48,791 nt of DNA, taken from Microcaldota archaeon (GTDB lineage Archaea; Micrarchaeota; Micrarchaeia; Micrarchaeales; CABMGC01). The translations under genes were made by a program, and so were the position numbers. The stretch lies in contig JAJZND010000019.1 in the NCBI GenBank assembly GCA_021848025.1, positions 1 through 48,791 of the forward strand. Direction: 5' to 3'. Within the stretch, counting starts at the first letter, position 1, and each line of letters opens with the position of its first letter. The notes under the pieces were generated by a model. It had not been told where the DNA came from, ran no database searches, and saw nothing but the letters and a program-made list of their open reading frames with translations. Positions 1-48,791 of the stretch are shown here, in pieces.

Positions 1-110
1 GGCGGTAAATTCAATAGGTAGAATGAGTTGTTGTACTGATATGAGCCGGTACCCTGCGATGCAGAATCTGTAAGTATCACATTCTGGCCTGCGCTTATTA
101 GCGTTCTGTT
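1..110. repeat. 110-bp perfect repeat, left copy at the contig end
   Basis: Bases 1-110 are identical to 5260-5369. The offset of 5259 bp is a multiple of three, so both copies encode the same peptide inside the giant adhesin. The copy starts exactly at base 1, as expected if assembly broke at a repeat. Confidence 0.93.
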
Positions 111-3100
111 TGCGGTTATCGAGGTGAGGAGAGGTGGCGTTACCGTTATTTTCACATTGGATGTTGCGACTTCGCCTGAGATGTCGTTCACTGTGAGAGT
201 GAGGACGTAGTTGCCTGCATTCGAGAAAGCGGCATTGTTTCCGTTGAAGGTTACACTTTTACTTGGCACTGAAGTGTACGTGTAGGTGTTGCTGCCGGTG
301 CCGCCTGAAGTTGTGTTAGTGAGGTGCACTGACTGGCCTGCGCTTATATAGGTTCTGTTTGCTGTTAACTGGGTAGTTAAGGCAGGTGTGACTTCAACTG
401 TAAGGGTTGAAGGCGCATTTGCGGTCTCGCCTGTCTTGTCAACAACATTGAGGTTAACTACGTAATTGCCCGCATTCGCAAATGTAATTGAGCCGTTGAC
501 ATTTGGAGTGACTACATTGCCATTTACATAGTAAGTCCAGACATTGCTGCCTGTGCCACCTATTGTTGTATTCTTGAAGAAGACTGACTGGCCGGCTGAG
601 ATAGGAACTATTGAATTGAATGCGAAGTTGGTTATCTGCAGTTTAGGAGTTACTTGAATATGTATCAATTTCTCATCTCCCGTATGGGCGACTTCCCCGG
701 TTATGTCATTTACTGTCAGAGACACGATATAATTTCCGACAGTATTGAAGACTGCATTGTTGCCTGTCCAGACTATTCCAGTATTAGGAGTTACTGCATA
801 CGTGTAGGTGTTGCCGCCGGTGCCGCCTGTTGTCATATTGGAAAATGTTATTGACTGGCCTGCGCTTATTAGCGTCCTGTTTGCATTGAATTTGATTACC
901 TCAAGAAATGGGGTAACTGTTATCGGCACATTTGATGTTGCGACTTCGCCTGAGATGTCTTTCACTGTAAGCGTGAGGACGTAGTTGCCTGAATTTGCGA
1001 AGAGCGCGTTGTTGCCTGTGAAGGTTACGCCGTTGCTTTGGTTTGAAGTGTAGGTGTAGGTGTTGCCTCCGGTGCCGCCTGTGGTTGAATTGGTGAGGTA
1101 GACTGACTGGTCTGCGCTTATTAGCGTCCTGTTTGCATTGAGTGAGGTGAGAAGAGGCGGAGTTACCTGAATAACGTTTGTGGCTGTGGCAGTCTCACCT
1201 GAATAGTCAGTGACAGTGAGTGTTACAAGATAATTTCCTGCGGTATTGAACTTTATTGAATTTCCATTGATTACATAATCGGTTCCTGAAATGCCGTTGT
1301 TTACCGTGTAGGTGTAGACGTTGCTGCCTGTGCCGCCTGAAGTCGCGACTGTGTATGTCACGCCCTGGTCAGCGGAGATGTAGCTCCTGTTTGCGTTGAA
1401 GGTAGTTATTTCAAGCGAATTCGTTACGTCAACTTCTACTGAGTTGGTTGCGACCTCGCCTGAGATGTCGTTCACTGTGAGAGTGAGGACGTAGTTGCCT
1501 GCATTCGAGAAAGCGGCATTGTTTCCGTTGAAGGTTACACTTTTACTTGGCACTGAAGTGTACGTGTAGGTGTTGCTGCCGGTGCCGCCTGAAGTTGTGT
1601 TAGTGAGGTGCACTGACTGGCCTGCGCTTATTAGCGTCCTGTTTGCTGTTAACTGAGTAGTTAACTGAGGTGTGACGTCTACATTAACCGAATTGGATGA
1701 CACTTCACCTGATCTATCGACAACTTTTAAGGTTACCACATAATTGCCAGGAGTGGTGAATTTAGCGATGTTGCCATTGAATGTGAAGCCTGTTGTTGGG
1801 CTTACTGAGTATGAATATGTGTTCTTGCCGGTGCCGCCTGAAGTAATATTCCAGAAAACTACAGGCTGATCCGCACTAATATAGGTTCTGTTTGCAATCA
1901 GGGCCAGCGAAAGAGGCTGTGCCACATTTACTGTTATATTGCCCGAAGTTGCTGTTTCGCCGGTAAGATCCTTTACATTAAGCGCCACATTGTTCGTGTT
2001 GCATTCCCCGGTCACTATGTCTCCTGAGCTGCCGCTGCCTGCATTTGTAAAGCTCTGGCCACAGTAATTGTATGTCCAGGACCATGCATCGCCGTCATTG
2101 GCAAAATTAAATGTGGAATCAGCTCTGCTTCCGAAGAGGAACGCAAGGTAATCGAATTGACTAGAATCGCCTGTCTGGCCATTGCCATATGTGCCCTTAA
2201 GTACATCTGAGACTGTGCCTCCGTAGTTGTACGTGCTCTGCAAATTAGCCAGCGCTAATGAATTAAATGTGCCCTGGAACGTACCCACATACCCTCCTTT
2301 AAATGTGCCTGTTGCATTTACAGTCTCAGGGACAGGGACTCCGTTATAAGGGCTTATCGCACCATTGAAGGTTGTAAATGTGCCATTGTAGAATACTATT
2401 GCATAGAAGGTACCGTTTGTTTCCTGCCAGACCATTATATGCTTTAGATAATTGTCGAGCGCCCAGTAACCCTTGAAACCGCTATCCTCATCGTTGGTTA
2501 CATAATAGCTTACATTTAGGACACGCGTCCATGAACTTGGCACATTGGCTAGAGCAGAAAGCATGAATGTTGGATATGGGCCTGAAGAGGTGGTTGCTGA
2601 ATTTCCAGGGAATGTTATAGAGCCGTTTACATTAGGCGAGACTGGAACATTGTTTACAAGATATGTGTAGACATTGCTGCCTGTGCCGCCTGTTACTGTG
2701 TTGCTGAAAAAGACAGATTGACCATTGCTTATGAATGAGGTAGAAGTGTTTGTAAATGATGTGATAGTAAGAGGCTGCGTAACATCGACTGTTACAGAAT
2801 TGGAAGCAGTCTCTCCAGTAATGTCATTCACTGTAAGCGTAACTACGTAGTTGCCTGGCGTATTGAAGACTGCGTTGTTGCCTGTGAATGTGAATCCAGT
2901 GTTAGGAGTTACTGAATATGTATATACATTTGAACCTGTTCCGTATTGCGTGATATTGATGAATGCCACGCCCTGACCTGGAGAGATCAACGTCCTGTTT
3001 GCTGTGAGCGAGGTTGTAAGTGCAGGCGTAACCTGGATAACATTTGTGGCTGTTGCGGTCTCACCTGAATAGTCAGTGACAGTGAGTGTTACAAGATAAT

Positions 3101-6100
3101 TTCCTGCGGTATTGAACTTTATTGAATTTCCATTGATTACATAATCGGTTCCTGAAGTGCCGTTGTTTACCGTGTAGGTGTAAACGTTGCTGCCCGTTCC
3201 ACCTGAAGTCGCGACTGTGTATGTCACGCCCTGGTCAGCGGAGATGTAGCTTCTGTTTGCATTGAAGGTGGTTATTTCAAGAGGTGGAGTTACCTGCACC
3301 GCGAGCGTATTAGATGCTGTTTCGCCGGTTGTATCTACAACGTTTATAGTAACAACATAGTTTCCTTGGGTATTGAATTGAAGGACATTTCCATTTAATA
3401 CATAGTCAGTGCCTGAAATGCCGTTGTTTACCTTGTAGGTGTAGATTACGTTCCCCGTGCCTCCAGTAACTGCAGGCTCAAGAAGGATCTTCTGGTTCGC
3501 ATCTGCGCTTATATAGGTTCTGTTTGCGTTGAGGGTTACTTCAAGAGGCGGAGTTACTGTTATTGGCACATTTGATGTTGCGACTTCGCCTGAAATGTCT
3601 TTCACTGTGAGAGTGAGGACATAGTTGCCTGAATTTGAGAAGACTGCGTTGTTGCCTGTGAAGGTTACGCCTGAATTAGGAGAAACGGAGTAAGAATATT
3701 GGTCTGAACCTGTGCCGCCTGTTGTTGTGTTTGTTAGATATACTCCTTGGCCTGCGGAGATGTAGGTTCTGTTTGCTGTGAGGGAGGTTGTAAGTTCAGC
3801 TGTAAGATTCCAAAGCTCAACTGAAGAATATGCTGCACCAGTAGGCGATTCGCTGTCTGTCACAAGGAGCTTGAAGTTGTACTGTCCAAGCGGGCTTGAA
3901 GAGTTTGTCGCGAATTCGCATGAAACGGTATTGCCAGTTACCGGGCCAGTTGCACCAGGGCCGCAATTAGCTATATTGAAATTGTTGCTGCCAGGCAGAG
4001 CAACAAGCCATTCATAGGTATAAGGAGGCATTCCGCCAGTCACGCCAAGATTTTCATCAGTTACTACCTGATCCCTGCTGAAGGTAGGTATGCCTTTGTT
4101 TTCGCGTCCAGGGTATAGTATCTTAGTGCTGTTTACGTTTAAAGTCTCGTTATCGTATACTAGCGCACTTGACTGGTTCGTTTCTCCAGTCAGGTCTGTT
4201 ACATGCAATGTCACATTGTATAATGTAGGATTATAGTCAGGAATTGAGACATGGGTAAATTGGAAGACATTGTTTCCTTCATTAGTATAACTTCCGCCAT
4301 CGACCGAATTTACAGTGTAGTAGTAAGTTACATCTCCTGTGCCTCCTGTGATTGTATTTGAGAAGTCCACAGTGCTGGTTTCGATTATCCATGATTTGCT
4401 TGGCGTAAGAGTTACTTCAAGAGGAGGCGTAACACTTATTGCTACTGAACTGGAAGCATATTCGCCGCTTAAGTCATTTGCGCTGACTACTGCAAGGTAA
4501 TTGCCAGGTGTGTTGAACTGCCATTCATTTGCGCCAGTCTTGACTATGCTTACATTGGTGAAGCCGCCGTATACTGCAGGGAAGGATGAAAGTGTGTCGG
4601 AAAATGTTGGGAAAGCCATGCTGAATGCATTGGAAGGTATCGGACATCCTGAAGGGTAGCATTGGTTTTCCAGTATGTATACATTGACACCTACGAGCCA
4701 TGCATTTGCCGCGCTGTCATAGACTGCTTCAGGATACGCAGCAAGCACCGCGCTTGAGTCTGACTGTGGTTCATGCACGAGATCCCACTGATAGAGCTTT
4801 CCGTGTAGGAAAGAACTCTCACTTGGAAGTCCATTAAAGGTAAGGGAGCCTGACCAGTATTCATATTGCGTAAATGGTGTTCCAGTGACACTTGAAGGGA
4901 GTGTCAAATTGTCGCTGAATAAGGTGTAATTGTATCCTTTCTGCTTGATAAAGAGCAATTGGTTCCCGAGCACATTTGAAGGGTATCCGTATATAGGGGT
5001 AAGCAGATTGCCGTTTGAGAGCACTTCTATAGGTCCCAGATCGTTTGAGCCTCCCAGGTTTGCATATCCATTCGGATAAGTAGCGCAGATTCCTGTTCCT
5101 GGCACAGGCTGATTATAGCAGCCTTCAGGTGTCGCTGACCATGTGCCATAAGGAGCCGCAGGCGCAAAGAATGCATTTACTGAAGTCCAAAGGAAATCGT
5201 TATCAAATTCGGTAAGTTGGAATGTGCTTGTTACTGAAGGATTAACAGGTATGTTTGAAGGCGGTAAATTCAATAGGTAGAATGAGTTGTTGTACTGATA
5301 TGAGCCGGTACCCTGCGATGCAGAATCTGTAAGTATCACATTCTGGCCTGCGCTTATTAGCGTTCTGTTCGCTGTTATGCTTGTCTGAAGAGGTTGATTC
5401 ACAGTTATTGACACAGTGTTTGCTGCTGTTTCGAGCGTAAGATCGTTAGCGTTTACCGTTATTGTGTATATGCCGGGATTTGCAAAGGTAAAGACATTTG
5501 CGTTGTCAGGATTCTCAGTTATACCTTCTCCTGAATAGAATGAGTATGTATACATGTAGTTTCCTGTTCCCTGCGAAGGAATTGCATTAAGCGTAACTGA
5601 CTGGCCTGCGCTTATTAGCGTTCTGTTCGCTGTAAGGCTAACTTCAAGCGGTTTGGTTACATATAATGTTATTGAGTTTGTGCCGTCTGGAACGCCGTTT
5701 GCCTCTGCTGAAACGCTTACAGTATAGGTTCCTGATTCGCTTGTTGAGCTGACTTCGCACGTGTCAGCTGATGAATAAGAGGATGTGCTGCAACTGCTGC
5801 CCACAACACTCAGCCCGGATGGAATGGTCCATTCATATGTAGGTGAAGTGCCTGTTGTGGCTGTGGCGGTTAGAACAATGTTCTGGTTAGTTGGAGTATA
5901 AGGCTCAGCGGAGACTGTTGTTCTGTTTGCGGTGAGCTCTACTAATGGCGTTGATGGTGAATAGGTAGTAGGTGTGATCAGCTGCATGTTTGAAGTGGAA
6001 AGGAGGCTTGAGAATGCGCCCACTATTCCTGTAGTAAGCGCAGGGAATTGCACGCTCTGCGAGATAGGCTTTGCACTTGAGGATGCAAAGCTTACGCTAA

Positions 6101-6218
6101 GGGAGAGAAAAACAGAGAGTAGGAGCGAGAATAGTAAGAGTGCGTATGCTGTGTTCCGCTTGCCGCCGCTTGATGGCGTATCGCTATTTGAAACCTCTGA
6201 CTTCCGATCATCCTTCAT
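1..6218 (-). CDS. Giant Ig-like-repeat surface protein (adhesin or S-layer-like), C-terminus beyond the window
   Basis: The minus-strand frame starting at the ATG at 6218 is open at every place I translated: the first ~190 codons, around 2400, and the left edge. It does not end within the window, which explains its absence from the ORF track; more than 2,070 residues are visible. A charged N-terminus (MKDDRKSEVS) is followed by a hydrophobic segment (YALLLFSLLLSVFLSLSVSFA), read as a signal peptide or anchor. After that come about 17 Ig-like units of roughly 84 residues, with recurring pieces such as NRTLISAGQSV, SGGTGSNTYTY and GNYVLTLTVNDISGE. Two longer non-repeat inserts lie near 2000-2600 and 4560-5200; the second is Trp/Tyr-rich. 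NxT/NxS sites are abundant, suggesting heavy N-glycosylation. The role as an exported surface or contact protein is inferred from architecture; no ligand can be named. Confidence 0.85.
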   Translation of the reverse strand, partial: MKDDRKSEVSNSDTPSSGGKRNTAYALLLFSLLLSVFLSLSVSFASSSAKPISQSVQFPALTTGIVGAFSSLLSTSNMQLITPTTYSPSTPLVELTANRTTVSAEPYTPTNQNIVLTATATTGTSPTYEWTIPSGLSVVGSSCSTSSYSSADTCEVSSTSESGTYTVSVSAEANGVPDGTNSITLYVTKPLEVSLTANRTLISAGQSVTLNAIPSQGTGNYMYTYSFYSGEGITENPDNANVFTFANPGIYTITVNANDLTLETAANTVSITVNQPLQTSITANRTLISAGQNVILTDSASQGTGSYQYNNSFYLLNLPPSNIPVNPSVTSTFQLTEFDNDFLWTSVNAFFAPAAPYGTWSATPEGCYNQPVPGTGICATYPNGYANLGGSNDLGPIEVLSNGNLLTPIYGYPSNVLGNQLLFIKQKGYNYTLFSDNLTLPSSVTGTPFTQYEYWSGSLTFNGLPSESSFLHGKLYQWDLVHEPQSDSSAVLAAYPEAVYDSAANAWLVGVNVYILENQCYPSGCPIPSNAFSMAFPTFSDTLSSFPAVYGGFTNVSIVKTGANEWQFNTPGNYLAVVSANDLSGEYASSSVAISVTPPLEVTLTPSKSWIIETSTVDFSNTITGGTGDVTYYYTVNSVDGGSYTNEGNNVFQFTHVSIPDYNPTLYNVTLHVTDLTGETNQSSALVYDNETLNVNSTKILYPGRENKGIPTFSRDQVVTDENLGVTGGMPPYTYEWLVALPGSNNFNIANCGPGATGPVTGNTVSCEFATNSSSPLGQYNFKLLVTDSESPTGAAYSSVELWNLTAELTTSLTANRTYISAGQGVYLTNTTTGGTGSDQYSYSVSPNSGVTFTGNNAVFSNSGNYVLTLTVKDISGEVATSNVPITVTPPLEVTLNANRTYISADANQKILLEPAVTGGTGNVIYTYKVNNGISGTDYVLNGNVLQFNTQGNYVVTINVVDTTGETASNTLAVQVTPPLEITTFNANRSYISADQGVTYTVATSGGTGSNVYTYTVNNGTSGTDYVINGNSIKFNTAGNYLVTLTVTDYSGETATATNVIQVTPALTTSLTANRTLISPGQGVAFINITQYGTGSNVYTYSVTPNTGFTFTGNNAVFNTPGNYVVTLTVNDITGETASNSVTVDVTQPLTITSFTNTSTSFISNGQSVFFSNTVTGGTGSNVYTYLVNNVPVSPNVNGSITFPGNSATTSSGPYPTFMLSALANVPSSWTRVLNVSYYVTNDEDSGFKGYWALDNYLKHIMVWQETNGTFYAIVFYNGTFTTFNGAISPYNGVPVPETVNATGTFKGGYVGTFQGTFNSLALANLQSTYNYGGTVSDVLKGTYGNGQTGDSSQFDYLAFLFGSRADSTFNFANDGDAWSWTYNYCGQSFTNAGSGSSGDIVTGECNTNNVALNVKDLTGETATSGNITVNVAQPLSLALIANRTYISADQPVVFWNITSGGTGKNTYSYSVSPTTGFTFNGNIAKFTTPGNYVVTLKVVDRSGEVSSNSVNVDVTPQLTTQLTANRTLISAGQSVHLTNTTSGGTGSNTYTYTSVPSKSVTFNGNNAAFSNAGNYVLTLTVNDISGEVATNSVEVDVTNSLEITTFNANRSYISADQGVTYTVATSGGTGSNVYTYTVNNGISGTDYVINGNSIKFNTAGNYLVTLTVTDYSGETATATNVIQVTPPLLTSLNANRTLISADQSVYLTNSTTGGTGGNTYTYTSNQSNGVTFTGNNALFANSGNYVLTLTVKDISGEVATSNVPITVTPFLEVIKFNANRTLISAGQSITFSNMTTGGTGGNTYTYAVTPNTGIVWTGNNAVFNTVGNYIVSLTVNDITGEVAHTGDEKLIHIQVTPKLQITNFAFNSIVPISAGQSVFFKNTTIGGTGSNVWTYYVNGNVVTPNVNGSITFANAGNYVVNLNVVDKTGETANAPSTLTVEVTPALTTQLTANRTYISAGQSVHLTNTTSGGTGSNTYTYTSVPSKSVTFNGNNAAFSNAGNYVLTLTVNDISGEVATSNVKITVTPPLLTSITANRTLISAGQNVILTDSASQGTGSYQYNNSFYLLNLP
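172..347. repeat. 176-bp perfect repeat, copy A
   Basis: Compared base by base with 1456-1631: no mismatch. The offset of 1284 bp keeps the reading frame. It covers most of one Ig-like unit. Confidence 0.93.
1195..1415. repeat. 221-bp near-identical repeat, copy A
   Basis: Aligns without gaps to 3061-3281 with about eight mismatches. The offset of 1866 bp is in frame. It encodes one Ig-like unit of the giant adhesin. Confidence 0.9.
1456..1631. repeat. 176-bp perfect repeat, copy B
   Basis: Identical to 172-347. The flanks differ at once on both sides, which points to recent unit duplication or gene conversion inside the gene. Confidence 0.93.
3061..3281. repeat. 221-bp near-identical repeat, copy B
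   Basis: Partner of 1195-1415. The few differences show this pair is older than the perfect 176-bp and 110-bp pairs, so unit exchange has happened more than once. Confidence 0.9.
5260..5369. repeat. 110-bp perfect repeat, internal copy
   Basis: Exact match to 1-110. It diverges at the next base (c here, t at 111). It encodes the end of one Ig-like unit and the start of the next. Confidence 0.93.
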
Positions 6219-6621
6219 GCAATCTCTCTCTAAAACTTAAATACAAATTTAATGCACAGGAATTGCTACTCTTTACTTTTTCTTATTATGAATTACCACA
6301 GTGCTGCTTCCGGAGCTATTGCCTCCACAATATCCCGACAGGTTATTTGCCCATCAAGCCCTCCGAATGGTATGAATGAATTTGAACTGGTATATAAATC
6401 TTGCGATTGGTTTTGCAGAATTTGCTGCAAATCTTTAAAAGGTTTTTGTATAACGCTATTATAATTTTATGTCCTGGCAAGTTTAGGCAAAACAAATTCT
6501 TGTTTCTTGGCTCCAGACTTCGCTCTTGAATATGCGCTTCAGAGCACTGCAATTGCAGGGACTCGTTTTATAATACATTGCATTTATTACTTATCTTGGA
6601 CTTTACTGGCAGTGGATATGC
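6219..6621. promoter_or_regulatory. 403-bp divergent intergenic region
   Basis: This lies between the giant adhesin (minus) and the DUF2079 gene (plus). AT-rich boxes suitable as TATA elements are seen near 6232-6252 (minus direction), 6392-6399 (tatataaat) and 6567-6575 (ttataatac, plus direction, about 50 bases before the start at 6622). Short ORFs in the track here overlap one another in several frames and have no family features; I see no convincing gene. Confidence 0.45.
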
Positions 6622-8157
6622 ATGCCAAACAGCGTGTATAAGTTTTATGACAGGTATTTCTATGCGGCGTTGCTTGTTACAATGCTCAGCTTTGCATACT
6701 GGGTAGCTTTCTCATCGAACGCATACTCCACCTTCCACGAATATGACGACCTTGGCATCTTCGCAACTAACATGTGGTTTTATCTTCACTACCCAGCCTA
6801 TGCACACGGCCTGCAGCTTCTTGTCTTTGGAAACCATATCTCGCCTCTCCAGCTTCTTGTGCTTCCTGTTTTTTACCTCTTCCAGAGCGCAATGACACTT
6901 CTTGTAGTACAGGATGCGGTGCTTGCGCTTTCGGCTTTCGCGGTCTTTCTTGCAGCCAGAAGCCTGCTTGGAAGACCCAGGCTGGCCTTTTTCTTCTTCC
7001 TCGCCTTTATAATCAATCCGGGCTTATACGGAATGGTCATCTTTGACTACCATCTTGAATCATTTATAGTGCTTTTCTACGTCCTGGCTTTTTACTTCTA
7101 CATGAAGAACAGAGCAGGACCGTTCCTCCTCTGTCTTATACTGCTTCTTTCCACCATCGAAGAGGCGCCTTTCCTTGGGGCCACGCTTGGAATAAGCTTA
7201 TTGCTCTTTGATGATTTCTATACGGAAAATTGGGAGATAAGGAAAAAACGGCTGCGCATGGCAATGGCAGCAGTTATTATTTCAGTGGTCTTTTATGTGC
7301 TTTACTTAGGGATAACTAGTATGCTGATAAGGGAGTACAGCGCAGGGGCATATCCATCGCTGCCGCCATACCTCGAGCTTGCAAGCAGGCTCCCTCAGCT
7401 TGCAGGCTCGCTTGCCTCTGCAAACGTCTCAAATGCATTTAATACTGCCTTTTCACATTACCCTACTTATGTGGCATATGCACTTGCTGCCGGCATCTTC
7501 TTCTTTGGAATAGCTGTGCTCTTCGACCCTCTTACTTCCATTATTCTTATCTCACCCTGGCTGGTATACGGCCTTTTTGAAAACGTCGGATTCTTCTTTG
7601 TCTTCCAGCAGTACTTCGGCTTTGTTCTTGGCGGCAGCGTAGTCGGCTCGCTCTTTGGAATGCTCATGCTTCTTGAAGGCAAGGGCTTCCTTGCACACGC
7701 TATGAAAAGAAGGGATGGTAAAAACTATGCCAGCACAGGCATGGCGTATATACTCATCTCTGCCCTTGCAGTTAACTGTCTGCTTCTTCTCTTTTATCCT
7801 ACTTTCGTTCTCTCAGACAATGTAAACAATTTAAGCCAGGACTTCCTCTTCAATGTTAATGCTTCGCAGAAAGCATATTACAGCCAGATTTACTCGCTGC
7901 TCAATTACGTGCCGAAGAATGCCTCCCTTGCCACAGAGTACTTCATACTGCCTCACGTCTTCAACAGAAGGTACATCGAGGACATAGGCTATACTGAAAC
8001 AGAATGGTATTTCAAGCCGCAGTATGTTCTGGTTGACTTCAACCTCAACGTGAGCCTGAACGCATACACAGGAGAGAATAAGACCCTCGCATACCTCCGG
8101 GCTAACAATTATTCCCTGTACATGGAGAACGGCACTGCGAGGCTTTACAGGAAATAA
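6622..8157 (+). CDS. DUF2079-family polytopic membrane protein
   Basis: The 511-residue protein has about ten hydrophobic segments. The N-terminal third carries the DUF2079 signature: an acidic loop reading EYDDLGIFATNMW, then FGNHISPLQLLVLPVFYLF, a DYHLESFIV motif and an STIEEAPFL motif, matching the FDLGIFDQ, GDHFSP, FHPE and KED positions of the family. Family members resemble GT-C type membrane glycosyltransferases and are common in archaea; substrate and reaction are not established. The C-terminal ~110 residues (after VLSDNVNNL) form a soluble domain with several NxS/T sites, probably outside the cell. The ATG at 6622 has only a weak ribosome-binding sequence. It is transcribed away from the giant adhesin, so a role in glycosylating surface proteins is possible but inferred. 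Confidence 0.8.
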   Translation: MPNSVYKFYDRYFYAALLVTMLSFAYWVAFSSNAYSTFHEYDDLGIFATNMWFYLHYPAYAHGLQLLVFGNHISPLQLLVLPVFYLFQSAMTLLVVQDAVLALSAFAVFLAARSLLGRPRLAFFFFLAFIINPGLYGMVIFDYHLESFIVLFYVLAFYFYMKNRAGPFLLCLILLLSTIEEAPFLGATLGISLLLFDDFYTENWEIRKKRLRMAMAAVIISVVFYVLYLGITSMLIREYSAGAYPSLPPYLELASRLPQLAGSLASANVSNAFNTAFSHYPTYVAYALAAGIFFFGIAVLFDPLTSIILISPWLVYGLFENVGFFFVFQQYFGFVLGGSVVGSLFGMLMLLEGKGFLAHAMKRRDGKNYASTGMAYILISALAVNCLLLLFYPTFVLSDNVNNLSQDFLFNVNASQKAYYSQIYSLLNYVPKNASLATEYFILPHVFNRRYIEDIGYTETEWYFKPQYVLVDFNLNVSLNAYTGENKTLAYLRANNYSLYMENGTARLYRK

Positions 8158-8252
8158 AAATGGACTTAACAATTAGGTAGATTGAGGCTAAGCATAGATA
8201 TCAGTGATCTATGCCGCATGCTTTGGGGCTGGAGTAAAGAATATAAACTTCT

Positions 8253-10619
8253 TCAGCGCCTTGCCCGGCCAAACCTGTTCCGCCTGCTTCTCCTTGAATT
8301 GTACACTATTCCTGCGACTATCGCAAGTAGCACAGCCACAAGGGCTGCAGGTACCGTAGGGAAGCTGCCGCTGCCTCTGCTTTCTGAGAGCGAGCCGCTA
8401 TTTCTTGTCTGGTTCGCACCTGTGCCTGAACTTGTTGCAGATGCATTTCTGGCTCCTGTTGAAGATGAAGAGGAGGTGCTGCCTATGGTAGTTGTTATTG
8501 AAGTGCCATTTGTCTTGCTGCTGTTTGTCTGCGTAGAGTTTGAGCCTGTGCCTTTGTTGTTATTTGAAGCGGGTATTGTTGTTACTGCAGTGCTGTTGTT
8601 TGTCTGCGTGGAACTATTCGTCTTCTGCGGAATAGTTGTTGTAGGTGCAGGTGGCTGCGGCACTGTGGTTGGCAGTGTAGTAGGTGCAGGCACACCGCAC
8701 ATTGGATTGCAGCTTACCCCGCCAGGGACCTGGTAGATGGTGAAGTTTGCGCTTATTGAATTGGCTGTGTAATTTGCGTCTCCGAGTGTGTTGAAGGTAA
8801 GGTAATATGTTGTTGTGTATGCAGAAGAGCCAGGGCCTACCTTGAAGGTATTCTGGGTGTAGATGCTGTTGCTTAGCACTGAGTTAACCCCTGCCGCGCT
8901 GAGCGAGAGCGTTCCCGCAAGTTGGTTGTATACGGTTGAAATGTTTGCAGTTACGTTTGCCTGATATCCATCGTAGGTGTATGAGCCTGGGAAGTCAGGG
9001 AATGACAGTATCGGAGCTGCCTTGCCTACTTTCAGCACGTTGCCTGTAGCGACTAAAGTGTACGCGCTGCTTACCCCTACATCTTTCACATTTACCTTGT
9101 AAGTGTAGCTGCCCACTGCAGGGTAGATCAACACGTTCTCAGTGCCTGAAGTTATATGAACATTTGCAGCAGGTTTGTTGTTTATTGTCCATGAATAGAT
9201 GAAGTTTCCGGATCCTCCGGTAACTATTGCGTTTGCAGCGACATTCTCCCCATATGCTATGCTGTTTGAAGGGCTCAGGTAAAGCGTTACAGTAGGAGCG
9301 GGATAAACGACCACTTGCACGGTGTTGGAAACCGCATTTTCCGGACTTTCAGAAGAGTCTGTCACTTTGTAGCAGTAATAAGTGCTTGAGGTAGGTGAAG
9401 CAGTGTAGGTTGAGCTTGTGGCCCCAGTTATGGCGGTGTCAGAGCTGCATGCGCTTGAACTTCCGCTATACCACTGATATGAGTAAGGTGTAGTTCCGCC
9501 AGATGGGTTTGCTGTCAGTGTTACTGACTGGCCTGAATCCATGCTATAGCTATTTGGAGTTATGGCTCCTGAGATGAGTGCATTGCTTATTACAATTGTG
9601 CCTGTTGAGGCTGATGCCTTTCCGTTCATGCTGTCCGTTACGGTTACGCTTATGCTGCAAGATGAAACAGCATTCGGAGTGTATGTAAATGAAGCCGCGT
9701 TACCTGGTGATGTAAAACCCGGGCAGGAGCTCGACCATGAATATGTGTAAGGGCTGCTTCCGCTTGATGCTGTTGCAGTTACAGTTACTGACTGTCCTAC
9801 GTCAATCTTGGTTTCAGACGAAGGAGAGACTGAGACTGAAACTGCAGGTACAACAGTGACCTCTTCAGGATTTGCATCAAGAGTCTGCGGCGAATATGAG
9901 CTGTCGGTTATTGTTGCGCAGTAGTATGTATTGCTTGTAGGAGATATGCTGAATGCGTGTGATTGGCCGGATGTTGATTCTGAAGCAACCTTTGTAGAAC
10001 TAGATGAGCAGGATGAAGTTGTGCTTGAATATAAGGTAACATTAAATGGAGGTGTACCTCCCATCCAGCTAACAGTTGCACTGGTGGACTGCCCTGACTC
10101 TATATTGCTATTTGAGAGCGAAAGATACGCATCTTCAAATTTGGGGTAGATAGTGTAAGTAGTTGTGATATCAGAGTAAATTTGACTATCAGATGCACTT
10201 TGTACATCGAATTCTATAGTATACGTGCCTGGAGTAAAATACATGTTACTGAAAGTACTCTGGTAGGTGCTATTATTAATGCAGGGGATGGATAGGGTTG
10301 TAAGTGCTGGGAGAGAGTAAGAAGTACTTGATGTTTGAACGGCTTGCTCAACATAGCAGATGCCAGTGCTATTTAGTATATCAGTGTTTACGAAATAACT
10401 GCTGGCTCCACTGTATGTATCTACGAACTGTACGCACTGTGCATCACTTGAACTGCAGGTTGGCCCTGCTTGCGCAGGAGGCCACAATGAACTTGATACA
10501 TACTGCTTATAGTCTACATTTACGTTTTGCGGGTTTATTGAACCGGATATTCCTGCATGGACCGTGCCAAGAAAGAGCACAGCCATAGCAAGCATCGCAA
10601 TTGCACTTGTTTTTTGCAT
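8253..10619 (-). CDS. Secreted Ig/PKD-like repeat surface protein with C-terminal membrane anchor
   Basis: The 788-residue protein opens with a clear signal peptide (MQKTSAIAMLAMAVLFLGTVHA). Four to five Ig/PKD-like units follow, marked by phrases such as SGQSVTLTANPSGGTTPYSYQW and VTGGSGNFIYSWTINN. Paired cysteines in CSSSSTK...YYCATI and CSSDTAI...YYCYKV may form disulfides. From about residue 640 there is a Pro/Thr then Ser/Thr/Asn-rich stalk with many N-glycosylation sites, then one transmembrane helix (VPAALVAVLLAIVAGIVY) and an Arg-rich tail (RRSRRNRFGRARR). The topology is therefore exported domain, glycosylated stalk, membrane anchor. The ATG is preceded by AGGAG at a normal distance. 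It probably belongs to the cell envelope; binding partner unknown. Confidence 0.85.
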   Translation of the reverse strand: MQKTSAIAMLAMAVLFLGTVHAGISGSINPQNVNVDYKQYVSSSLWPPAQAGPTCSSSDAQCVQFVDTYSGASSYFVNTDILNSTGICYVEQAVQTSSTSYSLPALTTLSIPCINNSTYQSTFSNMYFTPGTYTIEFDVQSASDSQIYSDITTTYTIYPKFEDAYLSLSNSNIESGQSTSATVSWMGGTPPFNVTLYSSTTSSCSSSSTKVASESTSGQSHAFSISPTSNTYYCATITDSSYSPQTLDANPEEVTVVPAVSVSVSPSSETKIDVGQSVTVTATASSGSSPYTYSWSSSCPGFTSPGNAASFTYTPNAVSSCSISVTVTDSMNGKASASTGTIVISNALISGAITPNSYSMDSGQSVTLTANPSGGTTPYSYQWYSGSSSACSSDTAITGATSSTYTASPTSSTYYCYKVTDSSESPENAVSNTVQVVVYPAPTVTLYLSPSNSIAYGENVAANAIVTGGSGNFIYSWTINNKPAANVHITSGTENVLIYPAVGSYTYKVNVKDVGVSSAYTLVATGNVLKVGKAAPILSFPDFPGSYTYDGYQANVTANISTVYNQLAGTLSLSAAGVNSVLSNSIYTQNTFKVGPGSSAYTTTYYLTFNTLGDANYTANSISANFTIYQVPGGVSCNPMCGVPAPTTLPTTVPQPPAPTTTIPQKTNSSTQTNNSTAVTTIPASNNNKGTGSNSTQTNSSKTNGTSITTTIGSTSSSSSTGARNASATSSGTGANQTRNSGSLSESRGSGSFPTVPAALVAVLLAIVAGIVYNSRRSRRNRFGRARR

Positions 10620-10873
10620 ATCGACTCCTATTCAATTTAATAAAAATGCCACTTATCTTTTTCTTGCCTGTACACTCTTAGTGGCTTAACTGGTATAAAG
10701 ACTTTACTATCAGGCATGGAAACTTATTTAAATAATTAATTTCTTCCACTGGAGAAACATCCAGCTGTATGCTTTACCTGGATAAAGCAGCATTGGAATT
10801 AAGCATGCTGCTGATTGATGCTGAACTGCATAGCCATGAATAAATACCTTCGCTGATAATTTTATGCGAGAGC

Positions 10874-11221
10874 ATGGTTACACCATGGTGCCCTGTTGAG
10901 AACGTCGTAAAATCATACGGGGTGAGCAGCAGGGAGATTGCAAGGCTTGTGCGCATGAATTGGCGCATGGTTGTGCTGAGCCTTGTTGCAGGCAGCGGAA
11001 AGCCAATGCAGTACAGCAGGATAGAGAGGGAATCCGGACTGAACTCAAGGACGCTTGCACTTGTGCTTAAGGAGCTTACAAGAGAGAAGCTTCTTGACAG
11101 GAAGGAGCTTCCAGGAGCAGGCAGAAAAGTAGAGTACTCTGCAACTATAATAGGCAAGCGCATAGCAACCATGCCGTGCCCACTTCTAAAGTTTGCATCT
11201 GACAAGAAGAAGATAGGATAG
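10874..11221 (+). CDS. HxlR-type winged-helix transcriptional regulator
   Basis: The 115-residue protein matches the HxlR layout: a CPVENVV start, a helix ending in RMVVLSLVAGSG, a recognition-helix region reading IERESGLNSRTLALVLKELTREKLL, and a beta-wing RKVEYSATIIGKRI, equivalent to the family's RVEYSLTELG. HxlR proteins are DNA-binding regulators, often responding to reactive electrophiles or redox change through the N-terminal Cys; one Cys (CPVE) is present here. A TATA-like gaataaatacc lies about 35 bases before the ATG, suggesting a nearly leaderless transcript. The antisense ORF 10774-11265 is its shadow. The target is unknown. Confidence 0.72.
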   Translation: MVTPWCPVENVVKSYGVSSREIARLVRMNWRMVVLSLVAGSGKPMQYSRIERESGLNSRTLALVLKELTREKLLDRKELPGAGRKVEYSATIIGKRIATMPCPLLKFASDKKKIG

Positions 11222-11367
11222 CAGTTTGGCGCTTGAAGCATAGATTGTGGCTTGTAAAAATCCATCAGATTGCACAGGAAAAAACGCGTTTGCCGGATAT
11301 TACGCTCCTGTACAGCAGTTGCTTTGCTTATTGGAATTCTGCTTCACTGAACTTCCCGCTTCATGCA

Positions 11368-11946
11368 TTATATCACTGAGGCGCTGCTGCCTATGTGGCA
11401 GTAAGATTTGACTTCCTGCCTTGTAAGGTAATACACCACAAGCAGATCTATGATAAGGCTTATTAAACCAGTTATAATTCCTGAGCTTGATGCGAGTGAG
11501 GCCACTATGATGCTGTACACTGCAGCTATTACCCCTATGCTAGTAAATATAAGGGAAACCCACCAGGCCCACTTATTGCCTATCCATATACCATACATTA
11601 TTGCAATGGAAATTAGAGCTGATATCACTGTAACAGTAATCAGCGTATCTACAACAATGCTTTTAGCTGAGAGAGCATATGCTGCACCATACTGGGCAGT
11701 CGCCTCTTTGACAGCAGTAGCAACATCCGCATTAAAGGTAATTGTAGTAAGTGTCAATGAAATAACAAGGCTTATGAGGTAGAGTGCCACTATCACCTTT
11801 ACGCCATACGGCTTGCCAGGCTTGGCTTCTGCTGCTGGATTCGGGCTTGAAGCTGCGCTGGCTTCGCTCTTTGAACCTCCTCTTTTAGAACTGCTCTTTT
11901 TTGAAGTATCTTTCAAAGCCCACGCACCTGCTGCTGCATATTTCAT
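11368..11946 (-). CDS. Small four-helix membrane protein, unrecognised
   Basis: The 192-residue protein has a polar, Ser/Lys/Ala-rich cytoplasmic N-terminus (about 48 residues) and four hydrophobic helices: VIVALYLISLVISLTL, a helix around TLITVTVISALISIAIMYGIWI, WAWWVSLIFTSIGVIAAVYSIIVA and ITGLISLIIDLLVVYYL. The arrangement, including a short GNKWAWW turn between helices 2 and 3, resembles small DUF2127/DUF4064-like membrane proteins, but I cannot assign a family with confidence. It is isolated from the flanking genes by about 150-240 bases each side, so it is probably transcribed alone. Confidence 0.6.
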   Translation of the reverse strand: MKYAAAGAWALKDTSKKSSSKRGGSKSEASAASSPNPAAEAKPGKPYGVKVIVALYLISLVISLTLTTITFNADVATAVKEATAQYGAAYALSAKSIVVDTLITVTVISALISIAIMYGIWIGNKWAWWVSLIFTSIGVIAAVYSIIVASLASSSGIITGLISLIIDLLVVYYLTRQEVKSYCHIGSSASVI

Positions 11947-12127
11947 ATAGTATAGTAAGTACTAAGCTTAAATGCATTGCGCTCTGGATGGTCTGTTCGG
12001 CCTTTGACCGCATTTATGGTGCAATATGGTGCAATCTGCCTAAAAACATATTGTATCAGGCCAGTAACTAGGATATTTTTCATAAAATATCACATAAGTT
12101 GTATGATATACAATTAAAATGGGAAAG

Positions 12128-12179
12128 TTTATATATTTTTACGATAAAGTATACTTTGGGGATGTGATGGGAGGTGGGG
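12128..12179 (+). promoter_or_regulatory. TATA box and strong Shine-Dalgarno deciding the start at 12183
   Basis: A TATA element (gtttatatattttta, about 12128-12141) is followed by gggaggtgggg. The GGAGGTG stretch sits six bases before the ATG at 12183. The GTG at 12174 used in the ORF track lies inside this ribosome-binding sequence, so the ATG is preferred. Confidence 0.65.
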
Positions 12180-12182
12180 TAT

Positions 12183-13028
12183 ATGAATGGAATTACTGGA
12201 GAAGATTGCGAGAGGATAAAAGCTTCGCTTGCCGCTAACGGCTATGTAATGCATAAGCATAACAAGCTCTGCCAGCGGCATGTTGAGCATGTGCTTGCCA
12301 AGGATGAGGAGATCCTGTTTGAATTGAGGCAGAGTTATCTGCAGTCTATCTCTCCTGACAGAATAATAGCGACAAACAAGAGGCTTATTATAGTGAGGCC
12401 TTCTTTCTGGGGCCTGTATATGGGTCATGATGTGCTCAATCCCTCAGAATTGAGCTTCGTGCCGTATCGGAACGTAATAAGCATAATGATGAACAGAGGC
12501 AAGATCCTTGCCTCGCTGCACATACGCATACACGGTTTTACTGATTCGAGCCCTGAAATGGGTAAGGAAGGAAATGTCGAAGGAGTAGTAATAGATATGG
12601 CAGTAAAATTCACCCGATTCATAGAGGAGATAGTGGAGCTGATGAATGAGAATGGCGAGGCAAAGGAGACAGCAGAATACACTTACGCTAATTCTGGAAA
12701 TAAGGAGGAGCATGAAGGGCTTAGTCTCGACGAAGCAAAGGAAATGGTATCGAAGGGGGATGCCAGGTTTGCATGGACTGGAGTCGAGCCGATTGGGGAA
12801 GTCGCCATGCTCCTCGGAATAAAGGAAGACGAGATAGTGAAGATAGACCTGAATAGCATAGAAGAGAAGGAAATAAAGGAGATAAACAAATACATTTTTA
12901 TCTTCTACACATGGTCAATGGGCAGCCACATAGCCAAATTCCTCAAGGAGAAGCACGGAGTAGAGCTGCATATGCTGAAGCATGGAATAGCAGAGTATGC
13001 TAGAAGGAAGTTCAAGGCCTTCAACTGA
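12183..13028 (+). CDS. PH-like domain fused to a rhodanese-like domain lacking the catalytic cysteine
   Basis: The 281-residue protein has two parts. Residues ~30-165 look like a bacterial-type PH domain: HVLAKDEEILFELRQS, then DRIIATNKRLIIVRPSFW and VPYRNVISIMMNRGKILASLHI. The C-terminal ~100 residues read as a rhodanese fold: LSLDEAKEMVSKGDARFAWTGV, KIDLNSIEEKEI, then KYIFIFYTWSMGSHIAKFLKEKHG and LKHGIAEY. In active rhodaneses the loop after the central strand holds a cysteine (YCxxG); here the equivalent stretch is YTWSMGS, so sulfur transfer is not expected. The combination suggests a regulatory or scaffolding protein; no function can be named. Domain assignments are by eye. Confidence 0.65.
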   Translation: MNGITGEDCERIKASLAANGYVMHKHNKLCQRHVEHVLAKDEEILFELRQSYLQSISPDRIIATNKRLIIVRPSFWGLYMGHDVLNPSELSFVPYRNVISIMMNRGKILASLHIRIHGFTDSSPEMGKEGNVEGVVIDMAVKFTRFIEEIVELMNENGEAKETAEYTYANSGNKEEHEGLSLDEAKEMVSKGDARFAWTGVEPIGEVAMLLGIKEDEIVKIDLNSIEEKEIKEINKYIFIFYTWSMGSHIAKFLKEKHGVELHMLKHGIAEYARRKFKAFN

Positions 13029-13270
13029 TTTGCACTCTCAGCACATAACTTTTCAGTTAAATCGGATATTCGATTCTAAAAGCCAGCCTTGCCTGCGCTG
13101 CGCACATTGATATATTGAAGAGCGTGAACTTCAGCTAAGTTTATTTTTGCTTATGCTGTCGACATCAGCTTTCAGAAAGAGGGAATTTCAAGAAGCGGCT
13201 GCCTATTCTGCACATAAGCTTGTCTTATATTCTTGGCTCTGCCCTTTTTTCTTATATTCTTCCTTCATGC

Positions 13271-13708
13271 CTAGGCTTCTCCTGCGGCCTTCTTTACAAG
13301 AGCGGCGATCTTTGCCTCCTCCGTATTGGTTATCTCAGTCAATGCGAAGCTGGTAGGCCACATCCTGCCCTCATCAAGCTTAGCCTTGTCGCTGAAGCCA
13401 AGTGTCGCATATCTGGCCTTGAATTTATACCCTCCCTGAAAAAAGCAGATAATCTTGTCGCCCTTTGAATAAGCCGGCATCCCATACCAGGTCCTTGGAG
13501 CGAGTTCCGGCGCAGCAGCCTTCACTATTGCATGTATGCGCTTGGCCATTGCGCGGTCCGGCTCCGGCATCTTGGCTATCTGCGCAAGCACCGCTGCTTC
13601 GCCGTTGGACTTTGAATTCTTCTCCTTGAGGTATTCTTTCATGGCTGCTATCTCCTCCTTGCTCAATCCCTTCATGCCTGGCCTTTCCCTGTTTGTTCCG
13701 TTTTCCAT
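13271..13708 (-). CDS. DUF1801/YdhG-like protein
   Basis: The 145-residue protein contains the DUF1801 pattern: [37 protein letters not shown], then a [20 protein letters not shown] block and a C-terminal helix ([13 protein letters not shown]). Family members are small soluble proteins annotated loosely as YdhG or iron-chaperone-like; the biochemical role is uncertain. The N-terminal ~40 residues ([19 protein letters not shown]) form an extra helical region. It is a single gene transcribed opposite to its neighbours. Confidence 0.75.
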
Positions 13709-13891
13709 GTTTTCGCCTTCATCCCATCTTTACTTTCAGAGTAAATTTCTTTATTTATATAGTTTAGCCATGTCCTGCAATAATAAAACCACAAAGGAAT
13801 CAATAAAACTACAGAAAAACAATTAAACTATAAGGCCGGTTTTATAGAAAGCCTTATAAATCACTTCTCTTTTTATATTACTCGTGAGCTT

Positions 13892-15091
13892 ATGGCTGGA
13901 GGCAAGAGTCTGTATCTTGTATTTGCGGTAATAGTTGTTATTGCAGTAATTGCCGTACTTTGGTTTACACTGGGCAGGGTTACATCGACCCCGGCAGTAT
14001 CTTCAAGTTCTTCTGCAGCTGCTTCTTCCCCTAAGCAGCAGGTTCAGGCTATGCCTAAGCAGATGCTTGTGAATGAATTGACTCTGATCAACACAACGCC
14101 TTCGTACGAGGCTGCCTACAATCTGAATGTACCTGCGCTTAGCTCTTTTCTAAGCCTGCTTGGCGGCAGCGGCAATAGCACACAGCTACTCATCTTCAAG
14201 AGCGGCACAGCAGCCAAGGTTGTCTTCTCGTTAGGAAGCATTACTGCCGCAGCTTATTCCGGAGGAGCATTGGGTAATAACGTTTCTGTTACATGTACTG
14301 AAGATAGCCTTTTGCCTTCAAGTTCAGGAGGCAGTATAACATGCACATATTCAAATACCACAGGGTCGTCTTTGACCTCTGCGCAATCAACAAATAGCAT
14401 ACTAAAGACGCTCAATGAAACAAATGTTACCTTTATAGGAAACAAAACAGTGATAGGCGATACATGCAGCGAATTCAAGATAACTGCACAGGCAAGCGAG
14501 ATTAATAGCCTTATTAACCAGAGCCAGCAGAGTGGCAGCAGCCTCGCTTCGTCCCTTTCCGGAAGCACCGGAACCTTCAACGGCACGCTTGTTGCTTATG
14601 CATGCATCAGCGGGCAGACAGGCCTTCCGCTCAGCCTGAACCTGACTGATGAATATTATGACCAATTGCTTGGAGAGAACAAGACCAACATGGTTTTCTC
14701 CATGAATGCGACAAGCATGGGAACTGCAGTGCCGGGCAGCGCCTTTGAGATGCCTGTGCCGTGGGTTCTCTCTACGAATAACAGCATTGTCAACTGCACT
14801 CCCGATTCGGTTAGCTTCTCTTTTGTTTCCTTGAAAAATGCAACGAATAGCACAGTAAAGGTTTCCACTTCAAGCAGCCAGTACAATTTCACATACAATG
14901 CATACATGTACAACAACCAGACTGCAAGAGTGAATCTTGGAAGGAACCTTGCCTATGGGCGCATGTACAGAGTTAATGCGACATTCGCCAGGAACATAAC
15001 ACAGCCAGGTAGTTACATTACTCCAAACATCTGCATAGACGGCTACTGCTCTGATGCAGACTCATGTTTCCTGAATTTTAATTACACATGA
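13892..15091 (+). CDS. Surface protein with N-terminal membrane anchor, short paralogue
   Basis: The 399-residue protein begins with a membrane helix (LYLVFAVIVVIAVIAVLWFTL) and a Ser/Ala-rich linker, then an extracellular region rich in NxS/T sites. It shares several blocks with the 752-residue protein two genes on: PKQMLVN, LINTTPSYEA, GLPLSLNL, CTPDSVSFSFVS and NSTVKVSTSSSQYNFTY. Some blocks are identical at DNA level for about 40 bases. Four or more Cys in the C-terminal part (CTPDS, NICIDGYCSDADSCF) probably form disulfides. The start ATG follows a TATA-like cttataaatcac. No family recognised; an exposed envelope protein is inferred. Confidence 0.7.
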   Translation: MAGGKSLYLVFAVIVVIAVIAVLWFTLGRVTSTPAVSSSSSAAASSPKQQVQAMPKQMLVNELTLINTTPSYEAAYNLNVPALSSFLSLLGGSGNSTQLLIFKSGTAAKVVFSLGSITAAAYSGGALGNNVSVTCTEDSLLPSSSGGSITCTYSNTTGSSLTSAQSTNSILKTLNETNVTFIGNKTVIGDTCSEFKITAQASEINSLINQSQQSGSSLASSLSGSTGTFNGTLVAYACISGQTGLPLSLNLTDEYYDQLLGENKTNMVFSMNATSMGTAVPGSAFEMPVPWVLSTNNSIVNCTPDSVSFSFVSLKNATNSTVKVSTSSSQYNFTYNAYMYNNQTARVNLGRNLAYGRMYRVNATFARNITQPGSYITPNICIDGYCSDADSCFLNFNYT

Positions 15092-15196
15092 ATTGTTCTC
15101 TACATAACTTATGGATGGAGTGGCCGAAACAGTTGCAGCCTGAATGAATAGAGGAATATGATAAGAGATACGCCAAGCCATCGTATAGGTCTTTAA

Positions 15197-15793
15197 ATGA
15201 AAATGATCCGGATCCAGACGCCTGGAGAGACAATTTTATGCGATTTGACCGTTGAAGAACAGGTAAAAAAACGTATATTTTTAAGGTTTTTAGCAGTATG
15301 TTTCGTATTAATTTTGATTCCTTCTTATGTTGAATTCAGTTTAATCTTTACTCTTGCTCTGGCTGCTGTCTTGCTGGCTGGCTTTTTTTATCTTTGTTTT
15401 ATTAAATATGCGGAAATCCGGCTAACGCTTACAAACAAAAGAATAATTGCAAGCTACTATGCAACTTTGCTATTAAGGCATTTTGATGCCACAATGGATC
15501 TGAAAGATGTACGGGAAATAAAGGGTTTTTATATGCCAACGCTTGTCTACGGAGCAAACCTAATTTTTATGCTAATAACGAACAAAGATGCGCCGCCTCT
15601 TCCCGGCAGGGCACCATTTACTTACTTTACCAAATATGCCAATAGGAACATAAAAACCTCCATTCCTATTTTTTTGATAACGGGCGAGCAATATAATAAG
15701 TTCACGCAGGCACTGAAGAATACTGACTTTAAGCGTGATGGCCAGGGAGCGGCCCAGGCCCAAGATCCGAATGCCCGGGCTTTCCATAATTAG
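15197..15793 (+). CDS. Membrane-anchored PH-like (bPH) domain protein
   Basis: The 198-residue protein carries a two-helix membrane hairpin (FLRFLAVCFVLILIPSYV and LIFTLALAAVLLAGFFYLCF) followed by a PH-like domain. The hallmark is AEIRLTLTNKRIIASYYATLL and MDLKDVREIKGFYMP, matching the YxLTxxRI and IxxVxxI pattern of YdbS/bPH_2 proteins. The tail is polar (DGQGAAQAQDPNARAF). bPH proteins sit at the inner face of the membrane; their ligands are mostly unknown. It lies between two paralogous surface proteins on the same strand, about 100 bases from each. Confidence 0.7.
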   Translation: MKMIRIQTPGETILCDLTVEEQVKKRIFLRFLAVCFVLILIPSYVEFSLIFTLALAAVLLAGFFYLCFIKYAEIRLTLTNKRIIASYYATLLLRHFDATMDLKDVREIKGFYMPTLVYGANLIFMLITNKDAPPLPGRAPFTYFTKYANRNIKTSIPIFLITGEQYNKFTQALKNTDFKRDGQGAAQAQDPNARAFHN

Positions 15794-15889
15794 GGCTCAT
15801 ATGACCTATTGATGGGCAGTACCTATTTTACAGAACCTTTTATTAGAAACCTTTAAAAACTGCAGTCTTTATATGCTTACTGTGAATAA

Positions 15890-18148
15890 ATGACCGGCGG
15901 CAATAAAGTATACCTGATTATAATAGCACTTCTTATCATTGTAATAATAGGTTTCATTGCGTTTGCGTTTATGGATGGGCTTCTCAAATTCCCATCTTTA
16001 AGCACGAGTTCGCAGGCTCAGCTTACGCCTAAGCAGATGCTTGTGAATCGACTGGCTCTGATCAACACAACGCCTTCGTACGAGGCTACTTACAATGTAA
16101 GTGTGCCTGCGCTAAGTTCAGCATTGGGCTTACTTGGAATCTCAAACAGTACTCCTCTGCAGGCACTTGTATTTAAAAGCGGGAATCTCACCAAGATTAT
16201 CGCTTCAGTAGGAACTTACACTATCGCACTCTATGGCATTGGAAAGGGCAATTTTGTAATATGTGATGAATATGAAGGCTTCTCGTATTCATCTGCAGGG
16301 CTGACATGCGCATATCAAAACAGCACAAGCCTTTCGTCGGTGCTTGGAGGAGGTGGCCTTGCTGCGCAGGAGCTGGCCGTGCAGTCCAATACGATATTAG
16401 GAATACTTAATGAAACTAATGTGACTTATCTGGGAAACAGGGCAGTAGCGGGTAGGGGATGCGATGAGTTCAGGCTTGTTGCAAGCCAGAAAGAGATAAA
16501 CAGTCTGTTGAATGCAAGTGAGAATTATGCGCTAAGCAGCACCAGTTACTTGACTCCCGCTGGATCGCCCTTCAATGGGTCCCTTACAGGATACCTGTGT
16601 TTAGACAAACAGACAGGCCTTCCGCTCAGCCTGAACCTTAGCGAGAATTATTACAACCAGCTTCTTTCAGAGAATAAGACTACGCCTCTCTTAACTGTCA
16701 CTGCAAGCAATGTAGGCACAGACGTTCCAAGCAGCGTTTTCAATGTGCCTGTCTCGTTTGCAATCTCTTCAAACAATGGCGCGCCGAACTGCACTCCCGA
16801 TTCGGTTAGCTTCTCTTTTGTTTCCTTCAGGAATACGACCAACAGCACAGTGAAGGTTTCCACTTCTAGCAGCCAGTACAATTTCACTTATGGCACTTAC
16901 ACGTACAACAACCAGACCGCGAGCGTGAATCTTGGGAAGAGCCTCGTCTATGGAGGCATATACAAAGTGAACGCGACCTTCGCAAAGAACATCACATCCG
17001 CGCAATCGTTTGGTTATAGTTACATCGTACCAAAAATCTGTGTTGATGGATATTGTTCGAGTTCAGACTCCTGTGTTGTCTACTCTTATTACAATGCCCA
17101 AAACAGCAGCTTAGTGTCAACTAATTCAGAGCCAGAGGCCTTAATTTATGACAATGCAAACAAGTATGTATACGTAGCTGATTACCTTTCAGGGCAGGTA
17201 AGCGTACTTAACGGCACGACGCTTGTAGCCAATATAAATGTAAGCTCAAATCCAAGTTATTTGGCTTATAATCCGTACAACAAGTATGTATATGAAGCTA
17301 GCGATACCGGAAACATAACGGTAATAAATAACACAAAGGTAGTTGCATCGATCAATTTAGATTACTATAGCTATCTGACAGGAATTGCCTATGATGCCCA
17401 GAACCATTTGATTTATTTGTCAGATCAAGGGAATAATACGGTAGATATAATCAATGGCACCAATATCATCAAGACGCTTTATGTCGTAAAGCCGGGAGGG
17501 ATAGCATACGATCCGAAGAATGGGCTTGTTTATGTTAGTAATTTCTATTCAGAAGGGGTTACTGTTATCAGGAATGAAAGCGTATATGGAAACGTGACTG
17601 CAACAGGAACATACTATATGGGAGAGATAGGAGTTGACAATGCAACAGGGTACATTTACTTGTCAAAGTATGACAACATAGGCACTTACGAATCGTATAA
17701 TTATTCCTTGCAAGTGATTAACGGAACGCAGGAAATCGGAACTATTGAGCTGGGTTCGGTGGCCCCAGTATCCATTTCCTTTGACTCTGGCAACGGAGAC
17801 ATGTATTTTGTTGTGGAAAACTCAAGCTCATATGAATCTGAATTACTTGCTGTGAATGGCACCTCCATAGTTAACACCATTACAGGCTATAATGATGTGG
17901 GATATGGCAGCGTTAGAAGAAGCATTGCTTATGATCCAGGCAATGGATATTTATATGATGTAAATCCTTTTTCAGATTCCGTTTCGGTATTTAATGGTGG
18001 AAGTTTGGTTGATACGATTGGCGTAGGATCTAGCCCGAATGACATAATGTATAACCCATCAAACGGGTATATGTATGTAACAAACTTATATTCTGGGACA
18101 GTTTCAGTAATAGACGGGAGTACTGTGATAGCCACAATAAACGTTTGA
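15890..18148 (+). CDS. Surface protein with paralogous N-domain fused to a YVTN-type beta-propeller
   Basis: This 752-residue protein has an N-terminal membrane helix (YLIIIALLIIVIIGFIAFAFM). Residues ~40-405 are homologous to the 399-residue protein upstream. Residues ~410-752 are a beta-propeller of the 40-residue YVTN type: repeated phrases ALIYDNANKYVYVADYLSGQ, VSVLNGTTLVANI, YDPKNGLVYVSNFYS, MYNPSNGYMYVTNLYSGT and VSVIDGSTVIATI. I count about seven or eight blades. Propellers of this kind are frequent in archaeal surface-layer proteins and mediate protein contacts. A TATA-like sequence (ctttatatgctt) 20-25 bases before the ATG implies a leaderless message. Anchored propeller display on the cell surface is inferred. 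Confidence 0.8.
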   Translation: MTGGNKVYLIIIALLIIVIIGFIAFAFMDGLLKFPSLSTSSQAQLTPKQMLVNRLALINTTPSYEATYNVSVPALSSALGLLGISNSTPLQALVFKSGNLTKIIASVGTYTIALYGIGKGNFVICDEYEGFSYSSAGLTCAYQNSTSLSSVLGGGGLAAQELAVQSNTILGILNETNVTYLGNRAVAGRGCDEFRLVASQKEINSLLNASENYALSSTSYLTPAGSPFNGSLTGYLCLDKQTGLPLSLNLSENYYNQLLSENKTTPLLTVTASNVGTDVPSSVFNVPVSFAISSNNGAPNCTPDSVSFSFVSFRNTTNSTVKVSTSSSQYNFTYGTYTYNNQTASVNLGKSLVYGGIYKVNATFAKNITSAQSFGYSYIVPKICVDGYCSSSDSCVVYSYYNAQNSSLVSTNSEPEALIYDNANKYVYVADYLSGQVSVLNGTTLVANINVSSNPSYLAYNPYNKYVYEASDTGNITVINNTKVVASINLDYYSYLTGIAYDAQNHLIYLSDQGNNTVDIINGTNIIKTLYVVKPGGIAYDPKNGLVYVSNFYSEGVTVIRNESVYGNVTATGTYYMGEIGVDNATGYIYLSKYDNIGTYESYNYSLQVINGTQEIGTIELGSVAPVSISFDSGNGDMYFVVENSSSYESELLAVNGTSIVNTITGYNDVGYGSVRRSIAYDPGNGYLYDVNPFSDSVSVFNGGSLVDTIGVGSSPNDIMYNPSNGYMYVTNLYSGTVSVIDGSTVIATINV

Positions 18149-18292
18149 GTGTGTATATAATATACTAATTAATGCCTTTTGTGATTTTGCTGAACGCTTG
18201 TAATCTGTTTAGCTTTGCAGCCATTACGCCCTATTTTAGGAAATACGCTCTTTTTACATGCGATTGAATCCCGCATAATAAATGTCAAATAA

Positions 18293-19189
18293 TCAGAATT
18301 GGGGTTTGCCGAGCTTTGCCTCGAGATACTTCGCTGTCTCGTAATGCTCATTTGTTATGGCAAACATCACTGCAGTTAGCGCAGAAGGAGTGCCATACTC
18401 AGCTTCAAGCGCCTTATTCTCAACAAGCCATTTTACTACGTGAAGATGGCCCTCGCCTGCTGCTACAGAGAGCGCATTTATCCCGTGACCTTTGCTTGAG
18501 TTTATCCTGGCGCCTTTCCCCATGAGCAGCTGGAGGACATCAAGGCGGCCTTTGAATGCTGCGAACATAGAGGCGTTCCACCCGTTCTTGTCTTCAGCAT
18601 CGATCTCTGCACCTTTATTAAGCAGGTATTTGACGGATTCAAGCCTGCCTAGGCTCGCAAGGCGCATAAGCAGGGTGCGGCCGTCATTGTCCTTTGAGTT
18701 GGGATCCGCGCCGCTTGATATTAAGAAATCTATTACATTTATGTTATCAGCGTAGAGAAGCGCGGTCCTGCCGTATGAATCTTTTTTATCTATCTCTGCG
18801 CCCTTCTCTACCAGATACTTTACAGCATCAAGCTTGCTCTCTATCGCTGCTTCCATCAGCACAGTAGCGCCGTTTATGCTCTGCGCATTTACGTCTGCAC
18901 CGTGGTCTATAAGATATGCTATGGTATCGTTGGTTCCCCATGTTACTGCAAAGGAAAGCGCGGTAAGCCCGTTGGAGCTCTTTATATTCGGGTCTGCGCC
19001 ATTCTTTATAAGGTACTCTACCACCTCCAGATGGCCCTCGCCTGCTGCAACCATCAGCGCAGTCAGGCCGTTCTGACCCTTCACATTGGCATTCATGCCC
19101 CTGTCCAGAAATTTCTTTACTTCCCTTACCTTGCCGTCATGTGCTGCATTCATGAATTGGCGAACCTGCTCAAGCTCCCTGCCTTCCAT
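18293..19189 (-). CDS. Ankyrin-repeat protein
   Basis: The 298-residue protein consists almost wholly of ankyrin repeats, about eight, with typical phrases NGLTALMVAAGEGHLEVVEYLI, GADPNIKSSNGLTALSFA, GADVNAQSINGATVLMEAA and GRTLLMRLASLGRLESVKYLL. There is no signal peptide or membrane helix, so it is expected in the cytoplasm unless exported by another route. Ankyrin repeats bind other proteins; the partner cannot be read from sequence. The fourth repeat (YGRTALLYADNINVIDFLI) is shorter than the others. It stands alone on the minus strand. Confidence 0.87.
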   Translation of the reverse strand: MEGRELEQVRQFMNAAHDGKVREVKKFLDRGMNANVKGQNGLTALMVAAGEGHLEVVEYLIKNGADPNIKSSNGLTALSFAVTWGTNDTIAYLIDHGADVNAQSINGATVLMEAAIESKLDAVKYLVEKGAEIDKKDSYGRTALLYADNINVIDFLISSGADPNSKDNDGRTLLMRLASLGRLESVKYLLNKGAEIDAEDKNGWNASMFAAFKGRLDVLQLLMGKGARINSSKGHGINALSVAAGEGHLHVVKWLVENKALEAEYGTPSALTAVMFAITNEHYETAKYLEAKLGKPQF

Positions 19190-19252
19190 GCTCAGCTATT
19201 GTACGCTAAAGCTTTTATCTTTATAGACAGACTTCCCCTCCTGCGCCAATCT

Positions 19253-19414
19253 TCACTCTTGCTGGGATTTCGTGCCTGATGCAGCGCGAAATAGCTTAGA
19301 AACCTGTTCGTTTATCCTTCCAAGCTCCTGGCTCGTCTCTATAAACTCTTTCTCCACTTTCAATCCTGCGGCTTCCACATACTCTTCCAGCCTGCTGGTT
19401 CTTTTCCCACCCAT
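19253..19414 (-). CDS. Small predicted coiled-coil protein, not in the ORF track
   Basis: A 53-codon frame begins ATG GGT GGG and reads MGGKRTSRLEEYVEAAGLKV, continuing as a charged helix (EFIETSQELGRINEQVSKLF). It is preceded on its strand by ggtggtgg, a usable ribosome-binding sequence, and by a TATA-like gatataaatact about 45 bases upstream. Composition and heptad-like spacing suggest a short coiled coil. No family recognised. The overlapping 81-residue ORF in the track (19360-19605) lacks these signals. Confidence 0.45.
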   Translation of the reverse strand: MGGKRTSRLEEYVEAAGLKVEKEFIETSQELGRINEQVSKLFRAASGTKSQQE

Positions 19415-19603
19415 TCCACCACCATATAGTAAATTATAGTTTCCTTAGTATTTATATCTTGCCTTACTTCTGCAGAAAGCTTTAATAAGCTTGCTATGAC
19501 TTCCTGTGCACTTGAAGGGTGCGGCTTTCGAGCTCGCTTTAAAAAAAGACGATGAAAAGCCTTATGGAATAGTTTAAAATAAGGTTTGTAGAATATCTTA
19601 TTC

Positions 19604-20386
19604 ATGAAGATAGACAGGAAAGTGTATTTCTATTGCGTAGCCATTGCCATAGTGCTGGTCTATGGGACCATAGGGGCTTACCTGCTAGGCCAGGGGAACA
19701 ACTTCAACGTGAAGATAAACTCAGCAATTGAAGCGCTGTATTTCACAGTTGTCACAATCTCTACAGTAGGATATGGCGATATTGTGCCGGTAACCAATCT
19801 TGGCAGAATTTTTGACATAGTCTTAATAATTTCGGGTTTGAGTATATTCCTGAGCGCTCTGACAGTGCTCTCAGGTGAATTTTTGAGTTCCAGGATGGAG
19901 AAATTGTATACAGGTTTATCGGCTCCTGAGAAACGGAGGATGAAGAACCACATAGTCCTTATAGGATATGACACAACAAATGCCCTTATAGCTGAGAGGC
20001 TTAAGGGGCAGAGGAGGAACTTTATCATAATAAGCAGCGACAAGCTGGCGATAGATTCGCTGAGGGCAAAAGGATACCCTGCCTTCCTTGCCGACTACAC
20101 CATCAAGGCAGAGATGGAGAGATTTGAGCTTTCCAGGGCCACAGACATAGTAATAGACTTAAGGGACAGCTCGAAGACCGTCTACGTGGTCCTTGTTGTG
20201 AAGAAGCTTATAAAGGATTCGACGAGGATCTCAGTAATTGCCTATAACGCGGACATGGAGATGCACCTGTCCGATCTGGAGATAAATAAGATAATAAACC
20301 CTATAACAATAGCTGCGGATGAGCTTACAAAGGAGCTGGACCGCGACCAAGATTCTGACTCTAAGGCAAAGAAACTGGAGAAGTAG
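19604..20386 (+). CDS. Two-helix K+ channel with cytoplasmic RCK (TrkA-N) domain
   Basis: The 260-residue protein has helix 1 (VYFYCVAIAIVLVYGTIGAYLL), a pore loop with the selectivity filter TVGYGD (TISTVGYGDIVPV) and helix 2 (IFDIVLIISGLSIFLSALTVL). A cytoplasmic Rossmann-type RCK domain follows, from NHIVLIGYDTTNALIAERL to about residue 235. This is the MthK-like plan: potassium-selective pore gated by ligand binding to the RCK ring. The usual RCK C-lobe (TrkA-C) is missing; the protein ends after a short charged tail. The glycine motif reads GYDTTN rather than GxGxxG, so nucleotide binding is uncertain. It is a monocistronic gene with its own promoter region. Confidence 0.85.
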   Translation: MKIDRKVYFYCVAIAIVLVYGTIGAYLLGQGNNFNVKINSAIEALYFTVVTISTVGYGDIVPVTNLGRIFDIVLIISGLSIFLSALTVLSGEFLSSRMEKLYTGLSAPEKRRMKNHIVLIGYDTTNALIAERLKGQRRNFIIISSDKLAIDSLRAKGYPAFLADYTIKAEMERFELSRATDIVIDLRDSSKTVYVVLVVKKLIKDSTRISVIAYNADMEMHLSDLEINKIINPITIAADELTKELDRDQDSDSKAKKLEK

Positions 20387-20506
20387 CGGCTTGAATACGT
20401 AAAGATAAAGATGCAGGTTGTTGCAAAACAACTGCGCCTTTTATACAACGCCTCTGCCTGTTTGCATCTCTTATTTATTGCAGGGTAGAGCATGCGTGAA
20501 ATGCTC

Positions 20507-21304
20507 TCAGCCTACATCTGTCCTGTTAAATGCGTATGAAGCTATTGCTATCATGATTGCTGATGAAAGAAGCATCATGAATAGGTCTATTGCAAGCGGA
20601 GAAATCACAAGCCAGCCTAAATGGATTGGATTGAGAAAACTTGTGGCTCCTGCAAGGGTTATGCGCAATCCGTCTACACCATAGCTCAGGGGATTCAGGT
20701 ATGCTATGTACTTCACGAATCCGGGAAGGGCGCTCAGCGGAAAGATGCCATTGGAAAGGAAGAAAAGCGGCATTGTTACGAACGAAGTTACGAGCTGGAA
20801 GCCCTGGAAGTCGTTTATCAGGGAGCCGAAGACCAGGCCCAGGCTTATGAATGTCGTAGCTATAAGGAACATGAAGACTATTGCGAGAGCGGTTGCTGCT
20901 GTGAAATGTATATTGAAGCCTATAAGCAGCGATATTATGACTATTATGAAGCTCTGGAGCATTGCAGTGGTTGCACCTCCGGCAACTCTGCCTATCACTA
21001 CTGCAGAACGGGAGTTAGGCGTAACCAGTATCTCCTTAAGGAATCCAAACTGCCTGTCCCAGAGCACAGAAGTGCCTGAAGCCACAGAGGTAAAGATCAG
21101 CGACATGCCGATTATTCCAGGCACTATGAATTCCAGATAGCTGCCGCCGAGCACGCTTGATGGTATGAGGTTTCCAAGGCCCAGGCCAAGACCGAGAAGG
21201 AAGAAGATTGGCAGCACCAGCATGCCTATTATCCTCGACTTTGCCCTGATGAAGCGCTTTATGTCGCGCAGCCAGAGCACATATATTGCGTTTGTATCTA
21301 CCAT
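20507..21304 (-). CDS. ABC-2 type transporter permease (DrrB-like)
   Basis: The 265-residue membrane protein has six predicted helices and the ABC-2 permease signature: a YVLWLRDIKRFIRAKSRIIG amphipathic start, then FIVPGIIGMSLIFTS, and FLKEILVTPNSRSAVVIGRVAGG, the characteristic RE-x-L-PxSR-like coupling loop. It continues with FVTMPLFFLSNGIFPLSALP and YLNPLSYGVDGLR. It forms an exporter with the ATPase encoded immediately upstream, with five bases between the genes. The substrate of DrrAB-like exporters ranges from lipids to small drugs and is not predictable here. Confidence 0.87.
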   Translation of the reverse strand: MVDTNAIYVLWLRDIKRFIRAKSRIIGMLVLPIFFLLGLGLGLGNLIPSSVLGGSYLEFIVPGIIGMSLIFTSVASGTSVLWDRQFGFLKEILVTPNSRSAVVIGRVAGGATTAMLQSFIIVIISLLIGFNIHFTAATALAIVFMFLIATTFISLGLVFGSLINDFQGFQLVTSFVTMPLFFLSNGIFPLSALPGFVKYIAYLNPLSYGVDGLRITLAGATSFLNPIHLGWLVISPLAIDLFMMLLSSAIMIAIASYAFNRTDVG

Positions 21305-21309
21305 GTAAT

Positions 21310-22305
21310 CTACCTGCTCCGCCTTGCCCTTATGGCCCGCATATGGCCTTTCCAGCCTTCGCCCTCCTCTTCCCTTATGCTCTTTCCAGTATAGCGTATA
21401 AAGACATCTTCCAGGCTTGGCTTATGAAGGCTGACAGAATCTATCTGGACTTTTATCTTCTCTGCAATCTTTACCAGCGAAGGTATCTTCTTCTCGCCCT
21501 CTTCCACAGTGATGTCTATAGTTTCATCGTGCCTTGAGATGGTCTTTACCCAGCTTGTGCTTTTCAGGCGCTTCTCCAGCGCATCTGAACCTGTTTTTGC
21601 TTTAAGTGAAATTACATCTCCTCCAAGCTTGTCCTTCAGCACGTCAGGCGTATCGAGCGCCACCAGCCTGCCGTGGTCTATAAATGCAACCCTGTTGCAG
21701 AGATAATCGGCTTCCTCTATATAATGGGTTGTGAGTATTAGCGTAGTTTTAGTGGATTCATTAAGCTTCTTGATGTACTCCCAGATATGCCTCCTTGTCT
21801 GCGGATCAAGTCCGACGGTAGGCTCGTCGAGGAAGAGAACTTTAGGCTCATGTATCAGGCCGCGGCCTATCTCGAGGCGGCGCTTCATGCCGCCAGAATA
21901 ATTCTTTACCAACACATCTGCCTTGTCTTCAAGCTCGACAAGCTTAAGCACCTCGTTTATCTTCGCTTCGCGCTTGTCGCTGCTTACATTATAGAGTATG
22001 GCATGGAACTGAAGGTTCTCCCTACCCGTAAGCTCATCATCAAGGGAGGGATCCTGGAAAATTATGCCTATGTGCTTCCGGACGCTATTCTGGCTTGTCT
22101 TTATATTGTATCCGGCAACTGTTGCTGTTCCTGAAGTGGGCTTCAGCAGCGTGGTCAGCATCTTTATTGTTGTTGTCTTGCCCGCGCCGTTTGGTCCCAG
22201 CAGGCCGAAAATCTCGCCTTCGCCTACATCGAATGAAATATTGTTGACAGCCTTGAGGCTGCCGTACTCCTTGCTTAGCCTGTTCACACTGATTATGCTA
22301 TCCAT
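21310..22305 (-). CDS. ABC transporter ATPase (DrrA-like)
   Basis: The 331-residue protein carries all nucleotide-binding motifs: Walker A GPNGAGKTT, a Q-loop (IIFQDPSLDDELT), signature YSGGMKRRLEIGRGL, Walker B VLFLDEPTVGLDP and H-loop TTHYIEEAD. The C-terminal ~100 residues (VISLKAKTGSDALEKRL...PSLEDVFIRYTG) match the DrrA/CcmA-type extension. It energises the adjacent ABC-2 permease. A TnpB element ends about 30 bases upstream of its start, so its native promoter may have been displaced or split. Confidence 0.9.
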   Translation of the reverse strand: MDSIISVNRLSKEYGSLKAVNNISFDVGEGEIFGLLGPNGAGKTTTIKMLTTLLKPTSGTATVAGYNIKTSQNSVRKHIGIIFQDPSLDDELTGRENLQFHAILYNVSSDKREAKINEVLKLVELEDKADVLVKNYSGGMKRRLEIGRGLIHEPKVLFLDEPTVGLDPQTRRHIWEYIKKLNESTKTTLILTTHYIEEADYLCNRVAFIDHGRLVALDTPDVLKDKLGGDVISLKAKTGSDALEKRLKSTSWVKTISRHDETIDITVEEGEKKIPSLVKIAEKIKVQIDSVSLHKPSLEDVFIRYTGKSIREEEGEGWKGHMRAIRARRSR

Positions 22306-22336
22306 GACACACGCTTTTTACAATACTCTTATCTAT

Positions 22337-22510
22337 GTGACATCCTCCCATCCGCAAGCGGCGTGGGCTTCCCCTGCGTTCATGCAATCACTGCATCCCG
22401 CAAAGGATGTGTTTTGTCGGTTCTCAGTTCTTCGAGGACTGCCCCCTGTTGAGGTCTTACACCCTCTCCCTGAGCTTTACTTCCCCTCTGTCCGAGGGTA
22501 GCTCTTTTGA
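22337..22510 (-). ncRNA. Predicted omega (reRNA) guide RNA overlapping the tnpB 3' end
   Basis: In this family the guide-RNA scaffold spans the last ~100-150 bases of tnpB and the right end. This span contains the terminal hairpin and ends at gatgtcac. The guide would then be the ~16-20 bases just outside, on the minus strand starting atagataagagtattg, inside the exporter promoter. Boundaries are inferred from family knowledge only. Confidence 0.4.
22347..22367 (-). repeat. Right-end imperfect hairpin of the TnpB element
   Basis: On the plus strand ccca-t-ccgc-aa-gcgg-cg-tggg folds into a stem with one bulged base and a two-base loop. It lies 35 bp beyond the tnpB stop codon, where IS605 elements carry the right-end hairpin. 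Confidence 0.7.
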
Positions 22511-23591
22511 GTATGTTTATTGATGCGTTTATGTCCCTGTCCAACCGCATACCGCATCTTACGCAGTTGTATTCCCTCTCGGATAGTGGCATATCCTGAA
22601 TGTTGCCACAATTACTGCATTCCTTCGAGGTGTTCATTGCATCCACTTTTATTACCTTCATACCAGCACTTTCAGCCTTGTATGAAAGCATTTGGATGAA
22701 TCTGTTCCATGAAGCATTTTGTATTGACTGGGAGAGGCGATGGTTCTTCAGCATGTTGTCTACATGCAACGCCTCCACTGCAAACGAGGTGAATCCCCCC
22801 TGCACGAGTTTGTCAGATAGTTTGTGCATGAAGTCGTTTGATTGGTTGGTTGCTGCCTTCCACTCCTCCTGAAGCCTGAACTTTGCACTTTCCCTCCTCT
22901 TTGAGCCTTTCTTCCTTCTTGCTACTATCCTCTGCCACTTTGCAATCTTCTTTCTTTTCTGTTGCATAAACTTCGGTTTTTCTATCTTTGTTCCATCTGA
23001 CATCGCAACAAACGAATCCAATCCCAAGTCTATTCCGACTGGATTGATGTTCTCCACTTGTGGAACTTTGATTTCGTTTATGGTAGTGAAGACTGCATAA
23101 TAATTTCTTCCTTCCCTCTTTATTGTGAGCGTCTTTATTGCGCCTTCTATTTTCCTATGTAACTCTATTGGCATTGTTCCTATCCTTGAAACTCTTAGCC
23201 TGCCCTTTTTTACCGAGAAAGAACCATTGTCTTGCGGGTATGTTATTGACTTGTATCTGTCCCCTGACCTGAATCTTGGGAATCCTGCCTTCCTGTTTCC
23301 CTCTTTTATTCTCCTAAAGAAGTTTGAATATGCCTTTAGAAGCCTGTATTCAATTTCGCATCTTGTCTGCGAATAGAGTTTCAGGTATTTCTTGTCTTCT
23401 TGGATTATCTCTTTTACGAACCTGTTGAACTGTGCCATCGAAATCTTTGTCTTTCCGTTTTTGTAGGATGCGATTGACTTCTCAAGAATCTTGTTGTAGA
23501 ACTGCTGTGCAAGGATTAGACGTTCATCTATCTCCTCCTGCCTTGTGGCATCAGGATAGATTCTGAATTTATATGCTCTTGTTAGTTCCAT
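22380..23591 (-). CDS. tnpB: TnpB RNA-guided nuclease
   Basis: The 403-residue protein has the helical N-terminal part (YKFRIYPDATRQEEIDERL), then the RuvC core with all three acidic positions: GIDLGLDSFVAMSDG (Asp), FAVEALHVDNM (Glu) and DRDINASINILKR (Asp). The zinc ribbon CSNCG...CVRCG lies between the second and third. TnpB is known to use an RNA made from the element's right end to cut DNA that carries the element's target motif, favouring retention of the element. The catalytic residues look intact, so activity is plausible. The tail after the third motif (GQRGSKAQGEGVRPQQGAV) overlaps the region expected to encode the guide RNA. Confidence 0.92.
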   Translation of the reverse strand: MELTRAYKFRIYPDATRQEEIDERLILAQQFYNKILEKSIASYKNGKTKISMAQFNRFVKEIIQEDKKYLKLYSQTRCEIEYRLLKAYSNFFRRIKEGNRKAGFPRFRSGDRYKSITYPQDNGSFSVKKGRLRVSRIGTMPIELHRKIEGAIKTLTIKREGRNYYAVFTTINEIKVPQVENINPVGIDLGLDSFVAMSDGTKIEKPKFMQQKRKKIAKWQRIVARRKKGSKRRESAKFRLQEEWKAATNQSNDFMHKLSDKLVQGGFTSFAVEALHVDNMLKNHRLSQSIQNASWNRFIQMLSYKAESAGMKVIKVDAMNTSKECSNCGNIQDMPLSEREYNCVRCGMRLDRDINASINILKRATLGQRGSKAQGEGVRPQQGAVLEELRTDKTHPLRDAVIA

Positions 23592-23656
23592 TACATTCCC
23601 TTCTATCTGTCTATTTCCCGGAACTTTTATATCTTTCTGTTCTGCGTTTCGCTTTC

Positions 23657-23681
23657 ATCCCACCTCTAAGGAGTGTGGGAT
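23657..23681 (-). repeat. Left-end hairpin of the TnpB element
   Basis: The arms atcccac and gtgggat pair perfectly over seven bases, with ctc/gag pairs inside. It lies about 65 bases upstream of the tnpB start, as expected for the left end. Confidence 0.7.
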
Positions 23682-23732
23682 TTCACGCTCACGTTGTTAA
23701 AAAGAAAAGGAAAAAGAAAGAAAAAGAGCCAG

Positions 23733-24206
23733 CTAGGCTATGTCAAGCTGGCTCCTGTCCATTGTGAAGACTTGGTGCTTCTCAGGCTTGAGCTGCTTTA
23801 TCACGTGGTCGAAGGCTGCCTTTGGATCAGAGTCTTCTCCGCAAGTGTAGATATCAAGCGTAGCGTAATTGTATTCATTCCATGTGTGAAGCACTAGGTG
23901 GCTTTCCTCGACAAGAGCTATCACAGAGATGCCGCCTTTCTTGCCCCCGAATGCCCATGCCCTGATGTCTACAAGCGACATATGAGCTATGTCCACGGCT
24001 TCAAGCATTGTTTTCTTCAGGAACTCAAGGTCGTTTATTACAGTAGGGTCTATCTTGTACAGGTTTCCGAAAACGTGGAGAGCAAAAATTGTCTCCTTTT
24101 CCTGCTCCTTGACAGCCATAGGGACCTTTCTAGAACTGCGGGCGCCATATTCACCTAGCATACCCTTGTTCAACAAGACATACTTTTGGTTTTGTATTGG
24201 TTTCAT
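23733..24206 (-). CDS. speD: SpeD-family pyruvoyl decarboxylase (S-adenosylmethionine or arginine decarboxylase)
   Basis: The 157-residue proenzyme contains the self-cleavage site [11 protein letters not shown], in which Ser becomes the pyruvoyl group, and the conserved [10 protein letters not shown] with the catalytic Cys. The usual HTWPE is HTWNE here. SAM decarboxylase supplies aminopropyl groups for spermidine. Some crenarchaeal members of this family decarboxylate arginine to agmatine instead, and the sequence alone does not decide. About 45 residues precede the core ([20 protein letters not shown]), longer than many archaeal versions. A ureohydrolase homologue lies 4.5 kb away but appears to lack its metal site. 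A TATA-like box about 20 bases upstream suggests a leaderless message. Confidence 0.87.
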
Positions 24207-24453
24207 TTAGACAAACCGCTATTTATTTTGGATTTATCTGAGAGAACAAGAATAAAACTGCAACCGGAAAGCCATAACTGTTATACCGGGTTGTAACACT
24301 CGTATAATGTTTATTATTCATTTCACGTTGCCTTTTTCAATTAGAGAATATGTTGCAACTCATATTTAAATATGTTTGTATGGGTTGGCATTTAGGTTTT
24401 TACATAATCTTATCTGATGCTTCAAATACGTTTCTCTTGATATAACATATTGC

Positions 24454-26577
24454 ATGAGAATAGATGATTTGAATGGCAGGCTGCCCGATGAATTGAGGGA
24501 TGCTGCAAAGAAGAACGGGATAGATGAGCTTACGCCACCGCAGGAGCTTGCGATAGCCAAAGGCCTGCTCGGAGGCAAGGGCATGGTTATAGCTTCGCCT
24601 ACAGCAAGCGGCAAGACCTTCGTGGCCGAGATGGCGATGATAACAAGCGTTATCTGGCATGGGAAGAAGGCAGTATACGTGGCTCCGATGCGCGCTCTTG
24701 TGAACGAGAAGTACAGCGACTTCAAGAGGGACTACCCTTTCCTGAAGATAGCCATGTCCGTTGGAGACCTGGACTCTCTCGACCTCTGGCTTGACAAATA
24801 TGACATAATTTTCGCATCAACAGAAAAACTGGACAGCCTGATACGGCACGGACTTCCGTGGCTTGATTCGATAGGCTGCGTGGTGCTGGACGAAATACAC
24901 ATGATAGACGACTACGGGAGGGGGCCCACGCTTGAGATACTTACTGCTAGGCTAAGAAGGGAGTGCAGAAACGCGCAGATTATTGCGCTGAGCGCAACAA
25001 TAGGAAACGCAAAGGAGATAGGCGCGTGGCTGGGCAGCGAGGTGGTAGAGAGCAACTACAGGCCCGTGCCGCTCAGGAAAGGGGTAACGCTCAAAAACAG
25101 CATTGTGTACGAAAATGGGGAGGAGAGGATGCACTGCGACGGCAATGAACTTCCAGAGATAAAGGTAGCGAAGGATACATTCCACAGGGGCAAGCAGCTC
25201 ATAATCTTTTACTCTACGAAGAGGAATACTGAAGCCGGTGCGGAGCGCATGCGTGAGATTACCGCTGCGCTGCTGAGCGAGGGCGAGAAGAAAGAACTTG
25301 AGGCTGTCAGCGAGGCAGTGCTGCATGCACTTGGAAAGCCGACTGCGCAGTGCGAGAAGCTGGCACGGCTGGTGAAGGATGGCATTGCATTCCACCATGG
25401 CGGGCTTGTGAACAGGCAGAGGAATGCGATCGAGGAGGCCTTCAAGTCAAATTATTTAAAGGCATTATGTTCCACCACCACGCTTGCAATGGGCGTGAAC
25501 CTTCCCGCACATACAGTGCTTGTAAGGGACACCTCGAGGTACGAGGCAGGAGAAGGCTCGGTAAAGATGGGAGTGAATGAAGTGACCCAGATCTTCGGGA
25601 GGGCTGGCAGGCCCAGATACGACACCGAAGGACGCGCCCTCATTATGGCAAAGAATGAGGGAGAGCTTGAGGATCTCATGAAAAGATATATAACTGCGAA
25701 GCTGCAGCCTGTCGTCTCGAAGCTTGGCGTTCTGCCTACGCTGCGCACGCACATACTCGCTTTTGTCGCGTCAGGCTTCCTGAGCAGGCTGGATTCGATT
25801 GTAGGCTTCCTTGGCGAGACCTTCTATGGCTACGAGTACGGAAGCACAAGTGAGCTCAAGAGCATAAGCAGGAGCGTACTGGAAGAGCTTGAGGAATGGA
25901 AGTTCGTAGAGGAGGCAGAACACGGAGTATACAGCGCGACAAAATTGGGAAAAAGAGTGAGCGAGCTCTACATAGACCCGCTCTCTGCCAAGTGGATGGT
26001 CGATGCGCTGCCTGAAGCGAAGAACGAACTTGGCCTTCTGTATACTATAACCAATACGCTGGAGATGAGGCCCTATTCCAGGTTAACCGAAGAAGCTGAG
26101 GCTGGCTTCGCCGAGTACTGGAGCAGGATAGGCGCAGAGGCAGGATACTCTGAAAGCCTTTCTTACGATGATCCGGAGAGGGCTTTCAGCACAGCACTCA
26201 TGCTCAGGGATTGGGCCAACGAGGCTTCGGAGAGCGAGATAGTGGAGAAGTACGCTGAAACTCCCGGCTCGCTCTTCACGAAACTGAACAATGCCGACTG
26301 GCTGCTTTACTCATGCGGCGAACTGGCCAGGATAATTAAGGCAGGCTCTTCTTCCAGGATACTTGAGCTTAGGGTAAGGGTAAAGTATGGCATAAGGAAA
26401 GAGCTGCTTGACCTGGTAAGGCTCGAGCAAGTGGGAAGAGTCAGGGCGCGCATGATGTACGAGCGGGGAATAAGGAAGGTGGCTGATCTGAGGGAGGAGA
26501 GGGCAAGGCAGATTGTCGAGAATCTTTTCGGCAAGGAGATAGGAAAGGTAATACTGGATCAGGCATGGCAGGGCTAG
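24454..26577 (+). CDS. hel308: Hel308-type Ski2-like DNA helicase
   Basis: The 707-residue superfamily-2 helicase has a Q-motif region (LTPPQELAIAKGLL), motif I SPTASGKTFVAEM, motif Ia APMRALVNEKY, motif II DEIH, motif III ALSATI, motif IV (LIIFYSTKRNTEAGA), a motif-V region (STTTLAMGVNLPA) and motif VI QIFGRAGRP. The ratchet and helix-hairpin-helix region sits at the C-terminus (LEQVGRVRARMMYERGIRKV). Hel308 unwinds lagging-strand arms of stalled replication forks in archaea, moving 3' to 5'. Length matches the family (~700). The start ATG is about 90 bases downstream of a TATA-like atatttaaatatg. It is followed by sepF on the same strand. Confidence 0.92.
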   Translation: MRIDDLNGRLPDELRDAAKKNGIDELTPPQELAIAKGLLGGKGMVIASPTASGKTFVAEMAMITSVIWHGKKAVYVAPMRALVNEKYSDFKRDYPFLKIAMSVGDLDSLDLWLDKYDIIFASTEKLDSLIRHGLPWLDSIGCVVLDEIHMIDDYGRGPTLEILTARLRRECRNAQIIALSATIGNAKEIGAWLGSEVVESNYRPVPLRKGVTLKNSIVYENGEERMHCDGNELPEIKVAKDTFHRGKQLIIFYSTKRNTEAGAERMREITAALLSEGEKKELEAVSEAVLHALGKPTAQCEKLARLVKDGIAFHHGGLVNRQRNAIEEAFKSNYLKALCSTTTLAMGVNLPAHTVLVRDTSRYEAGEGSVKMGVNEVTQIFGRAGRPRYDTEGRALIMAKNEGELEDLMKRYITAKLQPVVSKLGVLPTLRTHILAFVASGFLSRLDSIVGFLGETFYGYEYGSTSELKSISRSVLEELEEWKFVEEAEHGVYSATKLGKRVSELYIDPLSAKWMVDALPEAKNELGLLYTITNTLEMRPYSRLTEEAEAGFAEYWSRIGAEAGYSESLSYDDPERAFSTALMLRDWANEASESEIVEKYAETPGSLFTKLNNADWLLYSCGELARIIKAGSSSRILELRVRVKYGIRKELLDLVRLEQVGRVRARMMYERGIRKVADLREERARQIVENLFGKEIGKVILDQAWQG

Positions 26578-26689
26578 TTTTTCGCGTGACTTTGAATTGT
26601 AGGCATATGGACGGGAAGAGAAGGAAGCGATGGGAAGGTTTTAATAGTTAACCTTATAATCTATATCAAGAAAATATGTTGGCGATAAA

Positions 26690-27070
26690 ATGGGAGTATT
26701 TAGCAAACTAGGACAAACATTCGGCGGATCAGGCTCCAAAGGGATGAACATAGAAGAGTATATGAACTCTGCTGAGATGGAGGATGTAGACCTTCTTCAT
26801 GAGCCTGCAGACATGTATGTGAAGCCAGTGACCATAGTAAGCGAGGATGACGTAGACCCTATACAGGAGGAGCTGTCCAAGAAGAACATAATACTGCTTG
26901 ACGTTTCTGAATTGAACAAGAGGCCTACGACGCGTTCTAACGTTATCGCAAAGCTAAAAACCTACGTAGACAAGATAAACGGTGACATTGGGCAGATCGA
27001 CGAGAACCGCGTCCTTATAACCCCTTCAAAGGTAAAGATAATAAAGAGGAAGAAGTCGGGCAGCAAGTAA
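26690..27070 (+). CDS. sepF: Archaeal SepF cell-division protein
   Basis: The 126-residue protein has an N-terminal amphipathic membrane-targeting stretch (MGVFSKLGQTFGG), an acidic linker, and the SepF/DUF552 fold: MYVKPVTIVSEDDVDPIQEEL, NIILLDVSELNKRP, VIAKLKTYVDKINGDIGQID and ENRVLITPSKVKI. SepF tethers FtsZ to the membrane in archaea that divide with FtsZ. The ATG at 26690 starts directly with the membrane helix, which supports the choice. It is upstream of ksgA with 78 bases between them, possibly one transcript. Confidence 0.9.
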   Translation: MGVFSKLGQTFGGSGSKGMNIEEYMNSAEMEDVDLLHEPADMYVKPVTIVSEDDVDPIQEELSKKNIILLDVSELNKRPTTRSNVIAKLKTYVDKINGDIGQIDENRVLITPSKVKIIKRKKSGSK

Positions 27071-27148
27071 AGAGCCTTTCTCTTCCTTTTCTTTTTCTAC
27101 CCATTCCCGATACAGGATGGTGCGTGGCTTGCGCGGATAGTGTAGCTT

Positions 27149-27931
27149 ATGCCTGACCTACGAAGAATGAAACAACTGGGGCAGTCCTTTCTTGTAAACA
27201 GGGACATTGCTATTGCAGAGGCGGAGCATGCGCATGGCAAGGTTGTCCTTGAAATAGGGCCAGGAAGAGGCATCCTGACAGAGGAACTGGTAAAGAATGC
27301 AGAGAAAGTGATAGCCGTTGAGAAGGACTACCTGCTCTTCAAGTCTCTTGCAAGCACGATGCCCGAAAAGAATCTGAAGCTCATTCACGGCGATTTCTTT
27401 GAGGTAGCGCCTGAGGACCTCGAACTTGAGAGGGTTGAGATACTAATAGCAAATATACCTTATTACATCTCAAGCCGGGTCATCGCGTGGGCATGGGAGC
27501 ACCGCATGCAGGCTGTGCTCTGCCTGCAGAAGGAATTCGTGAAGCACATGCTTGCAAAGGAAGGCACAAGAGGCTATTCGAGGCTCAGCGTCATGTGCTC
27601 CCTGATGTTAAGCATAACAGAGATAATGCCAGTAGACAGGGGCAATTTCAGGCCCATTCCTATGGTGGACTCGGAGGTTATCTACATCAAGCCAAGGGAA
27701 GCGAGGATAAGCGAGAGGGAATCGGAGCTGATAAACCTGCTCATGCAGCACAAGAAGAAGAGAGTAAGAAACGCAATACTTGACTCGCACAGGCAGCTGG
27801 GCGTTGAGAAGAAAAGGCTTCTTGAGATCTCCGAAGAAATAGGGAAAAAAGAGGAGAGAATCTTCAAGCTCGGGCCGCAAACCATCTTGGGGCTTGCCAG
27901 GGAACTTGATGCCATGCTGTCAGGCAGGTAA
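27149..27931 (+). CDS. ksgA: 16S rRNA dimethyladenosine transferase
   Basis: The 260-residue protein has QLGQSFLVNRDIA at the start, the SAM-binding motif VLEIGPGRGILTEEL, the acidic loop VIAVEKD, LIHGDFFEV and the catalytic NIPYYISS (family NLPYxISS). The C-terminal domain contains KKRVRNAI. KsgA/Dim1 dimethylates two adjacent adenosines near the 3' end of 16S rRNA during late small-subunit assembly. In many archaea ksgA follows rpoF and DUF655; here those two lie 8 kb away. It converges with an MBL-fold gene, with three bases between the stops. Confidence 0.92.
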   Translation: MPDLRRMKQLGQSFLVNRDIAIAEAEHAHGKVVLEIGPGRGILTEELVKNAEKVIAVEKDYLLFKSLASTMPEKNLKLIHGDFFEVAPEDLELERVEILIANIPYYISSRVIAWAWEHRMQAVLCLQKEFVKHMLAKEGTRGYSRLSVMCSLMLSITEIMPVDRGNFRPIPMVDSEVIYIKPREARISERESELINLLMQHKKKRVRNAILDSHRQLGVEKKRLLEISEEIGKKEERIFKLGPQTILGLARELDAMLSGR

Positions 27932-27934
27932 AGC

Positions 27935-28597
27935 TCACTGGAACGAGTATCTCGGCTCCTGTATCTGCTCCAGCACTACCCCATTCTTCACCATCCTTGT
28001 GAAAAGCTCCTCTGCCTTTCTGGAACCTTCCCTGCCAAGCAGCGCACGGTAGTGGATAGGCGAGTACTGCTTTGCTTTTATCGCCTTCGATGCCTCTATC
28101 GCCTCCTCAACTGTCATAACGTATGTTGAACCGCCTATCGGGAGCAGCGCGAGGTCAGCGTCAATGCTGTGCATCTCGTCTATGAAGTCGGTGTCGCCGG
28201 CATGGTACACCTTGATTCCGTTGGCATCTATTATGTAGCCGACCCATCCGCTTGCCTTCGGATGATTGTGAACTCGATTCTCAACTACGTTGTATGCAGG
28301 CACTGTTCTGAACCTTATCCCGTTTGTTGTGTACGCCTTGTTCGGCTCAACGCCTTTAGCATTGAAGCCTTCAAGCTTACTTACACTGTCCCTGGGTACA
28401 AAGATCTCAGTCTTCTTATCAGCTACCTTCTTTATGTCCTCTACGCTGAGATGGTCGAAATGCGGATGTGTTATCAGTATTGAATCGGCACGGTCTTTTA
28501 CTGTGCTCAGCATGAACGGATCCAGATACATAGTCTTGCCGTTAAGCTTAAGCCTGAAACCTGCATGCTCTATCCAGTCCAGAAACTTGAATTCCAT
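27935..28597 (-). CDS. Metallo-beta-lactamase-fold hydrolase (UPF0173/UlaG-like)
   Basis: The 220-residue protein begins with the UPF0173-like FLDWIEHAGFRLKLNGKTMYLDPF. It carries the metal motif THPHFDHLS (HxHxDH), later metal ligands in YHAGDTDFIDEM, and a C-terminal SPIHYRALLG. Such enzymes bind two metal ions and hydrolyse phosphodiester, lactone or amide bonds; the natural substrate of UPF0173 proteins is unknown. No neighbour suggests a pathway. Confidence 0.83.
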   Translation of the reverse strand: MEFKFLDWIEHAGFRLKLNGKTMYLDPFMLSTVKDRADSILITHPHFDHLSVEDIKKVADKKTEIFVPRDSVSKLEGFNAKGVEPNKAYTTNGIRFRTVPAYNVVENRVHNHPKASGWVGYIIDANGIKVYHAGDTDFIDEMHSIDADLALLPIGGSTYVMTVEEAIEASKAIKAKQYSPIHYRALLGREGSRKAEELFTRMVKNGVVLEQIQEPRYSFQ

Positions 28598-28703
28598 GTA
28601 ACCAACAATTAATCTTTCTCTCTTAATTCTTTTAATTTTATCTATTCAAAGAGATGAGACATGTTTGGGAAACGCATAAAAGTCTTCTTTCTTAATGTAA
28701 TTC

Positions 28704-29588
28704 ATGGACATTTTGCACCAGATGCCGCCTTATTCGCTTTTTGGCTTGGAGAACCCTAATTACAAAGATGCCAGGATAGTCGTGCTTCCTGTGCCTTATA
28801 GTTCATCTGCAGCGCACAGCTCAGGAGCAAGGTCAGCACCACATGCAATAATAGATGCGAGCAGGAAGATGGAATTGTACAGCATAGACCTGGGCAGAGA
28901 CCTGCGCGAACTTAAAACATATACATTCAGCGAGATGGAGCCTAACCTCAACTCTCCGAAAGAGATGATTGCGAGGATAGAGAAGGAGATAAATGCAATA
29001 ATAGAGGAGGGCAAAGTGCCGGTGACCATAGGCGGCGACCATGCCGTGGCCATAGGCCCGATAACAGCCCTTGGAAAGAAATACAACGACTTCAGCGTGA
29101 TACACTTCGGTGCGCATGCCGATTCGCGGGACGAATACCTGGGCAGCAGATACTCACACGCAAGCGCAATGGCCAGGGCAAGGGATGTGTGCGGAAGCTG
29201 CATAAGCGTAGGCGTGAGGAGCATTGACGAAGAAGCTGCGAAGAAATACGGAAAGGAGACCATCTTCAGGAAAGACATGTGGAGCATGAAGAGCGAAGCA
29301 GTGGCAGATAAGATAGTGAAGATGACAAAAGGGAAGGTTTACCTGACTATAGATGTTGGCGTGCTGGATCCGAGCGAGATGCCGGCAACTGCAGCGCCTG
29401 AGCCTGAAGGCCTTCGCTTCCATGAGCTTACATCCATACTCAAAGAAGTGCTGGCCGGAAAACAGCTTATAGGAGCTGATTTCTGCGGGCTGATCCCGGC
29501 TGAGGCGAACCATGCGCCAGATTATACGGTAGCGAAGCTGATCTCGCTGACCCTGGGATACGCCTTCCTGCTGCCAAAGGAAAGGTAG
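28704..29588 (+). CDS. Agmatinase/arginase-family protein with a degenerate metal site
   Basis: The 294-residue protein aligns along the ureohydrolase fold: VVLPVPYSSSAAHSSGARSAP, VTIGGDHAVAIG, VIHFGAHADSRDEYLG, a YSHASAMARA segment and YLTIDVGVLDPSEMPATAAPEPEG. In working enzymes the metal ligands are GGDH, DAHxD and SxDxD. Here the histidines and some aspartates remain, but DAHAD reads GAHAD and DxD reads DVG. The later Glu of the DVVEVNP-type motif also appears as Gly (DFCGLIP). In arginase I numbering these are D124, D234 and E277. Each differs from an acidic codon by one base. The protein probably cannot hold the usual metal pair and may be a regulatory or binding protein. The next gene starts 67 bases on. 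Confidence 0.85.
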   Translation: MDILHQMPPYSLFGLENPNYKDARIVVLPVPYSSSAAHSSGARSAPHAIIDASRKMELYSIDLGRDLRELKTYTFSEMEPNLNSPKEMIARIEKEINAIIEEGKVPVTIGGDHAVAIGPITALGKKYNDFSVIHFGAHADSRDEYLGSRYSHASAMARARDVCGSCISVGVRSIDEEAAKKYGKETIFRKDMWSMKSEAVADKIVKMTKGKVYLTIDVGVLDPSEMPATAAPEPEGLRFHELTSILKEVLAGKQLIGADFCGLIPAEANHAPDYTVAKLISLTLGYAFLLPKER

Positions 29589-29655
29589 GCAGAAAGGATT
29601 ATATATCACATTAGATTCTATTTCATTATTCTTTTCTAGTGCAGCAGATGCTAAA

Positions 29656-30492
29656 ATGAACCGAATTGCAGCAGCATCAGAGATTCGTACAAGGAACAAG
29701 GAGGATGGAGGAATAGCCTCTTTACTTAGAGGCATGCACGAAGGGACGCGCAAGGAAGCCGAGCGCTTTGTAGAATCTTATATAAAGATAGAGAGGCGCT
29801 GGAAGAGCGGGTATGAGATGAAGAGTGATAATGAATTGCTAAGAAGCGAGGGCATTCTCGCAGTAATAACAAAGACGCTTGCTGGCTTCGATGAGCAGAA
29901 TGGGCGCCACATAGCCAAAAACATGCTGGATATAGCCAGGGAGACAAAGAACGCGCCCGAGATACTGCCAAGGTTTGCCGCATCTTTGCAGAATTTTGAT
30001 ATCAACGTTGCGAGAGGAGTCTCTAATTTATTTGTGCGCGAAGCAAGGCGCTGGCATGCAGCTGCCACTTTGGGCATTGATGTTCTGGAAGACCATACGC
30101 TAGCTTTGAAGGTAAATGAGACCGCGAAGCACTTTGAACCGCACTACGCAAGCCTTCTCGGCTTCCACATATACAAGACAGGCCTGTACCTTAGAGACGG
30201 CCTTGAACCCGCCCATAGCGTAGCCAATCTTGCTGATGGCGCAGCTAAGCTCGGAGGCAGCTATGGCAAGCTGGTTGCAGGATGGATTGTGCCGCATATC
30301 TCCAATACTGTAGAATCAGCCTATTTCCAGGATATAAATCCAGAGAAGATACGCACGTTCATCGGATGGTTTATTGAAAGAGAGCCCAAGGCACTGGTGA
30401 ATATAGCAGAGCTGCCAAAACATCCTGAACTGAGGCCTGAGGATTTCCCTTATGAGGGCAATTATCATCCTATGCAGGTCCGTTTCGAATGA
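29656..30492 (+). CDS. Unrecognised all-helical protein
   Basis: The 278-residue protein has no signal peptide or membrane helix. It is predicted almost wholly helical: GTRKEAERFVESYIKIERRW, LLRSEGILAVITKTLAGF, KNMLDIARETKNAPEILPRF, ARRWHAAATLGIDVL. The spacing resembles a HEAT- or armadillo-like helical array, but I see no consensus repeat. The C-terminus is Pro-rich (PKHPELRPEDFPYEGNYHP). A TATA-like ggattatatatcac lies about 55 bases upstream, so it may have its own promoter or be read through from the agmatinase-like gene. Function unknown. Confidence 0.6.
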   Translation: MNRIAAASEIRTRNKEDGGIASLLRGMHEGTRKEAERFVESYIKIERRWKSGYEMKSDNELLRSEGILAVITKTLAGFDEQNGRHIAKNMLDIARETKNAPEILPRFAASLQNFDINVARGVSNLFVREARRWHAAATLGIDVLEDHTLALKVNETAKHFEPHYASLLGFHIYKTGLYLRDGLEPAHSVANLADGAAKLGGSYGKLVAGWIVPHISNTVESAYFQDINPEKIRTFIGWFIEREPKALVNIAELPKHPELRPEDFPYEGNYHPMQVRFE

Positions 30493-30606
30493 CGATTCAG
30501 CAGTCTATTGGAAAGCATGAGTATGCATTATTGATTACATCAAGTTTCGTCTGGAAGCCTAAGCCTTTACCTTAGGGCATTTTATTAATTAAATGCTGCG
30601 GATTTT

Positions 30607-30726
30607 GGCGGGGGCGAGATTTGAACACGCGACCTCTAGATTTCTTAGCAATCACAGCAAAATGCTCATTACTCATAATGCTTGGCATATGAGTCTAGCG
30701 CTCTAACCAGGCTGAGCTACCCCGCC
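30607..30726 (-). tRNA. tRNA-Met (CAT), elongator type, with intron
   Basis: On the minus strand the acceptor GGCGGGG pairs fully with CCCCGCC. The D-arm is GCTC-AGCCTGGTTA-GAGC, the anticodon stem CTAGA/TCTAG and the anticodon CAT in CTCATAA. The T-arm is GCGTG-TTCAAAT-CTCGC. The stem lacks the three G:C pairs of an initiator, and the anticodon arm and variable loop (AGGTC) match archaeal elongator tRNA-Met. The T stem has one T:T mismatch (positions 52:62). CCA is not encoded. The mature tRNA would be 74 nt. A tRNA-Ile2 with modified CAT is less likely. Confidence 0.92.
30642..30687 (-). other. 46-nt tRNA intron after position 37
   Basis: The intron separates A37 from A38 of the anticodon loop, the canonical archaeal site cut by the splicing endonuclease at a bulge-helix-bulge. 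It begins tgccaagcattatgag and ends gctaagaa. An A on both sides leaves the exact cut ambiguous by one base without changing the product. Confidence 0.85.
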
Positions 30727-30781
30727 TGCTTTTTTCTTTATATATGACTATTTGCTTTTATATGCTTTTAGTTGCACAGAT

Positions 30782-31513
30782 TCAGTGCTTCAACAAAGGA
30801 AATCTCTTCATGTATGCCTCGGCGAGGAAGATAATGAAGAATGGCGGCAGAAATACTGAACTTACCACTAACATTATATACCTTGACCAGAAGGTGCCTG
30901 CTGCTGCTATGAATACCAGATCAAGGATAGATATAACTATGGTAAGTGAGATTAGCCAAAGAAGTATGTATTGCGGAGAGTAGACCACAAGCTTCAGGCT
31001 GCTTTTTATGGCCTTTAGGGTAGATCTGTTATCTATGACTATTGCAGTTGGAGCGTAGAACAGGAAGATGAACCCAAATAACCCTATTACATCGGTTATG
31101 ACTGCTTCGTTTCCATAATAATACCCAAAAATATTGCCTACCACAAGCACAATTGCATAAGCAAGCAGCAGCAGATACACCTTTATAATATACCCTTCTA
31201 TCCCCTGTATTGCCCTGACTGACACCTTAGTGTGCGTCCTTTTTGACTTGACAAGGAGCGATATTGCAACAAATCCGAAGCTTATGAACAGCAACGAGAA
31301 AAGGCCAGAAACGACTATTACCGCAAGATTAAGCGGGTTGAGGTTTATGAACGCGCTTGCTGTCCTTATGAATATGGCTCCCACACTCACGTATGTAGGT
31401 AGAGGCGCCAGCAGCGGTATCAGTGCTGCTATTACAAAAGGTATCGAAAAAAGCAGCATAAGTCTAAGATTTGACTTGTAGGTTTCCCAAGAAACCTCAA
31501 ATATATTGGACAT
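30782..31513 (-). CDS. Six-helix integral membrane protein, unrecognised
   Basis: The 243-residue protein has an N-terminal amphipathic start (FEVSWETYKSNLRLMLLFSIP) and six predicted membrane helices, including LNLAVIVVSGLFSLLFISFGFVAISLLV and YILLWLISLTIVISILDLVFI. A short polar helix (TLKAIKSSLKLVV) lies between helices 4 and 5. This layout is typical of archaeal proteins annotated as DUF7544/DUF7847 or glycerophosphodiesterase-like membrane domains, which have no known function. I do not assign a family. It may share a transcript direction with the large membrane protein upstream. Confidence 0.6.
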   Translation of the reverse strand: MSNIFEVSWETYKSNLRLMLLFSIPFVIAALIPLLAPLPTYVSVGAIFIRTASAFINLNPLNLAVIVVSGLFSLLFISFGFVAISLLVKSKRTHTKVSVRAIQGIEGYIIKVYLLLLAYAIVLVVGNIFGYYYGNEAVITDVIGLFGFIFLFYAPTAIVIDNRSTLKAIKSSLKLVVYSPQYILLWLISLTIVISILDLVFIAAAGTFWSRYIMLVVSSVFLPPFFIIFLAEAYMKRFPLLKH

Positions 31514-31598
31514 GATTTCTCAATATCCTATAGAAAGCACTAATTTAAATTATTTGTCAGGCAATGACGGCTTTGGGCAGTATCTTAACTTAAAAAAC

Positions 31599-33539
31599 TT
31601 ATTTGGAGGTATTGTCACGCCTTGATATCTTTATCGGCTCTGCGGCATAAAAGTATTTTCCATTGTATATAAGCGCATCCATATAAGTGAAATTTCCATT
31701 GGATTTGTTACCACTAAAGTAAGCATTAATTTTATAAATTCCTGAAGAGCCATTAAGCCTTATTATGCTCAGGTTTGCTATGCAGGAATACTGATAGCAC
31801 GGGCTTCTGTTTTGGAATAGGCTGGTTGGCCCTATGACCCCGTATAATGAACTTGAATATTTGATTTGGGAAACACTTGAAGAAACTATGGTCAGGTATA
31901 CTGAAGCATTCTTAAGATTAGAGTAATATAGATCCGCATTATAAGTAACATTATAATTTGAGTAGTATGCTGATTGATTTGTTATGTGCAAGTCGAAATC
32001 TTTAGATAATTGTTGGTGGGACGTATAAAGGAAGGCAATGGAGAGGATTATTACAGCAAGAGCTATAGGGGCTGCTACTCTTCTAAATATTACATATTTG
32101 TCCTTAGTAAAGTGTGTTGATTTCTTCAGGCTGCGTTTTTTCTGTTCTATATAAAATGCTACTACAAATAAGAAAATAAATGAGGTGTAGTAACTTGCAA
32201 GGCTATGTACAAGGAACAGGAAGGGTATTATGCTGAAAAAGAATATTAGCTCTTTCTTATTGAAGACCCATAGGGCCATGCTAAGCGCTACTACTGAAGC
32301 TATGAAGATAGTAGTCTGGAAAGTTAGCAGTACATGATAATACATGAGTATTCCAAAACCAAAAATAGACAAACCATCTGGAATAATATAGGCATTCAAT
32401 GGGGTCAGCACGGACCCTATGAATACTGAAGGATTAAGTATTATGAAGTAAGAATTTAGTAATAGGAAAACCGCTATTGTGCCTACTCCTTGATATACTC
32501 CTTTCTTAAATCCATTATTTCGCATCACATACGCTAATATGAACAAAGTTGGAACCCAGAGCTCTTCCTGAATGGCCATGCAAAATCCAAGGATTATGAA
32601 TAGGTACTTATTATCCGAACTCATGTATGCCAGGAGTATAAGCGCAAGCATAAGCGGGAGTATCCCTGAAGGCAAATCTATTAGTACAAAAGATAGAAAA
32701 ATGACTAGCACTATGTTAGGCTTCGGGAATTTATTGTCATATATGGCATAACACATTACCAATATCAATATGAATGAGTAAATGGCCTCCTGCGCAGTCA
32801 AGCCAAATTCGTATAAGCTTTCGGGGGCCATATTTCCTGCAAGATAAAAAGGTGCAGATGCCAGGAAATAGAGATCAGGATAATCCATCGACCCAACGAC
32901 AGTGAGCTTTGTTGTAAGAGTGGCCCCAATTTTAGATATATTTGAAAATATTTGAGGTGAGAGATTCGTTGTATAAGGATTAATTCCATGTATTACTGAA
33001 TTGACCGCCATGAATGAAAGGTACGTTTCGTCATTTATGCCCCTAATATTTATGACATAACCGGAAACAAAATAGAACATTAATGCGGCGAATGCTGCAA
33101 AAATAAGTATTATACCTACTATACGAAATGCATCACCAAGAGAGATGTTTTTGAAGAAATATAAACCTATTGTTATTAGAAAGTAGGCAAAGAAGAATAT
33201 GACAAGGTACAAAGATAGACTGCTATACAGAAGACTTACTATAGTAATCCTCGCTACGCCAGAGACAGGAGAATTGTAAAGCAAGAATGCCAAGAAAAGA
33301 ATCAATAAGAGAATAAATAAGATATGCCTATATGTGGCATACTTTTCCTTGCCGTATATCACATATGCTGTTGTATAGAATACCAGCAATATAGTATAAA
33401 ACAGGACTATCAAGAAAGCAGAGCTAGATAAATAATAGTAGAAAGACAAATTCGCAGGAATCATAAAAAAGAAAAAAATAAAAGGAAGCAGCATTTCAAT
33501 GGTGAAAATGCTGCTCCTTAATCGCCTTAAACTGAACAA
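31599..33539 (-). CDS. Large polytopic membrane protein, GT-C glycosyltransferase-like
   Basis: The 646-residue protein has about 13 membrane helices in its first ~500 residues, then an extracellular C-terminal domain rich in Asn, Tyr and Ser with NxS/T sites. The first large loop reads IRGINDETYLSFMAV, VIHGINPYTTN and MDYPDLYFLASAPFYL. This resembles the GT-C fold, where an acidic loop-1 motif and a HGxNPY...YPPLY stretch form the lipid-phosphosugar active site. That would make it a candidate membrane glycosyltransferase, but the call is by eye. The track start is TTG at 33539; an in-frame ATG at 33494 is possible, with a TATA box (gtatataaaatac) near 33555-33565. Base composition is markedly more AT-rich than its neighbours. 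Confidence 0.65.
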   Translation of the reverse strand: MFSLRRLRSSIFTIEMLLPFIFFFFMIPANLSFYYYLSSSAFLIVLFYTILLVFYTTAYVIYGKEKYATYRHILFILLLILFLAFLLYNSPVSGVARITIVSLLYSSLSLYLVIFFFAYFLITIGLYFFKNISLGDAFRIVGIILIFAAFAALMFYFVSGYVINIRGINDETYLSFMAVNSVIHGINPYTTNLSPQIFSNISKIGATLTTKLTVVGSMDYPDLYFLASAPFYLAGNMAPESLYEFGLTAQEAIYSFILILVMCYAIYDNKFPKPNIVLVIFLSFVLIDLPSGILPLMLALILLAYMSSDNKYLFIILGFCMAIQEELWVPTLFILAYVMRNNGFKKGVYQGVGTIAVFLLLNSYFIILNPSVFIGSVLTPLNAYIIPDGLSIFGFGILMYYHVLLTFQTTIFIASVVALSMALWVFNKKELIFFFSIIPFLFLVHSLASYYTSFIFLFVVAFYIEQKKRSLKKSTHFTKDKYVIFRRVAAPIALAVIILSIAFLYTSHQQLSKDFDLHITNQSAYYSNYNVTYNADLYYSNLKNASVYLTIVSSSVSQIKYSSSLYGVIGPTSLFQNRSPCYQYSCIANLSIIRLNGSSGIYKINAYFSGNKSNGNFTYMDALIYNGKYFYAAEPIKISRRDNTSK

Positions 33540-33568
33540 CTAATCAGGAGTATTTTATATACCTCTGA

Positions 33569-33967
33569 TTAGCAAGCTATGCTTACTGAAGTATAGCTTC
33601 CAGATCCGCCGCCTGTCGTACTGCCTATTCCTATCAAGGTGTGCAGGATGAACGGCGCTACTAGGTATATTATGAGGGCGATTACGCCTGCCATTAACAT
33701 ACCCATGCCCCATCCCTGCATTCCTGATCTCAGGTTACCTGCAGTTGGCAAGAAATGAGCTACCGCATACAGTACTCCGCCAAGTATGAAAAGCAATAAG
33801 GCAAATATACCTATTATTGTCTTTATGCTGTTCACTACGTTGCAGAGTTCGGTGCTCAGTGCGGTAGTTATTCCTGTCGCAAAGGCTATTTGCTGTGACA
33901 GAACTGTCACAATCATTCCGACTAGCATGGTCAACATGACCGATGCTCTTATCTTATTTATGTCCAT
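33569..33967 (-). CDS. TrbC/VirB2-like pilin or conjugative-pore subunit
   Basis: The 132-residue protein has a signal-like N-terminal helix (ASVMLTMLVGMIVTVLSQQIAFA), a short segment with one Cys (STELCNVVNSI), two hydrophobic helices (IKTIIGIFALLLFILGGVLYAVAHFL and GMLMAGVIALIIYLVAPFIL) and a Gly/Ser-rich tail ending in Cys. Two tightly spaced helices after a signal peptide, with a small polar loop (PTAGNLRSGMQGWG), is the plan of VirB2/TrbC pilins. Such subunits build type IV secretion pili; archaeal homologues have been linked to DNA transfer. No VirB4 or other secretion gene is in the window, so the role is uncertain. Confidence 0.6.
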   Translation of the reverse strand: MDINKIRASVMLTMLVGMIVTVLSQQIAFATGITTALSTELCNVVNSIKTIIGIFALLLFILGGVLYAVAHFLPTAGNLRSGMQGWGMGMLMAGVIALIIYLVAPFILHTLIGIGSTTGGGSGSYTSVSIAC

Positions 33968-34135
33968 AGTAATTCCTTTTGTAATTAAAGGTAAACCTCA
34001 CACATATAAAAAGATTTCTGCAACAACAGATAGCGTTTAAGAATACCTTTTAAATTCCAATTTTATGGATATGCTATCTTATTTGAACTATATTATTTCT
34101 GCCAAATGACCTTTCTGCAGGCAGTGTTTGTTGCT

Positions 34136-35011
34136 TTACTGCGTTGAGGCAAGGATGCCGTCTATTATGCCGCCTACGCCTATTCCGCCGGTTGTCCTGA
34201 CCGCTATCCTGTGGCTTAGCACAGGCCTTGCAAGAAATCTTATGTCCTCCATTGTCACTTCCTTCCTGTTGTTTATGTAGGCCCTTGCCTTTGCAGTCTG
34301 CATGAACGCTATGTCTGCCCTAGGGCTCGCGCCCATTATCACGTGCATGTCTGTTCTTGTCGCACCTACTATCTTGGTTATGTACTCTATTACGTTATCT
34401 GGCACAGTGACCTGCCTAGCTTCCTGCTGCATCTGCACTATGTCGCCTATCGTAAGTATTTTCTTGACTTCCTGGCTCTCCTCCTGCTTTATCTTGAGCA
34501 TTCCCTGCTCCTCTTCTATGCTTGGATAGCCCACTTCTATGCGCATTATGAAACGGTCTGAGAGCACCTTTGGCAGCGCCTCCGTGCCCTCTATCCTAAG
34601 CGGATTCTGGGTTGCATACGCTATGAACGGGCTGGGCAGCTTGAGCATCTCGCTTCCCACGCTGACCTGGCGCTCCTCAAGGGCCTCAAGGAACGAGCTC
34701 ATTACCTTGGGCTGCGCCCTGTTCAACTCGTCTATTAGCAGGATATTAGTGAAGATAGGGCCTTTCTTGAACTTTATTTCGTTGTCTGCATCGCGATAGG
34801 TGTAACCTAATATGTCTTCGGGGCTCAGGTCCACAGTGCCTTGTATTCGCTTGAAATCAGCCTGTATCGTGTCGGCAAGGGCCTTGGTCATCGTTGTCTT
34901 TGCCACGCCTGGGACACCTTCAAGAAGCGCATGGCCGTTTGCAACAAGAGCCAGGAAAAGCAGCTCAAGGGTCTCCTGCTTGCCTGAAATGTGCTTCTTC
35001 AGCTCTTCCAT
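34136..35011 (-). CDS. MoxR-family AAA+ ATPase
   Basis: The protein carries Walker A EGVPGVAKTT, Walker B ILLIDELNRAQPK, sensor 1 (FIAYATQNP), the arginine-finger region ALPKVLSDRF and sensor 2 (GASPRADIAFM), as in MoxR. MoxR ATPases act as chaperones that mature or insert metal cofactors, usually with VWA-domain partners; none is adjacent here. The track start is a TTG at 35077, but a TATA box (tataaatc) lies only ~8 bases upstream of it, which would put transcription start inside the frame. I therefore prefer the ATG at 35011 (291 residues), though 35077 cannot be excluded. It is divergent from rpoF. Confidence 0.87.
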   Translation of the reverse strand: MEELKKHISGKQETLELLFLALVANGHALLEGVPGVAKTTMTKALADTIQADFKRIQGTVDLSPEDILGYTYRDADNEIKFKKGPIFTNILLIDELNRAQPKVMSSFLEALEERQVSVGSEMLKLPSPFIAYATQNPLRIEGTEALPKVLSDRFIMRIEVGYPSIEEEQGMLKIKQEESQEVKKILTIGDIVQMQQEARQVTVPDNVIEYITKIVGATRTDMHVIMGASPRADIAFMQTAKARAYINNRKEVTMEDIRFLARPVLSHRIAVRTTGGIGVGGIIDGILASTQ

Positions 35012-35125
35012 TACAAGCGTAAATTTCTCTTTGCCGTCCAAGCAAGCACCAGATTCTACGAGTATATACTGAAACAAAAGATTTATATTATGCTCATTAG
35101 ATACTATATAGCAGGTGCAATACTT

Positions 35126-35464
35126 ATGATAGGAAAAGAATGCGAGCTTAAGAGGATAGCTCCGATTGCCGAAGTGCTTGAGATACTTGAAGAGAGGAGG
35201 AAGTACGGCGAATTCGGCTATGAGCAGCAGCTCGCTTACGACTATGCCAAGAAGTTCTCTAAGCTGGAGAGCAAGCAGGCCGAGAAGCTGAAGGAAGAGC
35301 TTACGGGGCTTGGAATAAGCGAGAAGAGCGCAATCTCGATAGTCAATATTTTCCCTGCGGAGAGTGCGCAGCTCAGGCAGATACTTGCTTCTGAGAAAAA
35401 CGCAGTTGATGAGAGTATTGTTAACAAGACAATGGAAACGCTTGAAAGTTACAGAGGGAAGTAG
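35126..35464 (+). CDS. rpoF: DNA-directed RNA polymerase subunit F (Rpb4)
   Basis: The 112-residue protein reads as archaeal Rpb4: IGKECELKRIAPIAEVLEIL, EFGYEQQLAYDYAKKFSKL, then the HRDC-like C-terminal part (LGISEKSAISIVNIFPAESA, QLRQILASE). Rpb4/F with Rpb7/E forms the polymerase stalk that binds emerging RNA and aids open-complex formation. The track ORF begins at 34991, but the ATG at 35126 has AGGTG ten bases upstream and gives the normal family length. The DUF655 gene follows 26 bases on, which is the conserved archaeal order. Confidence 0.9.
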   Translation: MIGKECELKRIAPIAEVLEILEERRKYGEFGYEQQLAYDYAKKFSKLESKQAEKLKEELTGLGISEKSAISIVNIFPAESAQLRQILASEKNAVDESIVNKTMETLESYRGK

Positions 35465-35490
35465 AGCATGTCCAAGGATCTGGTGTCAAC

Positions 35491-36069
35491 ATGGAAGAAA
35501 GCGAACAAAGGAGAGTGGATCTTGAAGAGTATGCATTTGTACTCGATTACTTGCCTACTGGCAAGTCTTTTTCTGTGAAGTCTGAGCCGCTTACGCAGCT
35601 TATAGGCGAATCTAAATTTACGCTTCTTGAAGCGGTACCGAAGAGCAGCGAGATAAAGATAGAGGAAAGGCTGTATATAGGCAAGGGCGTAAGGGAGAAG
35701 ATCGCGCTGATAAAAGGCAGGCTTGCCTACGAGAATCTGACAGAGGGTTCCAAGAATGAGCTCCCCAACGCAATATCGAAGATAATAACAGGCAACGAAG
35801 CGAGGTTCATAGAGTTCTTCAATACCGCTTCGTCGCTGAATATACGCATGCACTCGCTGGAGCTTCTGCCTGGTATAGGAAAGAAACACCTGGCTGCGAT
35901 ACTTGATGCGCGCGACGAGAAGCCTTTCGAGAGCTTCAGCGACATGGAGAAACGGGTAACGATGCTCCAGAATCCCGTCAAGCTGCTTACCGACAGGATA
36001 ATAATAGAGCTCAAAGGGGAGAGCAGGTTTTACATACTGACAAAGCCGCCTCAGCAGCAGAGGTACTGA
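35491..36069 (+). CDS. DUF655 protein (putative nucleic-acid-binding, rpoF-linked)
   Basis: The 192-residue protein has the DUF655 layout: EEYAFVLDYLPTGKS, then an OB-like beta region (EIKIEERLYIGKGVREKIALIKGRL), a helical segment (ELPNAISKII), and a helix-hairpin-helix (LELLPGIGKKHLAAILDAR) near residue 130. It ends with MLQNPVKLLTDRIIIELKGE. Its repeated association with rpoF, rpl21e and ksgA in archaea suggests an RNA- or ribosome-related job, but no activity is established. It is co-transcribed with rpoF by position. Confidence 0.88.
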   Translation: MEESEQRRVDLEEYAFVLDYLPTGKSFSVKSEPLTQLIGESKFTLLEAVPKSSEIKIEERLYIGKGVREKIALIKGRLAYENLTEGSKNELPNAISKIITGNEARFIEFFNTASSLNIRMHSLELLPGIGKKHLAAILDARDEKPFESFSDMEKRVTMLQNPVKLLTDRIIIELKGESRFYILTKPPQQQRY

Positions 36070-36140
36070 GCCATTTCACATGCACGGATATTGTGCTGAG
36101 CCGCTGCACATTTCTGCCATCGTCTAAAAAACGCCGTGGA

Positions 36141-36632
36141 TCAGAATCTGAGAACAAAGACCCGGTATCCAAATTCTGCCTGCCCCCGGTATTTTGGACC
36201 TATGGTAAGCAGCTCTTTTGGCACTTCTGCGACGCTTATCTCTTTGAAGCCTCTTGCAAGAAGCATCCTCTTTCCGGCTCCAGCGCGATTGGTGAAATCT
36301 ATTATTGTGCCTGACCTGTATTTTCTTTTTATTGACCGGAGCACGACAGCGCCCATCTTACCGCCTATGCCCATGCCCCTGTACTCTTTTTTAACTATCA
36401 GGGACCTGAGCTCTATCCATCCGCTTTCAGGCCAGACATTCACAGCTTCGTGACCGGCAATTACCCCTTCGCATACCGCTACGTAGGAGAGCCGGGCTTC
36501 CACCCACTTCTCCAGCGCTTCCCTTGAAACAGGGAGCAGAGCGCCAGTGAGCCTGGCTTCGCTGTTGATCATTTCCAGTATTTCAGGGATATCGCTTTCA
36601 ACTGCTTTTCTTATCCTGATTTTTGGGGGCAA
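36141..36632 (-). CDS. GNAT-family N-acetyltransferase
   Basis: The 163-residue protein starts IRIRKAVESDIPEILEMI and has the acetyl-CoA loop VKKEYRGMGIGGKMGAVVL (R/QxxGxG/A), then IDFTNRAGAGKRMLLARGFKEI. The overall look (LTGALLPVSREALEKWVE) is like amino-acid acetyltransferases of the ArgA type, but the substrate is not certain. The ORF starts with TTG (36632); no ATG or GTG lies usefully upstream. It is convergent with DUF655 and precedes nothing on its strand. Confidence 0.8.
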   Translation of the reverse strand: MPPKIRIRKAVESDIPEILEMINSEARLTGALLPVSREALEKWVEARLSYVAVCEGVIAGHEAVNVWPESGWIELRSLIVKKEYRGMGIGGKMGAVVLRSIKRKYRSGTIIDFTNRAGAGKRMLLARGFKEISVAEVPKELLTIGPKYRGQAEFGYRVFVLRF

Positions 36633-36688
36633 GTGATCGCGCTTGTTTTGATGCGGTGCTTTCTAATTGCAAAAAGCATAATCTTTGC

Positions 36689-36982
36689 TTAACCCGCCAG
36701 CTTCTCTAGATGCAGCTGCGGCACTACCAGCTTGACGCTCTTTGATTTTGAAACATTAATCTCTACCACATAAGCGCTTCCACGCTTCTCCAGCACTGTC
36801 CCTACCCTGCCGCGGTACCTCGGATGAGGTATGTTGCTGAGATTGCCCTTCGGGCTTATTACCACCCTGCTTCCTATCTCAAGCTTCTTTATCTGCCTGC
36901 TTATTCCTAGCTTTGATGCCTTTACGTGCCTTGATAGATTCCTGCTCCTTCCGGAAAACAGACCGTGCGAACGCTGGGTCAT
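36689..36982 (-). CDS. rpl21e: Large-subunit ribosomal protein eL21
   Basis: The 97-residue form beginning MTQRSHGLFSGRSRNL matches archaeal L21e: the basic N-terminus, then IKKLEIGSRVVISPKGN, HPRYRGRVGTVLEKRGSAYVVEI and VPQLHLEKL. It binds 23S/5S rRNA in the large subunit. The track starts at 37012, but the TATA box at 37024-37033 would place transcription start near 37003, after that ATG. The internal ATG at 36982 has gtgag upstream, so it is preferred. In many archaea this gene directly precedes rpoF; here it is 1.2 kb away in opposite orientation. Confidence 0.87.
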   Translation of the reverse strand: MTQRSHGLFSGRSRNLSRHVKASKLGISRQIKKLEIGSRVVISPKGNLSNIPHPRYRGRVGTVLEKRGSAYVVEINVSKSKSVKLVVPQLHLEKLAG

Positions 36983-37019
36983 TCTGCTCACATTTGATAG
37001 ATAACTATTCATCTGCAGA

Positions 37020-37036
37020 AAAACATATAAATACCT
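37020..37036. promoter_or_regulatory. Shared TATA element for eL21 and the TBP-like gene
   Basis: The sequence aaaacatataaatacc reads as a TATA box in both directions (TATAAATA on plus, TTTATATG on minus). It lies about 40 bases from the TBP-like ATG (37071) and about 45 from the eL21 ATG (36982). No other box lies between the genes. Confidence 0.6.
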
Positions 37037-37070
37037 TCCAGTATAACTATAAGTGGTTTTTAGTGGTCAA

Positions 37071-37406
37071 ATGGCAAAAGATGCAGCGCATAAGAAGAAC
37101 GGGTCCAAGATCTCCTTGCATCCTGATTTTAAGATAGAGAACATCGTGGCAAGCGCAGACCTGGGCGTTGAACTTGACCTGTACGCCATCGCAAAGGCAT
37201 CTGCGGATGTTGACTACGAGCCGGAGCAATTCCCAGGGGCGATCTGCAAGATCCATGAACCGAAGACAGCCTTGCTGCTCTTCAAAAACGGAAAGATAAT
37301 CTGCACAGGCTCGAAGACGGAAGAGGACATAAAGAGGGCCATAGACCAGGTAGTGAAGATAGTTGCCAAGTTTATAATAAAGGACGCCCAGTCACGTTCA
37401 TCGTGA
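37071..37406 (+). CDS. tbp: Single-repeat TATA-binding protein
   Basis: The 111-residue protein has a polar N-terminus and then exactly one TBP repeat: FKIENIVASADLGVELDLYAI, DYEPEQFPGAICKI, KTALLLFKNGKIICTGSKTEED and a closing helix (IKRAIDQVVKIVAKFI). The two DNA-inserting Phe positions of a TBP repeat are both kept (EQFPG and LLLF). Ordinary archaeal TBP is ~180 residues with two repeats in one chain. Here the stop is followed 22 bases later by the end of the opposite-strand DedA gene, so no second repeat follows in any frame. It would have to dimerise to form the DNA-binding saddle. The GTG at 37053 in the track is replaced by the ATG at 37071 on TATA spacing. Confidence 0.88.
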   Translation: MAKDAAHKKNGSKISLHPDFKIENIVASADLGVELDLYAIAKASADVDYEPEQFPGAICKIHEPKTALLLFKNGKIICTGSKTEEDIKRAIDQVVKIVAKFIIKDAQSRSS

Positions 37407-37428
37407 ATATTGGCAAAGGCAGTTATCC

Positions 37429-38031
37429 TTATTTCTCCCTGCCTATCCTGTTCAGGAAGGCCTTGTATATTAAATACAGCACGATTCCTAAAATGGCTAT
37501 AAGCGTGAAGACAGCATAGATGCTTCCGGATTTTAGCGCGTAGTAGCCGAACATCATCAGCACCACATCCCAGAACAGCGAGCCTGCTACCGAATAGAGG
37601 AAAAATTTCTTTCTGTCCATCATCGCGAAGCCTGCCGGGAAACTGATCAGTCCGCGCACCACAGGAAGCAATCTGGCTATGAAGACAGCAAACGCGCCAT
37701 TTTTCTCGAACCAGCTGTCAAACGAGTTCAATGTGGACCTCTTTATGTGCAGCTTGTCCAGGTGCTTATAGACTACGTCCTTGCCAAGGAAATATGCCAC
37801 GTAATAATCGATGAACATGCCTATTATTTCGCCAGCCAGTATGATAAGGAGTACAAGGTAAAAATTGAAGAAGCCCGCAGCTACAAGGCTGCCTGTGAGA
37901 GGCAGTATTACTTCGCTCGGTATTGGCAGCGAGGCGGATTCCAGTATCATAACGAGGAAGACTCCCACATAGCCGTACTTGTATACCAGTGGCGAGAGCT
38001 GGGAAAAAATGCTTAGCAACATTATTAGCAT
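37429..38031 (-). CDS. DedA-family membrane protein
   Basis: The 200-residue protein shows the DedA (SNARE-associated Golgi/VTT) signature: YVGVFLVMILESASLPIPSEVILPLTGSL near the N-terminus, and the re-entrant motif FIARLLPVVRGLISFPAGFAMM with its Arg residues. Further helices are YSVAGSLFWDVVLMMFGYY and VFTLIAILGIVLYLIYKAFL. DedA proteins are implicated in flipping or recycling lipid carriers and in membrane-potential homeostasis. It converges with the TBP-like gene. Confidence 0.87.
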   Translation of the reverse strand: MLIMLLSIFSQLSPLVYKYGYVGVFLVMILESASLPIPSEVILPLTGSLVAAGFFNFYLVLLIILAGEIIGMFIDYYVAYFLGKDVVYKHLDKLHIKRSTLNSFDSWFEKNGAFAVFIARLLPVVRGLISFPAGFAMMDRKKFFLYSVAGSLFWDVVLMMFGYYALKSGSIYAVFTLIAILGIVLYLIYKAFLNRIGREK

Positions 38032-38130
38032 TGATACACCTTGGGAATAAGGACTTGGATAATTGCAGATTATATTGCAGGAGAGGTATCTTATATATTA
38101 TTGCTTCCTTCTCTCTTTAGTTGAGGAGAA

Positions 38131-39165
38131 ATGAAGATTCTAGGATTTAATGCCGTGTCCAACAGGCTCAGGCTTGTGCCTGAATCTTTCGAGGACCTTT
38201 ACCTTCTCGCCAGGATAATTGCCAGCGGAGACAGGATCGGTGCGAAGAGCTACAGGCGTTTCAAGAGCACCGAGGATGACGAAGGAGAGCAGAAAGAGGT
38301 CTTCATTGTCATTGAGGTGGAGAAGGTAGAGATAGACAGAGGAGCGGGAAGGCTAAGGCTCACTGGCAAGATAGCAGAGGGAAGGCCTGAGGAGTACATC
38401 AGGCTCAGGGCTTACCATACCCTCAACATAGGCGCCATGGAAGAGATGGAGATAACGAAGCATGAGTGGAAGGACTACATCTTGAAGAGAATAAGGCAGG
38501 CGGTTGAGGAAGCGAAGCGGCCACGCTTAGGCATAATAGTCCTGGATGATGAAAAGGCGCTCGCTGCGTATGTGCGCGGCTACGGAATAGACATTGTTGC
38601 TGAAATATACAGCAAGCTCAGCAAGAAGATGAGCGAGAAGGAGTTCGAGAAACAGAGGAGCAAGTACTTTGATGAGGTAATAGCAGAAGCCAGAGGTATG
38701 GAGATAGAGATAGTCATAATAGCTGGGCCGGGGTTCACAAAAGATGACATAGCAGCGTATATGAAAGATAAGGGGATAGCGATAGGCAAGAAGGTGGTGT
38801 ATGCACAGGCTAGCGATACCGAAAGATCGGGAATAAGGGAGGTGACCCAGAGCGAGACCGTCTCGAAGATACTCGAGAATGAGCACGTTAAGAAGGAGTT
38901 CGGATATCTTAATGCATTCTTTACCAGCCTCAGGCTTGGACGCGGCATAAAAGGCAACGATGAAGTGTATAAGGCGCTTTCCGAATACAGGCTTAGCGTA
39001 GTGATGGTAAACGACTCCATGATAAACAGCGAGGAGATAAAGCGTACGCTTGATCTGGCAGACAGGAGCAATGTAAAGATAGAGATCTTCAATGAAGAAG
39101 ATGAAGCTGGAAAGCAGCTTGGCAGCTTTGGCGGAATAGCCGGCATTGAGAAAGGAGCTGCATGA
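38131..39165 (+). CDS. pelA: mRNA surveillance protein Pelota (Dom34)
   Basis: The 344-residue protein has three Pelota domains: the Sm-like N-domain (MKILGFNAVSNRLRLVPESFEDLYLL, HTLNIGAMEEMEITKHEW), an eRF1-like central domain (PRLGIIVLDDEKALAAYVRGYG, IVIIAGPGFTKDDIAAYMKDK) without the GGQ peptide-release motif, and the C-domain (RLGRGIKGNDEVYKALSEYR). With aEF1A/ABCE1, Pelota splits stalled ribosomes. The start ATG has TTGAGGAG just upstream. Its stop codon abuts the stop of the convergent pilin-like gene. Confidence 0.93.
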   Translation: MKILGFNAVSNRLRLVPESFEDLYLLARIIASGDRIGAKSYRRFKSTEDDEGEQKEVFIVIEVEKVEIDRGAGRLRLTGKIAEGRPEEYIRLRAYHTLNIGAMEEMEITKHEWKDYILKRIRQAVEEAKRPRLGIIVLDDEKALAAYVRGYGIDIVAEIYSKLSKKMSEKEFEKQRSKYFDEVIAEARGMEIEIVIIAGPGFTKDDIAAYMKDKGIAIGKKVVYAQASDTERSGIREVTQSETVSKILENEHVKKEFGYLNAFFTSLRLGRGIKGNDEVYKALSEYRLSVVMVNDSMINSEEIKRTLDLADRSNVKIEIFNEEDEAGKQLGSFGGIAGIEKGAA

Positions 39166-40212
39166 TCAGATGCCGCTAAGCGTTACTGCCTGGACTACGC
39201 CGCCATTGCTGCATGCATTTGCCCATGCGGTAGCTATGTCATACAGGCCGTTCTTTGCAGTGAACGCCTTCTCGCTGTTTATCACTGAGCCGGAAGAAGG
39301 ATTCCAAGCAGCGCTAGTGAAGAGCTCGTTCCAGTAGCTCTGGCTGGGCGGCTTGTAATAGAATTCTATTGCTCCGGATGAGTAGACATTTATGGTTACA
39401 TGCGAGCTGACATACGGCATATATATTACTGAGTAAGCCATCTCGAGCGTCGAGTTGTATGGCTGCACGCATTTTATCTGGGAGTTAAGCTGCGAGACAG
39501 CCTGCGGGTAATTGCTAACAGTGACGCCAAAAAAGCTCTGCCCGACATAGCTTAATGTGCCGAAAGCATAAGTCGCTGCAGACGCTGTGCTGTTGGCGAC
39601 CCAGTCGCCGTTCTGGACTATCGTATATCCTGCTGGCACTATCGGTTCATAGTTATATGGAGGTCCGAAGACGCTTGAAGGAGCCTTCGAGACTATAACG
39701 CTGAAGATGTACTCAGGTGTTGTGGATGGATATGCGGAAAACGAGCCCTGATAGGTTGCGTTGTCCCCTGTGCAGGCGGAGATATTCTGCAGGTACGCAA
39801 GCCCCACATCGCACAGCCTGGAGTTTACTGAGAATGAGCCGCTCCTGAGCTGGCTTGTCTGCAGTGATTCGTTCAGGACTCCTACGCACGTAGCTTCCTC
39901 TCCTGGATAAACAAGGTTTGGAGAGCATGTGCCTGGCCCGGTCAGGCCGCCCAGAGTCACATTGAAACTGGTGATATTTATCGGCGCCTTCTGGTCGTTT
40001 GTTATGGATATTGTAAGAGTGGAGAACGAGAGGGATGAATTTGTGTATATCCAGGAGAAGCTGCATGTGATGGAGCCAAAGGCATCGCAAACGGTTGGAG
40101 GCACCGCTGTCTTGTTGAAAGCAAGGAAGAGTATCGCCCCTATGGCTATCCCTATTATTATAAATGTGAAGCTGTAGGTTGTCAGGAACTCTATTGCGGA
40201 TTGCAGCTTCAT
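39166..40212 (-). CDS. Pilin-like secreted protein with class III (type IV pilin) signal
   Basis: The 348-residue protein begins MKLQSAIEFLTTYSFTFIII: a short basic start, a QSAIEFL processing-site-like stretch and a hydrophobic helix, as in archaeal class III signal peptides cleaved by a prepilin peptidase. The rest is an extracellular beta-rich domain with cysteine pairs (TVCDAFGSITCSFSW; GTCSPNLVYPGEEATCVG) and N-glycosylation sites, ending ANACSNGGVVQAVTLSGI. Size is much larger than a typical pilin, so it may be a minor pilin or tip adhesin. No assembly ATPase is in the window. Confidence 0.7.
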   Translation of the reverse strand: MKLQSAIEFLTTYSFTFIIIGIAIGAILFLAFNKTAVPPTVCDAFGSITCSFSWIYTNSSLSFSTLTISITNDQKAPINITSFNVTLGGLTGPGTCSPNLVYPGEEATCVGVLNESLQTSQLRSGSFSVNSRLCDVGLAYLQNISACTGDNATYQGSFSAYPSTTPEYIFSVIVSKAPSSVFGPPYNYEPIVPAGYTIVQNGDWVANSTASAATYAFGTLSYVGQSFFGVTVSNYPQAVSQLNSQIKCVQPYNSTLEMAYSVIYMPYVSSHVTINVYSSGAIEFYYKPPSQSYWNELFTSAAWNPSSGSVINSEKAFTAKNGLYDIATAWANACSNGGVVQAVTLSGI

Positions 40213-40501
40213 GCTAGTGGCACCTTACTCCAAGCAAAAGCCAGTAACTTCCATGCGTTTGCCCGGTATTGCTTGATCTTCAGTTGAAACTGCTTTACTA
40301 TGCAAGGCTCCTGATGACATGTTGCTTTCTCAGAAACCCCAGCCTGTGCCCCCGCGTATTTACATATCTTGAACTCGAAGGCACACACGGTTCCCATGTT
40401 TCCTGTTTTGTCTTGCATTCTTATATATCTTATTGGCGCCCTTATTGCTGCCTTGAGGGAGGGCAGCAGGGCCTGCTATTAGAGTCAATGCATGCGCGGA
40501 C

Positions 40502-41767
40502 TCAGTACCAGCCTCTGAGTTTCATCGCATAAGCTACGCGTTCAAGCGCAACTATATAAGCACCCATTCTTGGAGGTATCTGCTTGCCTGACTCGCCATA
40601 CTTCTTCTGTGTTTTTACCATGTCGGCGAACGATTTCGTAACTACCGTTTCAAGCTTCTGGTTCACTTCCTTCTCGCTCCAGAAATAGCCTGCGCGGTCC
40701 TGGGCCCATTCGAAATAGGAGACTATCACGCCGCCGGAGTTGACAAGGAAGTCGGGCATGTCCAGTATCTTGCGTTCAAACAGTATCTTATCTGCCTCAG
40801 GAGTTACAGGCCCATTGGCAAGCTCAAGGACAAGCTTTGCCTTGACCTTGTCTGCGTTCGCGGCTGTTATCTGGTTCTCAAGTGCAGCGGGTATCAGCAC
40901 GTCTACATCCATCTGCAGCAGCTCCTCGTTAGTTATCTTTTCCGCTTTCTCAAAACCCTGCACTGAGCCTGTCTTTTCCTTTGCCTGCGCCAGCTTGTCG
41001 AAATCAAGGCCCTTTTCAGAGTATACGCCTCCTCTTGAGTCGCTTATCGCAACGACCTTCGCTCCTGCAAGCTCGGTAGCTATCTTGAACGCAAACTCTC
41101 CCGCATTTCCGAATCCCTGTATGGCTATCTTGCATTTTTTCAGATCCAGCTTCAGCAGCTTCGCTGCCTCGCGCAGCACATACATGCCACCAAGAGCAGT
41201 GGAATCGAATCTCCCTTCGGAGCCGCCGAGCTCTACAGGCTTGCCGGTTATGAAGCTTGGCTCATTTTTCCTGTATATCTTTTCATATTCATCCAGCATC
41301 CATGCCATGACCTGCGAATTTGTATAGACATCAGGAGCAGGAACGTCTATGTATGAGCCTACAAAACTGCTTACAGCGCGGATAAATCCTCTAGAGACAT
41401 TCTCAAGCTCTACGGCATTCATGTTTTTTGGATCGCAGATTACGCCGCCTTTGGCTCCTCCGAATGGTATATTCGCAAGCGAACACTTCCATGTCATCCA
41501 CGCAGCGAGCGCCTTTACCGTATCAAGCTTCTCCTCAGGATGGAATCTTATCCCTCCTTTTCCAGGACCGCGGGCATTATTGTATAATACCCTGAAGCCT
41601 GTGAAAGTCTTTACCGTACCATCGCGCATCTTTGCCGGAAAGTTCACCACCACAGTACGCATGGGCTCCCTGAGAAGCGCATGTGCGGTCTTATCAAGCT
41701 TCATTATCTCTGCAGCATCGTCTAGCTGCTGCTGTGCTATCTTAAAAGGATCCAGTTCTTCTTTCAT
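40502..41767 (-). CDS. gdhA: NAD(P)-dependent glutamate dehydrogenase
   Basis: The 421-residue protein has the full Glu/Leu dehydrogenase pattern: GFRVLYNNARGPGKGGIRFHP, the catalytic-Lys loop LANIPFGGAKGGVICDP, DVYTNSQVMAWMLDEYEK, the Rossmann motif IQGFGNAGEFA and the C-terminal LVNSGGVIVSYFEWAQD. It interconverts glutamate and 2-oxoglutarate plus ammonia. The residue after strand 2 (VVAISDSRGG) is Asp, which often favours NAD, but this is not decisive. An HTH gene ends 37 bases upstream on the same strand. Confidence 0.93.
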   Translation of the reverse strand: MKEELDPFKIAQQQLDDAAEIMKLDKTAHALLREPMRTVVVNFPAKMRDGTVKTFTGFRVLYNNARGPGKGGIRFHPEEKLDTVKALAAWMTWKCSLANIPFGGAKGGVICDPKNMNAVELENVSRGFIRAVSSFVGSYIDVPAPDVYTNSQVMAWMLDEYEKIYRKNEPSFITGKPVELGGSEGRFDSTALGGMYVLREAAKLLKLDLKKCKIAIQGFGNAGEFAFKIATELAGAKVVAISDSRGGVYSEKGLDFDKLAQAKEKTGSVQGFEKAEKITNEELLQMDVDVLIPAALENQITAANADKVKAKLVLELANGPVTPEADKILFERKILDMPDFLVNSGGVIVSYFEWAQDRAGYFWSEKEVNQKLETVVTKSFADMVKTQKKYGESGKQIPPRMGAYIVALERVAYAMKLRGWY

Positions 41768-41804
41768 TTGATCAACCAGTATATTATTGCAATATTTGCA
41801 AGTT

Positions 41805-42122
41805 TTATTTTAAGTTAAGCTCCTTGGCTATCCTTCCGCAAAGCGCATCCACCTTTAAATTTATGCTCTTCTCGTCTTCATTTCTTGCAATTCCTTCTGT
41901 TATCTCAGTTTCCAGACCGTGTTTGGTTATGTATTCTTTTACGCGGGACACTTTCTTTGAGTACTTCCCATTCAAGTACTTGCTGACTGCAACCTGCACG
42001 ATGCCCAGCTTCTTTGCTATCTCTGCCTGCGTGTACTGATATTTTTTCTGCATCTGCTCTGCGACTGAGGCCCTTATGGCAGGTATTATTACAAGCGTTA
42101 TGCTTCTACATTCAGGCTCCAT
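41805..42122 (-). CDS. Archaeal HTH (XRE/COG2522-like) transcriptional regulator
   Basis: The 105-residue protein has a helix-turn-helix reading YTQAEIAKKLGIVQVAVSKYL after an N-terminal helix (VIIPAIRASVAEQMQKKY), matching the archaeal COG2522 predicted regulators. A C-terminal helix (KVDALCGRIAKELNL) probably mediates dimerisation. It sits immediately upstream of gdhA on the same strand, so local control of glutamate metabolism is a reasonable guess. The target is not shown by sequence. Confidence 0.78.
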   Translation of the reverse strand: MEPECRSITLVIIPAIRASVAEQMQKKYQYTQAEIAKKLGIVQVAVSKYLNGKYSKKVSRVKEYITKHGLETEITEGIARNEDEKSINLKVDALCGRIAKELNLK

Positions 42123-42169
42123 AATAAGTAAGGTATTAATGAGTTTATTTATAATACTTGTGCAGCGTA

Positions 42170-42712
42170 TTATTTCTTACCCTCTCCCTGCTCGTTGTCA
42201 ATTATGCCAAGAGAATATTTGATTTTTCCCAGGAATCCTTTGCCCTTGGACATATTTTCCTCTTCTTCCTTTTCTGGCTCTTCTGGCTTGGCGAGGTGCT
42301 CTCCCTCTTTCTCATGCTTTTCATGCAATTTCTTCTTCTCTTCTGGCGAATGGCCGTGAGTTGCCCCGGATTCGGAAATTATTTCTGAAAGATAGCTTAA
42401 GTCGCCTTCTGTGGGAACTATTATTACCCTGACATTTTCGCTCTTTGCTAGCTTTACGTCATCTTTTGAGGAGCAGACTGCAGAATCTATTTTAAACTCC
42501 TTGTTTAGCTTTATGTTTGCCTTTATGTAATCTTTAGTGGCTACTATTGCTGCGGCATAAGAATGATTGTTTATGGAATTGTGAACTTCCTTGCATAAAT
42601 CTTCCAAGCTCTTCCCGTCCATTTCTTTGGCTATGAGCGAGACAGAATCGCCAAGTTCATTTGATATCTTCTCTACGAATCCGGATTCGTTGCTTATTGC
42701 AAGAATTTTCAT
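42170..42712 (-). CDS. Divergent RpiB/LacAB-fold-like protein with charged tail
   Basis: The first ~115 residues resemble ribose-5-phosphate isomerase B: MKILAISNESGFVEKI, YAAAIVATKDYIKANIKLNK, FKIDSAVCSSKDDVKLAKSENV and RVIIVPTE, aligning with the RpiB pattern of a GILICGTGIG loop, AANK, AALC and LAREHN. The isomerase's catalytic Cys in the CGTG loop has no equivalent (ATKDY), so enzymatic activity is doubtful. Residues ~120-180 are a His/Lys/Glu-rich low-complexity tail (KKKLHEKHEKEGEHLAKPEE). The ATG at 42712 gives the natural family start; the track uses 42721. It may be first in an operon with the HTH gene and gdhA. The call is tentative. Confidence 0.5.
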   Translation of the reverse strand: MKILAISNESGFVEKISNELGDSVSLIAKEMDGKSLEDLCKEVHNSINNHSYAAAIVATKDYIKANIKLNKEFKIDSAVCSSKDDVKLAKSENVRVIIVPTEGDLSYLSEIISESGATHGHSPEEKKKLHEKHEKEGEHLAKPEEPEKEEEENMSKGKGFLGKIKYSLGIIDNEQGEGKK

Positions 42713-42916
42713 GATATACATGAATAAAAGAGCAGATTAAGCTTAAATCTGTTGCTATATCCTCGCGAAGATTCATCCGAGCTACATAAAAAGAGGGAAG
42801 AAGTACATGGACCTCGAATACATGTATCTGAAGCTTTGAGTTCTGAACGATACGTGCTTCAAGAAATGATATTGCTTTACAAGTAAGATCAGTCTTGGCT
42901 GAAATGAATTAGAGTA

Positions 42917-43366
42917 ATGGTTAAAAACTTAAAGGATAGAGTTTGTTGTGATTTTATGCAAGGAGTGTCACTTGTACTTCCGGTACTGGACAATAAGACT
43001 GTGCTTATCGCAAATGAATACCGTGAAGCTCTAAAAGCAAGGGCTTATAACCTGATTGGAGGCGGAATAGAGGATGGGGAAACTCCCGCTGAAGCAGCAA
43101 GGAGGGAGCTGGAAGAGGAATCCGGCTACACTGCTGGCAGCATGGAGCAGATCTTCGAGACATGCTCGATAGTCACCGGCAAGACCCTATATGTCTTTTT
43201 GGCTAAGGACCTTGTACATGGAAAAAGCCATCCGGAAGAAACTGAAGACATTGAGATAGAGAAACTTGAGATTGATGGCCTTAAGAAGTTTATAAAAAAT
43301 AGGCATAAAAAAGACGGCATGCTAGTCTGCGCGCTGCTTTATGCAAAGACCTACTGCAAGTTGTAG
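42917..43366 (+). CDS. Nudix hydrolase (ADP-ribose pyrophosphatase-like)
   Basis: The 149-residue protein has a perfect Nudix box, GGIEDGETPAEAARRELEEESGY (GX5EX7REUXEEXGU). The flanks (VLIANEYREALKARAYNLIGG before, CSIVTGKTLYVFLAKDL after) resemble ADP-ribose pyrophosphatases. It would split a nucleoside diphosphate linked to another group, with Mg2+. The substrate is a guess from the family. Its 3' end overlaps the convergent kinase gene by 16 bases. Confidence 0.88.
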   Translation: MVKNLKDRVCCDFMQGVSLVLPVLDNKTVLIANEYREALKARAYNLIGGGIEDGETPAEAARRELEEESGYTAGSMEQIFETCSIVTGKTLYVFLAKDLVHGKSHPEETEDIEIEKLEIDGLKKFIKNRHKKDGMLVCALLYAKTYCKL

Positions 43367-43881
43367 TACTTCATTATCCTTTTTGCAGCCTCCTTCGGCT
43401 TTATTTTTGTATTGTCTATATACAGGCTTTTTACAAAGGGTATCGATGAGGTGTGGTTGTACTTTTTCATTAGTTTCTTGAGCATCTTTGAAGATCTTAT
43501 CTTGTAGTATTTCCGCCTTGATCCTGATGTAACCCTCCTGAGCAGCTCGTCTGTTTCGCAGTGCAGCTGAACGAAATATACGTTTCCATTATGCTTCCTG
43601 ACCCGATTCATTATGTCCTTTATTATAGGGTCATTGAACCCTTTGGCATAGCTGGAGGTGAAAATCAATGATATTCCGTTCTTCGCTGCTTCTTCTATCA
43701 TATCTGCACGATACTTGAGCACAAGCCTGTTAAAAGGAGGTGTTCCAAAATCAAACACCGACATGACGAACTCTATGCTGAGCTGGTTGTGGAAGAGCCT
43801 GTAGCCTGTGAGCTTCGAAAGCTCCTTTGATACAGTGTACTTGCCTACCCCCGGAGGGCCGTAAATGTAGATCATATTCAT
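43351..43881 (-). CDS. P-loop kinase-like protein
   Basis: The 176-residue protein starts with a Walker A motif, YIYGPPGVGKYTVSKEL; the usual Lys-Ser/Thr is Lys-Tyr-Thr here. It follows the shikimate/gluconate-kinase-like fold: FHNQLSIEFVMSVF, LIFTSSYAKGFNDP, VYFVQLHCETDELLRRV and a Lys/Arg-rich lid (SGSRRKYYKIRSSKMLKKL). It probably phosphorylates a small molecule or nucleotide; substrate unknown. Tail-to-tail with the Nudix gene, overlapping it by 16 bases. Confidence 0.75.
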   Translation of the reverse strand: MNMIYIYGPPGVGKYTVSKELSKLTGYRLFHNQLSIEFVMSVFDFGTPPFNRLVLKYRADMIEEAAKNGISLIFTSSYAKGFNDPIIKDIMNRVRKHNGNVYFVQLHCETDELLRRVTSGSRRKYYKIRSSKMLKKLMKKYNHTSSIPFVKSLYIDNTKIKPKEAAKRIMKYYNLQ

Positions 43882-44005
43882 AATCGGTCAAAGAGAATAT
43901 GCATGCAACTCTTTTTAAAGGATAGGTTTAGTGCTGTATGAATGGCCGGACAGCTATAATTTAATATGCGGGATTTATAAGCTGCAGCCTGTTTTGCAGA
44001 AAATG

Positions 44006-44017
44006 TTTATATATAAG
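44006..44017 (+). promoter_or_regulatory. Candidate TATA box for the 44184-46133 gene pair
   Basis: The box tttatatataag fits the archaeal consensus and predicts a start near 44036, giving a ~150-base leader before 44184. The leader holds a 33-codon frame (44048-44149). Confidence 0.45.
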
Positions 44018-44047
44018 GAATGCATCGATTATTATATAAGTGAAGGC

Positions 44048-44149
44048 ATGGAGCAGATGGAATCAATTCCGGCACAGATGCAGATTGCAAGCCTAGCTTC
44101 GCTGTCTTACAGATCCTATTTCTATTTCTTCTGGTACCTGGCAGCATAA
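44048..44149 (+). CDS. Possible 33-residue leader peptide or small hydrophobic protein
   Basis: The frame MEQMESIPAQMQIASLASLS ends in an aromatic, hydrophobic stretch (YRSYFYFFWYLAA). It follows a TATA box by ~30 bases, with gaagg very close to the ATG. It may be chance; no family recognised. The remainder of the 302-bp gap 43882-44183 holds nothing else I can support. Confidence 0.2.
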   Translation: MEQMESIPAQMQIASLASLSYRSYFYFFWYLAA

Positions 44150-44183
44150 GGCCACAGTAAGAAAAACAATCATTGTGGTCTTC

Positions 44184-45485
44184 ATGCCTATAATAATTGC
44201 CCCAACCGAAGGTATACGAGTTTCTGATAATGCCAAGTGCATTTCACGAGCAGAGATAGTTGAGAGAAGCCTTGCTACGATTGCACGGAACAGGGAGATA
44301 GAGCCGAGATTTCCAAAGGCAAGGGAAGTATTCGCAGGCATAGTTATGGCAAGCTCATTCTCGCATGCAAATCTTAGCCCGTGGTCCAGTCAGCTAGTGG
44401 GAAATGTTATATTAAGGGAGATAGCTGCAGAGCTGGGAATAAGAGATGGCAGCATCTTGAATCTCATGCACGACAATGGGAAGCCGCAGTGCGATCCGGC
44501 TCCAGGAGGCCATAGAATAGACCTGGGCAATTTTCCGCGCATCTTCGATGGCGGGAAGCCCTACTCGAGTCCAAGGCAAAGCTTCAAGGAAATCTCCTTT
44601 GGCGATATAGAAGCTGTTACTGCTGCTTCGTTTAGTGGAGAGTCAAGAGATATAGTACGCGAAAGGCTATCTGATATAATCAGAATACTGGTCAGATACC
44701 AGAAATCACTGGACATACGAATAGGCTCAACCTCGGCAAAAGAAATAGCAAACCTGCCGCAGGCGATTCTGCAGTCAAGGCAGCAGGTCTTCGAAATGCT
44801 TGGAATCGAAAATGTAAGGGAGACATCTGTTACAAGCATAGCTACAAGTCTTGTTCCGGATGTGCTTGAGATACTTGAACTCGAATACGGCAAACCTTTC
44901 TATAAAATGGAGTTGAGCGAATCGTACATTGATTCTACAGGCGCAAGAGTGCGAGGTTTCAAGGATGCCGGCTATCTCAAAGGCATAGACATGAATGGCA
45001 TACGCCGACCTGTTGAAATAGATTTTGCGAGAAGGAACGGGACCGAAGTGCCCATCTTTACCTTCTCCGGCGAGTCAACTACAGGAAGCAAGAAGAATGC
45101 GGTCACAGTTTCGGACACCTTCAGGGCAGAGGGACGTGAAATCTATGATGCCATGCGAGCAGGGAGAGTGGTTCCAACAGTGCCTACCATGATGCTTGCT
45201 GCTACAACCGCGGTGCAGATACCGCACATGGGAGCATTCAACTGGAGAGATTATGCTCCTGCAGAGTTAAGGCGCCAGGCGAGGTTCTTGGGCATGAGCA
45301 ATGAAGAGGCTGAGGCGCTTTACCTTTGCACAGAAGGTAACGACTCGTTCGTAGTGAAAAGGGATGGTCAGGAAATCAAGGGCACCTTCTCAGGCTACGT
45401 GACGCTTGGTAAGGAAGGCATAAGGGAATCTATTTCAAAGGATGTGCGCATAGAGATAGAATGGGGTAAACTGCTCAGGTGTTAG
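44184..45485 (+). CDS. Unrecognised protein paired with a VanX-type dipeptidase
   Basis: The 433-residue protein (ATG at 44184; the track uses a GTG nine bases earlier) has no signal peptide or membrane helix. Notable blocks are SSFSHANLSPWSSQLVGNVI, MHDNGKPQCDPAPGGHRIDL, DSTGARVRGFKDAGYLKGID, RRPVEIDFARRNGTEVPIF and IPHMGAFNWRDYAPAELRRQ. The mixed alpha/beta pattern with conserved-looking His, Asp and Arg suggests an enzyme, but I do not recognise the family. Only three bases separate its stop from the dipeptidase start, so the two are very likely co-translated and functionally linked. Confidence 0.7.
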   Translation: MPIIIAPTEGIRVSDNAKCISRAEIVERSLATIARNREIEPRFPKAREVFAGIVMASSFSHANLSPWSSQLVGNVILREIAAELGIRDGSILNLMHDNGKPQCDPAPGGHRIDLGNFPRIFDGGKPYSSPRQSFKEISFGDIEAVTAASFSGESRDIVRERLSDIIRILVRYQKSLDIRIGSTSAKEIANLPQAILQSRQQVFEMLGIENVRETSVTSIATSLVPDVLEILELEYGKPFYKMELSESYIDSTGARVRGFKDAGYLKGIDMNGIRRPVEIDFARRNGTEVPIFTFSGESTTGSKKNAVTVSDTFRAEGREIYDAMRAGRVVPTVPTMMLAATTAVQIPHMGAFNWRDYAPAELRRQARFLGMSNEEAEALYLCTEGNDSFVVKRDGQEIKGTFSGYVTLGKEGIRESISKDVRIEIEWGKLLRC

Positions 45486-45488
45486 TAA

Positions 45489-46133
45489 ATGAGACAATAT
45501 AGTATAGACTATGAAATAGCTCATTCGGTAAAGACTGTGGAATGCGGCGAAAGCCTGGTTGACTTGGGCATGCACTCCAGCGAAATAGTCATAGAAATAG
45601 AGGAAACTTCAAGGAAAATGCAAAGATTGCGTGAAGGATCATGCATGATGAGGAAGTCTATCGTGCCAAGATTGCTAAAGGCAGAGGCGCTTCTGCCTGC
45701 TGGCTTCCATCTCAAGATTATAGACTCGTATAGGCCATTAAGCGCGCAAAGAAAAATCTGGAAGCAATTGTTCCGCGATATAAGGAAAAGGCCGGGAATC
45801 TCGGAGATGGAGGCGGAGCTTGAGACAGATAAATGGGTTGCAAATCCCGACAAGATAATACCGCAGCACTGCACAGGAGGTGCGCTGGACTTGACCATAG
45901 TTGACAGACACTTGGAAGAGCTCGACATGGGTTCTCCGGTAAATACTGCAGGCAGAAAGTCAGTTACAAATGCCAAGCTCACGCAGAAGGAAAGGGCAAA
46001 TAGGAATCTGCTGATAAAAGTGATGTCCAGAGCGGGTTTTGCGAATTACAAAAGGGAATGGTGGCACTGGTCGTACGGTGAATGGGGATGGGCCTATGCA
46101 AACAGGAAGAATGCGATTTACGGTCCGATATGA
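45489..46133 (+). CDS. vanX: D-alanyl-D-alanine dipeptidase (VanX/DdpX family, peptidase M15D)
   Basis: The 214-residue protein has the M15D catalytic set: the IDSYRP motif (Arg contacts the substrate), zinc-binding QHCTGGALDLTI (His and Asp) and EWWHWSYGEWGWAY (catalytic Glu and third zinc His). VanX cuts the D-Ala-D-Ala dipeptide in bacteria. No signal peptide is evident, so it acts in the cytoplasm. Archaea lack D-Ala-D-Ala peptidoglycan, so the true substrate may be a scavenged or different D-containing dipeptide. It probably came by transfer from bacteria. It follows the unknown gene by three bases. Confidence 0.88.
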   Translation: MRQYSIDYEIAHSVKTVECGESLVDLGMHSSEIVIEIEETSRKMQRLREGSCMMRKSIVPRLLKAEALLPAGFHLKIIDSYRPLSAQRKIWKQLFRDIRKRPGISEMEAELETDKWVANPDKIIPQHCTGGALDLTIVDRHLEELDMGSPVNTAGRKSVTNAKLTQKERANRNLLIKVMSRAGFANYKREWWHWSYGEWGWAYANRKNAIYGPI

Positions 46134-46185
46134 TGTGCGTCAGAAATGTATGAGGAGATTTTACTCTGCCTGACCTTGGCCTGGA

Positions 46186-46656
46186 TCACGTAACGGCTAT
46201 AGAAGACGGAATCTGGTTCGCATCTATTGTTATATTGCAGTAAGCGCAGACCAGCTTTATAGGATCCTTTGAGATAACCCTGAATTTTGTATGTGCTTCA
46301 GGGTCATTGTTGGTTATGCACTTGCTATTCTGGCACCTTACAACTTTCTCGATCACTTCTGGAAGGACCACCTTCTTCTTTTCGGTAACTTTGTAAGATT
46401 TTATTATATTTACAGTAGCATCCGGGGAGATGAGGGCAACGTAGTAAAGCTCTTCCGGAGTCAGCCATCTATTATCTATCTTTATTATGTCTTTGGAACC
46501 TGTCCTATTGCTGTCCGTATTTATCAGAATCGCCAGTTTTGACTCACTAGGTTTTTTCAGGGACAGTAATGAATATATGAGCGTGGCCTTGCCTGCGGCT
46601 ATATGATCTATGACGGTCCCTGATTTTATTCTGTTTACAAGAAGGTCCTTCTCCAT
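46186..46656 (-). CDS. pyrI: Aspartate carbamoyltransferase regulatory chain
   Basis: The 156-residue protein starts LVNRIKSGTVIDHIAAGKA, the allosteric nucleotide-binding domain, with KIDNRWLTPEELYYVALISP. The zinc domain has four cysteines (CQNSKC and CAYC). PyrI chains join PyrB trimers and transmit ATP/CTP control of the first committed pyrimidine step. The start is one base beyond the pyrB stop, so the genes are translationally coupled. Confidence 0.93.
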   Translation of the reverse strand: MEKDLLVNRIKSGTVIDHIAAGKATLIYSLLSLKKPSESKLAILINTDSNRTGSKDIIKIDNRWLTPEELYYVALISPDATVNIIKSYKVTEKKKVVLPEVIEKVVRCQNSKCITNNDPEAHTKFRVISKDPIKLVCAYCNITIDANQIPSSIAVT

Positions 46657-46657
46657 T

Positions 46658-47557
46658 CTATTGCCTCTCTGAAAGCAGGTTATACATTATCGCCTGCCGG
46701 ATAGGCACGCCATTGGCTGCCTGTACAAAGTATTTTGCCTTGTCTGTGCCATCTATGGCCCTGTCCAGTTCATCGACTCTGGGGAGCGGGTCCAGTATGA
46801 TCGAGTCATCAGGCATTCTTTCAGCCACACGAATGTCTATATAGTAACTTCCCTTTACGCTGTTGTACTCCATCTCATCCTGGAATCTCTCCTTCTGCAG
46901 CCTGTTCACATACAGCACATCTACATCGCCAGGCACTCCGGCCAGGCTATCCGACCATTCGCACTCGTATTTGAGCCTTGATGTTACCTGCTCAAGCGGC
47001 TTTAGCTGGGGCGGAGAGATTATATGAACTGCTTTAGGCCGGAAATTGTTCAGCATGTAAAGCAGGCTGTTTGTGGTCCTCGAATGCCTCAGATCTGCAA
47101 CTATCGCATACGTAAGGTTATCTGCCTTTCCGAAATGCTCTTTGATAGTGTACATATCTATCAGCGCCTGCGTAGGATGCTCATTCTGACCATCTCCCGC
47201 GTTTATTATTGCCTTGCCGGATACCTCTGATGCGAACCTTGCCGAGCCATCAAACCTGCTCCTTATTACTATAAGATCTGCGTATCCGGAAAGCATGCGC
47301 ACCGTATCTGCAAAGGTCTCTCCTTTTGCCATTGATGAATCTTTGTCTGAACGCATGCTTGTTACACTAAGGCCAAGTTTCATTGCTGCCATCTCGAAGC
47401 TTGAGAATGTGCGGGTGCTTGGCTCGAAAAAAGCCAGTGCAACAGACGAGGACCTATCCAAAGGCTTAACAGCGCCTCTTTTGAATTTATCAGAAAGAGA
47501 GAATAGTTTATCTATCCTGGCTCTGTCCAGCTCTAAAGCAGATATCAATCCAGCCAC
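46658..47557 (-). CDS. pyrB: Aspartate carbamoyltransferase catalytic chain
   Basis: The protein contains FFEPSTRTFSSFEMAAMKLG (carbamoyl-phosphate site), KGETFADTVRMLSGYADLIVIR, INAGDGQNEHPTQALIDMYTI and the C-terminal DPLPRVDELDRAIDGTDKAKYFVQAANG. It joins carbamoyl phosphate and aspartate. The track uses a GTG at 47602, but a TATA box (ttttaaat on the minus strand, near 47589) predicts transcription from about 47563. The GTG at 47557 (299 residues, VAGLISALELDRARI) then fits both promoter and family length. First gene of pyrBI. Confidence 0.92.
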   Translation of the reverse strand: MAGLISALELDRARIDKLFSLSDKFKRGAVKPLDRSSSVALAFFEPSTRTFSSFEMAAMKLGLSVTSMRSDKDSSMAKGETFADTVRMLSGYADLIVIRSRFDGSARFASEVSGKAIINAGDGQNEHPTQALIDMYTIKEHFGKADNLTYAIVADLRHSRTTNSLLYMLNNFRPKAVHIISPPQLKPLEQVTSRLKYECEWSDSLAGVPGDVDVLYVNRLQKERFQDEMEYNSVKGSYYIDIRVAERMPDDSIILDPLPRVDELDRAIDGTDKAKYFVQAANGVPIRQAIMYNLLSERQ

Positions 47558-47654
47558 GATGATCCATTTATCTTGATATACGGCATTTAAAAGGCGTTTC
47601 ACAAAAATAGTTTACCGTATTACAGCGCCTCGGCAAGCGATTTGACAAGCAGGC

Positions 47655-47795
47655 TTAATTATTTTCTAGTGCCTTTATCTTGACGCTTACCTTCTCAGCC
47701 TCTGTAAGCAGGCTTTTTCTGTACTCCTTTAATATCTCCATCTTTTCCTCTTTTGTTAAAAAGCCCTTGATCTCTTTTATAATCTCTTCGCACAT
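47655..47795 (-). CDS. 46-residue helical protein divergent from padR, not in the ORF track
   Basis: The frame from the ATG at 47795 reads MCEEIIKEIKGFLTKEEKME and continues KYRKSLLTEAEK-like as a single charged helix, stopping at 47655. Actual codons give ILKEYRKSLLTEAEKVSVKI before the final residues. It shares with padR the AT-rich promoter region 47796-47880, whose atttaaat box is symmetrical. No family is assigned; size and position suggest a small partner or target of the regulator. Confidence 0.5.
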   Translation of the reverse strand: MCEEIIKEIKGFLTKEEKMEILKEYRKSLLTEAEKVSVKIKALENN

Positions 47796-47840
47796 GCTAT
47801 GCGGCCCCTATTAACGCATTACACAAATACCAGGCAAAAT

Positions 47841-47864
47841 ATTTAAATGTATAGGTTATCCTAT
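47841..47864 (+). promoter_or_regulatory. padR promoter with inverted-repeat operator
   Basis: A TATA box atttaaat (47841-47848) is followed at once by ataggttatcctat (47851-47864), an inverted repeat ATAGG-N4-CCTAT. This lies between TATA box and expected transcription start (~47870), where a bound regulator would block initiation. Autoregulation by PadR is inferred. Confidence 0.65.
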
Positions 47865-47880
47865 ATATTCAGTTGTTGAG

Positions 47881-48192
47881 ATGGGCGGGAGGGAAAGTTG
47901 CGATATGAGAGGCATGCTTTCTTTTCAGATACTCTGGCTGCTTTCCAAGGGCAAGATGCATGGAGAGATGATCGCAGAGGAAATAGAGAAAAGACGCGGA
48001 GAGAAACCCAAGCCAGGAACTTTATACCCGGCCCTGAAGGAACTGAGCAATAAAGGGCTTATAAATGGAAGCCGGCGCGGAAAGATAATCGTTTATTCAA
48101 TAACTTCAGATGGCAGGGCAGCAGTGAAGGTTGCAACAAACTATTTCTGCAGAAGCTTCGGCGATATCTTCGAAGAAAATGAGCGCAAGTGA
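47881..48192 (+). CDS. PadR-family transcriptional regulator
   Basis: The 103-residue protein has the PadR winged helix: MLSFQILWLLSKGKMHGEMIAEEI, then GEKPKPGTLYPALKELSNKGLI and a wing (GKIIVYSITSDGRAAV). PadR repressors often control membrane exporters and release DNA on ligand binding. The long C-terminal dimer helix is short, as in PadR subfamily 1. The ATG is ~10 bases downstream of the predicted transcription start. An operator-like repeat sits in its promoter. Confidence 0.87.
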   Translation: MGGRESCDMRGMLSFQILWLLSKGKMHGEMIAEEIEKRRGEKPKPGTLYPALKELSNKGLINGSRRGKIIVYSITSDGRAAVKVATNYFCRSFGDIFEENERK

Positions 48193-48300
48193 GGAAGCCG
48201 TTTATGCCTGACTTGCTTTCTACGTTTTTATGATTAAATGCATGCATTTGGAGCGGAGCACTATATCCGTGGTTTGCAAATTCTCTTAACGCTTTCATCT

Positions 48301-48621
48301 TTATTCGTATTCCACTTTTATAGCGTAAATCGCAGGTTCCTCGTATGGATGTACTTTGCGTATTGCATTGCAGACAGCCCTTACTTTTCCATCAGGGCAG
48401 GTCATTTCTATTCGCACAGAAGGTACTTTTGATACACTGCCGATCTTTCCTATGCTTGGGTGCGCACCTTTTTCAGGCTTCCATGTACCGTAGCCTCGCA
48501 TCACAACTGCGCCTCTGCTGTAATTTTTATATCTGCCCGCACCTGCCTTGGATGCCTCATCAAGTATCTTATCTATCAGGATTTCCCTATCCGGGCAGTC
48601 AAATACAATTATATATCCCAT
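48301..48621 (-). CDS. Stand-alone NIF3-insert (YqfO/CutA1-like) domain protein
   Basis: The 106-residue protein matches the domain inserted in bacterial NIF3/YqfO proteins: VFDCPDREILIDKILDEASKAGAGRYKNYS, GYGTWKPEKGAHPSIGKIG, VPSVRIEMTCPDGKV and the hallmark KVHPYEEPAI. The fold is CutA1/PII-like and usually trimerises. The main NIF3 metal-binding domain is absent. The track starts at a TTG (48630); the ATG at 48621 fits the TATA-like tttttaattt ~40 bases upstream. Role unknown. Confidence 0.82.
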   Translation of the reverse strand: MGYIIVFDCPDREILIDKILDEASKAGAGRYKNYSRGAVVMRGYGTWKPEKGAHPSIGKIGSVSKVPSVRIEMTCPDGKVRAVCNAIRKVHPYEEPAIYAIKVEYE

Positions 48622-48692
48622 ATTGCTCAATCTTATGATTATTTGCGTTCAAATTAAAAATTTGCGCTATGATCTGATAGAATAACACCTTG

Positions 48693-48735
48693 TTTTAAAT
48701 ACCTTGCAGTAGCATATAATTTAGGATATCCTATA
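48693..48735 (+). promoter_or_regulatory. Promoter-like region with a second padR-type operator at the right edge
   Basis: A TATA-like ttttaaatacc (48693-48703) is followed by ttaggatatcctat (48721-48734), the same half-sites and spacing as the repeat in front of padR. The regulated gene would lie beyond the window. Confidence 0.5.
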
Positions 48736-48791
48736 CATAGCATGCGCCAAGTGTATCGACCCGAAAATAAATTTTAAACCTCCCACCCTGA

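Follow-up and report, generated by a model that had tools for sequence, protein, structure and literature searches.

An orphan protein paired with an M15 peptidase in Micrarchaeota: a candidate leader-controlled module for D-residue peptides

The locus described here raises the question of why a wall-less archaeon should carry a VanX-like dipeptidase directly behind a protein of no recognised family. The window (the whole stretch analysed, 48,791 nt; contig JAJZND010000019.1 of assembly GCA_021848025.1, genome G000 below) had been read once from its letters alone, and this first-pass annotation proposed that the two genes form an undescribed two-gene pathway, possibly for D-amino-acid dipeptides. 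Both open reading frames were found where it had placed them, on the forward strand and 3 nt (TAA) apart: P0001, an orphan protein of 433 aa (44184..45485, ATG start; delimited from the ORF and a family alignment), and P0002, a predicted M15 (VanX/DdpX-like) zinc D,D-peptidase of 214 aa (45489..46133, ATG start; assigned by Pfam and by alignment with structure 1r44). A Shine-Dalgarno-like AGGTG (forward strand, 45477..45481) was identified by inspection at the end of P0001, ahead of P0002. A second in-frame start for P0001 lies upstream (GTG at 44175); ATG44184 was preferred because the hairpin geometry described below and the alignment both favour it. In a comparison with a second genome of the same genus (G001), dN/dS was 0.057/0.458 for P0001 and 0.074/0.456 for P0002; the genes are intact in both congeners and evolve under purifying selection. 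Close relatives are from Micrarchaeota.

P0002 matched Pfam Peptidase_M15 (PF01427) above the curated threshold (E 1.5e-19, 71 bits, cut-off 27) and could be aligned to solved VanX (1r44) across SYRP, H-x6-D and EWWH. The residues tested against PF01427 were the zinc ligands H127, D134 and H193, the catalytic E190 and the substrate residue R82, and all five were invariant in 21 aligned M15 proteins; the zinc and catalytic residues are complete, as the earlier description of a dipeptidase with every catalytic motif had it. The scores fell far under the NCBIfam equivalog cut-offs for VanX (49.9 vs 320 bits) and DdpX (84.7 vs 176 bits), so that "M15, VanX-like" is a safer name than "VanX". P0002 shares with VanX and DdpX the Pfam family, the zinc ligands, the catalytic arginine and glutamate and the lack of an apparent signal peptide (none was apparent in P0001 either). 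It differs from them in an extra N-terminal region, held in common with unassigned M15 proteins of Streptomyces, Allochromatium and Burkholderia, and in its locus, which showed neither Ddl nor VanHA nor a dipeptide ABC transporter alongside. The bacterial proteins nearest to it are likewise M15 peptidases without an assignment, and not VanX or DdpX. This would be expected of an ordinary peptidase operon, in which the M15 enzyme has shifted its activity to L-dipeptides or to another housekeeping role, P0001 is accessory or regulatory and any D-amino-acid theme is coincidental; the substrate-side residues of the family (SYRP arginine, EWWH) are, however, fully kept.

P0001, searched alone or as a family, had no match in Pfam, NCBIfam, PHROGs or the PDB sequences, which agrees with the first reading of it as a protein of no recognised family. 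A profile search of the phylum recovered the family from 5 of 301 genomes, which belong to three genera within a single Micrarchaeota family. It has 8 members, four of them paralogues in G037; identity to the window protein was 89% within the genus and about 26-35% outside it. No relatives were found in viral contigs and phage records, nor in plasmids apart from one chance-level match. A single-sequence AlphaFold prediction reached a pLDDT of only 32, and the 8-sequence alignment was used as input instead (pLDDT 83, pTM 0.84). Foldseek with this model returned no match at E ≤ 0.001 in PDB or BFVD; the profile and structure searches that had been suggested for the protein were thus run and yielded neither a family nor a confident fold match.

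The first-ranked structure for the P0001 model, in PDB as in the viral library BFVD, was methionyl-tRNA synthetase, a weak match (E 0.012/0.023, TM 0.23-0.28) spanning about 410-430 columns. It is in this weak top match that P0001 resembles the class I aminoacyl-tRNA synthetase fold (MetRS, MshC, cyclodipeptide synthase). P0001 is unlike these enzymes in that the HIGH and KMSKS signatures were absent on inspection from all 8 family members, TM stayed below 0.3, and profile similarity was not above decoys: hhalign comparisons with synthetase sets (Met, Ile, Val, Cys, Trp and others) did no better than the decoys, and a one-way hmmsearch --max rank test gave no support. A relationship to class I synthetases was not supported by these sequence tests. 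A TrpRS gene adjoins one of the P0001 paralogues of G037, and a TrpRS gene is also found near the M15 gene in G009; both cases were judged to be chance because each genome has many synthetase genes.

The pair was then looked for in other genomes. The same-genus genome G001 conserves both genes and their flanks. In G212 the P0001-family gene overlaps the M15 gene by 14 nt, and in G037 the two families are linked twice: on contig C14 the genes are divergent and about 110 nt apart, and on contig C19 (L014, 4432-12594) they are 3.4 kb apart, in an operon-like run of P0001, GNAT, M20 and M20 genes with M15 convergent at its end. Upstream of that run lie genes for DAP decarboxylase and for one more M20 peptidase, as well as another reading frame. 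P0001-family genes also occur without an M15 neighbour, twice in G037 and once in G044 (a genome 83% complete), where an S66 LD-carboxypeptidase adjoins the gene. The linkage is real, since the two families adjoin in three genera, in adjacent, overlapping and divergent arrangements, while only 5/301 genomes carry P0001 at all; in this respect the first-pass annotation held up. M15 peptidases are mainly bacterial, and the window genome is a 31-contig draft, so the pair might have been an assembly artefact or a bacterial contaminant. We regard this as highly improbable: the pair and its flanks recur in an independent genome of the genus, other genomes hold related pairs, and the C14 contig of G037 has the tetranucleotide profile of the rest of its Micrarchaeota genome.

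The company kept by P0001 bears on its possible chemistry. It is found repeatedly near amide hydrolases, be they of family M15, M20 or S66, as a substrate maker would be, and it may be a ligase or transferase whose product is a D-amino-acid dipeptide or amide, which the M15 enzyme would recycle or limit. The M15 relatives on plasmids had no P0001-like neighbour wherever their surroundings were annotated, and one of them, on a Rhodococcus plasmid (L170, 89-3510), follows a Ddl-like protein (as read), a PLP enzyme and a C39 peptidase in one operon, which would suit such a cycle of synthesis and breakdown. The weak top fold match could point the same way, for the class I synthetase fold also gave rise to amide-bond makers. 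The missing HIGH and KMSKS signatures, the synthetase profiles no better than decoys and the low TM values count against it, as does the lack of any ATP-grasp or adenylation family match for P0001, and we consider a synthetic role for P0001 doubtful, if worth keeping in mind.

M15 relatives were recovered from 10 of 295 genomes in the phylum search. The archaeal M15 sequences form a single group in the tree (82/82), with the exception of the tenth, from G033, which groups with Mesorhizobium and, judging from this placement, is a separate acquisition. One archaeal subclade (95/92) holds G000, G001, G212, one G037 copy and G049, and with them most of the P0001-partnered members. Another (98/95) consists of G009, G081 and G232, which are without P0001; here the M15 gene follows a different orphan gene, family B, found only in these three genomes and overlapping the M15 gene in G009. 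Homology between P0001 and family B was not supported by profile comparison or by a one-way rank test. The interpretation in the first-pass annotation is upheld in part: the orphan partner and the linkage speak for it, whereas against a two-gene pathway P0001 also stands away from M15 (G037, G044) and its slot is held by the unrelated-looking family B in other genera. The arrangement looks like that of a small module for handling unusual peptides, and the pathway as such is a hypothesis. In G232 a free-standing archaeal ThrRS editing domain (PF08915; L040, 6968-7399) lies between the family B and M15 genes.

Comparison of family B with the N-formylglutamate amidohydrolase (FGase) profile placed the two best local matches on its PHSG and D-x-N motifs, collinear and in the correct order, although not significantly (P 0.08 and 0.16). 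This would be consistent with P0001 and family B both being FGase-like or M14-like hydrolases acting on N-acyl or peptide amides. The Pfam FGase model (PF05013) matched neither P0001 nor family B, no FGase was among the top PDB matches of the P0001 model, and kinship between the two families was undetectable. Membership of the FGase family, for which suggestive motifs were seen in family B only, was not supported, and the broader hydrolase proposal seems to us decidedly unlikely.

Several M15 loci have D-specific enzymes beside them. In G009 an Asp/Glu racemase gene overlaps the M15 gene, giving a family B-M15-racemase operon, and in G033 (L041, 4683-8757) a histidine racemase-like protein, a GNAT protein, the divergent M15 and a histidine ammonia-lyase-like gene (as read) stand in a row, possibly a D-histidine cluster. 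Taken with the S66, DAP decarboxylase and M20 genes, these neighbours plausibly point to peptides containing D-amino acids. Ddl was not found in the ten genomes, in which Dala_Dala_lig_C matched only carB-like frames (1054-1062 aa) and purK/T-like frames (380-398 aa). On the scale of whole genomes, racemase genes were not enriched (1 of 10 M15 carriers vs 2 of 16 other genomes) and the M15 carriers did not have DAP decarboxylases more often than the others. The window genome moreover has a DAP route of its own (asd-, dapA-, dapB- and dapL-like genes, with lysA), so that DAP genes need not mean scavenging. Its operon contains no D-amino-acid gene besides M15, and the analysis identified neither a substrate nor a transporter or uptake system for the proposed module. 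The suggested processing of D-amino-acid dipeptides thus gains plausibility from the neighbours and from the lack of a Ddl, and loses some from the racemase counts, which would also fit the ordinary peptidase operon outlined above. With D-specific enzymes next to M15 at several loci, such an operon is nevertheless unlikely in our judgement, and D-peptide handling, though it rests on local context, is the best available reading.

The region upstream of P0001 was aligned with that of G001. A TATA-box-like element of archaeal type, TTTATATATAAG (44003..44014, forward strand; sequence inspection), has its core kept in G001 as TTTATATATGAG. It precedes a putative leader ORF (uORF) on the same strand, of 33 codons and a TAA stop, MEQMESIPAQMQIASLASLSYRSYFYFFWYLAA (44048..44149), that ends SYFYFFWYLAA* in the window and SYFYFFWYLTA* in G001. 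Conservation of the uORF is limited to this aromatic 3' end, the 5' half diverging like non-coding DNA. The 3' end lies in a conserved leader block of 86 nt (44113..44198, forward strand; alignment columns 232-317), in which G000 and G001 differ at 3 of 86 sites, compared with 39 of 186 in the stretch immediately before it (Fisher p 1e-4); the block matched no Rfam family. Within it a hairpin (44140..44188, forward strand) with arms 44148-44158/44172-44182 (11 bp) and an outer helix 44140-44143/44185-44188 pairs the leader stop region with the start region of P0001: the stop codon opens the 5' arm, the 3' arm abuts ATG44184 and the outer helix includes part of the start codon. The single stem change between the two genomes turns an A-U pair into G-U. 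The hairpins of the window (-18.6 kcal/mol, z -1.8; 13/200 shuffles) and of G001 (-16.9 kcal/mol, z -1.85; 10/200 shuffles) are only modestly more stable than shuffled sequences.

A stop-to-start hairpin scan was run on about 800 ORFs of ≥ 120 aa (650 kb), and the loci of the window, G001 and G009 were its top three. The window case had been found before the scan, so what can fairly be counted as evidence is that the highest-ranking other locus, in G009, also precedes an M15 partner gene. There, ahead of the family B-M15-racemase operon, the hairpin is more pronounced (-25.6 kcal/mol, z -3.7; 0/200 shuffles), an aromatic uORF ends IIWTYLA*, so that the ending W(T)YLA recurs, its TAA lies inside the 5' arm, and the long stem includes the start codon. 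In a control with reversed sequence a stem as long as these (12 bp) appeared once, and stem length alone is for this reason not proof. No leader hairpin was shown by the scan for the other family members. A uORF beside a start-hiding hairpin is accordingly conserved in two congeneric genomes and has an analogue in the G009 operon.

This arrangement resembles bacterial leader-peptide attenuators of the erm type and mgtA-type uORFs: a short ORF contains a series of special codons, and its stop codon lies beside a hairpin in which the start region of the main gene is hidden. It differs in that its host is an archaeon and that no second, alternative hairpin is demonstrated. To our knowledge, aromatic leader-peptide attenuation is known only from bacteria. 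Archaeal uORFs have been reported by Ribo-seq (PMC11456600), and a text search of one literature collection found no archaeal leader-peptide attenuator. The architecture, standing ahead of two unrelated-looking partner genes, appears to be new here. By this geometry expression would be set at translation start: the hairpin would hide the P0001 start region and open once a ribosome reaches the stop codon of the leader ORF, so that leader translation releases translation of P0001. How the leader responds is something we infer.

Our preferred, still tentative explanation, to which we give somewhat less than an even chance, is that of an inducible, leader-controlled cytoplasmic module that degrades foreign D-residue peptides in a wall-less archaeon. 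It is drawn from the linkage, the invariant M15 active site, the M15 clades, the neighbours that act on D-centres or amides, the lack of a Ddl, and the leader. The P0001-P0002 pair would be one transcription and translation unit; the M15 enzyme would cleave a short peptide ending in a D-residue, and P0001 would act on the same compound, most likely as a substrate-specific enzyme before or beside the peptidase. We infer the substrate, the direction of the reaction and the chemistry of P0001. Since no D-Ala-D-Ala ligase was found, the substrate would most likely come from nearby bacteria, as wall fragments or a D-peptide antibiotic. Archaeal wall enzymes have been described as exported peptidoglycan hydrolases that kill bacteria (PMC12352652, where M15 is not mentioned); P0001 and P0002, with no apparent signal, are a different matter.

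A wider claim, that Micrarchaeota possess a D-peptide module joining M15 with a new enzyme family of no assigned fold (P0001 or its functional replacement, family B), at least two of the operons being under aromatic leader-peptide attenuators, is one we hold to be possible but rather improbable as a whole. If true, wall-less archaea would handle chemistry ascribed to bacterial walls, a new protein family would be added to D-peptide chemistry, and translation control by a leader peptide would become testable in archaea. One peptidase clade with two orphan partners and the same leader plan before each lends itself to direct experiments, and in this plan, common to two unrelated-looking partner genes, we see the chief new point of interest.

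Two further observations concern the surroundings of these loci. Contig C14 of G037 (L013) carries three genes of the bacterial MEP isoprenoid route (IspG, IspH and Dxr), together with a bacterial-type lysS (2744-4983 and 6012-7274), an unexpected set for an archaeon. In the window, PyrI and PyrB (46186-47602) lie 3' of the pair on the opposite strand, and they flank the pair in G001 too.
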